Shown here in pieces: positions 1-64,000 of a DNA stretch of 64,000 nucleotides. The notes beneath the pieces were generated by a model, which saw only the letters and a list, made by a program, of their open reading frames with translations, made no database searches and was not told the DNA's origin. Both the position numbers and the translations under genes were made by a program. Location of the stretch: contig JAKFUG010000003.1 in NCBI GenBank assembly GCA_021732785.1, positions 248,001 to 312,000 on the forward strand. The letters run 5' to 3'. The stretch's first letter is position 1. Each line of letters begins with the position of its first letter. This DNA comes from Planctomycetaceae bacterium. GTDB lineage: Bacteria > Planctomycetota > Planctomycetia > Planctomycetales > Planctomycetaceae.

Positions 1-155
1 CGATTGCGTGAATAGACAGTGATAAGCGCAAGCGTATCCTGAGGCTTCCAGCCGCTGCCGCGGCACCGGTTGAGGCAACCGGTGGTACTCATGTAAGCTA
101 TCCCGTTTGACTTAGACTGCGGCGAAGCGGGTTGGTTGGATGCACCGGAGTTGTC

Positions 156-743
156 ATGTATTGCGGGCCGCCGGTCGATGACGAAGAACTGCTGGCGAGG
201 CTGCCGGGCGAGTATCGGCGATTGCTTGAATCGGTAAACGGCTACATCGCTTATCGCGGCGGTTTTCATGTGCGCGGCGCGTGCGGTTCCCCCGCCTGGC
301 ATTCGTTGCGGGAGGCGTGGTGGGGCGTCGACGGCATCCATCGGCTGTTCCCCGCCGTCACGGCCGACGACATCCCGTTTGGGCAGGATGCGCTGGGGGA
401 TCAATATGTCTTGCGGAACGGAGAGGTGTGGAAACTGGATTCCGAGGTGGGAGAGCTCCAGCCTTTGCCGATGACGCTGCCGGATTTTGATGCCGCCGTC
501 CGGGCCGATCCGGACGAGTTTCTCGCCCTGGGACCGCTGCGTGAGTTTCAAGCCGACGGAGGGAATCTTGAACCTGGCCAGCTCCTGAGCGTCATGCCGC
601 CGTTCGTGTTCAAGGAGTCGGCTGCCGGTGTCACTTACCGGGCGGTCGCGGTTCTGGATCGGCTCAAGTTTCTTTCCGACCTCGCTCGCAATCTCCGCGA
701 TGTCCCCGACGGCGGAACCGTTCATCTGCCCACTGATGAGTGA
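156..743 (+). CDS. SMI1/KNR4 (SUKH)-like protein
   Basis: A 195-residue soluble protein without signal peptide or membrane segment. The N-terminal part (PPVDDEELLARLPGEYRRLL followed by a GYIAYRGGFHVRG stretch) resembles the start of SMI1/KNR4 or DUF1851-like domains, in which a short helix precedes a small alpha/beta fold; later there is DALGDQYVLRNGEVW, the typical 'is the record readable' strand of this superfamily. SUKH proteins are often immunity proteins to nuclease toxins, but no toxin gene lies next to it here. The ATG at 156 is preferred to the upstream start at 132 because GGAG sits 7 bases ahead of it. Family assignment is moderate; the role is unknown. Confidence 0.6.
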   Translation: MYCGPPVDDEELLARLPGEYRRLLESVNGYIAYRGGFHVRGACGSPAWHSLREAWWGVDGIHRLFPAVTADDIPFGQDALGDQYVLRNGEVWKLDSEVGELQPLPMTLPDFDAAVRADPDEFLALGPLREFQADGGNLEPGQLLSVMPPFVFKESAAGVTYRAVAVLDRLKFLSDLARNLRDVPDGGTVHLPTDE

Positions 744-807
744 GGTGCGTCCAATCGATGCGTGGTCAGACGGCGGGGTGGCACTGTCAAAACGGTCGCT
801 TGCTTCG

Positions 808-894
808 GTGTGCCACTGGCTCTGCCAGTGTCCTTCTTGCATGCTCATACCCAATCCACAATCGACAAGAACACTGGCGGAGCCAGTGGCACAC
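808..894. repeat. Inverted repeat, family A (GTGCCACTGGC type)
   Basis: The left arm at 809-832 (core GTGCCACTGGCTCTGCCAGT) pairs with the right arm at 871-894 (core ACTGGCGGAGCCAGTGGCAC). Each arm is itself a small palindrome (CCACTGGC...GCCAGTG), so the unit can fold as one long hairpin or as two short ones. Close copies lie at 3960-4044 and 16946-17025, and a diverged relative at 12245-12323. All copies are intergenic. Confidence 0.9.
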
Positions 895-1059
895 AATGCG
901 ACTCGCGGCTGTAGTGACGTCTTCGCCGCACCGGAGAGTATTGGGAGCGTTGTTGATCGCAGGCATCCCTGCCAGCGCTCTGGGTCGTCGCGGACTCCGA
1001 CGCCAGCCACCCGGTGCATCTCTCCCCCCTCGTTGCCAAGCAACTCTCTGAGGTGGCGG

Positions 1060-1170
1060 GTGGCCCAGACGCTGCTTTGAGCGTCTGGGTTCACAAGAGG
1101 AAAAGTGGATCGCGCTTTCGGTAGAGTGCCCTCTTGTAAACCCAGACATCGAGGACGATGTCTGGGCCAC
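1060..1170. repeat. Inverted repeat, family B (GTGGCCCAGAC type)
   Basis: GTGGCCCAGACGCTG at 1060 pairs with ATGTCTGGGCCAC ending at 1170; an inner pair TCACAAGAGG / CCTCTTGTAA lies between. Each arm is also a short palindrome (CCCAGACGCT...AGCGTCTGGG). The element lies between the SUKH-like gene and the SnoaL-like gene. Confidence 0.8.
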
Positions 1171-1261
1171 TCCTCAATCCCGATCACGGGTCATCCAGTC
1201 GCTCTGACACTCTGATGACCGCGTCCTCATCCTGTTGGGCTGTTTGCGACGGAGGCTGCAG

Positions 1262-1669
1262 ATGGGAGCTTGTGAACGAGAAATCCGCACGGTGCATGCC
1301 ACCTGGATTGAAGCCGTCAACGCGGGCGATCTGGTCCGTTTGCTGGCCTTGATGGCGGACGATGCCGTGTTTTTCAGTCCGGGCCAGGCGCCGTCCGGCC
1401 GGGAGGAATTCTCTGCCAACTTCTCGGCCGCGCACCAGCAGTTTCGGATCCGTTGCCTCAGCGAGTTGGAAGAGGTTGTAGTCGTCGGCGCAGTCGCCTT
1501 CACGCGGAGCCGTGACGCGTTGTTTGTGACCCCGCGCGGCGGCGGGGAAGCGACGCAGTTCGCCGGGCATCGGCTCACGGTCTACCGCCAACAGCCCGAA
1601 AGCCGCTGGCTGTTGGCCCGCGATGCCCACACGTTGTCCTCTGTGGAAAAGAGCGATCGCCAAATGTAA
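1262..1669 (+). CDS. SnoaL-like / DUF4440 family protein
   Basis: A 135-residue protein of the NTF2-like superfamily. It opens with an alpha helix followed by AVNAGDLVRLLALMADDAVFFSPG, the characteristic helix-helix-strand start of SnoaL/DUF4440 proteins, and ends with GHRLTVYRQQPESRWLLARDAHT, the usual final two strands of the curved sheet. Such proteins form a cone-shaped pocket and can be isomerases, ketosteroid-like binders or simple ligand binders; no substrate can be predicted. The ATG at 1262 follows GGAGG by 7 bases and is preferred to an upstream start at 1235. Confidence 0.75.
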   Translation: MGACEREIRTVHATWIEAVNAGDLVRLLALMADDAVFFSPGQAPSGREEFSANFSAAHQQFRIRCLSELEEVVVVGAVAFTRSRDALFVTPRGGGEATQFAGHRLTVYRQQPESRWLLARDAHTLSSVEKSDRQM

Positions 1670-1763
1670 GACTCGCGATGTTGTTTGCAGTGGTGCTACG
1701 ATACCGAGACAGTCTCACGGGAGAACAGAACCGTCAGGGATGCCTGGCGTGCAGGAGACGACA

Positions 1764-2207
1764 ATGGCCCGCCAGCGACTCGGCAAGCAACCCGCCAGAT
1801 ATGCGTTCCTGCTCAATCCACATGCCGGCATCCGGCTGAGCAAGTGCCCGACGTGTGATCGGCCGACTCATCCGCGAAAGTTCGCGTTACTGATCCATGC
1901 GGATGGATGGGGGCCTTTGGCGATGGGAAAAACGGGCAAGTATTGCGCCCGCTGCGAACTGATTATCGTCCACAAGAACGAGTTGGACGCGGAGTTGGCC
2001 CACTGCATGGCCACGCTCGCGCCGGACGCCGTCGGCAGGGAATACGTCGTCCTGGGAACGATGGATCGAAAGGTGTGGCAGAAGGGACTGCACACCGAGG
2101 GCCAATCTCTGGCGGAGGCATTGGAGCATTCGGCCGAGTTCAAGAAGGTGCTCCAGTTAGAAGTGGATTGGGGTGGCTGGAGACCCGCCGAGGAATCGAC
2201 GGCCTAA
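1764..2207 (+). CDS. Zinc-ribbon hypothetical protein
   Basis: A 147-residue cytoplasmic protein of unknown function. Two CxxC pairs are visible, CPTC near residue 32 and CARC near residue 61, which together would bind one zinc ion. The rest is predicted alpha/beta with a C-terminal EVDWGGW motif. The start was set at the ATG at 1764 because AGGAG lies 7-8 bases upstream; the longer frame starting at 1623 would overlap the preceding gene. I do not recognise a named family. Confidence 0.7.
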
Positions 2208-2275
2208 CGAGATCGATGCTGCGGAGTCGGGACGGGCGGCATGGTTCCTGGCTGGTTGGCGGCGAGCGTCATCAT

Positions 2276-2761
2276 TCATCCGCGGCAGGCGGCTTCGATG
2301 GTGGCGACATCGATCTTTTTCATTTTCATCATCGCGGCGAAAGCGCGTTGGCCCACGGCGGGATCGGGATTGGTCATGGCTTTTGTCAGCACCACCGGCG
2401 TGATCTGCCAGTGGATCCCCCATTTGTCCTTGCACCAGCCGCACTGGCTCTCTTCGCCGCCGTTGTTGACGATCGCGTTCCAGTAGCGATCCGTTTCGGC
2501 CTGGTCCACAGTGGAGACCTGAAACGAAAAGGCCCAATTGTGGGGAACTCCAGGGCCGCCGTTGAGGCCGATGCACGGGATGTCCATCACCGTGAACTCG
2601 ACGGTCAGCGCATCCCCTTTCTTGCCGGAAGGAAAATCGCCCGGGGCGAGATGAACCTGGCCCACGGAGGAATTGGGAAACGTCGCGGCATAGAACTTCG
2701 CCGCCTCTTCGGCGTCACGGTTGTACCACAGACAGATGGTGTTCTTGGCGGGTTCAGTCAT
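2276..2761 (-). CDS. VOC family protein (PhnB-like)
   Basis: A 161-residue protein of the vicinal-oxygen-chelate superfamily, PhnB / 3-demethylubiquinone-9 3-methyltransferase-like group. Diagnostic pieces are [20 protein letters not shown] at the N terminus, LNGGP, AFSFQV, and the second-half signature [16 protein letters not shown]. The fold comprises paired beta-alpha-beta-beta-beta modules that usually bind a metal or small ligand. It is divergent from the YCII protein at 2936 with a 174-base gap; these two families are commonly found together, often beside ECF sigma factors, though none is present here. An upstream start (2821) is possible but adds a poorly conserved leader. Confidence 0.88.
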
Positions 2762-2935
2762 GGCTTCTTCTCTTTTGTTGTGAATGGGATGTGCGTCGCG
2801 ACACATCTGACAATTTTTCAAAAATCAGACATCTCTTGTCGATTTCAGCCCCGCCCGTTCGACAACGATTCGGGATGCCGCTTCAATGAATGTCCAATCC
2901 GATGGCTCAGCATAATATCACACGGAGAAAGCCGG

Positions 2936-3331
2936 ATGAAATTCGTCTGTTTGGGATATATCGACGAGAAGAAGTATCAGGAAGTGTCGCAGGAAGAGGG
3001 GCACAAAATGATGAATGAGTGCTTCGACTACGACGATGTGCTGCGGCGTGGCGGACATTTCGTCGGCGGCGAAGCACTCGATTCGGCACGCAACGCGGTC
3101 ACGCTGCGGATGAAGGACGGCGAAGTCGAAGCGACGGATGGGCCGTATGCCGAGACGAAGGAAATGCTCGGCGGCATTCTGTTGCTGGAAGCCCGCGACA
3201 TGCAGCACGCCGTCGAGTTGATGTCGAAGCATCCCGGCGTGAAGGCGGGTCCCTTTGAAATCCGACCGGCCAACGAATTCGTGAATACGTTCATTGCCGG
3301 ACGTGATGCTGCGGTCAAGAAAGAGGCGTGA
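2936..3331 (+). CDS. YCII-related (DGPF) domain protein
   Basis: A 131-residue protein with the signature [15 protein letters not shown] and a C-terminal [18 protein letters not shown], both diagnostic of the DGPF/YCII family. The fold is a ferredoxin-like alpha/beta barrel; in this family a conserved histidine-aspartate pair is implicated in an uncharacterised activity. The start was placed at the ATG at 2936 with GGAGA 8 bases upstream; the long frame upstream of it is antisense to the VOC gene and is not coding. It is probably co-regulated with the divergent VOC gene from the shared 174-base intergenic region. Confidence 0.9.
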
Positions 3332-3470
3332 TCAACCTGTCGAGAGATTCAGGCAGCCAGCGCGGTCTCACGGATCGGATTTGAATTGACAACAGGACCG
3401 GGCGACGTATCGTCAACAATTGAGCCTGTCCGTGCGGTTCAACGATCCCATTTCGATGAGGAGTGCTGCC

Positions 3471-3920
3471 ATGTCTTTTCGTGCCGTCCGCTTTGCGACG
3501 TTCGGTCTGATGATGATCGCGGCGTTCGTTTTGGGGGTGCTCACCACCCGGACCGAAACCTCGTCCCACGTGACGGCGGCGGAAGTGAACGACACCCGGA
3601 TCAAAGCCCTTCGCAAAGAGCGGCTCGCCGCGCTGCAGAATGTCGTAGAGATCATGGTCCACTTTCATCAAAACGGACGGGTGCATTTCAGCGAAGTTGT
3701 CGAGGCCAAGCGCGCCGCACGCAAGGCCGAGCTGGAATTGTGTGAAACGGATGTCGAGCGGGTTGCGGTCCTGGAAAAAATGCTGACGGAGGCCGACGAG
3801 TTTGAGAAATACAACCGGGCTCAGAAAGAAGCCGCCAAAGGGACTGAGGTCGCCGTCCTGAAAGCCAAATCCGAGCGGTTGGAGATTGAGATTGCCCTGG
3901 AGCGTGCGAAGGCTCGGTAA
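3471..3920 (+). CDS. Exported coiled-coil protein, TolC-like helix composition
   Basis: A 149-residue protein with an N-terminal hydrophobic segment (FATFGLMMIAAFVLGVL), either an uncleaved anchor or a signal peptide, followed by an almost entirely helical region rich in Lys, Glu, Ala and Arg. Short charged repeats such as AKRAARKAELELCETDVERV resemble the helices of outer-membrane efflux proteins, and in planctomycetes many small proteins of this type exist alone. The start at 3471 follows GAGGAG by 8 bases. No partner efflux genes are adjacent, so the role is open. Confidence 0.65.
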   Translation: MSFRAVRFATFGLMMIAAFVLGVLTTRTETSSHVTAAEVNDTRIKALRKERLAALQNVVEIMVHFHQNGRVHFSEVVEAKRAARKAELELCETDVERVAVLEKMLTEADEFEKYNRAQKEAAKGTEVAVLKAKSERLEIEIALERAKAR

Positions 3921-3959
3921 TCACCCGGTCGGTGTCGGCAAAACGGACTCTGACGTTGG

Positions 3960-4044
3960 TGTGCCACTGGCTCCGCCAGTGTTCTCGTTTCTTGTGAACA
4001 GGGCTGAGCACACAAGAGGGACACTGGCCGAGCCAGTGGCACAC
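3960..4044. repeat. Inverted repeat, family A
   Basis: Second copy of the element seen at 808-894. The left arm GTGCCACTGGCTCCGCCAGT at 3961 and the right arm ACACTGGCCGAGCCAGTGGC at 4021 are the conserved pieces; the loop sequence is different. It separates the exported coiled-coil gene from the convergent membrane-protein gene, so it may also act as a transcript end. Confidence 0.9.
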
Positions 4045-4081
4045 ACACGACACAATCCGACGACAGTTTTCGCAACGGCGA

Positions 4082-5389
4082 TCACGCCACCTGTTCGAGG
4101 GCACCCATCGCGTTGTCGTATCGAATGGCGGCGGGGGAGGCGGCGAGATCGCGCTGGTTTTTCCACGCGGCGAGATTCATCTGCATGAACAAGTCCGCGC
4201 CCAGCAGCATCATGAACATCGACCGGCCGATGATTTCCACGCCGAATTCCACCAGATCGAGCGGCGTCAACAACGATTTTTTAGCGTCGAGGCCGATGAT
4301 CCGAATTCCGAACAGGTCCTGCGTCAGGATGAAATAGAGCAGCAGCGCGCCGGCAGCCATGGTGACGAGGCCGATGATTTGCTGCACGCCGCGCATGCGC
4401 TGGTAATCGGCTTCGGTCAACAGGGGGCGCGTGAAGGCGTCGGCACGAACGATGTAAATGAACGGGGCGGCGATGAACAGGAACATGCCGAGCAACAGGA
4501 TCGTGTCGCCCGCGGCCTGATAGAAGCCCACGAAAATCACCAGCAGCAGCAGGGCATAAAACGGAGCCGCGGCGACAAGAAACCAGCCCGGCAGGACCGA
4601 TTCCGGCAACAACATTTTCACCCGCAGACAGGCCTTCTGAATGCCGGGGATCAACGACAGCACCGCCGGCAACAGTTGCACGAGATACTCCACGCCGCCT
4701 TTGACATCGCGCGCGATCAACCGCAGCGACTCCATACCGAAGGCTTCGGGTTCGGGCCCGGTGCTGGCGGGTTCGTACCATTCCCACGGGCAGAAGGCGA
4801 ACACCATCGGGGCAAAGAAAGAGGCGAACCAGGCGGCAACGAGAATGCGAAACGTGAGCCGAAGATTCGTCCAGAAACAGAGCACGGCCAAGGCCGCAAC
4901 GGGAAGAATGTAGAGCGAAGCTAATTCGAACCATTTCTCGAATTGAGCGAACGGCGTCAGTCGCTCTTCGGCTTCACTGGCCTCCGGCGACTCCTTCTCG
5001 GGTTCCACGGCGGCCATCTCGGCCTCATCTTCGTCTTCTTCTCCGGCCACGTTTTCTTTGGCCGCAGCGATTTGCCCTTCGGCGACCTTGAGCAACCCGG
5101 TTGCCATTGGCAGTTTCGATTTGGCTTTGCCGAGAAGGTGATCAATCTGTTCCTGCAACGGATCGGCCTGCGTTTCTTCGTCCTCGAAGGAACGGTACGT
5201 CGCCAGTCCCGCACTCAAAACCGTCGCCAGGACAACCATGAATGCAAGGCTGTACCGCCAGAGGAAATAGGCCTGCACGGTCGGTTCCGAAATCCCTGCC
5301 GCCTGCAGACGACGGCTTTCGGATTCACTCGCTGAGATCTTGCGAAGGTTGGATGAAAACGCACGCGTGACGGCGGAGATCATGAACAT
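4082..5389 (-). CDS. Multi-pass membrane protein of unknown function
   Basis: A 435-residue protein with about six hydrophobic segments: one near residues 45-65, then an acidic soluble stretch rich in Glu (about 75-135), two segments around 155-205, two around 265-315 and one around 345-365. The acidic stretch after the first segment and a C terminus ending NQRDLAASPAAIRY are the only notable soluble parts. No Walker motif, transporter signature or enzyme motif is visible. The neighbour at 5604 is divergent with a 214-base gap. It could be a planctomycete-specific membrane protein. Confidence 0.7.
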   Translation of the reverse strand: MFMISAVTRAFSSNLRKISASESESRRLQAAGISEPTVQAYFLWRYSLAFMVVLATVLSAGLATYRSFEDEETQADPLQEQIDHLLGKAKSKLPMATGLLKVAEGQIAAAKENVAGEEDEDEAEMAAVEPEKESPEASEAEERLTPFAQFEKWFELASLYILPVAALAVLCFWTNLRLTFRILVAAWFASFFAPMVFAFCPWEWYEPASTGPEPEAFGMESLRLIARDVKGGVEYLVQLLPAVLSLIPGIQKACLRVKMLLPESVLPGWFLVAAAPFYALLLLVIFVGFYQAAGDTILLLGMFLFIAAPFIYIVRADAFTRPLLTEADYQRMRGVQQIIGLVTMAAGALLLYFILTQDLFGIRIIGLDAKKSLLTPLDLVEFGVEIIGRSMFMMLLGADLFMQMNLAAWKNQRDLAASPAAIRYDNAMGALEQVA

Positions 5390-5603
5390 TCAGACGAGGC
5401 CTTATCTTTCCAGGGAAAACCCCAACACCGATGGCATGCAGGATGGGGATGGATCCCGCAGCCGGGCTGACTGATCCTATCCAAATTGACAGCGGGATTG
5501 AATGGTGCCCCGCGGCCAGCGGTACGCTTCCGTCGACGGACCGGGCTTGGCACGATGAGCAATCCTTGATTGACCCTGGTGTTTTACACAAAGCGAGGTG
5601 GCC

Positions 5604-6788
5604 ATGTTCGCGCGGTGTTGGATGGGTGGGCTGATGGTGTGTGCCATCGCCATGACGACGGTACCAGTCTGGTCGGCGGAAGAACTGCAATCCTTGTGGC
5701 CCAACGGGGCACCCGGCAAGGTGGGGGATGAACCGGGCGACAAACCCGGACTGTGGGTCTATCCCGCGGCGAAGGATAACAACAGCGGCACCGCGGTCGT
5801 GGTTTGCCCCGGCGGCGGGTATGGCATTCACGCCGTCGATCACGAAGGAACGCAGGTTGCGCGGTGGCTGAACTCGATCGGCGTCTCGGCGTATGTCCTC
5901 AAGTATCGGCTCGCTCCGCGGTACAAGCACCCGGCTCCGTTACAGGATGTGCAACGCGCGATTCAACATGTGCGGGCCCATGCGGAGCAACTCGGCGTCA
6001 ACCCGAAGCGCATCGGTGTGATGGGCTTCTCCGCGGGCGGACATCTCGCCTCGACGTGTGCAACCCACTTTGTCGAGGCGAAAGCGGATGCGACCGATCC
6101 TGTCGAAAAGGTCTCCTCCCGACCCGATTTCGCGGTGCTCTGTTACGCCGTCATCAGCATGACCGAACCATTCGGGCACAGCGGCTCGAAGCGCAATCTG
6201 CTGGGGGAGAACGCCGATCCGGAGTTGGCGAAGTTCCTGTCGAGCGAGTTACAGGTCACGCCGCAAACGCCGCCGACGTTCCTGTTCCACACGGGGGAAG
6301 ACACGGGCGTGCCGGTGGAGAACAGCCTCGCCTTCTATGCGGCATGCCGGAAGCACAAAGTCCCGGCGGAACTGCACGTTTACCAGTTCGGCCCGCACGG
6401 CGTCGGCCTGGCCCCCGGTGATCCGGCCCTGTTCACGTGGAAAGACCGCCTGCACGACTGGTTGCGAAATTCCAGTCTGCTCGCCGATGTCAAACGCTCC
6501 GCGGTGAAGGGGATGATTGTGGTGAACGGCAACCCGCTCAAATGGGGGCAGGTCCGTTTTGCGTCGACGCCCTTCCAGCCGGTGGCCTTCGCGATGGTCC
6601 GCAACGGGGCGTACAACATCGACGCGGCTCACGGACCGTCACTCGGCACGAACACGGTGGAGGTGATCGACATGGGCGACGTTGCTCCGGCACCGACGGT
6701 CGTCGACAGCGTGGAACTCAACACCCGCGGTATCGTCCTGAACGTGACCGACGGCGCGAACGTGTTCGATTTGGACATCAAGAAATAG
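5604..6788 (+). CDS. Exported alpha/beta hydrolase, acetyl-esterase type
   Basis: A 394-residue protein with a signal peptide (about residues 1-22, ending VPVWSAEE) and an esterase domain of the BD-FAE / acetylxylan esterase group. Motifs in order are VVVCPGGGYG (oxyanion loop), GFSAGGH with nucleophile Ser143, GEDTGVP carrying the acid, and FGPHGVGL carrying the catalytic His. Family members deacetylate or deferuloylate plant or algal polysaccharides. A C-terminal extension of about 95 residues (KGMIVVNGNPLKWGQVRF...) looks like a carboxypeptidase-regulatory-like beta domain. The start at 5604 has GAGG 7 bases upstream. Periplasmic or secreted location is inferred. Confidence 0.85.
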   Translation: MFARCWMGGLMVCAIAMTTVPVWSAEELQSLWPNGAPGKVGDEPGDKPGLWVYPAAKDNNSGTAVVVCPGGGYGIHAVDHEGTQVARWLNSIGVSAYVLKYRLAPRYKHPAPLQDVQRAIQHVRAHAEQLGVNPKRIGVMGFSAGGHLASTCATHFVEAKADATDPVEKVSSRPDFAVLCYAVISMTEPFGHSGSKRNLLGENADPELAKFLSSELQVTPQTPPTFLFHTGEDTGVPVENSLAFYAACRKHKVPAELHVYQFGPHGVGLAPGDPALFTWKDRLHDWLRNSSLLADVKRSAVKGMIVVNGNPLKWGQVRFASTPFQPVAFAMVRNGAYNIDAAHGPSLGTNTVEVIDMGDVAPAPTVVDSVELNTRGIVLNVTDGANVFDLDIKK

Positions 6789-6820
6789 CGGCACGCGGCT
6801 GTGTGCGGGATGAACGTCAA

Positions 6821-6854
6821 AGCACCCCGGCTGCTCTGAAGCAGCCGGGGTGCT
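6821..6854. terminator. Bidirectional hairpin terminator
   Basis: A perfect 15-bp stem (AGCACCCCGGCTGCT / AGCAGCCGGGGTGCT) with a 4-base loop, followed on the + strand by GTCTTT. It lies between the convergent esterase (ends 6788) and symporter (ends 6865) genes and can serve both. Confidence 0.8.
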
Positions 6855-6864
6855 GTCTTTGCAA

Positions 6865-8217
6865 TCACGAAGGACTGGTGACGAAGGGCTCTTTCCCGGT
6901 TTCACTCTTCGCCACGCACGTCGCCACGGCGAGGTCACCCGTCACGTTGACCACCGTCCGGCACATATCGAGCAGGCGATCGACGCCGAGGATGATGCCA
7001 ATGGAATCTGCGGGAACGCCGACCGATTTCATCACGACCACGATGAGGGGAATCGAACCACCCGGCACTCCCGCGGTCCCAATGCCTGCGAGGATCGACA
7101 TCAGCACGACCTGCAATTGCTGCGCGAGTGTCAGTTCGACACCCATCACTTGCGCGAGGAAGAGAATTACCACGCCTTCATACAGCGCGGTGCCGTTCTG
7201 ATTACCGGTCGCGCCGACAGTGAGGACGAAACGTGACACGGCGGGCGGAAGTTTCAAATCCGTCTCGGCGACGCGCATCGCCGTCGGCAGTGTGGCATTT
7301 GATGAAGACGTGCTGAACGCGGTCAGCATGGCTTCCGCGGCGTTGGTGAAAAAATGCCACGGGGACATCCCGCCGAACGTCCAGATCACCACGCTGTACG
7401 TCACGAATAACTGAATTGCGAGACCAAGGACCACCGTCCCCGCGAACCACGCCAGCGTGCGGACGATCTCAAACCCGAGTTGAGCTGTAATCGCAAAGAC
7501 GAGGCATCCCGCGCCAATGGGAGCGAGTTTCAATGCGAATTCGATAATCACGGTCGTCACCGTCTGGATCGATTCCAATACGCCGATGAGCGGTTTGCAG
7601 TCGTCCATCCGCATCGTGATCGCGATGCCCACGATCAGCGAAAAGACCATCACGGCGAGCATGCCGTTCCCTTTGGAACTCCCGTCGACGGCCCCGACCA
7701 TTTCCTGCAAGGGGTTCTCGGGAATCATGTCGACCAGGACTTCGCCAATCGACTTTTTCTTCTCCGCGTTCGCTTCGATGGTGGTGACCTGCTTGCTGTA
7801 GTTCGCGAGCAGCCGTTTCTGTGTCTCGGGAGGCAACGATTTGCCGGGCTGAAACAGATTGACGAGTCCCATCCCGATGAGGACCGCAGCGGCCGAAAAA
7901 ATGCCCGTGAAGATCAGCGTCCGCAGCCCCATCCGTCCAAGCTTGCGGACATCGCCAATCTCCACCACGGCGAGCGCCAGGGCGGCAAACACCATCGGCA
8001 CGACGACCATCATCATCAACCGTAGAAAGATGCGACCGATGGGTTGCGCGACCGCAACCACGGTGGTCACCCACGTGGCAGGAACTTCGCGCCCGGCGAC
8101 GCCGACGAAGTTGGCAATCAACCCGAGCACCAGTCCGATGGTGAGACCAATGATGATCGGAGTGGCGGAGTGGGACTGCTGCGGTTGTTCGTCACTCATT
8201 GACATGCGGGTTTCCAT
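6865..8217 (-). CDS. Dicarboxylate/amino acid:cation symporter (DAACS, SLC1-like)
   Basis: A 450-residue inner-membrane transporter of the GltP/DctA family. Features are the serine-rich re-entrant loop TAFSTSSSNATLPTAMR, the NQNGTALYEG motif of transmembrane segment 7, and GIGTAGVPGGSIPL of the second re-entrant loop; about eight hydrophobic segments are visible. Members import glutamate, aspartate or C4-dicarboxylates with sodium or protons. Between TM3 and TM4 there is a longer periplasmic loop (KSLPPETQKRLLANYSKQV...) as in many planctomycete members. The start may instead be Met at 8205, which has GGAA upstream. Substrate is not predictable from sequence alone. Confidence 0.93.
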   Translation of the reverse strand: METRMSMSDEQPQQSHSATPIIIGLTIGLVLGLIANFVGVAGREVPATWVTTVVAVAQPIGRIFLRLMMMVVVPMVFAALALAVVEIGDVRKLGRMGLRTLIFTGIFSAAAVLIGMGLVNLFQPGKSLPPETQKRLLANYSKQVTTIEANAEKKKSIGEVLVDMIPENPLQEMVGAVDGSSKGNGMLAVMVFSLIVGIAITMRMDDCKPLIGVLESIQTVTTVIIEFALKLAPIGAGCLVFAITAQLGFEIVRTLAWFAGTVVLGLAIQLFVTYSVVIWTFGGMSPWHFFTNAAEAMLTAFSTSSSNATLPTAMRVAETDLKLPPAVSRFVLTVGATGNQNGTALYEGVVILFLAQVMGVELTLAQQLQVVLMSILAGIGTAGVPGGSIPLIVVVMKSVGVPADSIGIILGVDRLLDMCRTVVNVTGDLAVATCVAKSETGKEPFVTSPS

Positions 8218-8256
8218 TTACAGTGAGTCAAACAGAACATCTCGTCAGCACCAACT

Positions 8257-8376
8257 CCGGTCCCCTCGCCCCCGTACTCGGGGGAGAGGGTTAGGGTGAG
8301 GGGGCGTCTTGAAGCGCTCAGCCCCCTCATCCCGCCTATCGGCCACCTTCTCCCCCGCAGACGGGGGAGAAGGGAC
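8257..8376. repeat. Inverted repeat, family C (CCCCTCGCCCCCGT type)
   Basis: Two adjacent arms: 8257-8305 contains TCGCCCCCGTACTCGGGGGA followed by GAGGGTTAGGGTGAGGGGGC, and 8320-8376 contains GCCCCCTCATCCCGCCTATC followed by TTCTCCCCCGCAGACGGGGG. Each arm has its own hairpin and the arms pair with each other. Sequences of this type recur in many unrelated bacterial genomes as REP-like elements. It sits in the gap between two tandem minus-strand genes. Confidence 0.85.
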
Positions 8377-8409
8377 CACATCAGCACAGGTCTTGAATGC
8401 TTCACGCTG

Positions 8410-10107
8410 TCACGGGGTCGGATAAATTCGTTGGCCGGCGAGGTAGGTTTCGTGGACATCGATGTTCGCGATCTCGGCTTCGGGACACGATAACAAGTCC
8501 GTCTTCAGAATCACAAAGTCCGCGAGTTTTCCTATTTCTAGCGAGCCTTTTTCCCTTTCCTCGAACGTGAGGAATGCGTTGTTGATCGTGTACAGCCGCA
8601 GGGCTTCTTCGCGGGTGAGACGTTGTTCGGAATGCAACGGGCCTTCAAAGCGGCGCGGTTGCCGGGCCACGGCGATCCACATCCCGAGGAACGGATTGTA
8701 CGGGTTGACCGAGCGCTTGCTGCCGATCTTCTGCATGTGATCGGACCCGCCGCCGACGATCACACCCTGATCGAACAGCGTGCGATACGGCTGGAAGTAC
8801 GCGAGCCGGTCGTTACCGAACTGGCGATGCAGCGTGGCCCCGTCGAGCCACAACCACGCGGGTTGTAAGTCGGCGACGATGCCCAATGCTTTCATCTTCG
8901 CGATGGCGTCCGCGGACATGAAATTGCAGTGCGTGATACACGGCCGCCGCTCGCGCACGGGCAGCGTCTTGTCGATCGCGGCATACGCATCAATCAGCGC
9001 ATGCACGGCCCCATCCCCCACGGCGTGCGCGGTGAATTGCAAGTCGCGCTCCAATGCCGCGCGGGCGATTTTTTCCAGATGCTCGGGCGGGATGAACAGC
9101 AGCCCGCGGTAATCGGGATCGCGGATCGAGTAGATGTCGCTGACGCCCCACGGTTGCCGCATGTACGCGCTGCCGGTGAGCATCCCGCCATCGAGAAAGA
9201 CCTTCACACCCCGCAGCCAGATCCACGGGTTGTACGCATGCAGCGGATGCTCGGCCGCCTTCTGCAACCGCTTTTCGACTTCCTCGAATGTCCCATTGCC
9301 GTTGACCGCATACGACAGAAACACCCGGCACGTCAGTTCGTCGCGGGCCTTCAATTCCTGAAACGCAGTGACGGCATCATCCCCGGCGTTGCGGTCGGCG
9401 ATGCTCGTGATGCCGACGGAGTTGTAGTCCGCGAGCAGCTTCCGCAGGCGTTCGCGTTTCTCGTCGGGAGAAGCCGTTTTCTCGACCGATTTCGATTTCA
9501 CGAACCGCGATGCATTCCGCAGGATCCCGGTCGGTTCGCCGTCCACGTCGCGCTCGATGAGGCCGCTTTCGCCTTCGGGGATGCGGAAATCCTTGTCGAT
9601 CCCACTCAACTGCAGCGCGAGCGAGTTGAGCGCACAATCGGGGCCGGTCCGAAACGCCACAGGGTTCTTCGGCGCGACGGCGTCCAGCTCCTTCCGCGTG
9701 GGATACCGCTGGTCGCGCAGCCGGGTGATGAAGACCTGGCTGAGATTGATCCACTGCCCGTCGTCGAGTTCCTCGGCCCGCTTCGCGATGTAAGTCAGCA
9801 CATCGGCGACGGTGTCCATCTCGGGGATCGGATGATCAAACTCATACAACGCCGCCCCGGTGGAATGCACGTGGCTGTCGGTAAGTCCGGGGATCAGACA
9901 CCGCGCGCCCGCATCAATCTGTTTCGTGTCCGGCCCCGCAAGTTTCAGCACATCGGCGTTCGATCCCACCGCAACGATGCGGTCAGCCTTCACCGCAATC
10001 GCTTCCGCAATGGTGAACTTCGCATCGACCGTGACCACCTTCGCATGATGCACGATGAGATCGGGTGCGTCAGCCGCAAGGAGCATTGACAGTAGCAACA
10101 ATGTCAT
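8410..10107 (-). CDS. Exported YtcJ-type metal-dependent amidohydrolase
   Basis: A 565-residue amidohydrolase family 3 protein. After a short signal peptide (MTLLLLSMLLAADAP) comes the small beta domain (DLIVHHAKVVTVDAKFTIAEA), then the metal-binding GLTDSHVHSTG with the HxH pair, FTAHAVGDGAVH, ITHCNFM and the late GSDHMQK with the metal-ligand aspartate. YtcJ-type enzymes hydrolyse N-acyl, formamide or carbamate-like bonds; the specific substrate is unknown. The ATG at 10107 is preferred; the frame extends to a TTG at 10134. It is followed downstream by inverted repeat C, which may end its transcript. Confidence 0.9.
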   Translation of the reverse strand: MTLLLLSMLLAADAPDLIVHHAKVVTVDAKFTIAEAIAVKADRIVAVGSNADVLKLAGPDTKQIDAGARCLIPGLTDSHVHSTGAALYEFDHPIPEMDTVADVLTYIAKRAEELDDGQWINLSQVFITRLRDQRYPTRKELDAVAPKNPVAFRTGPDCALNSLALQLSGIDKDFRIPEGESGLIERDVDGEPTGILRNASRFVKSKSVEKTASPDEKRERLRKLLADYNSVGITSIADRNAGDDAVTAFQELKARDELTCRVFLSYAVNGNGTFEEVEKRLQKAAEHPLHAYNPWIWLRGVKVFLDGGMLTGSAYMRQPWGVSDIYSIRDPDYRGLLFIPPEHLEKIARAALERDLQFTAHAVGDGAVHALIDAYAAIDKTLPVRERRPCITHCNFMSADAIAKMKALGIVADLQPAWLWLDGATLHRQFGNDRLAYFQPYRTLFDQGVIVGGGSDHMQKIGSKRSVNPYNPFLGMWIAVARQPRRFEGPLHSEQRLTREEALRLYTINNAFLTFEEREKGSLEIGKLADFVILKTDLLSCPEAEIANIDVHETYLAGQRIYPTP

Positions 10108-10193
10108 CGATCCATTCCACTGAAAAGTGAACAATCCTCGCTTGCGCTTTGCGGATCACACAGATCGCGTTCATTCACGCCGACCTCCCCCCG

Positions 10194-11468
10194 TCACTGA
10201 CCGGGAGCGAACACCGGCACCAGATTCCCCGCCGCATCAAACGCCATCGGCTTGGGCACGCTCAGTATCTCCAAATCCTGCCGCCCGGCCCATTCTTTGG
10301 CGTAGGCTTCGCTCACCAGACATTCCGCGAGGTGCAGCGTGTCCGCGATTTGAATCACCCGTGCATGTGGCGGTTCGGTGAGGCCGATGGTTTGCAACGC
10401 CGCCGTGACGACTTCCTGATCGGTGTCGAACGCGATCGGCAGCATCGCGCCGGTGGGATGGTTGCCGGTGATGCAGTTGATCGCGGTCATGTTCCGGTCC
10501 ACCGCGTCGATGGTCCGCTGGTTCGTGAACTCGGACAGGCCGATCCCGGTGCCGTTGCCGTGCGTGGCTTCGGTCAGGCCGCGGACGAAAATCCGTTTGC
10601 AACGGGCGGTGTCCTTCTCGGTCGCCGCGTGGTCGTTGTACTTCCGGCCGACGACATTCGTGTCCATCCCCGTGCCGGAAATGTTCTTGCCGATCTGGTC
10701 GATGATGAGGAGATCGCACTCCGGAAACGGCAGCCGTGGCAACCACTGAATCGCGAGTTTCAACAGCGCACTTTCCCGTTCGAGAAACAGCTCCGGCGGC
10801 ACGGCTTCGATGAGGGCAGTTTCATCGTAGGCGTTCTCGACGATGGCCAACCCCGCGACGACTTTGCACTTCTTGATCACCGAAGCGGCGACGGCGGTGA
10901 TGATCTCCATGAAGCTGTAGTTGGCGATCGCGCGGTGATAGATCTTCGCCCCTTCGTGCTTGCCGAGGCCGATGAGCATCATCTTGTGCAGACCCGATTC
11001 GACATCGCCCACGAACCCGGTGTGCGGCTTCACGCGGCCTACCACGAGCACATGATCGGCCTGGGACGCGTGCTTGTCGAAGTGGACGGGAATGCCCTGC
11101 GGCGTCTGGTCGACGATGATCGTTTCCATCGACGCGCGAAGTTCACAGCCCATCGTTTCGGGGGTAATGCCGTAGTCGGCGAGGATCTTCGTCTGCCCTT
11201 CCGGAGTGCCGCCGCCGTGGCTGCCCATCGCGGGGACAATGAACGGCACCGCCCCGATGCTTTGAAGATGGACGACGACGGTCTTGATGATCTCCGCGAT
11301 GTGCGCGATGCCCCGGCTGCCCGCGGTGACGGCGACGGTGTCTCCCTGCCCGATCTTGTCTTCGAGGTGCAGCTTTACCAGTTGCTTGCGGACTTCGCCG
11401 ACACGATCGGCGAGTTCAGGAGACTCAAATTTCTGCCGGAGACGATAGAAACGGGGAAACGCGGTCAT
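10194..11468 (-). CDS. LarA-like / DUF2088 protein
   Basis: A 424-residue protein resembling nickel-pincer lactate racemase (LarA) in its N-terminal DUF2088 domain: VTAGSRGIA, PAMGSHGGGTPEGQ, VVGRVKPHTGF and GLHKMMLIGLGKHEGAKIYH correspond to the region that in LarA binds the pincer cofactor through a lysine and histidines. LarA relatives interconvert 2-hydroxyacid epimers. No larB, larC or larE homologue is nearby, so cofactor supply would have to come from elsewhere, or the protein could have another role. A GTG at 11477 is the alternative start. A short inverted repeat (CGTGAAGGA / TCCTTCACG, 11482-11508) lies just upstream and could be an operator. Confidence 0.8.
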   Translation of the reverse strand: MTAFPRFYRLRQKFESPELADRVGEVRKQLVKLHLEDKIGQGDTVAVTAGSRGIAHIAEIIKTVVVHLQSIGAVPFIVPAMGSHGGGTPEGQTKILADYGITPETMGCELRASMETIIVDQTPQGIPVHFDKHASQADHVLVVGRVKPHTGFVGDVESGLHKMMLIGLGKHEGAKIYHRAIANYSFMEIITAVAASVIKKCKVVAGLAIVENAYDETALIEAVPPELFLERESALLKLAIQWLPRLPFPECDLLIIDQIGKNISGTGMDTNVVGRKYNDHAATEKDTARCKRIFVRGLTEATHGNGTGIGLSEFTNQRTIDAVDRNMTAINCITGNHPTGAMLPIAFDTDQEVVTAALQTIGLTEPPHARVIQIADTLHLAECLVSEAYAKEWAGRQDLEILSVPKPMAFDAAGNLVPVFAPGQ

Positions 11469-11481
11469 GGAGAGCACTCAT

Positions 11482-11508
11482 CGTGAAGGAGTATCTTGAT
11501 CCTTCACG
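11482..11508. promoter_or_regulatory. Small inverted repeat upstream of the LarA-like gene
   Basis: CGTGAAGGA and TCCTTCACG are separated by 9 bases, 13 bases upstream of the chosen start of the LarA-like gene. Position and size fit an operator or a leader hairpin; no regulator gene is adjacent, so this is only a suggestion. Confidence 0.25.
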
Positions 11509-11535
11509 AGAGTCTAAGCCGAAACGGTGTCCGCT

Positions 11536-11777
11536 CCCAGTCCGGAGCGCGAGCAACGGAAGAGGGTTGGCCGCGAAAAAGACGCAAGGGGACGCAAAAG
11601 AAGAGAGGAGTTTTAGCCACAAGAGGCACAAAGGACACAAAAAGATGGATGAGAATTCCAATCCCCAAGGAATTTCGCTTTCCCTTTTTCTCCCTCTTCT
11701 TTTGTGGCTTCTGTGCCTCTTGTGGCGAACCTCTTCGCACGTCCTTTTTGCGTCCTCTTGCGCCTTTTCGCGGCTAA
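11536..11777. repeat. Composite repeat: single arm of family G plus long inverted repeat, family D
   Basis: 11536-11560 matches one arm of the family G repeat at 45118 (CCCAGTCCGGAGCGCGAGC). Immediately after it, 11567-11644 (with CCGCGAAAAAGACGCAAGGG and GCCACAAGAGGCACAAAGGA) pairs with 11699-11777 (TCTGTGCCTCTTGTGGCGAA and GCGTCCTCTTGCGCCTTTTC). The arms are about 78 bases with a 54-base loop. Related elements lie at 40456-40666 and 42197-42330. The right arm overlaps the end of the DUF423 gene and supplies its TAG stop. Confidence 0.88.
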
Positions 11778-12208
11778 CCTTCCGTCTTCTTCGCCATAGC
11801 TGCGACCGCCAGCGCGGCCCAGCCGAGGAGGAAGAAGACGCCGCCGATGGGGGTGACCATGCCCCATTTGGTGACGCCGGTCAGCGTGAGGATGTAGAGG
11901 CTGCCACTGAAGAGAATGATGCCGAGCAGGAAGCACCAGCCCGCGACATTGGCCGCTCGGCTGGGACGGCGTTCGCTCCACAGGCCGACGGCGAGCAAGG
12001 CCAGACCGTGGTACATCTGGTACTCGGCGGCGGTCTTGAAATCCCGCAGGAATTTCTCGGCGAGCGGGATCTCGCGTCCGGTGACCATCTTCGTCTTCCC
12101 GGCGTACTGTTCGACGAACTGCGTGTCCAAACCGTGAGCCGCAAACGCCCCGGTCATCACCGCGGTCCCGGCGAGAATCGCTCCGAGGCCCATCCAGAAG
12201 TTCGACAT
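11774..12208 (-). CDS. DUF423 family membrane protein
   Basis: A 144-residue inner-membrane protein of the DUF423 (YgdD-like) family with four hydrophobic segments. Family landmarks are the N-terminal LGAILAGTAVMTGAFAAHGL, the AAEYQMYHGLALLAVG segment and the C-terminal TPIGGVFFLLGWAALAVAA. The function of the family is unknown. The final residues (AKKTEG) and the stop codon run directly into inverted repeat D, suggesting that insertion of the repeat truncated or reset the C terminus, though the protein is still of normal length for the family. Confidence 0.9.
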   Translation of the reverse strand: MSNFWMGLGAILAGTAVMTGAFAAHGLDTQFVEQYAGKTKMVTGREIPLAEKFLRDFKTAAEYQMYHGLALLAVGLWSERRPSRAANVAGWCFLLGIILFSGSLYILTLTGVTKWGMVTPIGGVFFLLGWAALAVAAMAKKTEG

Positions 12209-12244
12209 CCGCTAGCAACTTTCTGATGACATGAATGGCCGGCA

Positions 12245-12323
12245 GTGTGCCACGGCTCTGTGAGCCGTGCAAATTGGCAAAGCGAGCTGCACCGACGCAT
12301 GGCCGACACGACCGTGGCACACC
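12245..12323. repeat. Diverged inverted repeat related to family A
   Basis: The left arm GTGTGCCACGGCTCTGTGAG at 12245 forms its own small hairpin (CACGGCTC...GAGCCGTG), and CGACCGTGGCACACC ends at 12323. The outer GTGTGCCAC...GTGGCACAC ends match family A but the core is CGGCT rather than CTGGC. It lies between trpS and the DUF423 gene. Confidence 0.7.
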
Positions 12324-12343
12324 ATACCGTGGATCGAAACGTG

Positions 12344-13327
12344 CTACGTCCCGGCAAGACGTTGTCCGAGGCCCATCGCATCACGCACGCGCTGCAGCAC
12401 TTGTTGGCCCTTCGCGCGGGCTTTTTTCGCCCCGTCGGCGAGCACGCGTTCCAGGTCGGCAGGTTGCGATTCCCACTTCTCCCGCCGTTCCCGAGCCGGA
12501 GCAAAATGGTTGAACGCGGCGTCGTACAACGTCTGCTTCGCTTCCCCGTAACCCATGCCGCCGGCGCGATAACGAGCCGCGAGGGCGTCCTGCTGTTCCT
12601 GCGTGGCGAAGAGTTTGTAGAGCGTGAAGACCGGGCAGGTCTCGGGGTTCTTCGGGGCTTCGACCGGCGTGGAGTCGGTTTTGATGCTCATGATCTTCTT
12701 CCGCAGCGACTTCGCGGTTTCAAAGATTTCGATGGTGTTGTTGTAGCTCTTCGACATCTTCTCGCCGTCGAGGCCGGGGACTTTTGCCGTGGATTCCATC
12801 ACCCGTGCGTTGGGCAGATGGAGAAACTCGCCGTTGTAGAGGGAGTTAATCCGCTGGGCGATGTCGCGGGTGACTTCGACGTGCTGGACCTGATCGACGC
12901 CGACCGGAACGACATCGCTGTCGTAGAGGAGAATGTCCGCCGCCATCAGTACGGGATATGTGAACAGTCCGGCGTCCGCGGCGATCCCCTTCGCGACTTT
13001 GTCCTTGTACGCATGGCACTTTTCGAGCAACGAATGCTGCGTCACCGTCATCAGCAACCACATCAGTTCGGAGACTTCGGGGACATCCGACTGCCGGAAG
13101 AGTGTCGCCTTCGCCGGATCGAGACCGAGGGCCAACAGATCGAGCGCCGCATCCGTCGTGTTCTGCGCGAGTTGTTTCGGATCCCGCACGGTCGTCAGCG
13201 CGTGCAGGTCCGCAATGAAATAAAACGCCTGTTCGTTGTCCTGCAGCGCGATGTACTGCTGGATGGCCCCAAAATAGTTCCCCCAGTGAAACCGCCCTGT
13301 GGGTTGAATGCCGGACAAAATACGCAT
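12344..13327 (-). CDS. trpS: Tryptophanyl-tRNA synthetase
   Basis: A 327-residue class I aminoacyl-tRNA synthetase that charges tRNA-Trp with tryptophan in the cytoplasm. The start [18 protein letters not shown] contains the HIGH-equivalent HWGN, and the KMSKS loop appears as [42 protein letters not shown] and [17 protein letters not shown] are typical TrpRS active-site segments. Length is normal for bacterial TrpRS. The gene stands alone, downstream of pyrD in the same orientation with an inverted repeat in the 135-base gap; no leader peptide or T-box is apparent. Confidence 0.97.
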
Positions 13328-13369
13328 GCTGAATGACTTTTCGTGGGATCGATGCTGACCGCTGATCTT

Positions 13370-13457
13370 GGCGAGCGGGGGGACGTAAGTCCCCTCGGTG
13401 ATTCATTCACAATATCGCAGGCGAATCACCGGGGGGAGTGACCTCCCCCCGCTCGCC
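13370..13457. repeat. Inverted repeat, family E (GGCGAGCGGGGGG type)
   Basis: The left arm at 13370-13404 (GGCGAGCGGGGGGACGTAAG then CCCCTCGGTGATTC) pairs with the right arm at 13422-13457 (GAATCACCGGGGGGAGTGAC then CTCCCCCCGCTCGCC). Each arm carries an internal GGGG...CCCC hairpin. A fragment of a similar element (GGCGAGCGGCGCGGCGTCAG) lies at 15794. It fills most of the pyrD-trpS gap. Confidence 0.85.
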
Positions 13458-13462
13458 CGGAT

Positions 13463-14404
13463 TTAATGTCCAGTCGCCATCATCTTCGTGACTTTGGACG
13501 GTTGCAGCGTGCCGACGACATCACTGACACTCGCGCAGCCGAGTTCATCCAGCACGGTCGACAATTGATCCACCAGTTGGAAAGACATCGACGGATTGTA
13601 AAAGTTCGCGGTGCCGATTTGCACGGCGGTGGCCCCGCAGACGAGGAACTCCATCATGTCATCGAAGGATTGGATGCCGCCGATACCGATGATGGGGATG
13701 TTCACTTTCTGGGCGACCTGCCACACGATGCGTAACGCCAGCGGTTTGATGGCCGGGCCGCTGAGACCGCCGATGCCGTTGCCGAGGATCGGTTGCCGCT
13801 TCCGCCAATCGACGGCGAGTCCCTGAAACGTGTTGATCAATGAGACGGCATCGGCCCCGCCGTCGGTTGCCGCTTGGGCAATATCAACCACGCTCGTCAC
13901 ATTCGGCGTCAGTTTCGCGATGATCGGAAACGGGCATGCGGCCCGGACGGCCGACACGACTTCCGCGGTCATTTTCGGATTCGTGCCGTAGTCCACACCG
14001 CCGCTGACGTTAGGGCACGAGATGTTCAGCTCCAGCGCCGCAATCGCCGGAAACTCGCTGAGTCGGGTCGCCATTGCCGCGAACTCCGCCGTATTCTTCC
14101 CGGCGATGTTCACGATCAGCGGAGCGCCGAGACCGAGCAGGGCTTCTAGATGCTTCGAGACGAACGCATCGAGGCCGTCGTTATCGAGGCCGATGGAGTT
14201 GAGCAGTCCCGACGCTGTTTCGACGGTGCGCGGGGGCGGATTGCCCGGCCGTGGCAGCGGCGTGACGGTCTTCGGAATGATGCCGCCGAGCTTCGAGAAA
14301 TCGGCGAACGCCTGCATTTCGCGCGCGTACCCGAACGTTCCCGACGCGACGAGAATCGGGTTGGGCAGGCGCAGGCGGTTCAGTTGTACGGACAGATCGA
14401 GCAC
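13463..14404 (-). CDS. pyrD: Dihydroorotate dehydrogenase, class 1 (1B type)
   Basis: A 313-residue FMN enzyme that oxidises dihydroorotate to orotate in pyrimidine synthesis. The active-site segment [11 protein letters not shown] carries the catalytic cysteine of class 1 enzymes (class 2 has serine here). Other FMN-site landmarks are [46 protein letters not shown] and [21 protein letters not shown]. The length and the segment [15 protein letters not shown] favour type 1B, which normally pairs with a PyrK electron-transfer subunit; no pyrK is adjacent. The start is a GTG at 14404 without an obvious ribosome binding site. Confidence 0.95.
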
Positions 14405-14518
14405 GGGGCGGTCCGCGGGCAGGGTTACAGGTCGGGCAGGGATGTTACGTCATGATGGAACATCCCATGCGCGATGGTAACCGCTGTGCCGTGGTCCGGC
14501 AATCTGTCACCCTAAACA

Positions 14519-14542
14519 GCCCAGGGATGGCAATCCCTGGGC
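14519..14542. repeat. Short palindrome, family F (CCCAGGGATGGCAATCCCTG)
   Basis: A 10-bp stem GCCCAGGGAT / ATCCCTGGGC with a GGCA loop, just downstream of the small lipoprotein gene. An identical 22-base core occurs at 17367-17388 and a variant at 30266. It may work as a weak terminator; no T-run follows. Confidence 0.75.
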
Positions 14543-14554
14543 GTCAGGTATGAG

Positions 14555-14773
14555 TTAGATTACGCCGCCGTGGGTGCGGTAGGGGGTGGCGACATCGGGC
14601 ATGTCGAGGCCCCAGATGCGTTCCCAGATTTCCGGGACGTGGCGGTAGCTTTCTGATGCGAAGATCAGTTGGCGTGCCCGCACATCCGGCGACGACGAAT
14701 AAATGGGGAAGATGCAGCCGATTTGAGCGGCAGCCAACATCACCACCAGGGCAATTCCGAAGCGAGTCCGCAT
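14555..14773 (-). CDS. Small lipoprotein
   Basis: A 72-residue exported protein. The signal peptide MRTRFGIALVVMLAAAQIGC ends in a lipobox-like AQIGC, so it is probably lipidated and anchored in a membrane. The mature part (IFPIYSSSPDVRARQLIFAS...) has two tryptophan-containing motifs, IWERIWGLDMPD. The ATG at 14773 has GGAGGAG about 5 bases upstream, strongly supporting this start over the longer frame to 14881. Function unknown. Confidence 0.72.
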   Translation of the reverse strand: MRTRFGIALVVMLAAAQIGCIFPIYSSSPDVRARQLIFASESYRHVPEIWERIWGLDMPDVATPYRTHGGVI

Positions 14774-14949
14774 GTGCTCCTCCGTGAGCAAACCCATCTT
14801 GCAGGGTGGCAGAGACCGAACTGGTTGCTTGGCGGCGTGTTGAATCATGAGTGCGAAATCCATCTCGAACTCGTGACCCAACGTCTGGTCCCATTTCCGT
14901 TTCGACCAACTTCACCGGCCCTTGGTCCCCCGTTCGGAAGCCCCTGCGT

Positions 14950-15393
14950 TCAAGACGTAGGAGTTTCCGCCGAGGGAGTGGAGGCCATCGATCCGTGTGA
15001 CTCAACCGGCGGCGCGGTGGACGCATGCGACCCGAGGGGAGCCCCGTTGTGTCCCGGTGCTCCGTCTCGATCCGCGCCTTGTTGAGCCAGTAACGCTTTG
15101 CGAGCCGCCTCCTCTTCGAGTTGGCGAACCCGCTCTTCCATTTCCTTGCCGGGCTTGAACGTCACCACAAACTTCTCTGGCACAAAGACCTTGTCGCCAG
15201 TTCGTGGATTCCGTGCCTTGCGGGCCGCCCGCTTTTTCACTTCAAACACGCCGAAGTTCCGCAACTCGATGCGGCCATCCTCGACGAGGGTTTTGACAAT
15301 CGCGTCGAACGTCTTTTGGACGATCTCTTTCGTCTTCAGTTGAGTCAGCCCGATCTCTTCCGAGATCTCCTTGACGATTTCTTTCTTGGTCAC
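14950..15393 (-). CDS. HU/IHF-family DNA-binding protein with C-terminal tail
   Basis: A 147-residue protein. Residues 1-90 are a complete HU/IHF domain: [38 protein letters not shown], the DNA-intercalating arm [14 protein letters not shown] and [13 protein letters not shown]. Residues about 97-147 form a low-complexity Ala/Pro/Ser/His-rich tail absent from canonical HU (about 90 residues). It is expected to bend DNA in the nucleoid. The start is GTG at 15393 with GGAG 9 bases upstream. It could be a general HU or a specialised paralogue; the tail is the distinctive feature. Confidence 0.93.
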
Positions 15394-15888
15394 GACTCAG
15401 GTCTCCCGGAACGTCCTGTCTGGACTGACCGAACACAAAGCTGTGGTCGGGTGGTGAGACTCAAGTGTAGATGCAAGCTAGACTTACTGTCAAGCAGATT
15501 CCAAAAATCGTCGTCCCAACTCCTTATTTCCCATTTTCACGTCCGCAACTTCGCCTTGTGTTTGGACGCCGCCGGGGTCTCCCGCACGATGTCCGCGACG
15601 CGCACGAAATCAGTCCGCAACAGGTACATCGGCCCGTCAAGACCGGCAACATCAACAAATTCGCTACAACCGGCATGTCTTTACAGAATCCTCAGGAACC
15701 GGCACTCGCTCGCCCAGTCGCCGCCGTTTCCATTGGTCGTTCCATGTCGTTTCTCGGATGCGAACTCGCTAAAATCGCGACACCCTTCACCAGGCGAGCG
15801 GCGCGGCGTCAGCCCGCCGTGCGATTGTATTGCAAACACCCGTCGTAACCGCATTTCCCAAAAGCACTTCCATCACGGAGCCTGCGTC
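15394..15888. other. Intergenic region without gene
   Basis: About 495 bases between the divergent HU and Tat-amidohydrolase genes. The reading frame open through it is an upstream extension of the amidohydrolase frame and lacks coding character. It should hold both promoters. A fragment of repeat family E (GGCGAGCGGCGCGGCGTCAG) lies at 15794-15820. I see nothing else. Confidence 0.6.
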
Positions 15889-16878
15889 ATGACCGCGACC
15901 ACCCGCCGACAGTTCCTCCAACAGACCGCCGCCGCAAGTCTTTTGACAGTAGTGGGTTCTGCATCCACATCCGCGGCGGAATCCAATCCCGCGTTGATGA
16001 TCGACACTCATCAGCATCTCTGGGATTTGAGCAAGTTCAAGCTACCGTGGCTGGCCGGGGCTCCCAAGATTCTGAACCAGACGTATCACATTCCCGAATA
16101 CCGCACGGCGACCACCGGCCTCAACATGCGGGCGATCTATATGGAAGTCCATGTCGATCCTGCGCAACTCGACGCCGAGGCCGATCACGTCATCGAATTG
16201 AGCCGTTCCGGAAAAGCTCCGACGACGGCCGCAGTGATCGGCAGCCGACCGGAATCTCCGGAGTTCATGAAATACGTCGAACGCTTCAAGGGCTCGCCGG
16301 TCGTGAAGGGTGTTCGCCGTGTGCTCCATGAAGAGGACACGCCGCCGGGGTATTGCCTGCAGGAGACCTTCGTCAAGAGTGTCCAGCGGTTGGGCGAACT
16401 TGGGTTGAGTTTCGATCTCTGCCTGCGGCCGACGGACTTGGCGGACGGGCTCGCGCTGGCGGAAAAATGTCCCGACACGCGGTTCATTCTCGATCACTGC
16501 GGCAATTGCGATCTCAAAGCGTTCCGACCGAAACTGGACCCGAGCAAACCCGCCGCGCACACCGCGGACGACTTCAAAAAGATCATTGAGAAGCTGGCGA
16601 AGCGACCAAACGTGATCAGCAAAATCTCCGGGATCGTTGCCGAATTGCCGGCCAGCGGTGATGCGGACGATCTCGCGCCGGTCATCAACACCTGTCTGGA
16701 CGCCTTCGGTCCGGACCGCGTTGTCTTCGGCAGCGACTGGCCCGTGTGTCTGCTGGGCCGACCGTTGCTGACATGGGTCGGAATGCTGAAGCAAATCATC
16801 GCCACCCGCCCCGCCGCCGATCAGACCAAACTCTGGTCCGGCAATGCCGCGAAGTTTTACGGGTTGAAGACCGTGTGA
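15889..16878 (+). CDS. Tat-exported amidohydrolase (amidohydrolase 2 family)
   Basis: A 329-residue protein starting with a twin-arginine signal (TTRRQFLQQTAAASLL), then a TIM-barrel amidohydrolase-2 domain. Metal-site motifs are MIDTHQHLWD (HxH), RFILDHCGNCD (histidine) and VVFGSDWPVC (aspartate). Relatives include 2-pyrone-4,6-dicarboxylate lactonase and L-fucono/rhamnono-lactonase, which hydrolyse sugar or aromatic lactones, so a lactonase role outside the cytoplasm is plausible. The ATG at 15889 is chosen because it begins the Tat signal; the open frame continues upstream to 15121 but overlaps the HU gene antisense. Confidence 0.9.
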   Translation: MTATTRRQFLQQTAAASLLTVVGSASTSAAESNPALMIDTHQHLWDLSKFKLPWLAGAPKILNQTYHIPEYRTATTGLNMRAIYMEVHVDPAQLDAEADHVIELSRSGKAPTTAAVIGSRPESPEFMKYVERFKGSPVVKGVRRVLHEEDTPPGYCLQETFVKSVQRLGELGLSFDLCLRPTDLADGLALAEKCPDTRFILDHCGNCDLKAFRPKLDPSKPAAHTADDFKKIIEKLAKRPNVISKISGIVAELPASGDADDLAPVINTCLDAFGPDRVVFGSDWPVCLLGRPLLTWVGMLKQIIATRPAADQTKLWSGNAAKFYGLKTV

Positions 16879-16945
16879 GATCAAGTTGTAGGACAGGTTC
16901 CCGCGGCCCTATTTGACGGGATTCTGTCAGCACGATAATTGCCAT

Positions 16946-17025
16946 AGTGTGCCACTGGCTCTGCCAGCGTCTTTGGAAAAGTGCGTCACATCAAAAAAGA
17001 CACTGGCAGAGCCAGTGGCACACTA
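16946..17025. repeat. Inverted repeat, family A
   Basis: Third full copy: AGTGTGCCACTGGCTCTGCC at 16946 and GAGCCAGTGGCACACT ending at 17025, with a distinct loop. It lies between the Tat-amidohydrolase and the methyltransferase pseudogene. Confidence 0.9.
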
Positions 17026-17047
17026 TGCAAAGTCAGGATGCTTCCTC

Positions 17048-17358
17048 ATGACGACACCACCGGATGATTCCACCACACGGTTTTCCTTGCGGGTCGACCA
17101 CTATGTGCGCTGCCGACCGAGCTATCCCGCGGAAGTGTGGGATGTCCTCGTGAAAGCGGTTGGTCTGCATGCGGGATCAGTGATCGCGGATGTGGGCAGC
17201 GGGGACGGGTATTGTCGTCATCGTACACGCCGGGACCGGAGCATCCGCGGTACGGGGCGATGCTTGCGGCGGTGGAGGAACTCTTCGTGGCACACCAGCA
17301 GAACGGCGTTGTGACGTTTGAGTATGACACGGAGATTTATGCTGGGCGCTTGCAATAA
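17048..17358 (+). pseudogene. Class I SAM-dependent methyltransferase, internally deleted
   Basis: The first part reads MTTPPDDSTTRFSLRVDHYV then RPSYPAEVWDVL and ends at IADVGSGDG, the start and SAM-binding motif I of a class I methyltransferase. Immediately afterwards the frame is lost, and from about 17218 a different frame (+2 bases) reads SYTPGPEHPRYGAMLAAVEE and VTFEYDTEIYAGRLQ, the usual C terminus of the same family. Everything between (normally about 140-150 residues) is missing. A single deletion near 17205-17218 explains both the loss and the frameshift. AGGA lies 8 bases before the ATG. Confidence 0.8.
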
Positions 17359-17366
17359 ATGAACAC

Positions 17367-17388
17367 CCCAGGGATGGCAATCCCTGGG
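17367..17388. repeat. Short palindrome, family F
   Basis: The same 22-base core as at 14520, here between the methyltransferase remnant and the end of the convergent helicase gene; possibly a bidirectional transcript end. Confidence 0.75.
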
Positions 17389-17390
17389 CT

Positions 17391-19322
17391 TCACGCGGCT
17401 TCGGGGGGTTTCGGGCCGATGGTGCGGGTGCCTTTGCCGTGGCGCGCCTTCAGTTCAAATAAGCCGAAGATTTCGCTGGCGTTCAGGCTCAGCGAACGGT
17501 TGAGATTGTCTCCTTCGCCGAGAATCGTGGCGAAAAGCTCGCGCTTTTCCCGCAGGACGCGGTCGATTCGTTCTTCGATCGTATCTTTGCAGATGAACCG
17601 CGTGACGATCACCTGGCTCTTGCAGCCGATGCGGTGGGCGCGGTTGATCGCCTGATCTTCGATGGCCGGGTTCCACCACCGGTCGTACAGGAAGACATAG
17701 CCGGCGAATTGCAGATTCAGTCCGACGGCCCCGGTGCCGTAGCTCATCAGCAGAATATGCTTGTCGGGATCGTGTTTGAACTGGTCTAGGATCGGCTCGC
17801 GCTGCTTGGTGGGGACCCCCCCGTGGTAGACGAGGGCACCGTATGGCTCCATCCGAGAGGCCAGCCAGTCGATGGTTTTGGTCCACTGACTGAAGAGGAT
17901 GGCTTTGCCGCCGGAAGCGGCAATTTCTTCCATGTCTGCGTCCAGTCGGTCGAGCTTGGTGCTTTCATTGGTCAGCGGATCCCAGTTGGTGATTTGTTTC
18001 AACCGTAACACAAGTTCAAAGACGTGCTGGACGGAAATCTGGTCGCCGAGTTCGTTTAAGTGAACGATGCCCTCTTTTTCGGCCTGATCGTACGCATAGC
18101 GCTGACCGGGGCTGAGTTCGAGGATTTCGTCCCGGTCGAGCCGCGGCGGCATGTCTTTCATCACGAGGTCTTTAGTCCGCCGGAGAATGAACTCCTTGGC
18201 GAGCGTCTGCAACTGCTTCAAGTCGGGCGTGGCATTGGGCGGAACGACTTCAATGAATTCGTAGAGCGCCCCGAGTTCTTCCGGCCGGTTTTCGATGGGT
18301 GTTCCCGTGAGTGCCCAACTGCGACGACGCGGGAGCGCCCGCATCGTTTCCGCCGTGCGCGACGTCCGGTTCTTGATCCGTTGGGCTTCGTCGAGCACCA
18401 CCAGATCGAACTTGGGGAATGTTCCCTCTTCAAACGCGGCGAAGTCCCGCACCAGTGATTCATAGTTCGCAATGAGGACCGGTACGCCGGGCATCGTGTA
18501 AGTCAATTTGCGGCGATCGGTGTCCCCTTCGACAACCACGAACGGCAACTCTTCCGCCCAAGTGCGAAACTCGCGCTGCCAGTTCGGGAGTAGTGGTTTT
18601 GGGCAGACCAGCAGCACGCGCCGAGCTTGCCCACCTCGGACCAACAGCCGAATCGCGGTGATCGTCTGCATGGTCTTGCCGAGACCCATTTCATCTGCCA
18701 GCAACGCCGACGAACGCGAAAAGAGCCAGCCGATGCCTTCGTATTGATACGGAAACGGCTCGAACGGGATGATCAGCTCCTGCCCCGCGAGCCATGTTTG
18801 CAACGGCGGTTGCAGCAGATAAAACAACCGATCTTCGAGCGACAGCGAATCTTTGGGCGGCTTGATGCGGGTCAGCGGCTTCTTCGGCATCTCAACGCCG
18901 AGCAACTCCGCTTCCGTCGGACCGGCAGGAATGGCCGATTCGGGTTCCGGTTTGGGCGGCACAATCGGTCGCAGGTCTTCGTCCGGCTTCTTCTCCGCAG
19001 ACGGAAGAAAAGTCACCGCTTCCGGGAAAGTGAGACCGAACGTCAACACTTTCGGCTTCGGCGGCTTCCATCCCGATGCGTTCACCACCACGTGCAGGGA
19101 AACCGATTGCGGTTCCGCTTTGCTCCAGCGCTGTAGCGCGCTGTTCAACCCCGCGGCGTAAACATCGGTGCTGACAGAGAGATTGGTCGATTCGCAATCA
19201 ACCGTGATTTCATCGCCAGTGACCGGCAGGACATCGCTCGTGAAATGCGGACCGCGAACCACGTCGTCGCCCGTGACGGAGCGGGTTACCAAGCGATCGA
19301 CGCGTTCCGTCACATCATCCAT
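17391..19322 (-). CDS. SNF2-type DEAD/DEAH helicase
   Basis: A 643-residue superfamily 2 ATPase of the SNF2/RapA-like group. Helicase motifs in order are ADEMGLGKT (Walker A, about 209-217), [11 protein letters not shown] (DEAQ box, about 308-318), LTGTPIENR (motif III, about 338), a [12 protein letters not shown] segment, [18 protein letters not shown] (motif V) and INRAHRIG (motif VI). The N-terminal 150 residues are beta-rich and contain a proline-rich linker; no zinc-binding SWIM motif is visible. Such enzymes translocate on double-stranded DNA to remodel or recycle protein-DNA complexes. It stands alone; no restriction or defence genes are adjacent. Confidence 0.93.
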
Positions 19323-19360
19323 TAACCGTGTCCAACCTCGCGATCACCGGCGTCTTGAAC

Positions 19361-19447
19361 GTAGCCCTTTCGCTCCGCGACAGGTAAGCCGGTTCAGATC
19401 CCATCGGAATTTTCATCGGCTTTCCTGTCGCGGAGCGACAGGGCTAC
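19361..19447. repeat. Inverted repeat (GTAGCCCTTTCGCTCCGCGA type)
   Basis: GTAGCCCTTTCGCTCCGCGA followed by CAGG (19361-19384) pairs with CCTGTCGCGGAGCGACAGGG followed by CTAC (19424-19447); the loop is about 39 bases. It lies between two tandem minus-strand genes and is unlike the other families in this window. Confidence 0.85.
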
Positions 19448-19470
19448 TTTGGAAGAACGAGCGATTGGTG

Positions 19471-19995
19471 TCACGCCGAGCGTGCCGCCGGTCCCTTCAA
19501 CGTTTCCGTGAGCGCTTCGCGGATGCGCTCGAACGGCTCTTTCAAGTCCGCGGTATCAGGCACTTGCCCGGCCCGTTTCTGCACCGCGGCGCGATCGGCG
19601 GCAAATTCCAAATGAAACGCCAGCCATTGCTGCCCCACACGGAGGATCGTCTCATCGTCCCTCGCCGGTTTCGCAACGAAACTCGCGACGGGAATGTCGA
19701 CATGCGTGCGCAGATCGAGCAATTCGTCCGCTTCGATCAGCACGAGATGCGGCTTGACGCTCACTTTATCCAGCAGGGTACGGCCGATCACTTCCGCCAG
19801 CAAATACGGGCGCAGCGTGGGACCGTAGAGAATCTGCTGCGTGCGGTTCGGCTTCACGGGGGTCGTACACTGAAATTCCAACGGTCGGCCAAACCGATTG
19901 GTCACCAGCAATCCGCCCACTACCCCGCGTTCCGTATCCTCCACTGCCGCCAGAAACCCCAACCGAAACTGATCCTGAGCGTCCTTGCCCGACAT
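19471..19995 (-). CDS. Conserved hypothetical protein
   Basis: A 174-residue soluble protein I do not recognise by name. Its sequence has normal protein character (GFLAAVEDTERGVVGGLLVT, RTQQILYGPTLRPYLLAEVI, PHLVLIEADELLDLR), unlike the longer frame on the opposite strand. It is predicted alpha/beta in the N-terminal two thirds and helical at the C terminus. No signal peptide and no catalytic motif is evident. The ATG at 19995 is the first available. It may share a promoter with the downstream SNF2 gene, although an inverted repeat separates them. Confidence 0.65.
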   Translation of the reverse strand: MSGKDAQDQFRLGFLAAVEDTERGVVGGLLVTNRFGRPLEFQCTTPVKPNRTQQILYGPTLRPYLLAEVIGRTLLDKVSVKPHLVLIEADELLDLRTHVDIPVASFVAKPARDDETILRVGQQWLAFHLEFAADRAAVQKRAGQVPDTADLKEPFERIREALTETLKGPAARSA

Positions 19996-20591
19996 CCGTG
20001 TTCCTCAGTAGAGGTCGGTCGCGAGATTGCGGAAACTCCCGCAGACCAGTTAGAAACCCCACCAGACAAAGATCGGTCCAGCGGCGCAACGACTTGAACA
20101 TAGACAGTGTCTGGACGGAATCTCTTGCGTTCCGCAATACCGATGCGGTTCAGTAACCTACTATTGGCAAACAATTTGCGATTTTGCGGCAGGGTCTTTT
20201 GCGAGAGAGGCAGGGGGGACTCAACTCTCAGGCCACGGCGGGATGAATGGATGTCAATGTTTCTCTACTCTATAGAACCAAAACTTTCATGATGCTTTCA
20301 CAGAGAAAACGAGTGCGTTTTGAGGTGGACGACGCACTTCGCACGGATCCATGTGAAATACTTGGAAGTAGATTAGCATGAGATACCGGGGTGGGGATTG
20401 CGTGGGACTTTCTACTCACGGCGGAACGTTTTTTGCAGATTGCCGTAGCGGCGCGCGGAGTAGCGCAGCATGATGGGAATTGCTGTCAGTTGATCGTCGC
20501 CACCGACATACGCCGGAAGGACCAATCTGGCTTCGTCTTTGCCTTGATCAACTAAGCGGAATCGAAAACTCAAAACGGAGGAGCGATAACG
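19996..20591. other. Intergenic region, AT-richer than the surroundings
   Basis: About 596 bases with no convincing gene. Base composition drops toward AT from about 20110 onward, and that character persists to about 24450. It should hold the promoter of the inhibitor-protease pair. I see no repeat element of the families found elsewhere. Confidence 0.5.
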
Positions 20592-21074
20592 ATGTTCCCA
20601 AATTCTTGGAAGCATATGATCTTGGCAATTGCACTTTGTGCCATCAGCGCTGTGGCGATCGGGTTTGCGGAGGACTCTCCGCAAAAAAACAACCGAGTCT
20701 CGCTCTCGATGGAAGAGGCGCGGCTGACAAAGGACCCTCTCAAGAGCGACCCCATTCTGATCTCCAAGACCATTGCGGCCGCTCCGGGTGATGTGATCGA
20801 AATTTCGCTGGAAGTCGGTGCCGGAGTCCCGTATCGATGGTTGTGCTTGGAACCATCCTCGGAGAACTTCGTGAGTGTCATTCGTGAGCGTGATCAGGCT
20901 AAGCAAACGCAGATCGGAACCGGAGGGACGGAAAACGCCATTTGGCGGGCCACCGTCGGGAAAGGAGGTTCACTCGTTTTTGTCTGGGGACAGGTACAAG
21001 GTGATCCCAAGACAAAGAAACTGATGATCGCCGAGCCACGCCGGGCACTCATTGTGACTACGGTTTCTCGTTGA
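20592..21074 (+). CDS. Probable exported chagasin-like (I42) cysteine-protease inhibitor
   Basis: A 160-residue protein with a signal peptide (about 1-26, ending AVAIGFAE). The mature part fits the chagasin / I42 inhibitor layout: GDVIEISLEVGAGVPYRWLC where the family has NPTTGYxW, a central GTGGTENAIW where it has a GxGG turn, then a beta strand LVFVWGQV and a terminal RRALIVTTV strand. The canonical NPTTG loop is replaced by VGAGVPYRW and no RPW motif is present, so the match is of fold and order, not identity. It lies 60 bases upstream of a papain-family protease in the same direction. GGAGGAG precedes the ATG. Assignment as an inhibitor is inference. Confidence 0.55.
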   Translation: MFPNSWKHMILAIALCAISAVAIGFAEDSPQKNNRVSLSMEEARLTKDPLKSDPILISKTIAAAPGDVIEISLEVGAGVPYRWLCLEPSSENFVSVIRERDQAKQTQIGTGGTENAIWRATVGKGGSLVFVWGQVQGDPKTKKLMIAEPRRALIVTTVSR

Positions 21075-21134
21075 ATGGCCCGAACTTGTGTTCAGGCCAC
21101 ATGCCCTTCATTCTTGATCAGGAATTGAGTAATA

Positions 21135-22568
21135 ATGATGACAGGTGCAATTCATTTGTTGCGACACACACCGCTGGTTGCAGCCGCGTTCGTAGTCGCC
21201 TTTAGCATAGCTGGCATTGGCGATGCCCAGGCACCGGCCGCAAAAAAAATTGATCCGGCTGCTCTTCAGCAAGTGGGTGCGACACCGAACGTCGCTCTGG
21301 ATTTAATCAAGCAGAATTATAGAGACCGGGTCAAAAATCTCAATATTTCGCAAGAAGCTCAAAACGAGCTGATCGGTAAAATGGTAATAAATCCAAAGCT
21401 GCAAGCGGTGCAGGATCAGATGAAAGTCATCATGACCCGCCAACTCGATGCAAATCGTCCATTGGTGGGAGCAGGGGTGGCCGACAACGCGGAAGCTCAA
21501 AAGCAACTTCGAAAAGCCGCTTTCAAAGAAGTGATCCGCAAGTCTTTCGCTGGGGTCGTGGTCCCGCCGGACCTGCTGCGGACGGAGCAAAGCAAGATTC
21601 AAGTTGGTACCTCACCGCGAATCATCCCGAAAGTTGGCGCTGGCATCGTCGCGCCGCCCGTCGTCAACCCAGCCACGTTCGATTGGCGTGACACGGGAGT
21701 CGTTCCGTCCGTCGTTCGCAACCAGGATGACTGCCAAACCTGCTGGGCCTTCTCCGCTGTGGGAGTGGCAGAGTGCAGTCTCATGATCCAGTCGGCGGCC
21801 AACACATTCGCTGCGACGAAGCCGGATTTTTCAGAGCAATTCGTGGTCAGCGCGATGGGCCGGACTTGTCAGAATAGAGGGCATTACACCGAAGCCTGGG
21901 ACCAAGTCTTAAAAGCTGCGGATGGTATTCCCGACGAGGGGACAACACCTGTGTCCCCTAATCCCCATCGTATTGGAGCATGGGGTCTGGTCAATAGCAC
22001 ATCGCTCATTCCTACGAACGAGGAAATGAAGACCGCGCTCCGCGAACATGGCCCGTTAGCCGTGTGCATGGACGTGGAAGAAGCGTTTATGGCCGTGGCT
22101 TCAATGGATCCCTATGCCGGTGAGTCTAATGACGAACGGCGCGGTGTCGACCATGCAGTCATTCTCGTCGGCTGGACAAACGATGGCTGGATTATTCGTA
22201 ATTCCTGGGGGCCAACGTACGGTCTGAACGGCTACCAGGTCGTGGCCTTTAACACGATGAACATCGGTTATACGGCCGCTTGGGCAACATACGGCTTGAA
22301 TGGGACTGTTGTGACGCAAAACAAGGCTAACTTGACTGCGACGAAGTCCGAATTGCTGGGCGATGAAAAGTCCCAGAAAATCTGGCGCAATCTCGCGATC
22401 TACCAAGCAAAGCTCTCCGCGGCAGGTCAAGTCACCGATGCAAATCTATTTGACTTGCGTCCCGGTTCATTGCGAGCGGAAACGCGTGAAGTCCCACGAG
22501 CCACCGAGGCAAATCGACCTTTTCTCAAGACAAAAGCAGAGGTCGAGAAGGAATGGCCGTCGCCATAA
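21135..22568 (+). CDS. Exported papain-family (C1) cysteine protease
   Basis: A 477-residue protein with a signal peptide (about 1-31), a prodomain-like helical region (about 40-175) and a C1 peptidase domain. Active-site residues are Gln197 and Cys203 in RNQDDCQTCWAFS, His340 in VDHAVILVGW and Asn356 in IIRNSWGPTYGLNGY. C200 matches the disulphide cysteine of papain. A C-terminal tail of about 95 residues follows the catalytic domain. It is expected to degrade proteins outside the cytoplasm after removal of the prodomain. It is preceded by the chagasin-like gene, suggesting a protease-inhibitor pair. Confidence 0.9.
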   Translation: MMTGAIHLLRHTPLVAAAFVVAFSIAGIGDAQAPAAKKIDPAALQQVGATPNVALDLIKQNYRDRVKNLNISQEAQNELIGKMVINPKLQAVQDQMKVIMTRQLDANRPLVGAGVADNAEAQKQLRKAAFKEVIRKSFAGVVVPPDLLRTEQSKIQVGTSPRIIPKVGAGIVAPPVVNPATFDWRDTGVVPSVVRNQDDCQTCWAFSAVGVAECSLMIQSAANTFAATKPDFSEQFVVSAMGRTCQNRGHYTEAWDQVLKAADGIPDEGTTPVSPNPHRIGAWGLVNSTSLIPTNEEMKTALREHGPLAVCMDVEEAFMAVASMDPYAGESNDERRGVDHAVILVGWTNDGWIIRNSWGPTYGLNGYQVVAFNTMNIGYTAAWATYGLNGTVVTQNKANLTATKSELLGDEKSQKIWRNLAIYQAKLSAAGQVTDANLFDLRPGSLRAETREVPRATEANRPFLKTKAEVEKEWPSP

Positions 22569-22621
22569 AATGAAATCATAGAGTTGGATTGAATGACGGT
22601 TTCGTGCGGTTTCTCATGTGC

Positions 22622-22660
22622 AAAAAGGAGTTGCAAAGCCCTTTGGCTCTGCAACTCCTT
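22622..22660. terminator. Bidirectional hairpin terminator
   Basis: AAGGAGTTGCA / TGCAACTCCTT with an inner AGCC / GGCT and a CTTT loop. It lies between the convergent protease (ends 22568) and coiled-coil (ends 22686) genes. The minus-strand transcript would end in TTTTT (22622-22626). Confidence 0.8.
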
Positions 22661-22685
22661 TCGCACTGAGGCGCTGTAAAATCAC

Positions 22686-23561
22686 TTACTTCTTGGCACT
22701 CCAGTCGCCGAAATTGTCGCTGCTGGCTGTCGAAACCGGAGCAGCCGACAGCCCCATACGGCCACGTCCCTGAACAGGATGCGACGCCGCCTTGGCGGGT
22801 AGGGACGGTGCCCGCTTCAAAACGACCGTGGGTTCTGCGGGTTCTTCATAGGAGGCCGTCTGATACTTTGGGGCCTGCGGACGCGGCACTGGTCGCGAGG
22901 ACTTTACCACCGACCCCGACGTGATGGGCGGTTTCGAGGCATTTTCCACGGGTGCCACGGTCAACGCCGCGTTCATCATTGTCCGTTGCTCTTCTTTCAA
23001 CTGAGTGAGCTGCGCTTCCAGTGCTTCCAAACGGGCGAGCTTCTCATTCAGTTCGCGCAATTGGGCATCGAGACTCGCGTGTGGCGCAGCGCAAGCGGGT
23101 GGACAGTAAGGAGCACACGGTTTGTTGCACGCGGGAGCTCCAACTTTGGGGCTAGCTCCCACATCCGGTGGCGCTTCACCCACGTTACTCAGTTCCAACG
23201 CCGGTTCATCGATCAAAGGGCTCAAGGTCGTCCCGAATATCTTCATCGCATCATGTCGAACGTGGAATAGCGAGGGGAGTTCCAGATTCGGGAGAGTGAT
23301 CCGAACTTCGGGAATGTGTAGAGTGGGCCCGCGAATTCCCAACGAGTTCGACTCGCCGGCAGCCGAACCGGGCGCTGGACCACGGACAAATCGCTCATTC
23401 GTTTTCGGCGGAGCCCCCACACTCGGTGGGGGCGTTCCCACATTCGGCGTGGGAACGCAAGTGGATGGAGTGCAGTAAGGTTGTGGGACGGCGCATTGCT
23501 GTGCGCTACCGACTGACGAGCACAATGCAACAGCGCCAAATATTGGCAGCAATAGACGCAT
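22686..23561 (-). CDS. Exported proline-rich coiled-coil protein
   Basis: A 291-residue protein with a cleavable signal peptide (about 1-20, LCSSVGSAQQ). Residues about 36-52 and 126-142 contain two related Pro/Gly/Val segments (PNVGTPPPSVGAPP and SNVGEAPPDVGASP), then a cysteine-rich patch (CNKPCAPYCPPACAAP). A strong coiled coil follows (LDAQLRELNEKLARLEALEA, about 163-195), and the C terminus is low complexity. The ribosome binding site AAGGAA lies 9 bases before the ATG. The cysteine patch suggests disulphide bonding or metal contact outside the cytoplasm. Function unknown. The Pro/Gly/Val segments look like translated intergenic repeats (see findings). Confidence 0.75.
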   Translation of the reverse strand: MRLLLPIFGAVALCSSVGSAQQCAVPQPYCTPSTCVPTPNVGTPPPSVGAPPKTNERFVRGPAPGSAAGESNSLGIRGPTLHIPEVRITLPNLELPSLFHVRHDAMKIFGTTLSPLIDEPALELSNVGEAPPDVGASPKVGAPACNKPCAPYCPPACAAPHASLDAQLRELNEKLARLEALEAQLTQLKEEQRTMMNAALTVAPVENASKPPITSGSVVKSSRPVPRPQAPKYQTASYEEPAEPTVVLKRAPSLPAKAASHPVQGRGRMGLSAAPVSTASSDNFGDWSAKK

Positions 23562-23688
23562 GAATTGATTCCTTTCAAACAGAATCCCTGTGAGGCGTTA
23601 ATGCCATATCGCTAGAAGAAGGACATTCCCGATCCACGCTCAGGCCTAACCCCACAATTACATGCGTGGCAACATCCTTCTTTGGGAA

Positions 23689-24060
23689 CTAGTTCCTTTC
23701 CTGGAGCAGCGTCGTCAATACACGGAGCTGTTCCTTGATGATCTGAACATCGCGGTCCAACTCCTCGACGCGCTTCTCAGTGTTACTAGACGCGACCGGA
23801 ACCGGAGGGACTTCATCCTTCTTCGCCGCGCGTTCTCCCCGCTGGTTGGAAATAACCGCCGGAACACCCACCGCAGTCCTCGCACGCGGCGCGGCCGGAG
23901 GAACCAGACAGGACAAACAGCTTTTCTTTTCCGGCTTGCAAGCAGATTCTTCGTTTGACTCGGCGCAGGTGCTTTTCGAGAACAGACCCGCGTCTAGACT
24001 CATCGGGGCGCCAGCTAACGCGAGCATCGCGATCGCCACAAGACTTTTTCGCCGAAACAC
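23689..24060 (-). CDS. Small exported coiled-coil protein
   Basis: A 123-residue protein with a signal peptide (about 1-24, MLALAGAPMSLDAG), a cysteine-containing middle (ACKPEKKSCLSCLVPP) and a C-terminal helix with heptad pattern (EKRVEELDRDVQIIKEQLRV). It starts with GTG at 24060 preceded by a near-perfect AAGGAGG, the best ribosome binding site in the region, so it is probably well translated. It shares exported, Cys-patch and coiled-coil architecture with the protein at 22686, which lies downstream in the same direction, and the two may act together. No known family. Confidence 0.75.
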   Translation of the reverse strand: MFRRKSLVAIAMLALAGAPMSLDAGLFSKSTCAESNEESACKPEKKSCLSCLVPPAAPRARTAVGVPAVISNQRGERAAKKDEVPPVPVASSNTEKRVEELDRDVQIIKEQLRVLTTLLQERN

Positions 24061-24500
24061 GGCTACCTCCTTAGATCACATAGTTGTTTGGGCATGCGTG
24101 TCCACAGTCCGTGGAACGGCTCTGTTCAGTCATCGTAAAAAAAGCTGCAGAATGCACATTCCCAGACAATTCGTTTGGACGAAATCATCGGGATTATTGT
24201 GATCAAGCGTTGGGACCGCTGAATCCCTTACATCTTTCCAGTTCGGACTTGAGCGCTCCCGCAAACGCCGTGAAACGGATACTACCAGGCAAATTTGTTC
24301 AAGTTTGACTGAACTGAAGCTTCATTTTCCTGACTCCAAGCACAGCGGCTCTCCTTCCGCAGTTCAATCCGGATTGCATGTCGCGAAGGACTCTTTTTCC
24401 TGCGATAGTGATCAAGTTACCGAATCGTCCTGTTGTGTCACGTGGGCGTGGCTCGTCGGTGGTGTTCGCATTCTTTGGAGGATGCATAGAGGTGGTCGTC
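24061..24500. other. Divergent intergenic region, no gene seen
   Basis: 440 bases between the divergent coiled-coil gene and the amidohydrolase. It is AT-rich in its left half. The open frame entering the amidohydrolase from 24378 lacks coding character. It should contain both promoters; I see nothing else. Confidence 0.5.
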
Positions 24501-25742
24501 ATGGAATCATGGACAGTTCGCGCGAAATGGATCATCCCGGTCGATGGCCGTCCGATTGAAGGCGGCAGCTTGTCTCTTCAGGGCGGCCGAATTGTTGCGG
24601 TCGGCGAAGGGCGGGGTGGAGACACGATCGATCTCGGCGAAGTCGCGATTGTCCCCGGATTTGTGAATGCGCACACGCATCTCGAATTCAGTGCGTTGCC
24701 TGTGCCGTTGTCGCCGGGGTTGCCGTTTACGGAGTGGTTGCAGCGGGTCATTCAATATCGGCGGGAACATCCCGGTATCGTGCGTGAGGCGATTCAAGCC
24801 GGGTTGAAAGAGGCCGTGGCGAGTGGGACGACGCTGATTGGTGAGATCGCGACAACAGGCTGGTCGCCGCGGGATTATCATCTCGGTGAGGGCCCGGTCT
24901 CGGTGGGTCCGCGGGTGGTGCTGTTTCAGGAATTGCTGGGTTTGTCCCCGGAGCGGATTGAGCCGCTCTGTGCGCTGGCCGACGCCCATCTGAGCGAAGA
25001 AGCCGACGGACCGATCGAACGCCGGATGCTAAGCCCGCATGCGCCGTACAGTGTTCATCCCCAGGTATTGGACCATGCGATTTCGCAGACGGCACCGCAT
25101 CGGGGGCGGACGTTGGCGATCCATCTCGCAGAGACGGCGGCCGAACGGGAATTGCTCGAAACCGGCGGCGGTGAGTTCCGCGAATTTCTCGAACGGATGG
25201 GGGTCTGGCAACCGGGTTTGTTTGGCAATCGGCCGTATCTCGACCTCCTGGAATCGCTAGGCGATTTGCCGCGCGGATTGATCGTGCATGGCAATGACCT
25301 GCGCGACAAAGAACTCATGCGGCTCGCACAGTTTCCGCATTTGACGACGGTGTATTGTCCGCGGACGCATGCGGCATTCGGTCACCCGCCCCATCCGTGG
25401 TTGACGCTCCTCTCGCTCGGAGGGACCGTCGCGATTGGAACCGATAGCCGCGCGTCCAATCCCGATCTCAGCCTGTGGAATGAGCTGCAGTTTCTGGCCG
25501 AACGTTTCCCTGGTGTGCCGCATCACACGTTGTTGAAGTTGGGAACTTGGGCCGGTGCGACTGCCTTGGGATTGCGGTCGGAGTGCGGCAGCCTCACGCC
25601 GGGCAAGCGGGCCGATTTGGCGGTGATCGAATTGCGCGACCCGGCGTTCCGCGATCCCAACTTCGATTTGTTCGCCCCCGGCAATCGCGTGATCGGCACC
25701 ATGATCGGCGGCGAATGGGCGGTGGATCCCACAGTGCGGTAA
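24501..25742 (+). CDS. Amidohydrolase of the TrzN/MtaD/SsnA deaminase group
   Basis: A 413-residue cytoplasmic amidohydrolase. It has the small beta domain (WTVRAKWIIPVDGRPIEGGS), PGFVNAHTHLEFS with the HxH metal pair, IHLAETAAERELL carrying a His and Glu, IVHGNDL, and GTDSRASNPDLSLWNEL with the metal aspartate; the C-terminal GKRADLAVIEL strand closes the beta domain. The group deaminates purine, pterin or aminofutalosine-type substrates; aminodeoxyfutalosine deaminase of the menaquinone pathway is a candidate, but no mqn gene is nearby. The ATG at 24501 has GAGGTGG 6 bases upstream and is preferred to 24378. Confidence 0.85.
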   Translation: MESWTVRAKWIIPVDGRPIEGGSLSLQGGRIVAVGEGRGGDTIDLGEVAIVPGFVNAHTHLEFSALPVPLSPGLPFTEWLQRVIQYRREHPGIVREAIQAGLKEAVASGTTLIGEIATTGWSPRDYHLGEGPVSVGPRVVLFQELLGLSPERIEPLCALADAHLSEEADGPIERRMLSPHAPYSVHPQVLDHAISQTAPHRGRTLAIHLAETAAERELLETGGGEFREFLERMGVWQPGLFGNRPYLDLLESLGDLPRGLIVHGNDLRDKELMRLAQFPHLTTVYCPRTHAAFGHPPHPWLTLLSLGGTVAIGTDSRASNPDLSLWNELQFLAERFPGVPHHTLLKLGTWAGATALGLRSECGSLTPGKRADLAVIELRDPAFRDPNFDLFAPGNRVIGTMIGGEWAVDPTVR

Positions 25743-25751
25743 GTTGCTGTC

Positions 25752-26450
25752 TCAGCAAAAGTCGAAGCATTCCACGTGTGTAGAACTTCCATTCCACATC
25801 ACGCTTGCCGCGTAGTTCTCTGCGGGAGAAACGGAGTCCATCTGCCAGTGGTGTGGTGCATCAGGATCGTTGTCGACGGCCAACAACTGTGGCGGAAGTG
25901 CCGGGTCACCTTGCACACTAAAACTGGCCAGCGGGAATGACAGCCCGCGTCCGAGCGCTTTGATGAACGCTTCTTTTCCCGTCCAGATGCGATAGAAGCC
26001 GGCGAGTTGTTTGTCCGCGGGAAGTGAATCCAGTGTGGCGACCTCGCGCGGTGAATAAAATCGGCGGGCCAACCCCTCCCAGGTAGTCCGCGGGTCCATC
26101 CGTTCCACATCAATGCCCAGTTCGCCGGTCGCACTGATGACGATCAGGCCCCAGTCGTGCGAGTGGGAAACATTGAACGCGGGGGCGTGGGGATCGTCCT
26201 TGAGTTCCGGCTTGCCATGTTCGCCATATTGGAATTGCAGTGCCGCGGGATCGCATACGAGCCAGTGTCCCAGCAACGTGCGTAGGGCGTGACGGCAGCG
26301 AACGAGCCGAATCCGCGGTTCCTCGAATTTGAACCGTTCCGCCCGCGCCCGCTCATCGGGCGCGAGCAACGACCATTCAACGTCATCGAGCGGACGGTCG
26401 ATTTCCAGCGGGATCCGCCAGACCGCCACCGCATTCCGGTCGAGCGACAT
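25752..26450 (-). CDS. 4'-phosphopantetheinyl transferase, Sfp type
   Basis: A 232-residue enzyme that moves the phosphopantetheine arm from CoA onto carrier-protein serines. Motifs are FNVSHSHDWGLI (motif 1), LGIDVERMDP (magnesium-binding D and E), and FYRIWTGKEAFIKALGRGLS (WxxKEA..K), all intact. Length is normal for Sfp-type enzymes. The long frame extends upstream to 26696 but that part overlaps the next gene and has no domain, so the ATG at 26450 is chosen. No polyketide or peptide synthase is visible, so it may serve fatty-acid ACP or a distant cluster. Confidence 0.93.
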   Translation of the reverse strand: MSLDRNAVAVWRIPLEIDRPLDDVEWSLLAPDERARAERFKFEEPRIRLVRCRHALRTLLGHWLVCDPAALQFQYGEHGKPELKDDPHAPAFNVSHSHDWGLIVISATGELGIDVERMDPRTTWEGLARRFYSPREVATLDSLPADKQLAGFYRIWTGKEAFIKALGRGLSFPLASFSVQGDPALPPQLLAVDNDPDAPHHWQMDSVSPAENYAASVMWNGSSTHVECFDFC

Positions 26451-26577
26451 CACATTCCGCGGTCGCCAGTCCGGCAGAGCCAAAATCGCAATCCATTCGC
26501 TTGAAGTCGCTTCACGAAAACACCCCGGCAGGATCGTCGCCTCCGGGGTGTAAAGATTCCATCGGTCAGTTGGTTTG

Positions 26578-27663
26578 TTACCGAACTTTACCGTCGCGAA
26601 TCTGCAACTCTTTGATCTTGAATATGCCGCCGGTTTCTTTGACGAGGGTAATCTGAATGGTCGTTTCCCCCTTCTTGAACGTGAACTGCACGCCATTCCC
26701 GCCCGCGGCCCGGCGGTTCGTCCCCTGCATCCCGTCGAAGGTGGTCTTGTAGCATTCGATTTGCGTGGGTTTCAGGTCTTGCGAGCGGAATTCCGCCGCG
26801 AGTCCTTTCGCCTTATCGCTGACGATGGAATCGATTCCGGTGTAGTCGCCGGCCTTGGCCATCGCCACGAGTTTCGAGATGACGTATTCAATGGAACCGG
26901 GTTCACCACTGATGGCGTTCCCGCCTCCCTGACCACCTTGCCCGTCCGGAGCACCCGGATTGATGGCACCGGGATTGGCTGCGGCTGCGCCACCGGGGTT
27001 TGCGGCGAGGTTGCCCGGCGCGTTGCCGGCTGCTAAAGCCAATGCAGGATCGACCGCACCGGGGGGAGTGGCCGCACCGTGGGCCGCGGCAGGAGTGGCC
27101 GCGGCACCCGCAACGGCCGCAGGGTTCACACCGCCTGGTGGAGTCGCCGCACCGTGAGCCGCGGCGGGGGTGTTGCCGGCAGCGATCGCTGGATTTGCAC
27201 CCGGTGGGGTGGCCGCACCATGCGCCGCGGCGGGCGTGCTGCCCGGAACGTTGGCGGGGAGGACTCCCGGGGGAGTCGCCGAGCCGTGAGCCGCGGCGGG
27301 AGCATTGGCAGCGGCCGCCATTGCTGCGGCATTCATTCCAGGTGGCGTTGCCGATCCATGGGCCGCGGCAGGGTTACCACCATGTGCATTCGCCATGGCC
27401 ATTGTCGGATTCATCGACGGGTTACCGTGACCGGCGGCAGGGGTTGTCCCCGTTCCAGGGACGGCTGCCATGCCGGGGGGCATCGCCGCACCGTGTTGGG
27501 CGTGCATTCCCGGTTGCGCTGCCGGAGCCCCGGGAACAGCCGCATTATTGGCCACCGGAGCCGTTGTGTCCGCTCCCCCACCGCAACCCGAGATCAGCGA
27601 GGCACCGAATAACGAGAATGCCGCCAGTTGATGCCAGGGACGGATGTGATGAACGAGTCGCAT
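26578..27663 (-). CDS. Lipoprotein with AAAHGxATPPG repeats and C-terminal domain
   Basis: A 361-residue protein. The signal peptide ends SLFGASLISGC, a lipobox, followed by GGGAD. Residues about 70-230 are low-complexity, with five near-perfect copies of PAAAHG[A/S]ATPPG spaced about 21-25 residues apart, plus degenerate copies. Residues about 260-361 form a compact domain (SIEYVISKLVAMAKAGDYTG, FDGMQGTNRR, GVQFTFKKGETTIQITLVKE) similar in layout to DUF4878-type lipoprotein domains. GGAG lies 7 bases ahead of the ATG at 27663. It is probably a membrane-anchored, surface-extended protein; function unknown. Confidence 0.78.
   Translation of the reverse strand: MRLVHHIRPWHQLAAFSLFGASLISGCGGGADTTAPVANNAAVPGAPAAQPGMHAQHGAAMPPGMAAVPGTGTTPAAGHGNPSMNPTMAMANAHGGNPAAAHGSATPPGMNAAAMAAAANAPAAAHGSATPPGVLPANVPGSTPAAAHGAATPPGANPAIAAGNTPAAAHGAATPPGGVNPAAVAGAAATPAAAHGAATPPGAVDPALALAAGNAPGNLAANPGGAAAANPGAINPGAPDGQGGQGGGNAISGEPGSIEYVISKLVAMAKAGDYTGIDSIVSDKAKGLAAEFRSQDLKPTQIECYKTTFDGMQGTNRRAAGGNGVQFTFKKGETTIQITLVKETGGIFKIKELQIRDGKVR
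27066..27370. repeat. Tandem coding repeat in the lipoprotein gene
   Basis: Five units of about 66-74 bases share a core reading GCCGCACCGTGAGCCGCGGC with a few changes. They encode the PAAAHG[A/S]ATPPG motif. Core positions are near 27072, 27146, 27211, 27278 and 27348. Spacer sequences are variable. Confidence 0.85.
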
Positions 27664-27966
27664 GGGAAGCTCCAGATGGGATGGCATCTTGCTCGGAAGA
27701 ACGAAGAGTCCGAGTGGAGAAATTCCCTTTCGGACACGGCCCGACGATGAAGAGAAGTTGAATATCGCATTCCGGACCTTCGTTGACAAGCGGGATGCGA
27801 CTCCACCGATCAATTTTCTCCAACCTTACGCAGACGCAGCGTCTGGGTTCAGTTTGCCGGAGGACGACCCGTCCTGGTGGATTGCCGGAACGAATGGAAG
27901 CAACGGTCCCGGCGATCAGGAGACAACCGGGACCGATTCGCATTGGCAATGGGGGCTCGGACGCGA
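27664..27966. other. Intergenic region, no gene seen
   Basis: 303 bases between two tandem minus-strand genes. It contains only short imperfect palindromes (such as GCAGACGCAGCGTCTGG near 27831). It should hold the promoter of the repeat lipoprotein. Confidence 0.5.
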
Positions 27967-30114
27967 TTACTGTCCGGGCAACCACAGCTTGCTGCCCGCG
28001 GCACCCGCCCCCGCGGTTTCCGCTTCGGGAGTCCACAGCCCGCCGCCGGTCATGCCGCCATCGGCGGTGATGAGTCCGCTCGCCGACCACGGCGACGGCA
28101 CCCCGGCCACCGCGAACATCTGTTCGAGGTACGGACGCATCTGCGGCAGCTTCGGGCTGTAGAAGTTTACGAACTTCTGGATCAATCCCGGCAGCGCCGA
28201 ATCGGTCGGGTCTTCCAGACGGGTCAACAACTCACGCAGGTCCCACGACCAGACTTTCTCGAAGTTGTTGGGCTGACTGGCCGCATGTTTCCGACCTTCA
28301 TCGAGCCAATGATACGACTCTTCCCGACGGCCGTGCTGGCGCGACAGATCGGCGAGCGTCTGATAGATGCGGACCATGTCGAGTTCGCCGCGGCAGCCCT
28401 CACGGGTGAGCGCCGCCTGCAAGGCCTTCGCCAGGAACCGGTCGTGATGGACCAGCAGCGCGCGATTGACCGTCGACAACATCTGCGGATCGGAGAGCTT
28501 GTCCAGTGGTAACCGCAACCATTGCAACGGCGACAATGAATTGAGCGACGTATCGGCAGCGATCTCATACGGCGGCAACGGTTCGACCCCGAGCCGCGCG
28601 AGAACGGCTTCGAGATCGAGTTCGTGTCCGGCCCGCAGACAGTGGGCATCGAGCACGTACACGCTTGCCAACACGGCGACGCGCGATGCGGGATCACCGG
28701 CCGCTTCCGTGGGGGTCCGACCGTGCAGCGCTCGTTGCGGCAACGTCGGCCAGACGGTTTCCAGGATGGTTTTCCAGCGTTCGAGTTCCAGACGACGACG
28801 CAATGCCACCGGCGTCTTCGGCGGGAAGGCCCATTGCCACGTCAACGGCAGCGTTTCTTCCGGAACCCATTCGGCTTGTTCTTCCGGGGCTTCCTTCCAG
28901 ACGGCGAATTCTCCGGCGGCGGCGCGGGCGAGTTCCATCGCCGTGTCGAAGTCGCTTCCCTTGAGACCGGTGACATCGACTTCCGGAGCTTCTTTCGTCT
29001 CGGGATCGGTATCAAAAATCGTGATCTGGCTGATGACCGTCGGGACGGTGTTGACGGTGAGCGCGTTCGGTGCGGGCATCTCGGATTTGGGGCGATCGAG
29101 CACTTGGTAGATCGCCGCCGGCAGCGGTTCGCCTTCCGGTCCGACCGGGGGCAATTCCAGACGGAACAACCGGTCGCCGGTGTCCAGGGCGGTGAGCAGG
29201 CGGCCGACGGACGGCACCGTGCCCGACAGAATCATCCGCGGGCGGCGTTCGGGGGCCGTGTTCCAATCCAGCAATTGGGCGATGGTTTCACAATCGACGG
29301 CGGTGGCCGCATCGTCGGCGTAGAGACTGGCCGCCTTGTGTAAAGCGAGCGCGGCGGCTGGTTCTTCGCCATCCCACGCGCGACACAAGCCGACACTGTG
29401 CCACAACGTGGGTTGGTCGGCGTGGGCATTGGCCAATTTCTCGAACAGGTCGCCCGCCACGCTCCAGCAACCGACGGACGCATACCGCTGCGCCTTCTTC
29501 GCTTCCTGATTGATTTCGTCGTTGATCGTAATCGACGGCAGGGCATGCACACTTCTTAAGAGGTACGGCACCTGCACATCGTTATCGAACTCGAGCAACC
29601 GGACGAAAATCTCCTGCCGCTCACGGTCCGGGGAGAACCGCATGGCCAGCGCGAGGTGTTCGCGGGCAGCAAGCATCCGGCCGCGCGATTGGAAGACCGC
29701 GGCCATCGCGCCCGCCAGACCGGCGACCATCGACGGGAACCGCTTCACGCTGCGTTGAAATGACCGGTGAATCGCCCGCTTGGCGGCATCCAGGCCATCC
29801 GCCTGGAACACCGCGGTGGCGTACAGCACGATCGCAAATTCGTGGTCGGAATGCTGTTCGAGAAACGAGCGCAGCAAATCCCGCGCGGCGGTGACGTCGC
29901 CGACTTCGATCTGCACGAGCGCGCGGGTGGTGACCACCCACGGGTTGTGCGGATGGCGGCGGTCGAGCACTTCCAGCAGTTGCAGCGCTTGCCGGGGTTG
30001 ATTGCCTTCCATCTGCCGGGAGACGCGTTCCATGTCTTCGGCGAGATTCTGACAGCAGAATTTCAGCTTTTTCCCGCTGCCACAGGGGCACGGGGAGTAA
30101 ATGTCCAGGGCCAT
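27967..30114 (-). CDS. SEC-C motif protein with TPR-like repeats
   Basis: A 715-residue cytoplasmic protein. The N terminus is a SEC-C zinc-binding motif (YSPCPCGSGKKLKFCC, residues about 5-20), as found at the end of SecA. It is followed by TPR-like helical repeats (about 30-310: RQALQLLEVLDRRHPHNPWV, AARDLLRSFLEQHSDHEFAI and others). The middle has no recognised motif and the C-terminal half has further helical repeats (LADLSRQHGRREESYHWLDE). The ATG at 30114 is chosen because it begins at the SEC-C motif. Likely a protein-interaction scaffold, possibly linked to secretion or translation, but this is inference. The Ala/Gly-rich end is short. Confidence 0.82.
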   Translation of the reverse strand: MALDIYSPCPCGSGKKLKFCCQNLAEDMERVSRQMEGNQPRQALQLLEVLDRRHPHNPWVVTTRALVQIEVGDVTAARDLLRSFLEQHSDHEFAIVLYATAVFQADGLDAAKRAIHRSFQRSVKRFPSMVAGLAGAMAAVFQSRGRMLAAREHLALAMRFSPDRERQEIFVRLLEFDNDVQVPYLLRSVHALPSITINDEINQEAKKAQRYASVGCWSVAGDLFEKLANAHADQPTLWHSVGLCRAWDGEEPAAALALHKAASLYADDAATAVDCETIAQLLDWNTAPERRPRMILSGTVPSVGRLLTALDTGDRLFRLELPPVGPEGEPLPAAIYQVLDRPKSEMPAPNALTVNTVPTVISQITIFDTDPETKEAPEVDVTGLKGSDFDTAMELARAAAGEFAVWKEAPEEQAEWVPEETLPLTWQWAFPPKTPVALRRRLELERWKTILETVWPTLPQRALHGRTPTEAAGDPASRVAVLASVYVLDAHCLRAGHELDLEAVLARLGVEPLPPYEIAADTSLNSLSPLQWLRLPLDKLSDPQMLSTVNRALLVHHDRFLAKALQAALTREGCRGELDMVRIYQTLADLSRQHGRREESYHWLDEGRKHAASQPNNFEKVWSWDLRELLTRLEDPTDSALPGLIQKFVNFYSPKLPQMRPYLEQMFAVAGVPSPWSASGLITADGGMTGGGLWTPEAETAGAGAAGSKLWLPGQ

Positions 30115-30575
30115 GTTCGGCAAATCCTTGCGAAATCCGCCGCGTGGTCGGAGCAGGGCCGTCCGCTCACGGTCCAACGCCCAATCGGGGCGTTTCATCA
30201 CGCGGGAACACCGCATGGTATCAGAACGGAAAGGAATCCCCAATCGTTACGGAACGCGCGCGGAAGCCCAGGGATTCCGATCCCCGGGTCTCTTTCCTCT
30301 TCTGTCCGCACCGAAATCATCTCGTGACAGGAAATCCCGAACATTGCGGGGGCATCCGTCGCGCAAATCCCCAAGCGACAATCGGTTACGGCATTTTTTA
30401 CGACGACATCTGGAGATTCATCCCCACCGGAGAACCCGCACAGTTGCTGCAAACTGTATCGACTCTGCGGATTATGTCGAAGAAACCGTCCGGACGAGGC
30501 CGATGATAGGGGGGCGACGGAAGTGCGGCTTGTTTGCCGCCCGTTGTGAAGGACCATCCCGGTAAGGACGTGGCT
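30115..30575. other. Divergent intergenic region with a variant of palindrome F
   Basis: 461 bases without a gene. GCCCAGGGATTCCGATCCCC at 30266 is a variant of the family F palindrome. Promoters for the SEC-C gene and the small lipoprotein are expected here. Confidence 0.5.
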
Positions 30576-30833
30576 ATGGACGCACGGACGTGTGCGAAAG
30601 GTTCCCGCTGGCTGTTAGGGCTGTGCCTGTTGGGCAGTCTCGGCTCGGTGGGCTGCCTGCAAACGACGGTGGGCGGGCAAACGCTGCCATCGGCGTATTA
30701 CCTGGAAGACGACGTGCAATACTTCCCGTCGGGTCCGGAAACCAAGCTATCCAACCAGATTCGTGCGCTCGAACGGTATAAAGTCGAGCGGGAAACGTTG
30801 CAGGACGGTGCGGGACAACTCCCGAATTACTGA
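30576..30833 (+). CDS. Small lipoprotein
   Basis: An 85-residue exported protein. A positively charged start (MDARTCAKGSRW) is followed by LLGLCLLGSLGSVGC, ending in a lipobox. The mature part has TLPSAYYLEDDVQYFPSGPE and a short charged helix (NQIRALERYKVERETLQ). The YYLxDDVQYFPxGPE pattern is one I associate with small planctomycete lipoproteins, but I know no function. AAGGA lies about 10 bases before the ATG at 30576. An intrinsic terminator lies 90 bases downstream. Confidence 0.75.
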   Translation: MDARTCAKGSRWLLGLCLLGSLGSVGCLQTTVGGQTLPSAYYLEDDVQYFPSGPETKLSNQIRALERYKVERETLQDGAGQLPNY

Positions 30834-30921
30834 TCCGCAAGCGTTCCAGCGAATGCTGTGAAATTCTCGTGCACCGCGAGCGTGCTTGTCCTTCACGCTT
30901 TCGGTGTCTGGGGGGGACGAG

Positions 30922-30997
30922 CCCTTCGCAGTCGACGCGCTCCCGGATGTGGTCCACCAACCACCCCGGGGATTCGTCGACTTGCGAAGGGTTTTTT
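30922..30997 (+). terminator. Rho-independent-like terminator
   Basis: CCCTTCGCAGTCGAC (30922) pairs with GTCGACTTGCGAAGGG (ending 30991), followed by TTTTTT. The loop of about 40 bases is longer than usual. It fits the end of the small lipoprotein transcript. Confidence 0.6.
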
Positions 30998-31118
30998 CGT
31001 TGGCGGATGGTGAATGGCCGGTGGCTCATGGTCAGAAGGACGACCACGAGCCGACTCACCGCGCCCATCCCCCGCTTTGCGGTTTCGCGCCCCGCGCTGA
31101 TCGCTTCGCCGGACGCCT

Positions 31119-34100
31119 CTACTTCGCGGCCCGGACTTCTTTCAAACGTCCCCGGTACTTCTCGTAGAGCTTCGTCTGCCGGCTCTCGGGGGCATGCGGA
31201 CGGCCGCCGACCACCACGCCTTTCACTTGCGACGTGATTTGCAGCGGCGACCCGTCGAGGATTACCAGGTCGGCCCGCTTCCCAACGGTGATCGAACCGC
31301 ATTGATCGGCGACTCCCAGAATCTCCGCGGCCGCCAGTGTGACCGACCGCAAGCCCGCGTCTTCGGGAAGACCGTAAGCGACCGCCATCCCGGCTTCGAA
31401 GGGGGCGTTCCGACTGTTCGCCGCATTGTTGGACCGGATCGCAAACTTCACTCCCGCATCGTGCAACCGTCCGGCACTCGCATACGGCGCGTCGAAGGGA
31501 TCGTGATCGTGCAGCGGTTTCCGCATCACCGGGCCGATGATCACCGGCACCTGCGCTTTCTTCAGCGCGGCGGTCATCTTCCAGGCATCCCCGGCGTTGC
31601 AGAGCACGATCTTGAGTTTTTCCTTCTCCGCGAACTGCAACGCCTCGGTCAGGTGCTGCTCCGAATCGGCTTCGATGTGGAACGGCTTTTCGCCCCGAAC
31701 ATACGGCCGCAGGGCTTCATACCGTGGATCGATGGGGACATCGCTGACGGCTCCGTCCTTCGCACCGGCCCGGACGGCGTCATATCGTTTGGCGGCGGCG
31801 ATCCACTGTTTCAGTTGTTCGAACGTTTCGCGCTGATCGCGGGCTCCCGGCCAGTTGAGGTGCATCCCCGCGGAGTCGACCAGCACCATTTCCGGGGCGG
31901 TCCACCCGGCGGTCTGCATGAGGGAATTCTGCCCGCAGATTACGCCGCCGAGAGGGAGAATGAGCGCCGTCGTGATTCCCCCGGCTCGGGCAACGGGAAT
32001 GAGTTCCGAGTCGGGATTGATCGCCACACCGGCGCGCAGATCGGGTTGGAAGGCCCCGGCTTCGGCGAAGTCGTGCGTCTCGACAACTTTGCCGATTTCT
32101 GTCAGTCCCACGGTCGTCCCGGCATCGATGAGTCCCGGATAAATCTGCAAGCCTTCGATGCGAATGACCGGGCAACCTTCGGGAATGTCATCCCCCTCGG
32201 CGACCGCCGCAATCTTGCCATTTTCCACCACGACCGTTCCGCGGGCGATGCTGGCCCGATCGACCGGATGAATCGCCGCGCCCACGAGTGCGAACCGCGG
32301 TCCATTCGCGGCAGACCAGTCAATGAGTGGTTTGCGTTGGTCAGCGGGAGGCAACGTCAAGGGGGCCGGTGTTGCCGAGCGCTGGGTGGCTTCCGCGGTC
32401 ATGGCGGACGGTTGGTCTGCGCGAACGAAGTACGGTTCTCCGGCGATGAGTGTCATCTCACATCGCGCGAACGTGTTGAGTGGATGCCCGTTGAAGACGG
32501 CTAGATCGGCCTGCTTGCCGACTTCAATCGATCCCAGCGAATCCGCCAACCCCAGTTCTTTTGCGGCATTCAACGTCACCATCTGCAACGCCAGGTCCGC
32601 AGGGAAATTGCCGTAACGAACGGGCTTTTGCGCTTCGTGATACATGTGCCGCATGAGTTCGGCGTCATCGCTTTTCAGCACGATGTTCGCGCCAGCTTCC
32701 TGCAACACCGCCGCGTTGTACGGCGTCGCGTCAAACGCTTCGACTTTGTACGCCCACCAGTCGGCGAAGGTGCTGCAACTGGCACCGTGAGCAACGATCT
32801 CCGGGGCGACTTTGTACCCTTCGAGCACATGCTGCAAGGACCGCACGCGGATGCCGTGATGCTCTGCGACCCGCAGCAACATCAGGATTTCATCCGACCG
32901 GTAACAATGGCTGTGGATGAACTTTTCCTGGCTCAGAATCTGCGCGAGCGCTTCCAGGCGGAGGTCGTGCCGCGGGGGCAGCAACTTTTTCCTGGCCTCG
33001 TCTTCAGCCTGCTTCACGGCGCGGTCGTAGGCTTGCCAATCTTTGCGGTATTCCAGCGCTTCCACAAAGGCCCGCTGCAACGTTGCTTCGACACCGAGCC
33101 GGGTGTTGGGGAACCGGCCGGAGCGGAATTTAACGTTTTCACCGAGCGCGAATTTCACACCCGAAGAACCGCCGGGCCAGAGATGATCCGCGGCCGATTC
33201 ACCGATCTTGAGTTGCACCACGGCGTCCTGTCCGCCGATGACGTTCGCAGACCCGTGCAACAACCGTATGGTGGTCACCCCCCCGGCCAGGGCCCGGTAT
33301 TCCTGCGGATCGGCGGTGTTGATGATGTCGTTGACGCGAACCTCGCAAACGATGGAATGCGTGGCTTCGTTCACGCCGCCGAGGCCGTTGGACATCATGA
33401 TGTGGCTATGTGTATCGATAATGCCCGGCATGACAAATCGCCCGGTGGCGTCGATCACAGTCACGTTGGGATCGGGCAGCAGATCGGGACCAATGGCCGC
33501 GATTTTGCCGCCGCGAACGAGAATCGAATGCTTCTCCAAAATCGGCCCGGTGACAGTAATGACCGTGGCGTTCTTGATGAGGACGTTACCGCCGGTCTTC
33601 AGCTTGCGGGCACTGCGATCTTCGGGAAACTCGACGGTCGCGATCACGGGCGTCGTCGGTTGCAGCGCAGAAACCGGTTTGGGTTCGTCGCTGGGATCAA
33701 TCCCACCGAGTTGAACGGCCGCCGCGTTTGCGCTTTGCGGGATCGCAGGACTCGCGCTCTTGGCAGTCCATTTCGCCGGCGCACCGAAGGCCGATTTCAC
33801 GTTCCCCGACAGCCCGTCTCCTTCGCGTTTGGCATCGAACTTCAACACCAGCGCACGATCGCCGGTGCCGATGGAGACCTCCCACTTGGCGGTGTCCTTC
33901 GTGGCTTCGCCGCTGGTGACGAGGCCGTCGCCCTGGGGACTCGCCATCCGGCCCGAGATTCGCCCGCCATTTTGAGTGAGTTCCAGCGTGGCTTGCGACG
34001 GCATGTCGCCCGCTTCGATTTGCAATTGCCACGTCCCCGCCACGCTCAGCGGAGCGGCAGCCGGGGTACTTTCCGCAGGGACCGGTTTGCTGTCACGGTG

Positions 34101-35465
34101 GAATTCAAACTTGCGGCCTTCAATAAAGTTGAACCGCACTTTGGTTTGGTCATGATCGAGCGGCCCGGTCATCACCACGACGTTGGCGATCAATCCCGGT
34201 GCGATGCGTCCGAGGTCACGGTCAACGCCGAGCATCCCCGCGGGTCGTGTCGTCAGCGCGGCGAGGGCTCCGTCACGCGACAATCCTTCTTTGATGGCTT
34301 CCCTTAGCGCTTTGAAAAGGTCGTACGGATTCTTCAGCCCCGCGGTCGAGATCGCAAAGGGCACTCCCGCCTTTTCATAGTCGCCGAGGACACGGACGCG
34401 CTCCTGCCAGCGCTGTTTTTTCTGATCGCGCACCACCTGCGGTTCCGCTACTTCGGCGTATTCATCGTCCGCTTTGTTCGGGTCCGCTTTCGGGGCCTCC
34501 GTCTTGGGGACCTCACCAAAATCGATTTGCACAATGGTGGGGATCGCCCGTTGCTTCAGCACGTCTAATGAACGGCGCGGCGGTGCTCCCCCCCAGAACG
34601 CGAGTTTCAGTTTCTGCTCCTCGGCAAACCGCAGCGCCCGTTCGAAATCATCGGGAGAATCGACTTCAAACAAGGTGGTCTGTTCGCCCTGCTGGACCTT
34701 GGCGAATGCTTCCCATACCGGATCGTTTTCAGGACGGTCAATCCCCGGTACGCCATCGTGGTGAAGTTGTTTCTGTTGCAGCCAGCGGGCGGTATCGAAG
34801 AAGTGTTGCCGCAGATGGGCATGCACTCCCATCAATGTGGACGGGTACTCGTTGCTGCGGCGTTCATACAATCGAAAGACCGACAGCGGAGTAAACGGAA
34901 GCTGCGACTCGCGCACCGGTCGTCCGGACAACAAAACCACGCTCGTTTGCCCGCTGGCAATCCGGCCCGTGGGTGTCAGGTGGACGGCACCGAAACCGGC
35001 CTGGCGATATTGTTCGAGTTCATTGCCGCTCGTCCGGAATGCCGTGGCGGACGGGAACTGCGGCGTCAGGGCGCGATGGTCATCTGCGGGCACACTCACG
35101 AGCGGCTGTCGCGCGATATCCACCGGCCGCGCCTCAACGCTGGGCAGTTTCACCTCGGGGTCGAGCAGGGCCGTATTGCCGGCGTCGAGAAAACCGGGAA
35201 TGATTGTTAGTCCGGCGCAAGGCACAATCTCGGCACTCGCCGGGGGCATAAGGTCGGCACCGACGGCGACGATTCGTCCGCGGCGAATCAGCACACTGGC
35301 CTTTTCGAGCACTTCACCCGGAGCCATAATCACGCGGCCGTCCTGCAGAAAAAATTCTGCGGAGGGTCGATCCGTGACTTCTTCTGCCGCGCGGACGGGA
35401 ATCACGCTCGCCAGCATCAGCAGGGCAATGGTCCCGATCAAAAACGAACGAGTCGTGATGAACAT
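31119..35465 (-). CDS. Exported giant protein with three amidohydrolase modules
   Basis: A 1448-residue protein with a signal peptide (about 1-26, ending IPVRAAEE). Three amidohydrolase-like modules follow. Module 1 (about 30-470) reads TIIPGFLDAGNTALL where a metal HxH should be. A beta-rich linker (about 487-585, VAGTWQLQIEAGDMPSQATL) separates it. Module 2 (about 635-1050) has an intact FVMPGIIDTHSHIMM, KFIHSHCYRSDE and ends SIEVGKQADLAVF. Module 3 (about 1090-1430) again lacks the histidines (YPGLIDAGTTVGL) but keeps the C-terminal SITVGKRADLVIL strand. Only module 2 appears able to bind metals. Planctomycetes carry exported amidohydrolases of the imidazolonepropionase-like group; the fused degenerate copies are unusual. 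Substrate unknown. Confidence 0.85.
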   Translation of the reverse strand: MFITTRSFLIGTIALLMLASVIPVRAAEEVTDRPSAEFFLQDGRVIMAPGEVLEKASVLIRRGRIVAVGADLMPPASAEIVPCAGLTIIPGFLDAGNTALLDPEVKLPSVEARPVDIARQPLVSVPADDHRALTPQFPSATAFRTSGNELEQYRQAGFGAVHLTPTGRIASGQTSVVLLSGRPVRESQLPFTPLSVFRLYERRSNEYPSTLMGVHAHLRQHFFDTARWLQQKQLHHDGVPGIDRPENDPVWEAFAKVQQGEQTTLFEVDSPDDFERALRFAEEQKLKLAFWGGAPPRRSLDVLKQRAIPTIVQIDFGEVPKTEAPKADPNKADDEYAEVAEPQVVRDQKKQRWQERVRVLGDYEKAGVPFAISTAGLKNPYDLFKALREAIKEGLSRDGALAALTTRPAGMLGVDRDLGRIAPGLIANVVVMTGPLDHDQTKVRFNFIEGRKFEFHRDSKPVPAESTPAAAPLSVAGTWQLQIEAGDMPSQATLELTQNGGRISGRMASPQGDGLVTSGEATKDTAKWEVSIGTGDRALVLKFDAKREGDGLSGNVKSAFGAPAKWTAKSASPAIPQSANAAAVQLGGIDPSDEPKPVSALQPTTPVIATVEFPEDRSARKLKTGGNVLIKNATVITVTGPILEKHSILVRGGKIAAIGPDLLPDPNVTVIDATGRFVMPGIIDTHSHIMMSNGLGGVNEATHSIVCEVRVNDIINTADPQEYRALAGGVTTIRLLHGSANVIGGQDAVVQLKIGESAADHLWPGGSSGVKFALGENVKFRSGRFPNTRLGVEATLQRAFVEALEYRKDWQAYDRAVKQAEDEARKKLLPPRHDLRLEALAQILSQEKFIHSHCYRSDEILMLLRVAEHHGIRVRSLQHVLEGYKVAPEIVAHGASCSTFADWWAYKVEAFDATPYNAAVLQEAGANIVLKSDDAELMRHMYHEAQKPVRYGNFPADLALQMVTLNAAKELGLADSLGSIEVGKQADLAVFNGHPLNTFARCEMTLIAGEPYFVRADQPSAMTAEATQRSATPAPLTLPPADQRKPLIDWSAANGPRFALVGAAIHPVDRASIARGTVVVENGKIAAVAEGDDIPEGCPVIRIEGLQIYPGLIDAGTTVGLTEIGKVVETHDFAEAGAFQPDLRAGVAINPDSELIPVARAGGITTALILPLGGVICGQNSLMQTAGWTAPEMVLVDSAGMHLNWPGARDQRETFEQLKQWIAAAKRYDAVRAGAKDGAVSDVPIDPRYEALRPYVRGEKPFHIEADSEQHLTEALQFAEKEKLKIVLCNAGDAWKMTAALKKAQVPVIIGPVMRKPLHDHDPFDAPYASAGRLHDAGVKFAIRSNNAANSRNAPFEAGMAVAYGLPEDAGLRSVTLAAAEILGVADQCGSITVGKRADLVILDGSPLQITSQVKGVVVGGRPHAPESRQTKLYEKYRGRLKEVRAAK

Positions 35466-36741
35466 GCAAACGGCCCGACGAACAGGTTAATAGGACGGCG
35501 CTGTGCGAACTCGAAAGACTGGCAATTGAAAATTAGGAACTGAAAATGGCGAATTGATCGGAGGATGAGGGCCACTCAGGTGTCACGACAGCCTCTTCCA
35601 AATTGCAATTTGCAATTTCCATTTTTCAATTTCTCATAGCCAATCGTCTTACCCTTGCACTGTGAGCATCTTGCCCGCAGTCGCATTCCCACGGTAGCGT
35701 TGCCGGGAGGGGGGAAGCCAGCGCGGAGTGGGAATCGGGAAAAGTCCGTGAAGATGGAAAAGACTTCAATTGACAGGCCGGTGGGACTCGATATGATACG
35801 TACAGACTCTTCCGCGGAATGCTTTTCCGTGGTCTGCCTTTGCGGTGAAATCCCGGTGGCACTCTTTTTCGCTTCGAATCCCGTGCGGTCTTCTTCAGGA
35901 AGACCCGTTGGCGTGGCGATCTGATGAGAGTGGTTCCGGGTCAGTTCCTTTTCCAGTGAATGATGGAAATCCTTCGCTCGAAGGGAACGGCTGGTTCGGC
36001 TGACAAGCGGAATCGATTGAGCGGAAGAGTTGGTTTTGCCTTCCGGCGACATGCCCTGTTTTGGCCAGAACTTTTGGCCCGATACGGAGTTATGTTCTGG
36101 CATGTGCCTCGCGGCGAAACCGGATCCGACGTCCGACTTTGTGGCGTCCGTTTTGCGACGTGAAGCGCGCTGGCATCGCATCTGTCGTTGGTTTTGACTT
36201 TTGTAAAGTCGTCCATCGGCAGGGGTGTCACCCCCGAGGATGGAGGGGTCATCGAGAGCGGGCAGTTTCGACAACGTGTTCTGAACGAGATCGAATTCGC
36301 ACCCCCCACGCAGACAAGATGCCTGCCGGGGAGCCGAGTGCTCATGTCCAGCAGAATGGCCGATTCCTGTTAGGGAACGGTCTTGCGGCCTGGTGCCTGC
36401 GAAGCGGTCTTGTCTGGAGCCACGATGTTTGCACGTTGCCCGACGAACGTTGGTCTTTTCTGACGGAACTGTGGTCTTGGCCTTTTCGAGTGATCGCCGA
36501 CGTTTGGGGACTTGGACGAGCACTGTGCTGGTCCCTGCTTCCGTCCCGGTGCCGAAGCGCCAACGCCTTATCGACGGGATGCCTTCGCGCGTCCCCTTCA
36601 CGAAGAATGTCGGCGTCCTGAATTTCCCTGAGCCTCGAATCTCTTTGGCGACCCGGCTCTTCGCCGCCCCCTCTGACGACGGGTGTCTTTTCCAGACACG
36701 ACTGCCAACACACCTCAATTTGCTGAACATGGAACTCGCGC
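35466..36741. other. 1.28-kb region upstream of rho, no gene recognised
   Basis: No frame here has convincing coding character; the long minus-strand frame is antisense to rho at its start and then continues without recognisable domains. The left end contains an inverted low-complexity repeat (CAATTGAAAATT near 35523, and TTGCAATTTGCAATTTCC then TTTTTCAATTT near 35602-35632). The rest (about 35650-36740) has lower GC than neighbouring genes and could be a long leader of rho or a decayed gene. Confidence 0.5.
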
Positions 36742-38679
36742 ATGGCTGAAAAGGGATCGAGCACTCCCAAGCGGACCCCCCGTCCCCGTCGTCCGAAAGT
36801 GACGGAAGACGTCGCTCCGGTACTGGATGGACCCGGCGATCTCGCGCCGGAAACGGCGGACCGGGCACCGCGCCCGGTGATCGAAGAAGTCTTCGAAGAA
36901 GCCGCCGCGGCACGCGACGAATACGAGCGCCCGCCCTCAGTCGAGGATATGGATTTCGAAGCCCCGCCGCGGCCGCGCAATGGACGTGGCCGGACCAGTC
37001 AACGCGGAGCACCGCGCGGTCGAAGCGTGGCGAATGAAAGCATTCCCGATGAACCGGTTCCCGTCGGATATGTCCTTCCGGAACCCCCCGCGCCGGAAGC
37101 CTCCTCAGATTACAGCGTCTCGCGCAGCATGACCTCCGCTCCGGACGAATTCGGCGGCGACGTGCTTTCCAGCAATGCCGGTGAACGCTCGGAAGGGGGC
37201 AACAACGAATTCCCCGGCGGTCCGGCTCCCGCTTCCGGTGAACCCGGTGGTGAAGGGGACAATGCCGGCGGTCCGCGTCGTCGCCGTCGTCGCCGCGGCC
37301 GTGGCGGTTACGAAGGGGGGCCCGTCGGCGGGGGCCCACAAGGTGGCGGTCAGCAAGGGGGTGGCCCACAGGGTGGCGGTCAACATGGTGGTTATGCCCC
37401 GCGACATCCGCAAGGGGGAATGCCCCGCGGCGGGCAGCAGCAAGGCCGCTTCCGTCAACAGGGCGGACCGCCGCAGCACGGTCAACGCCGCAACGGACCG
37501 CCACAACGCGGCTATAACAATCAACAGGGGTACGCCAACGAATCGCGCGAACCCCGCGGTCCGGAAGGCCCCGCGACTCCCGTCCAGGGGATTCTGGAAC
37601 TCCATCCCAAAGGCTACGGTTTCCTCCGCGATCAAAAGGCCGGTTACTTCTCGCAAGAGACCGATCCGTTCGTTTCCAGCTCGCTCATCGAGAAATTCTC
37701 GCTGCGGGAAGGCTTGCTGATCACCGGTGAAATGGTCGCCGGCGGTCGGGGACAAGGTCCGCGGCTCAAGCAAGTCGACACGATCGAAGGCAAGACCGTC
37801 GAAGACTACAAGCAGATGCGTAGTTTCGACGAGCTGACGCCCATCACGCCGAATCAGCAGATCAAGCTGGAAACCGGCACGCAGCCGGTCACGATGCGGG
37901 TGATGGATTTGCTCACGCCGATCGGGAAGGGACAACGGGCGTTGCTCGTCGCCCCGCCCCGCACCGGCAAGACGATGCTGCTGCAGGAAATTGCGGACGC
38001 CGTCAGCAAGAATCATCCCGAGGTGTACCTCATCGTTCTGCTGATCGACGAACGACCGGAAGAAGTGACCGAGATGAAGCGCCGGGTGCGGGGTGAAGTC
38101 ATCGCCTCTTCGCTCGATCGCGAAGTCGAAAGCCACATCCGCGTGAGCCAGTTGGTTTTTGAACGGGCCAAGCGGATGACCGAAGCCGGTCGCGATGTGT
38201 TCCTGTTGCTCGACAGCATCACCCGCACCGCGCGGGCGTTCAACAAGTGGAGCAACTCCGGCCGCACAGGCACCGGCGGTCTCGATATCCGGGCGATGGA
38301 CATCCCGAAAAAGATGTTCGGCATGGCCCGCCAGTTTGAAGAAGGGGGCTCGCTGACGGTGGTTGGCACCGCCCTCATCGACACCGGCAGCCGCATGGAC
38401 GACGCGATCTTCCAGGAGTTCAAAGGGACGGGCAACATGGAAATGGTGCTCAGCCGCGACCTCGCCGATCGGCGCATCTGGCCCGCCATCGACATCACGA
38501 AGTCGGGCACACGTCGAGAAGAAAAAATTCTCGACCCGGCCGTGATGGAAGGGGTAACGCTGTTGCGTCGCAGCCTGATTTCACTGCCTCCGGTCGAAGC
38601 AATGGAGCAGTTGATCAAGACGCTCGGCAAATTCCCGACGAACGCCGACTTCCTCGCGAAGATCAAAGCGATCATGTAA
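36742..38679 (+). CDS. rho: Transcription termination factor Rho with long disordered N-terminal region
   Basis: A 645-residue hexameric RNA helicase that terminates transcription. The C-terminal 400 residues are complete Rho: RNA-binding fold (HPKGYGFLRD, DPFVSSSLIEKFSLREG), Walker A APPRTGKTMLL (about 404-414), Walker B YLIVLLIDERPEEV, and GGSLTVVGTALIDTGSRMDD then DLADRRIWPAIDITKSGTRR. The first 280 residues are disordered: an acidic/Pro part, then RRRRRRGRGGYEGG followed by Gly/Gln-rich PQGGGQQGGGPQGGG runs. E. coli Rho has 419 residues. Long Gly/Arg/Gln insertions are known in Rho of several phyla and can promote phase separation. The ribosome binding site is weak (GGAA). Confidence 0.96.
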   Translation: MAEKGSSTPKRTPRPRRPKVTEDVAPVLDGPGDLAPETADRAPRPVIEEVFEEAAAARDEYERPPSVEDMDFEAPPRPRNGRGRTSQRGAPRGRSVANESIPDEPVPVGYVLPEPPAPEASSDYSVSRSMTSAPDEFGGDVLSSNAGERSEGGNNEFPGGPAPASGEPGGEGDNAGGPRRRRRRRGRGGYEGGPVGGGPQGGGQQGGGPQGGGQHGGYAPRHPQGGMPRGGQQQGRFRQQGGPPQHGQRRNGPPQRGYNNQQGYANESREPRGPEGPATPVQGILELHPKGYGFLRDQKAGYFSQETDPFVSSSLIEKFSLREGLLITGEMVAGGRGQGPRLKQVDTIEGKTVEDYKQMRSFDELTPITPNQQIKLETGTQPVTMRVMDLLTPIGKGQRALLVAPPRTGKTMLLQEIADAVSKNHPEVYLIVLLIDERPEEVTEMKRRVRGEVIASSLDREVESHIRVSQLVFERAKRMTEAGRDVFLLLDSITRTARAFNKWSNSGRTGTGGLDIRAMDIPKKMFGMARQFEEGGSLTVVGTALIDTGSRMDDAIFQEFKGTGNMEMVLSRDLADRRIWPAIDITKSGTRREEKILDPAVMEGVTLLRRSLISLPPVEAMEQLIKTLGKFPTNADFLAKIKAIM

Positions 38680-38714
38680 CGATCGTCACGGTGCTTGCGA
38701 AATGCCCACGGAAG

Positions 38715-38742
38715 CCCAGCCATTCTGATGGCTGGGTCTTTT
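38715..38742 (+). terminator. Intrinsic terminator after rho
   Basis: CCCAGCCAT (38715-38723) pairs with ATGGCTGGG (38728-38736) across a 4-base loop, followed by TCTTTT. It lies 35 bases after the rho stop codon. Confidence 0.8.
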
Positions 38743-38860
38743 CGTTCACATCTCGCCGTCCCAATCGCTCTGGACGCCCCGGCGTCGTCGTGTCACATTA
38801 TCCCGATAGAGCATGGGTGATGATCCCGAACAGAATCGAAAAGGGATGGGAACATACGTA

Positions 38861-39652
38861 ATGTCAGTGGCACGTCGGTCATGGATTGTTGTCGCGCTGC
38901 TGGTGATCGGTGCGGCGGTGGGAATCGCCGCGGCGTTGCCGCGCGGGGCCCTCGTTCCGGTGGAGACCGTCCGCGTGATTGCCAGTTATCCGCACGATCC
39001 GGAAGCGTTCTCCCAGGGATTGGTGATCGCCGACGGCGTCCTTTACGAGGGAACGGGAACGTTTGGAGCGTCCAGCTTGCGGCAGGTCGATCTCAAATCG
39101 GGGCGCGTCGAACGGAGCGTTCCACTGGGACAGGAATACTTTGGGGAAGGGATCGCGCTCGTCGGTAACAAGATTATTCAACTGACCTGGAAGAATCGCC
39201 TGGCGATTGTCTACGACCGCGAGACATTTGCCCCGCAGACCTCCTTCCGTTACTCGGGGGAAGGCTGGGGGCTGACGACCGATGGCAAGGAATTGATCCT
39301 CAGCGACGGGACTTCGTACTTGCGATTTCTTTCCGCGGAAACGTTTGAAGTGCTTCGCCGCGTGCAGGTTCGTTCGGCACGCGGGCCGGTCGATCAGTTG
39401 AATGAACTCGAATACGTCGACGGCGAAATTTACGCGAACATCTGGTATTCGGACCGCATCGCCCGCATCTCACCAAAGACCGGCGAACTCCTCGGCTGGA
39501 TCGATCTGTCGACGCTCTACCCGATCAACAAACGCCCCAGTCGCGAGCATGTGCTGAACGGCATCGCCTACGATGCGAAAGAGAAACAGCTCTACGTCAC
39601 CGGGAAAAACTGGCCGCGGCTGTATCAGGTTGAGGTCGTCAAAGCGAAGTGA
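38861..39652 (+). CDS. Glutaminyl-peptide cyclotransferase-like protein
   Basis: A 263-residue protein with an N-terminal membrane or signal segment (IVVALLVIGAAVGIAAAL). The remainder is a five-bladed beta propeller of the plant/bacterial-type glutaminyl cyclase family: YPHDPEAFSQGLVIADGVLYEGTG, GEGIALVGNKIIQLTWK, ILSDGTSYLRF, LNELEYVDGEIYANIWYSDR and HVLNGIAYDAKEKQLYVTGK. The family forms N-terminal pyroglutamate on proteins from glutamine. The conserved blade motif NELEY and the end GKxWPxLY are intact. The ATG at 38861 is chosen with GGGATGGGA upstream; 38846 or 38813 are alternatives. Confidence 0.9.
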   Translation: MSVARRSWIVVALLVIGAAVGIAAALPRGALVPVETVRVIASYPHDPEAFSQGLVIADGVLYEGTGTFGASSLRQVDLKSGRVERSVPLGQEYFGEGIALVGNKIIQLTWKNRLAIVYDRETFAPQTSFRYSGEGWGLTTDGKELILSDGTSYLRFLSAETFEVLRRVQVRSARGPVDQLNELEYVDGEIYANIWYSDRIARISPKTGELLGWIDLSTLYPINKRPSREHVLNGIAYDAKEKQLYVTGKNWPRLYQVEVVKAK

Positions 39653-39688
39653 CAACCTCTCTGTTTCGATGAAAAGTGATCTCCCTTC

Positions 39689-40426
39689 ATGTGGTCCACC
39701 ACCACGCTGGCCAATCAGCCTTGCGATCTGTTTGAGCCCCGCGAAACGCCGGTCGGTTGTGTGCTCTTCCTGCACGGCTACGACAACGTGACGCTGAAGG
39801 ACAACCCGGCTTACACCGCGGCACTCGAACGGCATCGGCTGGCGTGCGTCTGTCCGCACGGGCCCGGTTGCTGGTGGACGGAGACGGTCTTTCCGTCGTT
39901 TGATGCGGTGCTCAGTCCGATTGCGTTCCTGCGGAGCCCGTTGCGAGAAACGATGGCCACGAAATGGCCCGACGCCGGGAAATGGATCGCGGTGACGGGT
40001 GTCGAAATGGGCGGGCAGGGGGCGCTGCAGTTGTCGTATCGAGCCGCGCGGGAGTTCCCCGTGGTGGCGGCAATCGCACCGAAAGTCGACTTCGAAAGCT
40101 GGTACGGTCATGGCACGACGCTCGACGAATTATTCCCGGATCATGAAGCGGCCCGGCAGCAAACCGCAACGCTGCATCTCCACCCGCTTAACTGGCCGCG
40201 TCATCAATTGCTGTTGTGCGACCCGGCCGATCATTATTGCCTCGATGGGGTGGTGACGCTCGCCAGCAAACTGACGTCCACCGGCATTCCCTTCGAAGAA
40301 GATTTCGTCACCTCCCACGGCGGTTACGGCTGGAAGTACACCAACGCCGTTGTGAACCGCGTCATCGACTTCCTCGCCACCGGATTGGCCGCCGAACGGC
40401 AACGCCTGGTGACCACGCCGTCGTAG
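39689..40426 (+). CDS. Esterase-D-like alpha/beta hydrolase lacking the nucleophile serine
   Basis: A 245-residue cytoplasmic protein of the esterase D / S-formylglutathione-hydrolase-like fold. CVLFLHGYDN gives the oxyanion region, and the nucleophile elbow reads VTGVEMGGQGAL where the family has GxSMGGxGAL; the serine is a glutamate (codon GAA). The acid region (LLCDPADHYCLDGV) and the histidine (TSHGGYGWKYTN) are present. Loss of serine would abolish standard esterase activity, so it may be a non-catalytic binder or use another chemistry. It follows the cyclotransferase gene by 36 bases and may be co-transcribed. Confidence 0.8.
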   Translation: MWSTTTLANQPCDLFEPRETPVGCVLFLHGYDNVTLKDNPAYTAALERHRLACVCPHGPGCWWTETVFPSFDAVLSPIAFLRSPLRETMATKWPDAGKWIAVTGVEMGGQGALQLSYRAAREFPVVAAIAPKVDFESWYGHGTTLDELFPDHEAARQQTATLHLHPLNWPRHQLLLCDPADHYCLDGVVTLASKLTSTGIPFEEDFVTSHGGYGWKYTNAVVNRVIDFLATGLAAERQRLVTTPS

Positions 40427-40750
40427 CCCCCGGTCAATGACCGGGGGAAGTGTTTTAACCGCGAAAAGGCCCAAGGGGACGCAAAAGGAAGAGAAGAGTT
40501 TTGACCACAAAAAGCACAAAACACACAAAAGGTGAAGGGAAGAAAAACGGACGTCATCGTTCTTTCCTTCTTCCATCCTCTTTGTGTCTTTTGTGCTTTT
40601 TGTGGCTAAAAATTCTTCTCTCTTCGCCTTTCCCTTTTGCGTCCTCTTGCGCCTTTTCGCGGCCAATCCTCTTATTCCTTCCGACTCGCATGCCTTGGGG
40701 ATACGATCCGGAACTGGAACGATTTGTGGTCTTCCAATGGAGCAGCACGA
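40427..40750. other. Intergenic region, mostly inverted repeat D
   Basis: 324 bases, most of which is the family D repeat at 40456-40666. About 80 bases remain before the ceramidase-like gene for its promoter. Confidence 0.7.
40456..40666. repeat. Long inverted repeat, family D
   Basis: The left arm at 40456-40531 (TAACCGCGAAAAGGCCCAAG, GACCACAAAAAGCACAAAAC) pairs with the right arm at 40577-40666 (TGTGCTTTTTGTGGCTAAAA, CCTCTTGCGCCTTTTCGCGG). It is built from the same two blocks (CGCGAAAA...GCGTCC and CCACAA...CACAAA) as the element at 11567. Confidence 0.9.
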
Positions 40751-42184
40751 ATGCGGTGTGCGGTGTGGATCAGTGGTCTGGTGGCGATGTTGTTCGTCCG
40801 TGGCTGGGTCATCGCGGCGGAGGAAACCGGGCTGCGGGCCGGGGCGGCGACGAGCAATATCACGCCGGAGTTGGGCGTGCCGATTGTTGGTGGATTCGCT
40901 CCGTATCCCGCGAAGCATGTACATGATGAACTGCACGCGCGGTGTCTCGTGTTGGATGACGGCAAGACAAAACTCGCGATCGTGGTGTGTGATCTGCTCG
41001 GTTTTCATCGGGCGGTGAGTGAAGCCGCGCGGCAGCAGATCGAACAGACGACCGGCATTCCCCAATCGCATGTGCTGATCTCCGCCACGCACACGCACTC
41101 GGCGGGAACGGCTCTCGGTGAGAAGCGGTACAATCCCGAGCAGCCACTCGATCCGTATCAGCAGTTCGTGGCGAAGCGCATCGCCGATGGTGTCCGCCGC
41201 GCGGTTTCCTCACTGCGACCGGCGGAAGTCGCCATCGGTACGGTTGATGTCCCCGAACACGTTTTCAATCGCCGGTGGTTCATGAAGCCGGGGACGATGC
41301 CGGAGAACCCGTTCGGCAAGTTCGATCAGGTGAAAATGAACCCGCCCGCCGGCAGTGCGAATCTTATCGACCCCGCGGGACCGACTGACCCGACGGTTTC
41401 CATCATCGCCGCCCGTGAACCAAACGGAGCGCCGATTGGTGTCTTCGCAACCTACTCTCTGCACTACGTCGGTGGAGTTGGCGACGGCCACGTTTCCGCA
41501 GATTACTTTGGTATCTTCGCGAATCATCTCGCCCGGTTGATGGACGCGGAACATCAGGATCCGCCGTTTGTCGCGATGATCGCCAACGGGACCAGCGGCG
41601 ACATCAACAACATCAACTTCCGCACGCCGCGACCCGGCAAGAAACCATATGAACAAATGCGGTACGTTGCCGAGGATGTCGCCGCGAAGGTGAAGGAACG
41701 AATCGCACAATTGCCGTATCGCCGCGATGTGAAACTGGATGCCCGCTATCGCGAACCAGCAGTGAAATGGCGAAAGCCGACGGCGGAGGATCGCGCGTGG
41801 GCAGAGAAGACGCTCGAAACGCGCCCCGACGTCCCCGGCAAAACGGACCTCTCGCGCATCTATGCCGAACGGACTTTGGCCCTCGTCGATCTGCCGGAAA
41901 CAACCACCGTCCCCGTGCAAGTGCTGGCGATTGGTGACGCGCGGATCGGCACCATGCCGTGTGAAGTTTTCTGTGAGATCGGCCTCGAATTCCGTCAAGC
42001 GGCGAAGTCTCAACCCGCGTGGATGGTCTCGCTCAACCACGGCTACTTCGGTTACCTGCCGACACCCAAACATCACGACCTCGGTGGCTACGAAACCTGG
42101 CTCGGCACCAACCGCCTCGAGCGCGATGCGTCGGTGATCCTGCTGGACAACCTCAAAGCAATGACAAACGAGCTGGATCAATAG
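40751..42184 (+). CDS. Exported neutral/alkaline ceramidase-like protein
   Basis: A 477-residue protein with a signal peptide (about 1-22, MLFVRGWVIAAE) and the N-terminal domain of neutral ceramidase (alkaline non-lysosomal type): RAGAATSNITPELGVPIVGG, the zinc-site ISATHTHSAGTA, FATYSLHYVGGVGDGHVSADYFG and ANGTSGDINN. Enzymes of the family cleave the amide bond of ceramides; planctomycetes carry many family members whose substrates are unknown. The length stops after the catalytic domain. The ATG at 40751 begins the signal peptide; the frame extends upstream to 40637 through the repeat. Confidence 0.88.
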   Translation: MRCAVWISGLVAMLFVRGWVIAAEETGLRAGAATSNITPELGVPIVGGFAPYPAKHVHDELHARCLVLDDGKTKLAIVVCDLLGFHRAVSEAARQQIEQTTGIPQSHVLISATHTHSAGTALGEKRYNPEQPLDPYQQFVAKRIADGVRRAVSSLRPAEVAIGTVDVPEHVFNRRWFMKPGTMPENPFGKFDQVKMNPPAGSANLIDPAGPTDPTVSIIAAREPNGAPIGVFATYSLHYVGGVGDGHVSADYFGIFANHLARLMDAEHQDPPFVAMIANGTSGDINNINFRTPRPGKKPYEQMRYVAEDVAAKVKERIAQLPYRRDVKLDARYREPAVKWRKPTAEDRAWAEKTLETRPDVPGKTDLSRIYAERTLALVDLPETTTVPVQVLAIGDARIGTMPCEVFCEIGLEFRQAAKSQPAWMVSLNHGYFGYLPTPKHHDLGGYETWLGTNRLERDASVILLDNLKAMTNELDQ

Positions 42185-42196
42185 CCAGGAAAGAAC

Positions 42197-42330
42197 GAAG
42201 AGTTTTTGCCACAAGAGGCACAAAGGACACAAAAGTTAAGGCAGAAATAGCGAAGAGGAATTCGTTCGATCCCTTCTGATTTCCTTTTTGTGTCTTCTGT
42301 GCCTCTTGTGGCAAAAACTCTTCTCTCTTC
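42197..42330. repeat. Short form of inverted repeat, family D
   Basis: GCCACAAGAGGCACAAAGGA in the left arm (42197-42235) pairs with TCTGTGCCTCTTGTGGC in the right arm (42284-42330), bounded by GAAGAGTTTTT and AAAAACTCTTC. It lacks the outer CGCGAAAA block. It lies between the convergent ceramidase-like and regulator genes and may end both transcripts. Confidence 0.88.
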
Positions 42331-42339
42331 TCTCACACC

Positions 42340-44331
42340 TCACACTACGGTGTCTTCATCCTCTTCGTTGCCAGCTTCGCTCATGCCGAGTTGGCGCATT
42401 TTGCGGTAGAGGTTGCTGCGGTGCAGGCCGAGGAGTTTGGCGGCTTCGCTCATGTTGCCGCGCATGCGGCGAATCGACCGGCGGATGTATTCCTGCTGGA
42501 AGAAGTTGGTCGCTTCGCTGAGCCCCTGATTTTCCGTCGGTTCCGTGAACGTTTCCCGCTCCGGGCTGAGGATGAATGCGAGATCATCGACTTCGATCTT
42601 GTCGTTCGGCGCGAGGAACGCCACGCGCTCCATCAAGTTGCGAAGTTCCCGCACATTTCCCGGCCATCCGTGCATTTGCAACCGGCGCTTCGCATCCGCG
42701 GAAAGATTCAATTTCGGCCGACGCGATTGCACCGCGAACGTCCCGAGAAAATGTTCCGCCAGCGGGATCACATCATCAGGGCGATCGCGCAACGGCGGCA
42801 GATCGAGCGTCACCACGTTGAGGCGAAAGTACAAATCCTCGCGGAATTTCTTAGCCCGCACAGCTTCCGCGAGTTTCGCATTGGTCGCGGCAATCACACG
42901 CACGTTGATGGGAATCGCCTGTGATCCACCGACGCGCGTGATCACTTTCTGTTCGAGGACCCGCAGCAGTTTGGCTTGCCCGCCGAGGCTCATGTCGCCG
43001 ATTTCGTCGAGAAAGATCGTACCTCCTTCCGCCGTTTCGAACTGGCCGCGGCGCATATCGCGGGCGTCGGTAAACGCTCCTTTTTCATGACCGAAGAGTT
43101 CACTTTCGAGCAGGCTTTCCGCAAGAGCCGCGCAGTTCACAGCGATGAACGGATGGGCCGCGCGGGTTCCCTGATAATGCAGCGCCTGTGCAACGACTTC
43201 CTTGCCGGTGCCGCTTTCGCCGAGAATGAGGACCGGCAGATCAGTTCCCGCGAGCCGTTTCACCGTGCTGCGGAGAGCGCTGATCGCCGGGCTGTCGCCG
43301 ATGATGGCCACGCCCTTCGTCACCTGTTCGGTCAACTGTTTGTGTGACCGCAGCAGCGATTCCCGTTCGCGGGTGTTCTGCAACGCCGCCGTCACCTGAG
43401 CCGAGAGGTCGAGCAGCAGTTCTTCATCGTCGGCTGTGAACGAACCTTCGAGTTTGTTGATCACCTCAAACACGCCGAGCGTCTGGCGGTCGCCGCCGAT
43501 CATCGGCACGCACATCAGATTGCGGGTCTTGTAACCGCTCGCTTTGTCGACCTTCTGGCTGAACCGCGGCTCGGCATACGCGTCATCGACACGGACCGAC
43601 TTCCCGGACGAAAGAACTTCACCGACGATGCCGGTCTTTTCGGGCAGTCGCAATGATCCGCCTTCGACACCGAGCGCCGGCCGCGCGACGATTTCGTGTT
43701 GCTCGCGATCCCACAGGAAGATACTGGCCCGATCACAGGCGAGCAGCTTCGTGGCATCGACCGCAATCCGCTCCAGCAGCCCTTCGACATCCGGGAACGA
43801 CACGATCTCCGCGGCAATGCTGAGAATCGTTTTCAACTGCCCGACGCGCCGCCGTTGCCCGGCCGTGGTCTGCACGCCGTCCCACAACAGGCCGAGTGTC
43901 CGCGCGGTGAGGAACAACCCCGGCAGCAGGTCATCCGGCAAACTGCGGCCGTGTAGCACCAGTGTCATCGATGGATGCGTGCGGCTTCCCATCGGCGCGA
44001 CGGCCATCACCCCCGCGGACGCCGGTAGCTTCTGCAACCCGGCGTCTTCCCGGTCCAGCACTTCGGCCACGAAGGAGAACGGAACCTCATCAATATTCCA
44101 GCGACCGTGCTGGGCGACCAGTCCCCATTGGGCCGACCGTTCCGCCACCGCCGCGGCTTGGGCACCGAGTTCCCCGGCGACATCGGCGATGATCTCCCGT
44201 AGAAACGTGCTCGGATCGGCGACGTCGATCGCCCGTCGCGCGGTTTGTTCCAGCAGCGATTGCAGCCGCCCGCCATCCGCCGCGGGGAAATTCGTCGGAA
44301 CCTCATGCCATTTCAGCCATTTCGTCGGCAT
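42340..44331 (-). CDS. Sigma-54-dependent transcriptional activator with GAF domain
   Basis: A 663-residue bacterial enhancer-binding protein. Residues 25-160 form a GAF-like region, 180-325 a clearer GAF domain (ILSIAAEIVSFPDVEGLLER, RASIFLWDRE, NLMCVPMIGGDRQTLGVFEV). The AAA+ domain has Walker A GESGTGKE (371-378), the sigma-54 contact loop GAFTDA (418-423; the consensus is GAFTGA), Walker B GTIFLDEIGD (437-446) and an arginine-finger region REDLYFRLNV. The C terminus is a Fis-type helix-turn-helix (MSEAAKLLGLHRSNLYRKMR). Ligand binding to GAF probably controls ATPase activity. The ATG at 44331 has AGGA 7 bases upstream. Targets are unknown. Confidence 0.94.
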   Translation of the reverse strand: MPTKWLKWHEVPTNFPAADGGRLQSLLEQTARRAIDVADPSTFLREIIADVAGELGAQAAAVAERSAQWGLVAQHGRWNIDEVPFSFVAEVLDREDAGLQKLPASAGVMAVAPMGSRTHPSMTLVLHGRSLPDDLLPGLFLTARTLGLLWDGVQTTAGQRRRVGQLKTILSIAAEIVSFPDVEGLLERIAVDATKLLACDRASIFLWDREQHEIVARPALGVEGGSLRLPEKTGIVGEVLSSGKSVRVDDAYAEPRFSQKVDKASGYKTRNLMCVPMIGGDRQTLGVFEVINKLEGSFTADDEELLLDLSAQVTAALQNTRERESLLRSHKQLTEQVTKGVAIIGDSPAISALRSTVKRLAGTDLPVLILGESGTGKEVVAQALHYQGTRAAHPFIAVNCAALAESLLESELFGHEKGAFTDARDMRRGQFETAEGGTIFLDEIGDMSLGGQAKLLRVLEQKVITRVGGSQAIPINVRVIAATNAKLAEAVRAKKFREDLYFRLNVVTLDLPPLRDRPDDVIPLAEHFLGTFAVQSRRPKLNLSADAKRRLQMHGWPGNVRELRNLMERVAFLAPNDKIEVDDLAFILSPERETFTEPTENQGLSEATNFFQQEYIRRSIRRMRGNMSEAAKLLGLHRSNLYRKMRQLGMSEAGNEEDEDTVV

Positions 44332-44819
44332 GGCGTCCTTTCTGGAAGTCAAACGGGGAGCAAACTGCCGTCAGAGTGAGTCAGGCACCGCCGTCATGAT
44401 AGCGGCAGAACTTCGCCGCGCCATCCGATGTGTCGCCAATTTGAACGCACGTGGTCCGTTCCTGCGATCAAATCGTCGGCCGATGCTCCCGCGCGCTTCG
44501 TGGGATTGCTATGCTGAAAGATGAAATGCCGTCCGCAGATTTCGCAGATTGACGCTGATTCCAGACGGAAGAGAAGGAACCACGAAAAACACGAAACACA
44601 CGGAAAAAGGCGGGGGAAATGGGATCAGCTAGGACCCGACGCGGTAGGTCTTTGCCATCCCTGAAAACGCTCCTCGTGCCTTCTGCTCTTCTTTTCCGTG
44701 TGTTTCGTGTATTTCGTGGTTCCCCTCCTCGTATTTTCTTGTCTGAATCTGCGTCAATCTGTGAAATCTGCGGATCGCCTTTCCTCGTCTTGATTCCGTA
44801 GTTTTGAGGATCGCTCGCC
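44332..44819. other. Intergenic region with nested inverted repeats
   Basis: 488 bases between the divergent sigma-54 activator and ABM monooxygenase genes; about half is the nested repeat at 44531-44775. The remaining 200 bases next to the activator should hold its promoter. Confidence 0.6.
44531..44775. repeat. Two nested inverted repeats
   Basis: The outer pair is 44531-44566 (GTCCGCAGATTTCGCAGATT, GACGCTGATTCCAGAC) with 44741-44775 (GTCTGAATCTGCGTCAATCT, GTGAAATCTGCGGAT). The inner pair is 44577-44609 (GAACCACGAAAAACACGAAA, CACACGGAAAAAG) with 44691-44722 (CTTTTCCGTGTGTTTCGTGT, ATTTCGTGGTTC). The whole could fold into one long stem with a central loop of about 80 bases. Confidence 0.9.
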
Positions 44820-45107
44820 GTGATTTACGCCAACATCTGGCTGACCGTGAAAGATGCCGCGGACGTGGCCGAAATCCGCGAACTTCTCAAAGAGCAAGGC
44901 CGTCTCTCCCGCCAGGAACCGGGGTGTGAACGTTTCGAGGTGTATCAGTCGAAGAACGACGCACAGACGTTTCTGCTGGTCGAACGCTGGGCGGATCAAG
45001 CCGCGTTGGATGCGCATCGACTGGCGACCGCCTACACGACGATCTATGTTCCCAAAGTGCTGCCGCGCGTGAATCGTGTGCCGCATCCATCGGAATTGGT
45101 GGAGTAG
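44820..45107 (+). CDS. Antibiotic biosynthesis monooxygenase (ABM, YgiN-like) protein
   Basis: A 95-residue ferredoxin-like alpha/beta protein. IYANIWLTVKDAADVAEIRE, SRQEPGCERFEVYQSKND, FLLVERWADQAALDAHR are the standard strand-helix-strand pieces of ABM/YgiN proteins, which usually dimerise and can be quinone monooxygenases or heme-degrading relatives. The start is GTG at 44820 with GAGGA upstream. It precedes ilvD, with an inverted repeat in the gap. Confidence 0.88.
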   Translation: MIYANIWLTVKDAADVAEIRELLKEQGRLSRQEPGCERFEVYQSKNDAQTFLLVERWADQAALDAHRLATAYTTIYVPKVLPRVNRVPHPSELVE

Positions 45108-45117
45108 ATCTCCGTCC

Positions 45118-45199
45118 CAGTCCGGAGCGCGAGCGACGGGCGCCCCATTTCACCACACGATGACCAATCAAGTTCGCCCGTCGCTGGCGCTCCGGGCTG
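45118..45199. repeat. Inverted repeat, family G (CAGTCCGGAGCGCGAGC type)
   Basis: CAGTCCGGAGCGCGAGCGAC then GGGCG at 45118-45142 pairs with CGCCC then GTCGCTGGCGCTCCGGGCTG ending at 45199. A single arm of the same family precedes the family D repeat at 11536. Confidence 0.85.
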
Positions 45200-45244
45200 T
45201 GAAAATCCAACTGACCACTGACAACGGACCACTGACACCCCACC

Positions 45245-46918
45245 ATGCTCAACAAAATCTCCTCCCGCATCACGCAACCGAAATCCCAGGGCGCTTCGCA
45301 GGCCATGCTCTACGGCACCGGCATGACCCCCGAGGACATGCACAAGGCCCAGGTCGGCATTGCCAGCGTCTGGTATGACGGCAATACCTGCAACATGCAC
45401 CTGAATGTCCTCGCCGACAAAGTGAAGGAATCGGTTGTCGGCGCGGGCATGGTCGGCATGCGGTTCAACACCATCGGCGTGTCCGACGGCATCTCGATGG
45501 GGACCGACGGCATGTCGTTCTCGCTGCAGTCGCGCGACCTCATCGCCGACAGCATCGAAACCGTCATGTCGGCCCAGTGGTATGACGCCAACGTGTCGAT
45601 CCCCGGCTGCGACAAGAACATGCCCGGTTGCCTCATCGCGATGGGCCGGCTGAATCGCCCGGCGCTGATGATCTACGGCGGCACCATCAAGCCCGGCTGC
45701 ACGCCGAAGCATCCGAAGCTCGACATCGTCTCGGCGTTCCAGGCGTACGGTGAATTCATCACCGGGAAGATCACCGAGGATGAACGGGCTGAGGTCATCC
45801 GGTGCAGCATCCCCGGCGCCGGAGCGTGCGGCGGGATGTACACGGCCAACACGATGGCGTCGGCGATTGAAGCCCTGGGGATGTCGCTGCCGTACAGTTC
45901 GTCGATTCCCGCGGAAGACCCGCTGAAACTGGGCGAATGCGTCGCCGCCGGGAAGGCGATCCGCACGCTGTTGGAACTCGATCTCAAGCCGCGGGACATC
46001 ATGACCCGGGCGGCATTCGAGAACGCGATGGTCGTGATCATGGCGACCGGCGGGTCGACCAATGCCGTGCTGCATCTCATCGCGATGGCTCGGTCCGTGG
46101 ACGTGCCGTTGACGATTGACGACTTCCAGAAAACCAGCGACCGTGTGCCGTTCATTGCCGACCTGAAGCCGTCGGGTAAGTACGTGATGGAAGACTTGCA
46201 CAACGTCGGTGGCACCCCGGCCTTGATGAAATACCTGCTCGAAAAGGGTTTTCTGGACGGTTCGTGCAAGACGGTGACCGGTAAGACCATCGCCGAGAAT
46301 CTGAAGGATGTCCCCGGCCTCGCGGAAGGGCAGCAGGTGATCATGCCGATCGAGAAGCCGATCAAAGCAAGCGGCCACATCCGCATCATGCGCGGCAACT
46401 TCTGTCCCGACGGCGCGGTGGCGAAAATCACCGGGAAAGAAGGCCTGAAATTCATCGGCCCGGCCCGCGTCTTCGATCATGAAGAAGCGATGCTGAAAGG
46501 GATGGAAGACGGCAAGATTCAAAAGGGGGACGTGATCATCATCCGTTATGAAGGCCCCAAAGGGGGACCGGGGATGCCCGAAATGTTGACGCCGACCTCG
46601 GTCATCATGGGAGCCGGGTTGGGGGAACATGTCGCCCTCATCACCGACGGCCGCTTCTCCGGCGGCTCACACGGTTTCATCGTCGGCCATGTGACACCGG
46701 AAGCGCAGGAAGGGGGCCCGATTGCGCTGGTCAAAGACGGCGACCGGATGGTCCTCGATGCCGAAAACAACCGCATCGACGTCGACCTCTCGCCCGAAGT
46801 CCTCGCCCGCCGCAAAGCCGAATGGAAAGCCCCGCCGCTCCTCGCCACGCGCGGCACGCTTTACAAGTACATCAAGACCGTGAAGAGCGCCAGCGAAGGC
46901 TGCGTGACGGATGAGTGA
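45245..46918 (+). CDS. ilvD: Dihydroxy-acid dehydratase
   Basis: A 557-residue iron-sulphur enzyme that dehydrates 2,3-dihydroxy-isovalerate and 2,3-dihydroxy-3-methylvalerate in valine and isoleucine synthesis. Landmarks are GNTCNMH (Cys49), [15 protein letters not shown] (Cys122), [14 protein letters not shown] (about residues 195-208), [10 protein letters not shown] and [12 protein letters not shown]. The cysteines match those used for the Fe-S cluster. Length is typical. No other ilv genes are close. The start is ATG at 45245 with no clear ribosome binding site. Confidence 0.97.
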
Positions 46919-47046
46919 TCAGCCTCGGCGAGTGGTGGGATGTCGGTCCACTCGGTGATTCCTTTCGCGCCGCGATTCATTCGTGATCCACCATCGCCGG
47001 GGCAGCGTTCTCTGTGGGGGAAACGCTTCCTTGCGGAGAACACATC

Positions 47047-48270
47047 ATGTCGACCGCGTTGCCGGTGGAGATCGTGGTGACGGAAGGGCCGGACGGCTCG
47101 GTCGCCTATGATTTTCCCCGGCGGGAACTGGGAGCGTGGCGGTGGCTGTCGATCATTCCCATCGGTGGGGGTATGGCCGCAATTGGTTTTATCTCGGCTT
47201 GGACCTTCGGATTCGCTGGTGGGCTGATCAAAATCTTCGGACCGTGGGGTGGACTCGCCGGACTGGCGGCACTTCCCTTCCTTTTTGGAGCACTTTCGCT
47301 CATCGGTGTCGGGTTAGCGATGGTGATCGGTCGTGCGCGGCTGATGTTGACCGACACCCACCTCATCATTATTGAGCAGGTCGGCTGGTTTCCCTGGCGG
47401 CGGCGACTTGCGCGAAATCGAATGGCCCGGTTGATTGTGCATGCCAGTAGAAACTTAAGCCACAGCGGTATCACAGAGAGTACACCTCTGACCAATCAAT
47501 TTGCCGCACTCATGGCGGAGTTGCCGACCGGCAAGCCGCAGGTGATATTGTTGGGCTATCCACGCGATTGGTTGATATCCATCGCGAATGAGCTATCGGC
47601 GCGACTGGCCATTGACGCTGCGATCCCGGAGTTACAAACCGTGGCGGTTCCTGTCACGGTGGTTGATGATATATCAACGGATAGCGGTAATCTCGACCGA
47701 TTGGAACAACCGGCAGACAGTCCGATTGAGTTTCAATTGCTCGGAGAGGGCTGCGTCTTCACCATCCCCGCCCGTGGGGTGTGGAAGGGGAGCGGCGGGT
47801 TGTTCGGCTTCAGCTTGGTCTGGTGCGGATTTATGACGGTTTTCACCACCTTTGCCGTCTTCGGTTTTGCGAATGGAAAACCGAACAACGATGACGCATT
47901 GTGGGTCTTTCCTATGGTGATCACGCTGTTCTGGACCGTCGGCATCGGCATCTTGCTGGCGTCCATCAATATGGGCCGTCGTCAGGCTGCGGTGGCCGTC
48001 GCGAATGGACGGATGAAAACCATCGTCTCCGGTTTGTTCGGCGTTTCCCGGAAAGAATGGGAACTCACCGATCTGCAAACGGTTCGCAAAGGTCCGAGTG
48101 GTATGGCGGTCAACGATGTCCCCGTGATGCAGTTGCACATCGTTCCGCGGGAGGGCACGCCGTACGGTCTACTTACCGGTCGTGATGATGCCGAACTCGA
48201 ATGGATGGCCACGCATCTTCGGCGACAGATTCGCGGTGAAACGGCCGCGATGACGGATGCGGGTGAATAG
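47047..48270 (+). CDS. Membrane protein of unknown function
   Basis: A 407-residue protein with four hydrophobic segments, two near residues 35-95 (LSIIPIGGGMAAIGFISAWT, AGLAALPFLFGALSLIGVGL) and two near 250-305 (FGFSLVWCGFMTVFTTFAVF, WVFPMVITLFWTVGIGILLA). Soluble parts after each pair look alike (RARLMLTDTHLIIIEQVGWF and RRQAAVAVANGRMKTIVSGL), suggesting an internal duplication with PH-like beta strands. GGAGA lies upstream of the ATG at 47047, preferred over 47014. No family recognised. Confidence 0.75.
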   Translation: MSTALPVEIVVTEGPDGSVAYDFPRRELGAWRWLSIIPIGGGMAAIGFISAWTFGFAGGLIKIFGPWGGLAGLAALPFLFGALSLIGVGLAMVIGRARLMLTDTHLIIIEQVGWFPWRRRLARNRMARLIVHASRNLSHSGITESTPLTNQFAALMAELPTGKPQVILLGYPRDWLISIANELSARLAIDAAIPELQTVAVPVTVVDDISTDSGNLDRLEQPADSPIEFQLLGEGCVFTIPARGVWKGSGGLFGFSLVWCGFMTVFTTFAVFGFANGKPNNDDALWVFPMVITLFWTVGIGILLASINMGRRQAAVAVANGRMKTIVSGLFGVSRKEWELTDLQTVRKGPSGMAVNDVPVMQLHIVPREGTPYGLLTGRDDAELEWMATHLRRQIRGETAAMTDAGE

Positions 48271-48273
48271 ACT

Positions 48274-49065
48274 TCACAGCAACTCGCCTTGCCACACGGT
48301 GACGGCTTGACCGCCGAGGATCACGCGGTCGCCGTTGAGCCGCAGACGCAACACACCGCCGCGCGTGGAGACCTGATGGGCCATCAAGTCGGTCTTGTTC
48401 AGTCGCTGTGCCCAGTATGGTGTTAAGCAACAGTGAGCCGAACCGCAGACCGGATCTTCATCGACGCCCACGGCCGGGGCGAAGAACCGTGAAACAAAGT
48501 CAAAGGGGGCTTCTTCCGCGGGGGCGGAGACCATGACGCCGCGGACCGGGATCTTTTCAATCTGTCGAAAGTTAGGCTTGAGTGACCGCACGGTCTTGGC
48601 ATCCTTGTAGACGGCGAGGTAGTCGAAACGACTCCGGCCGAGATAGACCGGCGCGGCACCAAGGGCTTCCGATAACGCCTGGAATATCGCGATCTCTTGT
48701 GGCGGTGTCGCGGGGAAGTCGAGGTTGATGAAGTCACCATCCCGCGTGCAGGTTAAGATGCCGCTGCGGGTGTGAAATCGGAGCGGCACATTTTGGGGCA
48801 TGACGTTCGACGACCAGAGGGCGTGCGCGGTTGCCAGCGTGGCATGTCCACAGAGATCGACTTCCACCGTGGGCGTGAACCAGCGCAGTTCCAGTCCGTC
48901 ATTGAATCGCCGGACGAATGCTGTTTCCGACAGATTCATTTCCGCCGCCACGGCTTGCATCCACTGCGGATCGGCTTCGGTTTCCAACCAGCAGACTGCC
49001 GCCGGATTGCCGGCAAACGGTCGATTGGTAAAGGCATCCACTTGCCAGCATTTCACGCGCGTCAT
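48274..49065 (-). CDS. PhzF family isomerase
   Basis: A 263-residue protein of the PhzF/diaminopimelate-epimerase-like fold. The start QVDAFTNRPFAGNPAAVC, the catalytic glutamate in AAEMNLSETAFV, VDLCGHATLATAH and VGVDEDPVCGSAHCC are diagnostic. PhzF isomerises dihydro-hydroxyanthranilate in phenazine synthesis, but most family members have unknown substrates and no other phenazine gene is present. The ATG at 49065 has GGAG 8 bases upstream and starts the conserved sequence; a longer frame reaches 49158. It converges with the membrane-protein gene with a gap of 3 bases. Confidence 0.93.
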   Translation of the reverse strand: MTRVKCWQVDAFTNRPFAGNPAAVCWLETEADPQWMQAVAAEMNLSETAFVRRFNDGLELRWFTPTVEVDLCGHATLATAHALWSSNVMPQNVPLRFHTRSGILTCTRDGDFINLDFPATPPQEIAIFQALSEALGAAPVYLGRSRFDYLAVYKDAKTVRSLKPNFRQIEKIPVRGVMVSAPAEEAPFDFVSRFFAPAVGVDEDPVCGSAHCCLTPYWAQRLNKTDLMAHQVSTRGGVLRLRLNGDRVILGGQAVTVWQGELL

Positions 49066-49248
49066 GAGGATACTCCTGGATTCACGATAGGAGATCGACA
49101 GGCCCCCTCTTGAGCCGGTTCGCCGAATTCCACAACTGACAGTACAGATTGTTCGCAAGCCATGAAAAGAGCTTTTCCCGTTGGCCGAATTTTGTCGGGG
49201 TGCCGTTTTGACTTGGTGACATTGCGCGTTTGGACACGCTCGAGGCCA

Positions 49249-50973
49249 TTAGCGGGCTGTCATTACCCAGATTGCGGCGGCGATCGCCACCACCACGCCG
49301 ATTGCTACGGCCCAGATCCAGCGGCGATTCGGCTTGGTCACAGCCACCGCGCGTTGTTGCTTGAGATGGGGGAACTGAACGGTCAGTCGATGCGGTTTGC
49401 TGAGTTCGATTTCATCGCCCGCTTGCAGCGGATGCCGCTTGATCTTCTTGCCGTTGACGCGGGTGCCATTCCGGCTTTCCAGATCGATGAGCCACCATTG
49501 CTGGCCATCGAATTGAAACTCGCAATGGCGGCCGGAAATCGCGGGGTCACGAATTTGCAGATCGCACTCGACGCCGCGACCGATGACGACGCGATCGTTT
49601 TGAAGGGGCAGTCGCCCGGAAAATCGGCGGAAATGCAGCACGATTCCCGCGGACCCCGCGCGCGGTGCCTCGTCGGCCCAGCGCATGACCGGACCTTGAA
49701 TGTCGCGAGGGAAGGGCTCCTGCACCGGCAGACCGATCATCTCCTCGACGGGGCGGTCGGACCAATCGCCGGCCGGATCGGAAGGGGACGCACCGGTGAC
49801 TGAACTGGCCCCACCGGGGCGTGCCGTCGAGCGCCCCACCCCCGAGGCCGTCGTCCGGCTGGAAGGCGATTTGGCCAGCCGTTGTTCAATCGCTTTTTTC
49901 CGCTCCTTCAGGATCGCCGGAAAATCGAAAGCCGGCACAAAGGGTTTCGCCCACTTTGACAACGCCGCGGCCGCCTCATCCGCGGAGGCATAGCGGTCCG
50001 CAGGATTCGTTTCCAGCAACTTCGAGACGATGGCCGCGATCTCGGGGGGAATCGTGGGGACATAATCCCGAACCGATTTTGGCGACTGATTTCTGATGAG
50101 CGTTCGGTCGCGTCCGGCCCAGACGTGAACACCGGTCAGCGCGGCGAACAAGGTCGTTCCCAGGCTGTAGAGATCGGAACGGGCATCTGCTGCCAGGCTG
50201 TCGGCAATTTGTTCGGGCGCGGAGAACTCCCAGGTGCCGACACTTTCATGCCCGAAGATCATGGCCAGCGAGAATTCGTCGCCCGTTTCCCCTTCGACAA
50301 TCATCGACAGCCCAAAATCCAGTAACCGGATTTGTCCCTGGGGATCGATCAGCACATTTTGGGGTTTGAGATCGCGATGGATAATTCCCTGACGATGGAT
50401 GTAGCTCAAGCCGATGGCGATCTGCCGGGCAAGTTCGCACGCTGGTTCGCAGGGTAACCGGCGCTGAATTTGAATCAGTTCCTGAAGATTGGGCCCGGCG
50501 ACATATTCCATCGCCAGGTAAGGTAAGCCACCCGCCATACCCAGGCCGTAGGTCTCCACGATGTTGGGATGATGCAGTCGCAGCCCCGCTTTGGCTTCCT
50601 GCTGAAAGCGAGCCAGCATGCCCTGATCGTGCTCGTAGCCCGGGCGGAGCGCTTTGAGCGCGACGACCTGCCCCGTTCCAGTGTGGACGGCCTGGAAGAT
50701 CCATCCCATACCGCCGAAGCCGAGTAGATCGACGATGCGGTACTGGTCATAAAAGAATCCACGCGACTGCCCCTTCAGCAAACGCTCCGATTGAAACGGC
50801 GTCAGCCATTGTCGATGGACTAATTGCTGAAGAATTGCTGCGGGCGTGGCCGTCCTTTCGGCATGAATCCATCGCTTGACCGCGAGCAGTTGTTCGGGCG
50901 TTAAGAGTTGGCTTCCCTGCAGCGCGTCCCACAATGAGTCGTCTGCCGGTGACTGCACAATTCCCGCTTTCAT
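49249..50973 (-). CDS. Ser/Thr protein kinase with FHA domain and C-terminal anchor
   Basis: A 574-residue Hanks-type kinase. An N-terminal helical region (1-75; LTPEQLLAVKRWIHAERTAT) precedes the kinase domain: P-loop GFGGMGWIF (about 85-93), Lys107 in VVALKAL, HRDLKPQN (Asp201), DFG (219-221) and APEQ. A Ser/Pro-rich linker is followed by an FHA domain (about 470-535: VVIGRGVECDLQIRD, SGRHCEFQF, RNGTRVNG), which binds phosphothreonine. The protein ends in one membrane helix (WIWAVAIGVVVAIAAAIWV). Kinase and FHA would thus face the cytoplasm. The start is the ATG at 50973. Confidence 0.94.
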   Translation of the reverse strand: MKAGIVQSPADDSLWDALQGSQLLTPEQLLAVKRWIHAERTATPAAILQQLVHRQWLTPFQSERLLKGQSRGFFYDQYRIVDLLGFGGMGWIFQAVHTGTGQVVALKALRPGYEHDQGMLARFQQEAKAGLRLHHPNIVETYGLGMAGGLPYLAMEYVAGPNLQELIQIQRRLPCEPACELARQIAIGLSYIHRQGIIHRDLKPQNVLIDPQGQIRLLDFGLSMIVEGETGDEFSLAMIFGHESVGTWEFSAPEQIADSLAADARSDLYSLGTTLFAALTGVHVWAGRDRTLIRNQSPKSVRDYVPTIPPEIAAIVSKLLETNPADRYASADEAAAALSKWAKPFVPAFDFPAILKERKKAIEQRLAKSPSSRTTASGVGRSTARPGGASSVTGASPSDPAGDWSDRPVEEMIGLPVQEPFPRDIQGPVMRWADEAPRAGSAGIVLHFRRFSGRLPLQNDRVVIGRGVECDLQIRDPAISGRHCEFQFDGQQWWLIDLESRNGTRVNGKKIKRHPLQAGDEIELSKPHRLTVQFPHLKQQRAVAVTKPNRRWIWAVAIGVVVAIAAAIWVMTAR

Positions 50974-51281
50974 TGGAAGGGCCGTCCGGGGATGTCGTGA
51001 ACACGGTGACCGAAATGGAGTCGATTGGCCCGGCGAAAAGACGGCGCTGAGATTGCGGCGCTGCACACCCCTCACAATCAGTATTCGGCAGTGATTCCTT
51101 CAGGGCAAGAGGTTTATGTTCCAGACGGGGAACTCTGCGAAGGATTTCGAATGCGAATCGGCGGCTGGCGAGGAAAAGCAAAGCGTCCGAAAGGGCGGCA
51201 TCGTCGGCCTCAATTGCTTAAACGGTAAGGCCGTGTGATGATTGTGCCGATGGTACGCCGTTAAATCGGGAGTGTGACGTC

Positions 51282-52478
51282 ATGTCGCGGGGATTTTCCA
51301 GACGCCGGTTTCTGGCCTCCTGTTCGCTCGGCGGCGCATGCCTGGTTCCGCGCCGCGCGGCCATCGGGATGGATGACGATGACCCCGTCGCTTCGTGGAA
51401 GCAAGGCGTACGGATTGCCCCGGTGTCGATGACGCCCGGTCGCCACACGATACATACCTATTATCTGCTCAATCCCGAAAGCCCCGACGGCCGACGGGTC
51501 GTCTTTTTCGCATCGCTGGACAAAGCCGGACATGTCGGGCAGGTAATCGTGCAGGAGCGTGCGACCGGCCGCGAGACGGTGTTGGCGGATGACGTGCATA
51601 CCGAAGATGCGCACCGTGTCGCATTACAGCAATGGACGATGAACGGTGACGCGGTCGCCTATCACGAAGTCGTCAACAAACGCTGGCGTGTCGTGGTGGT
51701 TGACGTCGCCACCGGCAGCAAGAAAATCGTTGCGGAGGATCGTCAGTTGGGTTTCGGGCGCGGTGATGGTCACACGCTGCCGCTCTATGGCTGTCATTGG
51801 AACCCCGGGGAACATCGTGATCTGGAACTGTATGACATTGCCACCGGCCAACTCCGAACAGCTTGTCGTATCGCTGATGTCGAACAGCGCTACGGCCATT
51901 GGCTGCAAACCGAATTCAAAGGCAAGCCAACTTCAATCGCCTTTCCGACGATCAGTCCCGATCACCGCCGGGCCTTCTTCAAAATCGCGGCGGGGGACGG
52001 CGGTGACAATTACATGGGCAAGGTCAGCCTGCGGCAAGGTATCGTCTTCTGCGATCTGGAAACCGGCCGGATCACCAGCATGCGCGAACGCTGGGGGCAC
52101 CCGGCATGGCATCCCGATGCCGATCACTGGATCGAAACGGGGAACATCCTCTTTGACGCCGAAGGCCGCACCACCACGCGGATTCCCAACGTTCCCATCC
52201 TCCGCGGGCAACATCTCGCCATCAGTCCCAACGAAAAACTGTGGGTGCAGGACGGGCTGACGGAATCGCTGGGCGGACCCGCGGGCGAATGGGCCGTGAT
52301 GGTGGCCGACCTCCGCGGCGATCGATATGAAATCATCCAGAAATTTATCGGAAACCAAGGGGCTCGCTCGTGGCGCGTGAACCATCCGCATCCGGTTTTC
52401 AGTGCCGACAGTCGCCGGATTTACTTCAACATCAATGCGGGTGAGTTCACACAACTGCACGTTGCGGCACTGGCGTAG
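51282..52478 (+). CDS. Exported beta-propeller protein, oligogalacturonate-lyase-like
   Basis: A 398-residue protein with a twin-arginine-like signal (FSRRRFLASCSLGGACL), which could also be read as a lipobox. The rest is a beta propeller with WD40/TolB-like blades (YYLLNPESPDGRRVVFFAS, VVDVATGSKKIVAED, LYDIATGQLRTA, FPTISPDHRRAFFKIA, HPVFSADSRRIYFNI). The layout resembles oligogalacturonide lyases (PL22), which cleave pectin fragments, but I cannot confirm the active-site residues. Ribosome binding site GGGAG about 10 bases upstream. Function is an inference from fold. Confidence 0.75.
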   Translation: MSRGFSRRRFLASCSLGGACLVPRRAAIGMDDDDPVASWKQGVRIAPVSMTPGRHTIHTYYLLNPESPDGRRVVFFASLDKAGHVGQVIVQERATGRETVLADDVHTEDAHRVALQQWTMNGDAVAYHEVVNKRWRVVVVDVATGSKKIVAEDRQLGFGRGDGHTLPLYGCHWNPGEHRDLELYDIATGQLRTACRIADVEQRYGHWLQTEFKGKPTSIAFPTISPDHRRAFFKIAAGDGGDNYMGKVSLRQGIVFCDLETGRITSMRERWGHPAWHPDADHWIETGNILFDAEGRTTTRIPNVPILRGQHLAISPNEKLWVQDGLTESLGGPAGEWAVMVADLRGDRYEIIQKFIGNQGARSWRVNHPHPVFSADSRRIYFNINAGEFTQLHVAALA

Positions 52479-53073
52479 GGCTTCTCTCCGCTGAGTTACG
52501 GAAGCGGCGGGAGTTTGGCGCAGCAATGAACGGTGCGGTGGCGGTTACCGGGAATCATGGGGTGATCGCCCATCGGTCACGAGCCGCTTTTCGGTCAAAT
52601 TCCGGGATCGTGCCGATGTCTCCACCGAGTGGTTTTGGTTATCCCTGCGGCGCTTGCGGTCTGTCAGAAACTCGTTGACCAGATCGGCAACCGTCAGCCT
52701 CTGCCACTTTTGCGGAGAACACCCCCCGCCCATAATTCGTCCCGTTCATCCAGTCATTTCGTGAGCGTCCGTTCGCCGTCGGGATCGCCAGCAATTTTGC
52801 CGAAGGAGACGAACTTCTGGCGGATCTTTTTGTCTCATCTTCCGCGGGCATGTGGGACCGACGAGAAGTCGGGGCGGGGTTTTCTCGGGGCGAACGTTGG
52901 TGTAGACTTTGCCACGACACCACCTTGGGTGAGCGCCTGGTGATGTCAGACACCCGGCAGCGAAGGGCGGGTGTCATGTGCTGGAGTTTTAGGACACAGG
53001 TGTCAGGCTCGGGGGTCAGCCACCGCGGCAACCGGAACGTCAAACGACAGAATGTCTTGGAAAATCAGACTTC
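52479..53073. other. Intergenic region upstream of tRNA-Ser, no gene recognised
   Basis: 595 bases without a convincing gene. An imperfect hairpin (GACACCCG at 52949, CGGGTGTCA at 52969) is present. This is the chromosomal side of the element junction. The integrase frame ends at 53003 within this region. Confidence 0.5.
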
Positions 53074-54421
53074 GGAGAGGTGGCAGAGCGGCCGATTGCA
53101 CCGGTCTTGAAAACCGGCCTGCCCGCAAGGGTAGCGGGGGTTCGAATCCCCCTCCCTCCGCTCGTTTTACCGGGGAAATGCCGCTTTTCTTGGGCGTCTT
53201 CTGCTTCTTCCCCGGCTTGGAATCCGCTCCGGGTTCTTCATTCTCACTGCCATCCGGTGCCGCCTTTTGCCCATTTGTGCCCATCGTGCGCCCCAAACTG
53301 CGCCCCAATAGAGCCGGAAGCTTCTGCACCTCTTTAGACTGGTCATTCAGGTCAATGTGCGTGTACCGGGCAGCGGTTAGGACCGGCGTCGAGTGCCGTG
53401 CCAGCTTCTGGGCCGTCGTCAGCGGGACGCCGTGCCGGGCGAGATTCGTGATGTAGGTGTGCCGCAAGGCGTGGAAGTCGGCGAACAGCCCATCCGCGTC
53501 CTTATACACCAGCCCCGCCGCCTCGATGTCCTGCCTCAGAATCTTTCCACCGTACCGGTTCTCCGCCCAATTGCCCGGCCATAAGCGCTCGCCTGCAGGC
53601 TTGCCCAATAGCCATGACCGAAGCTCCTCCAGAATCTCTGCCGGAAGCGGCAGGACATCCGTGCGACGGCGTTTAGAGTATCCGGCCTTCACCGTAACGG
53701 TCGGCGGTTCGTCCAACAGCTTCAGGCTCTCCGGCGTCAGGGAAGCGAGTTCCGAGGCACGCAGCCCCGTGGACAACGCCACGACGTAGAGCATGAACCG
53801 CTCCATGCCTGTGAAGGCCAGGATGACCGCAGCGGTCTTCGTGTGCGTGAGCAGCTTCGAGACCTCATCATCCGACAAAGCCCGGCGGTCGTGTCTGCGA
53901 TCCACGGCCACATTCAGCGTATCGAGCAGCAGAAGCGGGTCTTCCCGCAACCGCTTGTGACGGTACAGCCAGCGGGAGAATTGCCGGATCGCCCGCAGAT
54001 AATGGTTCGATGTCTGGACGCTCAACCCGCCTTTGCGGAGTTCGGCGAGCTTTTCTTCCACAGCCGCAGCCGCCAGATCAGCAGCCCGGACCACCTTGCA
54101 TCCGTCGACAATCTGATTGCAGCGATAGACCACGAGCTCAACCTGATCGGCTGAGACTTCGCGATTCTCCAGCGACTTCCGGAACGCGGCGATGTCTGCC
54201 GCAATCCCATCCTGCTCCCGAACCGGCGCGGCCTGCATGCCATTGCGGATCATGTCCGCTTCCAGTTCCAGCCTTGCCGCCAGTCGTTGCGTGGCTGTTT
54301 TATCGGTGAAGCCTGGAACCTTCTTCAGCTTGCCGCTGTGGTCGCGGTAGCGGATGTACCACTTCTTGACCTTCTTCACTTTGCCTTCGTGACGGTACGT
54401 TGGACGGTAGATCGTCGCCAT
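53003..54421 (-). CDS. int: Tyrosine recombinase (integrase)
   Basis: A 472-codon frame encoding a phage-type integrase that would insert and excise the element at tRNA-Ser. An N-terminal AP2-like arm-binding region (MATIYRPTYRHEGKVKKVKK...WYIRYRDHSGKLKKVPGF) and core-binding domain (about 70-175) precede the catalytic domain: Arg221 (STGLRASELASL), His317 and Arg320 (HALRHTYITNLARHG), His343 (ARHST) and nucleophile Tyr353 (AARYTHID). Residues 421-449 are translated from antisense tRNA sequence and 450-472 from the chromosome, so the natural end may differ in the excised form. It follows the excisionase gene by 3 bases. AAAGGAAA lies upstream. Confidence 0.93.
   Translation of the reverse strand: MATIYRPTYRHEGKVKKVKKWYIRYRDHSGKLKKVPGFTDKTATQRLAARLELEADMIRNGMQAAPVREQDGIAADIAAFRKSLENREVSADQVELVVYRCNQIVDGCKVVRAADLAAAAVEEKLAELRKGGLSVQTSNHYLRAIRQFSRWLYRHKRLREDPLLLLDTLNVAVDRRHDRRALSDDEVSKLLTHTKTAAVILAFTGMERFMLYVVALSTGLRASELASLTPESLKLLDEPPTVTVKAGYSKRRRTDVLPLPAEILEELRSWLLGKPAGERLWPGNWAENRYGGKILRQDIEAAGLVYKDADGLFADFHALRHTYITNLARHGVPLTTAQKLARHSTPVLTAARYTHIDLNDQSKEVQKLPALLGRSLGRTMGTNGQKAAPDGSENEEPGADSKPGKKQKTPKKSGISPVKRAEGGGFEPPLPLRAGRFSRPVQSAALPPLRSLIFQDILSFDVPVAAVADPRA
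53074..53160 (+). tRNA. tRNA-Ser (anticodon UGA)
   Basis: An 87-base tRNA with long variable arm. The anticodon stem CCGGT (53101) / ACCGG (53113) encloses CTTGAAA, anticodon TGA at 53108-53110. The variable arm is CTGCCCGCAAGGGTAGC; the T arm is GGGGG TTCGAAT CCCCC; the discriminator is G at 53160. CCA is not encoded. The acceptor stem has one A-C mismatch at the fifth pair. The integrated element starts directly after the 3' end, a usual target for tyrosine integrases. Confidence 0.95.
53110..53160. other. Probable attachment site (attL) in tRNA 3' half
   Basis: The integrase lies immediately inside the 3' end of tRNA-Ser and the tRNA is intact, so the crossover core is expected within the anticodon-to-3'-end part. 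The exact core cannot be fixed because the matching attR lies outside the window. Confidence 0.55.
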
Positions 54422-54424
54422 GTT

Positions 54425-54628
54425 TTAGCGTTTCCTTTCGGGGACCGGGCACCCTCGCTCGATCCAGTTCGAGATTATACGCACGCTCCAGCGGATCGAT
54501 CGGCCAAGCCGGATCGGATCGGGTACTGCACCCTCGCTCTTGAGCCGCCAAAAACTCCGCATCGACAGCCGCAACATCGCGGCCACTTCCTTCGCCGTCA
54601 GCAAGACTGACGCAGCTTCAACTGTCAT
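54425..54628 (-). CDS. AlpA-like excisionase / helix-turn-helix protein
   Basis: A 67-residue winged-helix protein: LTAKEVAAMLRLSMRSFWRL followed by VPDPIRLGRSIRWSVRIISN is the standard AlpA/MerR-like excisionase layout, with the recognition helix in RLSMRSFWRLK. It would help the integrase excise the element. The ATG at 54628 has GGAGG about 7 bases upstream; the stop TAA lies 3 bases before the integrase ATG, so the two are probably translationally coupled. Confidence 0.9.
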   Translation of the reverse strand: MTVEAASVLLTAKEVAAMLRLSMRSFWRLKSEGAVPDPIRLGRSIRWSVRIISNWIERGCPVPERKR

Positions 54629-54771
54629 TTCGCCAACCTCCACCACGGCGGGAGAATTCGCTCAGGCGACCGCACCCGCTTGCCGCAACGGGGGCATCGC
54701 ATCACCCTGAGTTTGCCAAACCATTTCGCCATGCAACGGAGGCAGGCGAAGTACCAAGGTCGTTGATCCAT
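54625..54771 (-). CDS. Small zinc-ribbon protein
   Basis: A 48-residue protein with two CxxC pairs, CLRC and CPRC, 16 residues apart (ACLRCMAKWFGKLRVMRCPRCGKRV), giving one zinc site; the C terminus is basic and tryptophan-rich. Its stop overlaps the excisionase start (ATGA), indicating coupled translation. Possibly a nucleic-acid-binding accessory or regulator of excision. Confidence 0.7.
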   Translation of the reverse strand: MDQRPWYFACLRCMAKWFGKLRVMRCPRCGKRVRSPERILPPWWRLAK

Positions 54772-54817
54772 CGCCTGCACTCCTTGAAATGACGGGGCAT
54801 CGCGCCACTGAATCGAA

Positions 54818-55564
54818 TCAGGCTTGAGTCCGCAGAATTCCCCACCCACCTCGCACCAGCCTCAGGAAGACAAAGCGGCGCTTCGGATTGCTCAGCATCC
54901 AGTAGGCAAGCACTGCGAACGCCAGGAAGATGAGGCCGCACAATCCGGTGATCGTCCCTAGCGTTTGCCCTAGCAATACCGCTGGAATCTCGGCGACCGG
55001 ACGCACGGCATTTTCGGCCACGACTCCCACCAGCTTGGACGAGCCATCAAGGAATTCCTTCGGTGACGTGACGAACGTCGTCAGCGTCGCACCGACCGCC
55101 AAAGCCCCCTTGTTCTTCCAGATGAAGTCACAAGCCGCGTCCCCGTGCTGCCGTACCACATCGAGCATCGCAGGCTTGAGCGTGCCGTCCTTGGCCATCA
55201 TCGCCAGCCGACGCCCATTCTGTTCGGAGACATGCGTTAGTGCCTTGGCACCGGTCTCGCCGAATGCCTCGACCACCTCCTCTCCGACCTTGCCATGCCG
55301 CAACAGAGCGCGTGCCCCGTCATCTCCGTACCTCGATACGATCTTCATCGCACTTGGACGCGTCAGAAACTCAGCCCCTTCCTTGGCAGCGGTCCCGACC
55401 ATACGTCGGCCCAGTCGCTCCGCCCCTTCCTCGGCGACCTCCTTACCGAGTTTGCGTCCCGAATACTCAATCACCTCCTGCAGCAGCTTGCCGCCGACGC
55501 CCGCTTGGGCCATGTTGATCGTCGTCAGCGTCAGGCAAACACAGCACATCAACTCTCGACACAT
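54818..55564 (-). CDS. Exported/membrane helical-repeat protein of the element
   Basis: A 248-residue protein with a signal peptide (MCRELMCCVCLTLTTINMAQAG). The mature part has helical units of about 17 residues with a G-A pattern (RYGDDGARALLRHG, VGEEVVEAFGETGAKALTHV, QHGDAACDFIWKNKGALAVG). One or two membrane segments are at the C terminus (TLGTITGLCGLIFLAFAVLAYW). AAGGAG lies 6 bases before the ATG at 55564. It lies in the operon led by ParB and the VirD4-like ATPase. I do not recognise the family; an envelope component of a transfer apparatus is a guess from context. Confidence 0.7.
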   Translation of the reverse strand: MCRELMCCVCLTLTTINMAQAGVGGKLLQEVIEYSGRKLGKEVAEEGAERLGRRMVGTAAKEGAEFLTRPSAMKIVSRYGDDGARALLRHGKVGEEVVEAFGETGAKALTHVSEQNGRRLAMMAKDGTLKPAMLDVVRQHGDAACDFIWKNKGALAVGATLTTFVTSPKEFLDGSSKLVGVVAENAVRPVAEIPAVLLGQTLGTITGLCGLIFLAFAVLAYWMLSNPKRRFVFLRLVRGGWGILRTQA

Positions 55565-55640
55565 CGCATTTCTCCTTTGAAGGTGCGCCCCGACTGGAGA
55601 CGCAAGGGAAGGTGACGGGCACACGAGCGCCCGCCGTGAA

Positions 55641-56588
55641 TCAGGGAGCCAGCGTCAGCACCGCATTGCGAATAGCGGTGCCACGGGTCTTTCCGCGTTC
55701 GGCGGAGTACGCACGAAGGCGAGGCATCAAGCCAGGTGCCTTCTCGTTGCCGTCGAGGATCAGGCGTTCGAGGTCGTACAGATGCGAATTGAGCTGCTTC
55801 GCCAACTCGCCCGCTGGGTCATAGACCTGGTTGTAAATCTCGGTCACGATGGCATCGACGATCAGTCCGACCAGCACACCGACGCCGAACGTCACCGTGC
55901 CGCTGGCAGCGCCCGTCCCGAGGATGCCGGATGAGGTTGCCAGTTGAATTGTGGCCTGAGCCAAAATCTCCCCGGCAATCCAACTTGCCAGCTCTCGACC
56001 GAAAGCGGCCTTCAGGTCCCCTTGTGCCGAGTTCATCGCATCACGCAGTGCGCCCTCCAGCACCTTGGCAAGTGCCGCACGGTCTACTGCGGGGCCGATT
56101 GAAGTTGCGGGGAAGCTCGCGAGATCGGCTTCGAGCCGAACCAGCATCTGCGATTCGACTTCTTCAACGTGCCGAAGGTACGACGCCACGACACTCTCAA
56201 CCACCGCGTCGAGTTCCTGCTCAGTGAAAACGGTTGCGTCGAACCGTTCCTTGAGAAACGCGGGATGTTCACTTCGCGACGTGATAAAGTCCTTGACGAG
56301 CTTCCATTTGCTCGACCAGCCAAGGACATCTTCCGCATACCCACGCGTCCGCATTCGGGCCGACGTAAAGAATTTTCTGATGGGGGCGACCTGATCGTCC
56401 ATCTTTCCGACGCTTTCCGACTCGGCCCAGCGGAGTTGCCGGTTCACAGCCCGCGAGGGGAAATCCGGAACTCCCGCCCACTGCATCAAGTCCTCTTCCA
56501 TACCAACCAGGAACGCGCCACCGATCGTCGCAGCGACCATGCCGACCAGAATCCCCATCGTTGCGCAGAGCTTCAGTTTCCATTTCAT
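55641..56588 (-). CDS. Membrane protein of the element, unknown family
   Basis: A 315-residue protein. An N-terminal membrane segment (ATMGILVGMVAATIGGAFLVG) is followed by a long helical region (about 50-190) and a Gly-rich hydrophobic segment at about 225-260 (TGAASGTVTFGVGVLVGLIV) before EIYNQVYDP. The C-terminal 60 residues are charged and helical. GGAG lies 10 bases before the ATG at 56588. Orientation is probably with the helical part in the periplasm. No homology recognised. Confidence 0.7.
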   Translation of the reverse strand: MKWKLKLCATMGILVGMVAATIGGAFLVGMEEDLMQWAGVPDFPSRAVNRQLRWAESESVGKMDDQVAPIRKFFTSARMRTRGYAEDVLGWSSKWKLVKDFITSRSEHPAFLKERFDATVFTEQELDAVVESVVASYLRHVEEVESQMLVRLEADLASFPATSIGPAVDRAALAKVLEGALRDAMNSAQGDLKAAFGRELASWIAGEILAQATIQLATSSGILGTGAASGTVTFGVGVLVGLIVDAIVTEIYNQVYDPAGELAKQLNSHLYDLERLILDGNEKAPGLMPRLRAYSAERGKTRGTAIRNAVLTLAP

Positions 56589-56662
56589 CGCTAGTTCTCC
56601 AGACATTGATTGACTCGTGCCAAGCCCCGGCGGCGACATACCGCCGGGGCACTTCGCGACCG

Positions 56663-56845
56663 CTACCGTTCCGGTTCCCTCTCAGGTTGCTTCTGTTTGT
56701 AGACTTCCTGCGCGGTCAGGTTTCCCGGCAGGCCGGGTTCCTCCACAGGCTTGACACTGTCGGGAAATGCGGGCAGCACCTGCGCCAGTTCCTTCGCACC
56801 GGCACGCATCCACGCTTGCAGACTTCCTTCGCCGATCTTGCTCAT
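56663..56845 (-). CDS. Small hydrophilic protein of the element
   Basis: A 60-residue protein, MSKIGEGSLQAWMRAGAKEL at the start and a charged Pro/Gln/Glu-rich end (EVYKQKQPEREPER). Its ATG overlaps the stop of the preceding gene (ATGA at 56842-56845), strong evidence that it is translated. No motif recognised; function unknown. Confidence 0.65.
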   Translation of the reverse strand: MSKIGEGSLQAWMRAGAKELAQVLPAFPDSVKPVEEPGLPGNLTAQEVYKQKQPEREPER

Positions 56846-57426
56846 CTCACGCCTTTCAGTCTTCGGAACCCTCCGGCGAGTTCAGCGCCGTAGAGTTCGG
56901 CATCGAACATCTCTTCCGCCGCGATACGCTCGTGGCGAAGCTGATCCATACGGTTCATTCCCATACACGCACCGGCCAGTGCGAAGGTCACTCCCGGCAT
57001 GGGCAGCAACCACGCGACCGCCACACCGAAGGCGGCCACGCAGAACGGCTCCAGCCAGAGCTTCACGGTGTCTTCCGACCATCCCGTTGAGTCGCACAGA
57101 CGCGGCCAACCGTTGTACTGGCTGTGTTCGAGGTCGAATTTCCGCCGCCTGCGGACGATGTCGATGTGCTGCATTACCCACGCGGCAATCACCGCGTAGC
57201 CGAGCCAGTACATGACCATGAATTCGGCGTTGCTGGTGCATCCCTGAGTGATGAACACGAGCAGCAACATCGCGGTAAAGAACCGCATCCCGTTCAGATA
57301 CTTCGCTCCCATGCGGCGATGGGTGAAGACCTGCGCGACCGAGGCCATTCCCTGACGGATCACCATGAACCCCGTCTCGAATGTATCCCGCCAGCGAATA
57401 TCGCTTGCCTCTTGAACCTTCGACAT
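56842..57426 (-). CDS. Membrane protein of the element, unknown family
   Basis: A 194-residue protein with about three membrane segments: MRFFTAMLLLVFITQG (about 47-62), EFMVMYWLGYAVIAAWVMQH (about 68-87), and FCVAAFGVAVAWLLPMPGVT (about 129-150, continuing into GACMGM). Short cytoplasmic parts carry RRRRKFDLEHSQYNGWPRLC. It starts 3 bases after the VirD4-like ATPase gene, and its stop overlaps the next start, so all three are one transcription unit. It may be a membrane partner of the ATPase. Confidence 0.72.
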   Translation of the reverse strand: MSKVQEASDIRWRDTFETGFMVIRQGMASVAQVFTHRRMGAKYLNGMRFFTAMLLLVFITQGCTSNAEFMVMYWLGYAVIAAWVMQHIDIVRRRRKFDLEHSQYNGWPRLCDSTGWSEDTVKLWLEPFCVAAFGVAVAWLLPMPGVTFALAGACMGMNRMDQLRHERIAAEEMFDAELYGAELAGGFRRLKGVR

Positions 57427-57429
57427 GAT

Positions 57430-58884
57430 TCAGCCTTTCTGCTGGAAATTTGCGAACAGGTAGTTGTCGCCAGTGGATGGAAAGATTCGTCCGTTCTGAA
57501 ACACCAGCCCTTCAACGATTCCGCCGTTGATATGGCCTCCCTTCTTCAGCGTGGTCATCTCCGAGGGCATGACTTTGAAGTCCATATGCTCGGAGACACT
57601 GCTGCTTGCATGACCGCCCGGTCTTTCATTCGTGGGATCAGGACGCTCATGCGGCATTGATGTGCTATGCAGCAGCTTCAACTTTTTGCCGATCAACTCG
57701 GACGCGTAGTTGTTCGTCGTGATGTCACTATTCGCGTGAAAAATCTTTGTGCCGAGGACTCCCAAAAGGGCGTCGGTCGAAGACTTCCCCGCCTGTTCGC
57801 CGCCCATTGCGGCGTAATACATCGGCAGGTTCTGACACAGATAAACCGTCGCGCACCGCGACGATCTCGCCGTGCTTTGAAACAAGCTGTCGTAGGTTGT
57901 GACGAAGTTGGCGGCTTCGTCTGCCCACAGGAACACAGGCCGCGTCGTCCGCCTGCGCTCCGTCGCTCTCTGGAACAGGAACTTCCACACCACCTGCACG
58001 TACTGCCCGAGTTCGTTCCACTCTTTCACCGACATGTTGATGACGATGATCTTGCCGTCCTGGGCAGCGTCCGGCGTGACGTTCGTCGTGGTGCTGAGCA
58101 GCGTCCGCATTACTCCCCGGTTGAAGCAGTCGATGATCCCGGTGAATGTGCTGACGATGATCGACCGGGTCTTTTCCGCCAGTGCCGGAAACTCGGCGAG
58201 CCAATAGCGAACTATCAGTCGAAAATCATGCTCCTCCTCTTCTGTTTTTGACCTTCTGCGACCGGCTTCCAGCAGCGAATAGAGCGTGCTGCGTTTTTGC
58301 CATTCCTCGGTGGAAGCCTCTTCCAGTGACTGCGGTGCGTCGGTCACCAGTTCGTAAAGCAAGGGCACGCTGACCCGACCCAACCCGATGACCAACGCCC
58401 CGATGCCGTTCCTGAGCAACTGCTTGTACGAGCGCTTCCAATACTGGTCGCCCTCGTTCTTCTCACCTCCACGGCGGTCAGCAACTTCGCTGACAACCGT
58501 GAAGAGATTGACCAGGTTTTCGGTAGCGCCAGCACCTCCGGGCTGGCTCAGTTCGTAGTCGAGGAAGTTGAATCGCCACTGCTCACCGGGGCCGAAGAGG
58601 ATCAGGTCATCCTTCCTGCCCGTCTCCTCGCACATCCTCACCCACATCTGGTATTCGTCGGGCTTGGTCGTCATCACCAAGCCTCCCCAACCCTGAGTGA
58701 GGAAGCTTCGGGCAATCAGGTCGCCACTCCCGGTGGTTTTTCCCGAGCCGTTCCCGCCGAGAATGCTGGTTCCTTCAAACGCATCCCGCTTTGACCAGGG
58801 GATGTTGGGGCCGAACGTGCAAAGCCCCTCATCCATGTCATCCCCGCTTCCCTCCGGGGGCTTCTTCTGCTTCTTCCAAAACAT
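57430..58884 (-). CDS. VirD4/TraG-like coupling ATPase
   Basis: A 484-residue ATPase. Walker A is GGNGSGKTTGSG (about 43-54), Walker B is RPVFLWADEAANFVT, and a conserved arginine/glutamine stretch follows (SRCATVYLCQNLPMYYAAMG); LVMTTKPDEYQMWV resembles the segment after Walker A in TraD/VirD4. It is shorter than classical VirD4 (about 600-650) and, notably, no N-terminal membrane segments are visible, so it would be soluble or rely on the adjacent membrane proteins. It would deliver DNA or protein to a transfer channel. AAAGGAG lies upstream. Confidence 0.85.
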   Translation of the reverse strand: MFWKKQKKPPEGSGDDMDEGLCTFGPNIPWSKRDAFEGTSILGGNGSGKTTGSGDLIARSFLTQGWGGLVMTTKPDEYQMWVRMCEETGRKDDLILFGPGEQWRFNFLDYELSQPGGAGATENLVNLFTVVSEVADRRGGEKNEGDQYWKRSYKQLLRNGIGALVIGLGRVSVPLLYELVTDAPQSLEEASTEEWQKRSTLYSLLEAGRRRSKTEEEEHDFRLIVRYWLAEFPALAEKTRSIIVSTFTGIIDCFNRGVMRTLLSTTTNVTPDAAQDGKIIVINMSVKEWNELGQYVQVVWKFLFQRATERRRTTRPVFLWADEAANFVTTYDSLFQSTARSSRCATVYLCQNLPMYYAAMGGEQAGKSSTDALLGVLGTKIFHANSDITTNNYASELIGKKLKLLHSTSMPHERPDPTNERPGGHASSSVSEHMDFKVMPSEMTTLKKGGHINGGIVEGLVFQNGRIFPSTGDNYLFANFQQKG

Positions 58885-58924
58885 TTGACATGGCTCCTTT
58901 TCTGTGGCTTGATCGTTAAGTGGC

Positions 58925-59007
58925 GAGGCAGGGGTTTGGAGACAGACAGCAGCACCACTTCGCGCCTTCTTCTGCTGTCTGCCGCGTTGCGAACGCGCCC
59001 CTGCCTC
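58925..59007. repeat. Nested inverted repeat between ParB and ATPase genes
   Basis: Outer arms GAGGCAGGGG (58925) and CCCCTGCCTC (ending 59007); inner arms CAGACAGCAG (58943) and CTGCTGTCTG (58972). It lies in the 148-base gap of the leftward operon and could attenuate transcription or be a centromere-like site for ParB. Confidence 0.7.
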
Positions 59008-59032
59008 TAGCTCCCTTGATTTGCTTTCCCGC

Positions 59033-59845
59033 TTAGGCGGGGGTTTTTGCCAAGTCGCTCATCATCTTCACGAACGTCCCGACCTCGACCCCTTGCGTGC
59101 GTGCCTTGCGGGCAGCCGACAGCAGATCCACGAGCGTGTTGATGAAGTCATCCAGCGAACCGATGACGCCCTGCACGGTGACGGCACGATCCCCGGAAAG
59201 CTTCGCGGTCACCCGCTTGAGCAGTTCGGTGGTCTCGGTCTTTCGGCGGGTTCGCTTCACGGCCCCGGCAATCTCATCCCGCGTCGCACCAGATACGGCT
59301 CGCTGGGCGAGTTCCATCTGGAGAACCGGGTCATCGACCTTCGAAAGTTCGTATGCCTTGGCCGGGGAGATTTTGCCCGCACGGATGTCCGTCTTCACCT
59401 GATCCGGCAGGCGGAGCATCGCGAGGCACTTCGTCACGCTATGAGGCTTCAGGTTCAGCCGCGCCCCGGCTTCCACACCGTTCAAGCCGTGAGTCGTCAT
59501 CACGTCCTGAACCGCCTCGGCGAGATCCAGAGGGGCAAGTTGCTCCCGCAGTTCGTTTTCGATGATGGCGATTTCCGCCGCTGTCAGGTCGTCCGCCGTT
59601 ATCGGGATGCAGGGAAATTTGGTCACCCCGGCGCACCGCCCCTGTGTCAGTCTTCGCTGCCCCGCGATAAGCTGAAATCGCTTCTCGATCTCTTTCACGA
59701 GCAGCGGCGTGAAAATGCCGTGCGTCTTGATCGACTGGCAGAGGTTGAAATCCGCCTCTTCGCTGTGCTGCTTGCGTGGCTGGCGTGGGTTCGGATCGAT
59801 CAGGTTCTCCGCCACGAAGATGATCTGCTGCTTCTGGTCGTTCAT
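59033..59845 (-). CDS. parB: ParB-family protein
   Basis: A 270-residue ParB/Spo0J-type protein. N-terminal domain: IDPNPRQPRKQHSEEADFNL, SIKTHGIFTPLLV, FQLIAGQRRLTQG (the CTP-binding motif region) and ENELREQLAPLDLAEAVQDV. The central helix-turn-helix reads GLNGVEAGARLNLKPHSVTK. The C-terminal part is a helical dimer region. No ParA is adjacent. ParB proteins of mobile elements either segregate the circular form or act as regulators. AAAGG precedes the ATG. It is the first gene of the leftward operon. Confidence 0.92.
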   Translation of the reverse strand: MNDQKQQIIFVAENLIDPNPRQPRKQHSEEADFNLCQSIKTHGIFTPLLVKEIEKRFQLIAGQRRLTQGRCAGVTKFPCIPITADDLTAAEIAIIENELREQLAPLDLAEAVQDVMTTHGLNGVEAGARLNLKPHSVTKCLAMLRLPDQVKTDIRAGKISPAKAYELSKVDDPVLQMELAQRAVSGATRDEIAGAVKRTRRKTETTELLKRVTAKLSGDRAVTVQGVIGSLDDFINTLVDLLSAARKARTQGVEVGTFVKMMSDLAKTPA

Positions 59846-59962
59846 GGGCTGCCTTTCTGGTAAGATCCTGCGTCAGTCGCAGTCAGGTGCTGCGTTCAAC
59901 TGACACGAGGGATTCTTCCAGAAAACGCCTAAGAGACCAGACGCGTAGAACTTCAGTTACAC

Positions 59963-60709
59963 ATGAGTAAAACGCGCCCAAAATCAGAGCAGCCGAAACC
60001 TTCCGGGCGATCCGTTATTGCTGACAAGGAAGCCGTCCGCGGTCTGCGAAAGCGGGCCGGGCAAACTCAGGAAGACTTCGCACCTGCAATGGACATCGGG
60101 CTTGCGACGCTCCAAAAGATGGAAAGCGGAAAGCCGGTTGACATCAAGTCTGTGCAATGGCTGGCTGACAATGCGGGCGTCTCATACGACTCTCTCATGC
60201 CCGCCGTGCCGCAGAGCGCTGGCATCACACATGCGGCACTGCACTTTGCCAACACCGATGATCCGCAGCTTATTCCCGCGCTAATGGATCGCCTCGCGGA
60301 ATTGATCCGCAAGAGGCATGAAATCTACATCATCGCAATCGCGCCAGATCACAGCCTCATGGTCGAGGCGGCATTTCATGACGACGACATGGTGGCGACC
60401 GTCAATGAATTCGCATACGGCCAATTTGCGGAACTCGGGGTCGATGCAATCACCGTTTACGGTATTCCGTTTGGATTGCCGGAGCCTTTCGTCCCACGCG
60501 AGCCGGTGCAAGGTAAGCCGCTTCCACATCCTGTGAGTCCCGATGGGGCCATACGCTCCATGCGTCAGCAGGAAGATTATCAGGATCGCTATAAGGTCTA
60601 TTACGCCATCCTCGCCCTTCATCAAGAGGGCCGACTCGAAGTCTTTATCAATGCTGATGGCGCATGGATTCTGAAGGCAACCGTGCCTGTATCTGTGCCT
60701 GTCGCCTGA
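59963..60709 (+). CDS. XRE-family regulator with C-terminal domain
   Basis: A 248-residue protein. Residues about 20-75 form an XRE helix-turn-helix (EAVRGLRKRAGQTQEDFAPA, IGLATLQKMESGKP). The C-terminal 170 residues form an alpha/beta domain of unknown type (ALMDRLAELIRKRHEIYIIA, AAFHDDDMVATVNEFAYG). It is divergent from parB with a 117-base gap, so it probably controls both operons from this region. Regulation of transfer or excision is inferred. Confidence 0.82.
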   Translation: MSKTRPKSEQPKPSGRSVIADKEAVRGLRKRAGQTQEDFAPAMDIGLATLQKMESGKPVDIKSVQWLADNAGVSYDSLMPAVPQSAGITHAALHFANTDDPQLIPALMDRLAELIRKRHEIYIIAIAPDHSLMVEAAFHDDDMVATVNEFAYGQFAELGVDAITVYGIPFGLPEPFVPREPVQGKPLPHPVSPDGAIRSMRQQEDYQDRYKVYYAILALHQEGRLEVFINADGAWILKATVPVSVPVA

Positions 60710-60919
60710 CTTCTCCTCCCCATTCGCCGCAGCCCGATCACGTCCTTTGTTGGCAAGCTGAAGCCCCCGCCGTGCCACGCAAGCTGCCAAGGCCGCTTTC
60801 CTGAAGTAGGAAGCCTTCGGCCTTTCGCTTGCCCGGTTCGCTTCGCCACGGACTGAGGGAGCTTCGGTCGCATTGCCACAGGCCGCAATGGGCGGTCGGC
60901 AACATAAAGGAGAAACATC

Positions 60920-61186
60920 ATGGCAATTCCCGCACACAAGATTCGCAACGGCGTTCTGCAAGTGACGATTTGGCGTAATACCACGGACAACGGCAAAGTC
61001 TGGTACAGCGTCAATACATCCCGTTCATACAAGGCTGGTGATGACGGTTGGAGACAATCCGACTCACTCAACACCGATGACTTGCTGCCGATGGCGAAAC
61101 TGCTCGATCAGGCACACACCTGGATCACTCGTCAGGCGAAGCCTCGCAAGGGCGAAGAAGTCGTTGCGGATGATACCGCAGCGTGA
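60920..61186 (+). CDS. Small conserved protein of the element
   Basis: An 88-residue protein: MAIPAHKIRNGVLQVTIWRN, WYSVNTSRSYKAGDDGWRQS, SLNTDDLLPMAKLLDQAHTW. The beta-rich first part with a final amphipathic helix resembles small single-strand-nucleic-acid-binding folds, though this is only an impression. AAAGGAG lies 6 bases upstream. I know proteins of this look from plasmids and integrated elements but no function. Confidence 0.7.
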   Translation: MAIPAHKIRNGVLQVTIWRNTTDNGKVWYSVNTSRSYKAGDDGWRQSDSLNTDDLLPMAKLLDQAHTWITRQAKPRKGEEVVADDTAA

Positions 61187-61252
61187 TAACGAGAAAGGCC
61201 AGTGGTTCACGCCACTGGCCTCCCTTCAACCCTCATGATGGAGCATGAGATC

Positions 61253-61633
61253 ATGAACACAGAATCACAGATCACCGCCTGCGTCAACGACGCATTACCA
61301 CAGCCGAATGAGAATGGCGTCTACACGAAGTATCAGACCGAAGCCATCGCCCGCCATAATCGCTCTCACGCATCAGTTGAAATCGCCCGCTGCACTGACG
61401 GTCGATACCGCTTTTCAGTGGGTGTTACCTACAGCTACGGAGGATTCAGCGGCCCTATCACCGACAAGGGCGAGGGCTTTGAGCACTATGACGACGCACG
61501 CCGGGCCGGTGTTGCCGAACTACTCAAGCGATTCCCAAAGCCTTGGCCTTCCGACCCACATAGCGTCCATGCCGAACTGGAGATCATGCGAAAGCAAGTA
61601 GCGGAATGTATCCGCCAACCAACGCTGTTTTAG
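61253..61633 (+). CDS. Hypothetical protein of the element
   Basis: A 126-residue protein with IARCTDGRYRFSVGVTYSYGGFSGPIT and a helical C terminus (AELEIMRKQVAECIRQP). GGAG lies about 9 bases before the ATG at 61253; the longer start at 61202 is less likely. It is followed by 4 bases and then the DarB-like gene, so it is probably co-transcribed. No family recognised. Confidence 0.65.
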   Translation: MNTESQITACVNDALPQPNENGVYTKYQTEAIARHNRSHASVEIARCTDGRYRFSVGVTYSYGGFSGPITDKGEGFEHYDDARRAGVAELLKRFPKPWPSDPHSVHAELEIMRKQVAECIRQPTLF

Positions 61634-61637
61634 TCTT

Positions 61638-64000
61638 ATGAAGAATCGCCCAGCATGGAAGCAAGCGAGCTTCGATTTCTCCGCACCGCCCTCCGATGAT
61701 CCGCCAGTTCAAACCGTCCCCGTTCAGAACGGCGTCAGTCACGCGGCCCGCCTGAAACGGAAGGGACAGCTTCGGCTCTTCGACTCCGAGCCTCCGCCTC
61801 AAGTTCTTGAGTCTGCACCGCCTGCGGATTCAAAACCGGCCTGCACCACCTGCACCCCGCGCGTCGCACCTGCTGAGTTCTCCAGCGGTCTCGTTGCCAA
61901 AGCCCGCGACATCATCGCCGCCATCCGCACGCTGAAGCGGATTGAACAGGAAGCACGCCCGGCAACCGCTGAGGAAAAGACCGCCCTCTCCCGCTTCTGC
62001 GGCTTCGGTCCGGTGGCCACTCACATCTTCACTGATCCACTCACGGGGAAGTTCAAGGATGGATCGTGGCAAGCCATTGGCGCCGAGCTTCGGGAACTCC
62101 TCACAGACGAGGAATACGACAGCGCCAAGCGGACGACCTTCAACGCATTCTACACGGCCCCGGTCGTGATGCGGGCAATGCACGATGCCCTGAGCCGTTT
62201 CGGCGTGCCATCCTCTGCGACCGTGCTTGAGCCTGGTTGCGGGATCGGTCGCTTTGCCTCATGTGCCCCCGACGGCATGCACTTCATTGGCGTGGAACTC
62301 GACAGCCTCTCAGCGAGGATCGCGAAGGCGCTTCACCCAGACCACGACATCCGCAACGAGAATTTCCGCGACTCGAAGATTCCCCAACTGGATGCCGTCA
62401 TTGGCAACGTCCCGTTTGCTGACATCAAACTCGACTGGAAGGGAACTCGGTATTCCCTGCACGATTACTTCTTCGCGAAGTCCGTCGACGCCCTGAAGCC
62501 CGGTGGCGTGCTGGCGCTGGTGACATCGCACTTCACGATGGACAAGCAGAACGCAGCCATTCGCGACCACCTCAGTTCACAGGCTGACTTCCTCGGGGCG
62601 ATCCGCCTCCCGTCCGACGCCTTTAAGACCGAAGGCACGGCGGTTGTGACCGACATCATCTTCCTGCGGAAGCGCGGACCCGACCAACCGGAAAACCACG
62701 TCGATTACGAATGGAAGGAAACGGCTCCACTGTCCGTCGAAGATTCCTTCGTGACGGTCAATCGGTACTTCATCAACCACCCCGAAATGGTTCTGGGGAA
62801 CTGGTCACTGAAGGACACCATGTACGGCGGCGAAGGCTTCAGCATCACGAGCGACGGCGATCTCGGCGAGCACCTTCAGCGTTCGCTTCAACTGCTGCCT
62901 CAAAGCCACCAAGTAAAGCCCGCAACTCCCCAAGTAAAAGGGGTCACTCACCAAATAAGCCCCAAGTTCGTTCCACCACCGCAGGAACGCCATGTCTCTG
63001 AGGGCAGCTTCTTCGTCGATCACCACATCATCTACCAGATGGTCAATGGCCGGGGTGAACCCGTCGTTTACGGCGGGACGAAACTGACATCCAACGGGAC
63101 CATGACCGGCAGACGGCTGGCGTCCCTCATCCAGCTTCGCGATCAAGCCCGCCGCGTGCTTCAGTCCCAGAACGAGGACTGGCCCGAAGAGAACCGCATC
63201 GAATCCCGAACGGCCCTCAACCTCACATACGACCATTTCGTGAAGGCATACGGGGCGATCAACAAGACGACCCTGAGCGACACGAAGGATGGATCGACCA
63301 TTCGTCGGATGCCGAACCTGGTGAAATTCCGGGAAGACCCGGACGCCATGCTGGTGATGTCGCTTGAGGAGTACGACGAGGCCACGGACAAGGCTGAGAA
63401 GGCGACGATCATGAAACGCGACGTGGTGGGCAAGACCCCGCCCGTCACCTCAGTGAAGTCCGCCGAGGAAGGCTTGCTTGTCAGCCTGAATGAACATGGC
63501 CGGATCGACCTGCCGTTCATGTCCGCGATCTACAAGAAGCCCGAAGCCGACATCATCGAGGAACTCGGCAGTCTAATTTACCTCGATCCAGAGACGAAGG
63601 AATGGGAGACCGCCGACTCATACCTGTCGGGCACGGTGCGGGACAAGCTGAAGGCCGCTGACGCCGCCGGACCGGAATTCGCTCGCAATGCTGACGCACT
63701 TAGAAAGGTGCAACCCGAGGACGTGTTGCCCGGTGACATCGACGCCAATCTCGGCGCGCCGTGGATTCCGCCCGAGGACATCCAGGCATTTGCCGCCGAA
63801 CTCTTCGGAGTCGCACCCCAGCATATCCCCGTGTCGTATCTGAAGAAGGACGCCCTATGGACGGTCGAGGCGAGCCACTCCGCAGAGCGATCCGTCCCGG
63901 CGACAGCGGATTACGGCACGCCCCGAGCGAATGGCACCACGCTGTTCGAACAGGCGTTGAACATGAAGTCCCCGGTCATCTACGACCCCGATCCCAACGA
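61638..64000 (+). CDS. DarB-like N6-adenine methylase/helicase, partial
   Basis: 787 residues are visible of a protein that runs past the window. After a Pro-rich start there is a DNA-methylase domain: FNAFYTAPVVMRAMHDALSR, the SAM motif TVLEPGCGIGRFAS (about residues 197-210), and the catalytic motif VIGNVPFAD (about 255; NPPF in ordinary methylases), then YFFAKSVDALKPGGVLALVT. This is the layout of large phage P1 DarB-type and plasmid helicase-methylase proteins; an SNF2-like helicase would be expected downstream. DarB protects incoming DNA from type I restriction. Function of this one is inferred; the right end is missing. Confidence 0.88.
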   Translation, partial: MKNRPAWKQASFDFSAPPSDDPPVQTVPVQNGVSHAARLKRKGQLRLFDSEPPPQVLESAPPADSKPACTTCTPRVAPAEFSSGLVAKARDIIAAIRTLKRIEQEARPATAEEKTALSRFCGFGPVATHIFTDPLTGKFKDGSWQAIGAELRELLTDEEYDSAKRTTFNAFYTAPVVMRAMHDALSRFGVPSSATVLEPGCGIGRFASCAPDGMHFIGVELDSLSARIAKALHPDHDIRNENFRDSKIPQLDAVIGNVPFADIKLDWKGTRYSLHDYFFAKSVDALKPGGVLALVTSHFTMDKQNAAIRDHLSSQADFLGAIRLPSDAFKTEGTAVVTDIIFLRKRGPDQPENHVDYEWKETAPLSVEDSFVTVNRYFINHPEMVLGNWSLKDTMYGGEGFSITSDGDLGEHLQRSLQLLPQSHQVKPATPQVKGVTHQISPKFVPPPQERHVSEGSFFVDHHIIYQMVNGRGEPVVYGGTKLTSNGTMTGRRLASLIQLRDQARRVLQSQNEDWPEENRIESRTALNLTYDHFVKAYGAINKTTLSDTKDGSTIRRMPNLVKFREDPDAMLVMSLEEYDEATDKAEKATIMKRDVVGKTPPVTSVKSAEEGLLVSLNEHGRIDLPFMSAIYKKPEADIIEELGSLIYLDPETKEWETADSYLSGTVRDKLKAADAAGPEFARNADALRKVQPEDVLPGDIDANLGAPWIPPEDIQAFAAELFGVAPQHIPVSYLKKDALWTVEASHSAERSVPATADYGTPRANGTTLFEQALNMKSPVIYDPDPN

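Follow-up and report, generated by a model that had tools for sequence, protein, structure and literature searches.

The window analysed here (64,000 nt of a Planctomycetaceae bacterium, assembly GCA_021732785.1, contig JAKFUG010000003.1, positions 248,001-312,000 of the forward strand) contains two adjoining genes that, judged from their sequences, are most plausibly a divergent example of a modular locus type that combines a C1A protease with an I42 inhibitor. An earlier note had pointed to a small exported ORF next to a C1 protease at this site, and both ORFs are indeed there, 60 bp apart. By analogy with chagasin we infer binding and inhibition, and consider it probable that the two genes form a locus for a protease and its cognate inhibitor, in which the exported I42-fold protein would block the neighbouring C1 protease for self-protection. 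The layout of the locus in window coordinates is as follows:

20592-21074 (+): exported chagasin-like protein of 160 aa with a predicted I42 fold, putative inhibitor (sub-threshold Pfam match, hhalign, Foldseek)
21075-21134 (+): intergenic stretch of 60 bp without a strong terminator hairpin (fold z-score -1.45; no terminator-like site found)
21135-22568 (+): exported papain-family (C1) cysteine protease of 477 aa (Pfam Peptidase_C1, own-genome search, best match in the PDB)
22612-22671 (no strand assigned): strong hairpin 3' of the pair and ahead of a convergent gene (-35.8 kcal/mol, z -7.5), a probable bidirectional terminator

Because a strong hairpin follows the pair and none lies between its members, a single transcript of the two same-strand genes is plausible. 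In the 6.7-Mb genome as a whole, the 160-aa ORF is the only I42 match (E <= 10), and it lies beside the only C1 gene.

The following features of the small protein are referred to below:

20592-20669 (+): predicted Sec signal sequence, residues 1-26 (by eye; residues 5-21 are helical in the AlphaFold2 model)
20808-20840 (+): BC loop LEVGAGVPYRW, residues 73-83, at the NPTTG position (alignment), with the sequence replaced and the length kept
20916-20927 (+): GTGG, residues 109-112, the retained GxGG motif (alignment, HMM)
20985-21008 (+): FG loop WGQVQGDP, residues 132-139, at the RPW position (alignment), with the motif lost

The 160-aa protein carries by eye a Sec-type signal sequence (AISAVAIGFA/EDS), which predicts export. 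Its score with the Pfam I42 profile (PF09394) is 15.8 bits (E = 0.017), below the cut-off of 27.2; on the same profile the partner of the homologous protease in another planctomycete (G121, see below) reaches 76.1 bits. The resemblance to I42 exceeds what chance would give: an HMM trained on 30 further I42 domains from planctomycetes gave the mature protein 17.5 bits, a value reached by none of 18,716 scored shuffles (best 12.4 bits). Profile comparison by hhalign with 23 I42 domains from similar cassettes gave Prob 78.6 (E 1.7e-5). This test discriminates, since the secreted neighbour at locus L101 (G643), which is I42-like by eye, obtained a Prob of only 1.6 and was excluded from our counts. 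Searches of 149 relatives, of the genome contig database and (by sequence) of the PDB revealed no protein-level relatives of the 160-aa protein.

We modelled the small protein with AlphaFold2 twice, with the cassette I42 domains as alignment and from the mature sequence alone; the second run served as a control, since an alignment of I42 domains could steer the prediction. With the alignment the model reached pLDDT 74 (79-89 across most of the domain), and a Foldseek search of the PDB identified as its best match PbICP-C from the complex with falcipain-2 (3pnr_B, 1.3e-7), followed by EhICP2, amebosin and chagasin. The alignment-free model is of low confidence (pLDDT 54); its sole matches below E = 0.001 are PbICP-C (3pnr_B, 4.4e-4) and EhICP2. 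The earlier note had made its interpretation depend on an I42-like fold, and chagasin/ICP-type inhibitors are the best matches of both models. Thus, by prediction, the 160-aa protein would adopt the Ig-like I42 fold.

The chagasin family contacts its targets through the motifs NPTTG, GxGG and RPW (PMC5014320). It had been noted that VGAGVPYRW stands in place of NPTTG, and this holds for the 160-aa protein, where GAGVPY replaces the motif. In the alignment of the BC loop, Leu73 and Gly80 are nearly invariant and Trp83 is invariant; the conserved Leu and Trp lie 10 residues apart, a distance shared by most cassette partners from other phyla. In the FG loop, QVQ aligns with the RPF of the partner in G121. 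Chagasin with both threonines of NPTTG replaced retained picomolar binding of cathepsin L, whereas deletion of these threonines, which shortens the loop, destroyed inhibition of both tested enzymes (PMC2607524). Thus, the length of the BC loop weighs more than its letters, and its preservation in the 160-aa protein makes inhibition possible, though it is no proof.

The 477-aa protein can be divided as follows:

21234-21668 (+): N-terminal segment resembling a pro-region, residues 34-178 (about 140 residues), with no Pfam prodomain recognised
21669-22292 (+): C1 catalytic domain, residues 179-386, with Gln197, Cys203, His340 and Asn356 (Pfam, alignments)
22326-22565 (+): C-terminal tail, residues 398-477, similar to a small secreted protein encoded at the corresponding site in a sister genome (G001)

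This ORF (21135-22568) is, by its sequence, a papain-family C1 protease of putative activity. It matches Pfam Peptidase_C1 (PF00112) with E = 7.1e-27, its best sequence match in the PDB is the cathepsin L-like 3qj3 (E 3.7e-19), and the four active-site residues named in the earlier note are conserved in the G121 homologue and align with those of cathepsins. It carries by eye a Sec-type signal sequence (AGIGDAQA/PAA; predicted export) and ends in a tail of about 80-90 residues. Its active-site motif is CQTC where most relatives carry CGSC, and it sits on a long branch of the C1 tree (1.79). The plasmid records searched contain no relative of it.

It had also been suggested to look for the same gene pair in other planctomycetes, and clear I42 domains were found beside or inside related C1 proteases. 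G121, from another family of the same class, encodes a homologue with 33-38% identity to the window protease, and directly upstream on the same strand lies a gene whose 275-aa product contains two I42 domains (E = 2.7e-21). These two tandem domains (L089:6562-7419) are identical in protein sequence, which reflects either a duplication in the very recent past or an error of the assembly. Among the 16 genomes of the class with a related protease, eight have an I42-type partner (the window genome, G121, G133, G528, G537, G581, G555 and G552); in G133, G528, G537, G581 and G555 it is a secreted neighbour downstream of the protease (hhalign Prob 92 for G555). Several of the planctomycete partners have eroded motifs too. 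In G552 (Singulisphaera sp. GP187) the I42 domain follows, within one fusion protein, a C1 domain that has Asp (CGSDW) at the position of the catalytic Cys. The GP187 locus consists of tandem C1 paralogues (L091:4351-5904 and 5959-7089; the same as L153), of which the first has the Asp-for-Cys substitution and the C-terminal I42 domain, and the second is intact and has no I42 domain. The first may be a pseudo-protease bearing an inhibitor for its neighbour. Pairs are present also in other planctomycete classes (G455, G388, G307). The remoter C1 relatives within the class (L095, L096, L098-L100, L102-L105) have no I42 neighbour; among them, the homologue at L100:1-1197 has Ser for the catalytic Cys and is likely a dead protease branch in the class.

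To scan more widely, we used the C1 alignment as query against one genome per species and fetched loci by their C1 sequence only, which yielded 80 loci from many phyla; the I42 HMM applied to them was built without the window protein. I42 domains were found in 22 of the 80 (among them loci from Cyanobacteriota, Pseudomonadota, Spirochaetota, Acidobacteriota, Bacteroidota, Chloroflexota and Myxococcota) and most of the loci lack an I42 neighbour, a frequency that is biased because the query included proteases with known I42 neighbours. When the planctomycete loci are added, the I42 domain adjoins or is fused to the protease in 31 of 32 distinct loci with an I42 match. The C1 protease and its I42 partner thus share a conserved gene neighbourhood in which the order varies: the I42 gene is upstream in 10 cases, downstream in 13 and on the opposite strand in four, and in L184, L160, L147 and L146 the two genes overlap or nearly touch. 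The cassette partners are clear relatives of chagasin, and the solved structures nearest to them are ICP of P. aeruginosa (2wgn, E 1.5e-18) and chagasin (E 1.1e-17). In a Microcoleus MAG, the gene immediately ahead of the C1 protease gene codes for a protein with three I42 domains in tandem (L147:2504-3634). In four fusions that retain the catalytic Cys (L182, L199, L171 and L174) the I42 domain is N-terminal to C1, i.e. in the position of a prodomain; these fusions come from MAGs of Chloroflexota, Bacteroidota and Pseudomonadota. Mapped onto the C1 tree, the I42 label shows a clustered yet patchy distribution (17 changes versus 27 with shuffled labels), and because of this patchiness we do not claim a single origin with strict co-inheritance.

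We regard these comparisons (G121, the relatives in the class and the scan of phyla) as the decisive support, at the level of sequence, for reading the two window genes as a pair. In the mechanism that we propose, both proteins would be exported, either into the periplasm or out of the cell, and the BC, DE and FG loops of the 160-aa protein would, by analogy with chagasin, press into the cleft that holds the active site of the adjacent C1 protease. While the inhibitor is bound, the enzyme would be harmless in the producer's own envelope, and it would be released by dilution, degradation or titration of the inhibitor. The recurrence of the pairing across many phyla, fusions included, suggests that many bacteria restrain such proteases with a built-in inhibitor. 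Of the two roles proposed in the earlier note, self-restraint of the protease is better supported than timed activation, which is a guess.

The main rival, to which we assign a small but real probability, is that the 160-aa protein descends from an I42 inhibitor and no longer inhibits, being either in decay or repurposed to assist the folding of the protease or to dock with it. The loss of two of the three contact motifs would agree with such a history, as would the erosion seen in several planctomycete partners, the long branch of the protease and its CQTC motif. However, the protein retains GxGG, the loop length and the predicted fold, neither reading frame is disrupted, and the tolerance of chagasin to threonine replacement, as opposed to loop shortening (PMC2607524), argues that a protein with a full-length loop could still inhibit. 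Less probable still is an I42-like protein aimed at foreign proteases of competitors, predators or hosts, with its adjacency to a C1 gene incidental. Cip1 of Pseudomonas syringae, a secreted chagasin that acts on plant proteases (PMC5014320), offers a precedent for such a target, but adjacency or fusion to C1 genes recurs in many phyla, and the only C1 gene and the only I42-like match of this genome are neighbours. Finally, a chance resemblance between I42 and an unrelated exported protein of beta-sandwich fold is a very improbable reading, to which the sub-threshold Pfam score and the modest profile-profile Prob lend some colour and against which stand the shuffle control, the best Foldseek matches of two models, the low score of the L101 neighbour in the same profile test, and the fact that the gene occupies the same place as the unmistakable I42 partners of homologous proteases.

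For the cognate-inhibitor locus that we favour, the sister genomes G001 and G002 offer a view of the local history. In both, the flanking SNF2-type gene is kept (79 and 96% identity of the protein), and the gene on the downstream side is 45% identical. Between these flanks there is neither an I42 nor a C1 gene in G001 or G002, and the interval measures ~0.9 kb compared to 2.7 kb in the window; hence the cassette was either gained in the window genome or lost in the sisters. The G001 interval encodes, on the corresponding strand, a small secreted protein (L234:1623-2210, minus strand) whose C-terminus is similar to the protease tail in the window (32% identity, E 0.016), a match that plain BLASTP did not report and that we consider a weak lead. 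One reading of the history of the locus would be that a C1 domain was joined onto a resident small gene. In the window the SNF2-type helicase (17391-19322, minus strand, 643 aa) is conserved in the family and scores far below the NCBIfam equivalog cut-offs for defence and pilus helicases. Further along, the minus strand (26578-27813) encodes an exported protein in which a long stretch of low complexity repeats P-A-A-A-H-G-S/A-A-T-P-P-G.

The role of bacterial chagasins has been called open (PMC5014320), and both own and host proteases have been proposed as their targets (PMC2784779). On balance, we lean towards the view that I42 domains, genetically linked to a wide group of exported C1A proteases in bacteria, are the native regulators of these enzymes, acting in trans (as separate genes and tandem arrays) or in cis (N-terminally, in the prodomain position), and that the window pair is a fast-diverging member whose contact loops have been rebuilt for one partner only. 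If true, the purpose of many bacterial chagasins would be explained; the recurring locus with its natural fusions offers matched pairs in which the "own protease" answer can be put to the test, and the window member, which has lost two of the three canonical motifs, would illustrate how much an I42 inhibitor can drift once it is committed to one enzyme. Both chagasin inhibitors and operons pairing a protease with its inhibitor have been described before; we found no paper describing a C1A and chagasin (I42) gene pair in the searchable, non-subscription literature.

Compared with chagasin/ICP (MEROPS I42, PF09394), the window protein has the same predicted Ig-like fold, GxGG, BC-loop length and Leu/Trp frame, but differs in its GAGVPY and QVQ in place of NPTTG and RPW, in scoring below the Pfam cut-off, and in being encoded beside a C1 protease. 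The window protease shares with the C1A papain family (cathepsin L-like) the C1 domain with its Gln-Cys-His-Asn residues, and differs in the absence of a recognised I29 prodomain, in CQTC instead of CGSC, and in the added C-terminal tail. Cip1 is likewise a secreted bacterial protein of chagasin type, but it keeps NPTTG, GxGG and RPW, of which the window protein retains only GxGG; Pseudomonas genomes mostly lack a C1A protease, and Cip1 inhibits plant proteases (PMC5014320). The closest parallels in logic are staphopain/staphostatin, SpeB/Spi and the Bacteroides C10 proteases with Bti-Bfi, where the gene of an exported papain-fold protease adjoins a small gene for its cognate inhibitor, located up- or downstream (PMC3462683). 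The window pair would follow the same logic with another inhibitor family: the proteases of those systems belong to families C47 and C10, and their inhibitor folds are unrelated to I42. Staphostatins and Spi are thought to be cytoplasmic, whereas the putative inhibitor of the window carries an export signal, as do the Bacteroides inhibitors.
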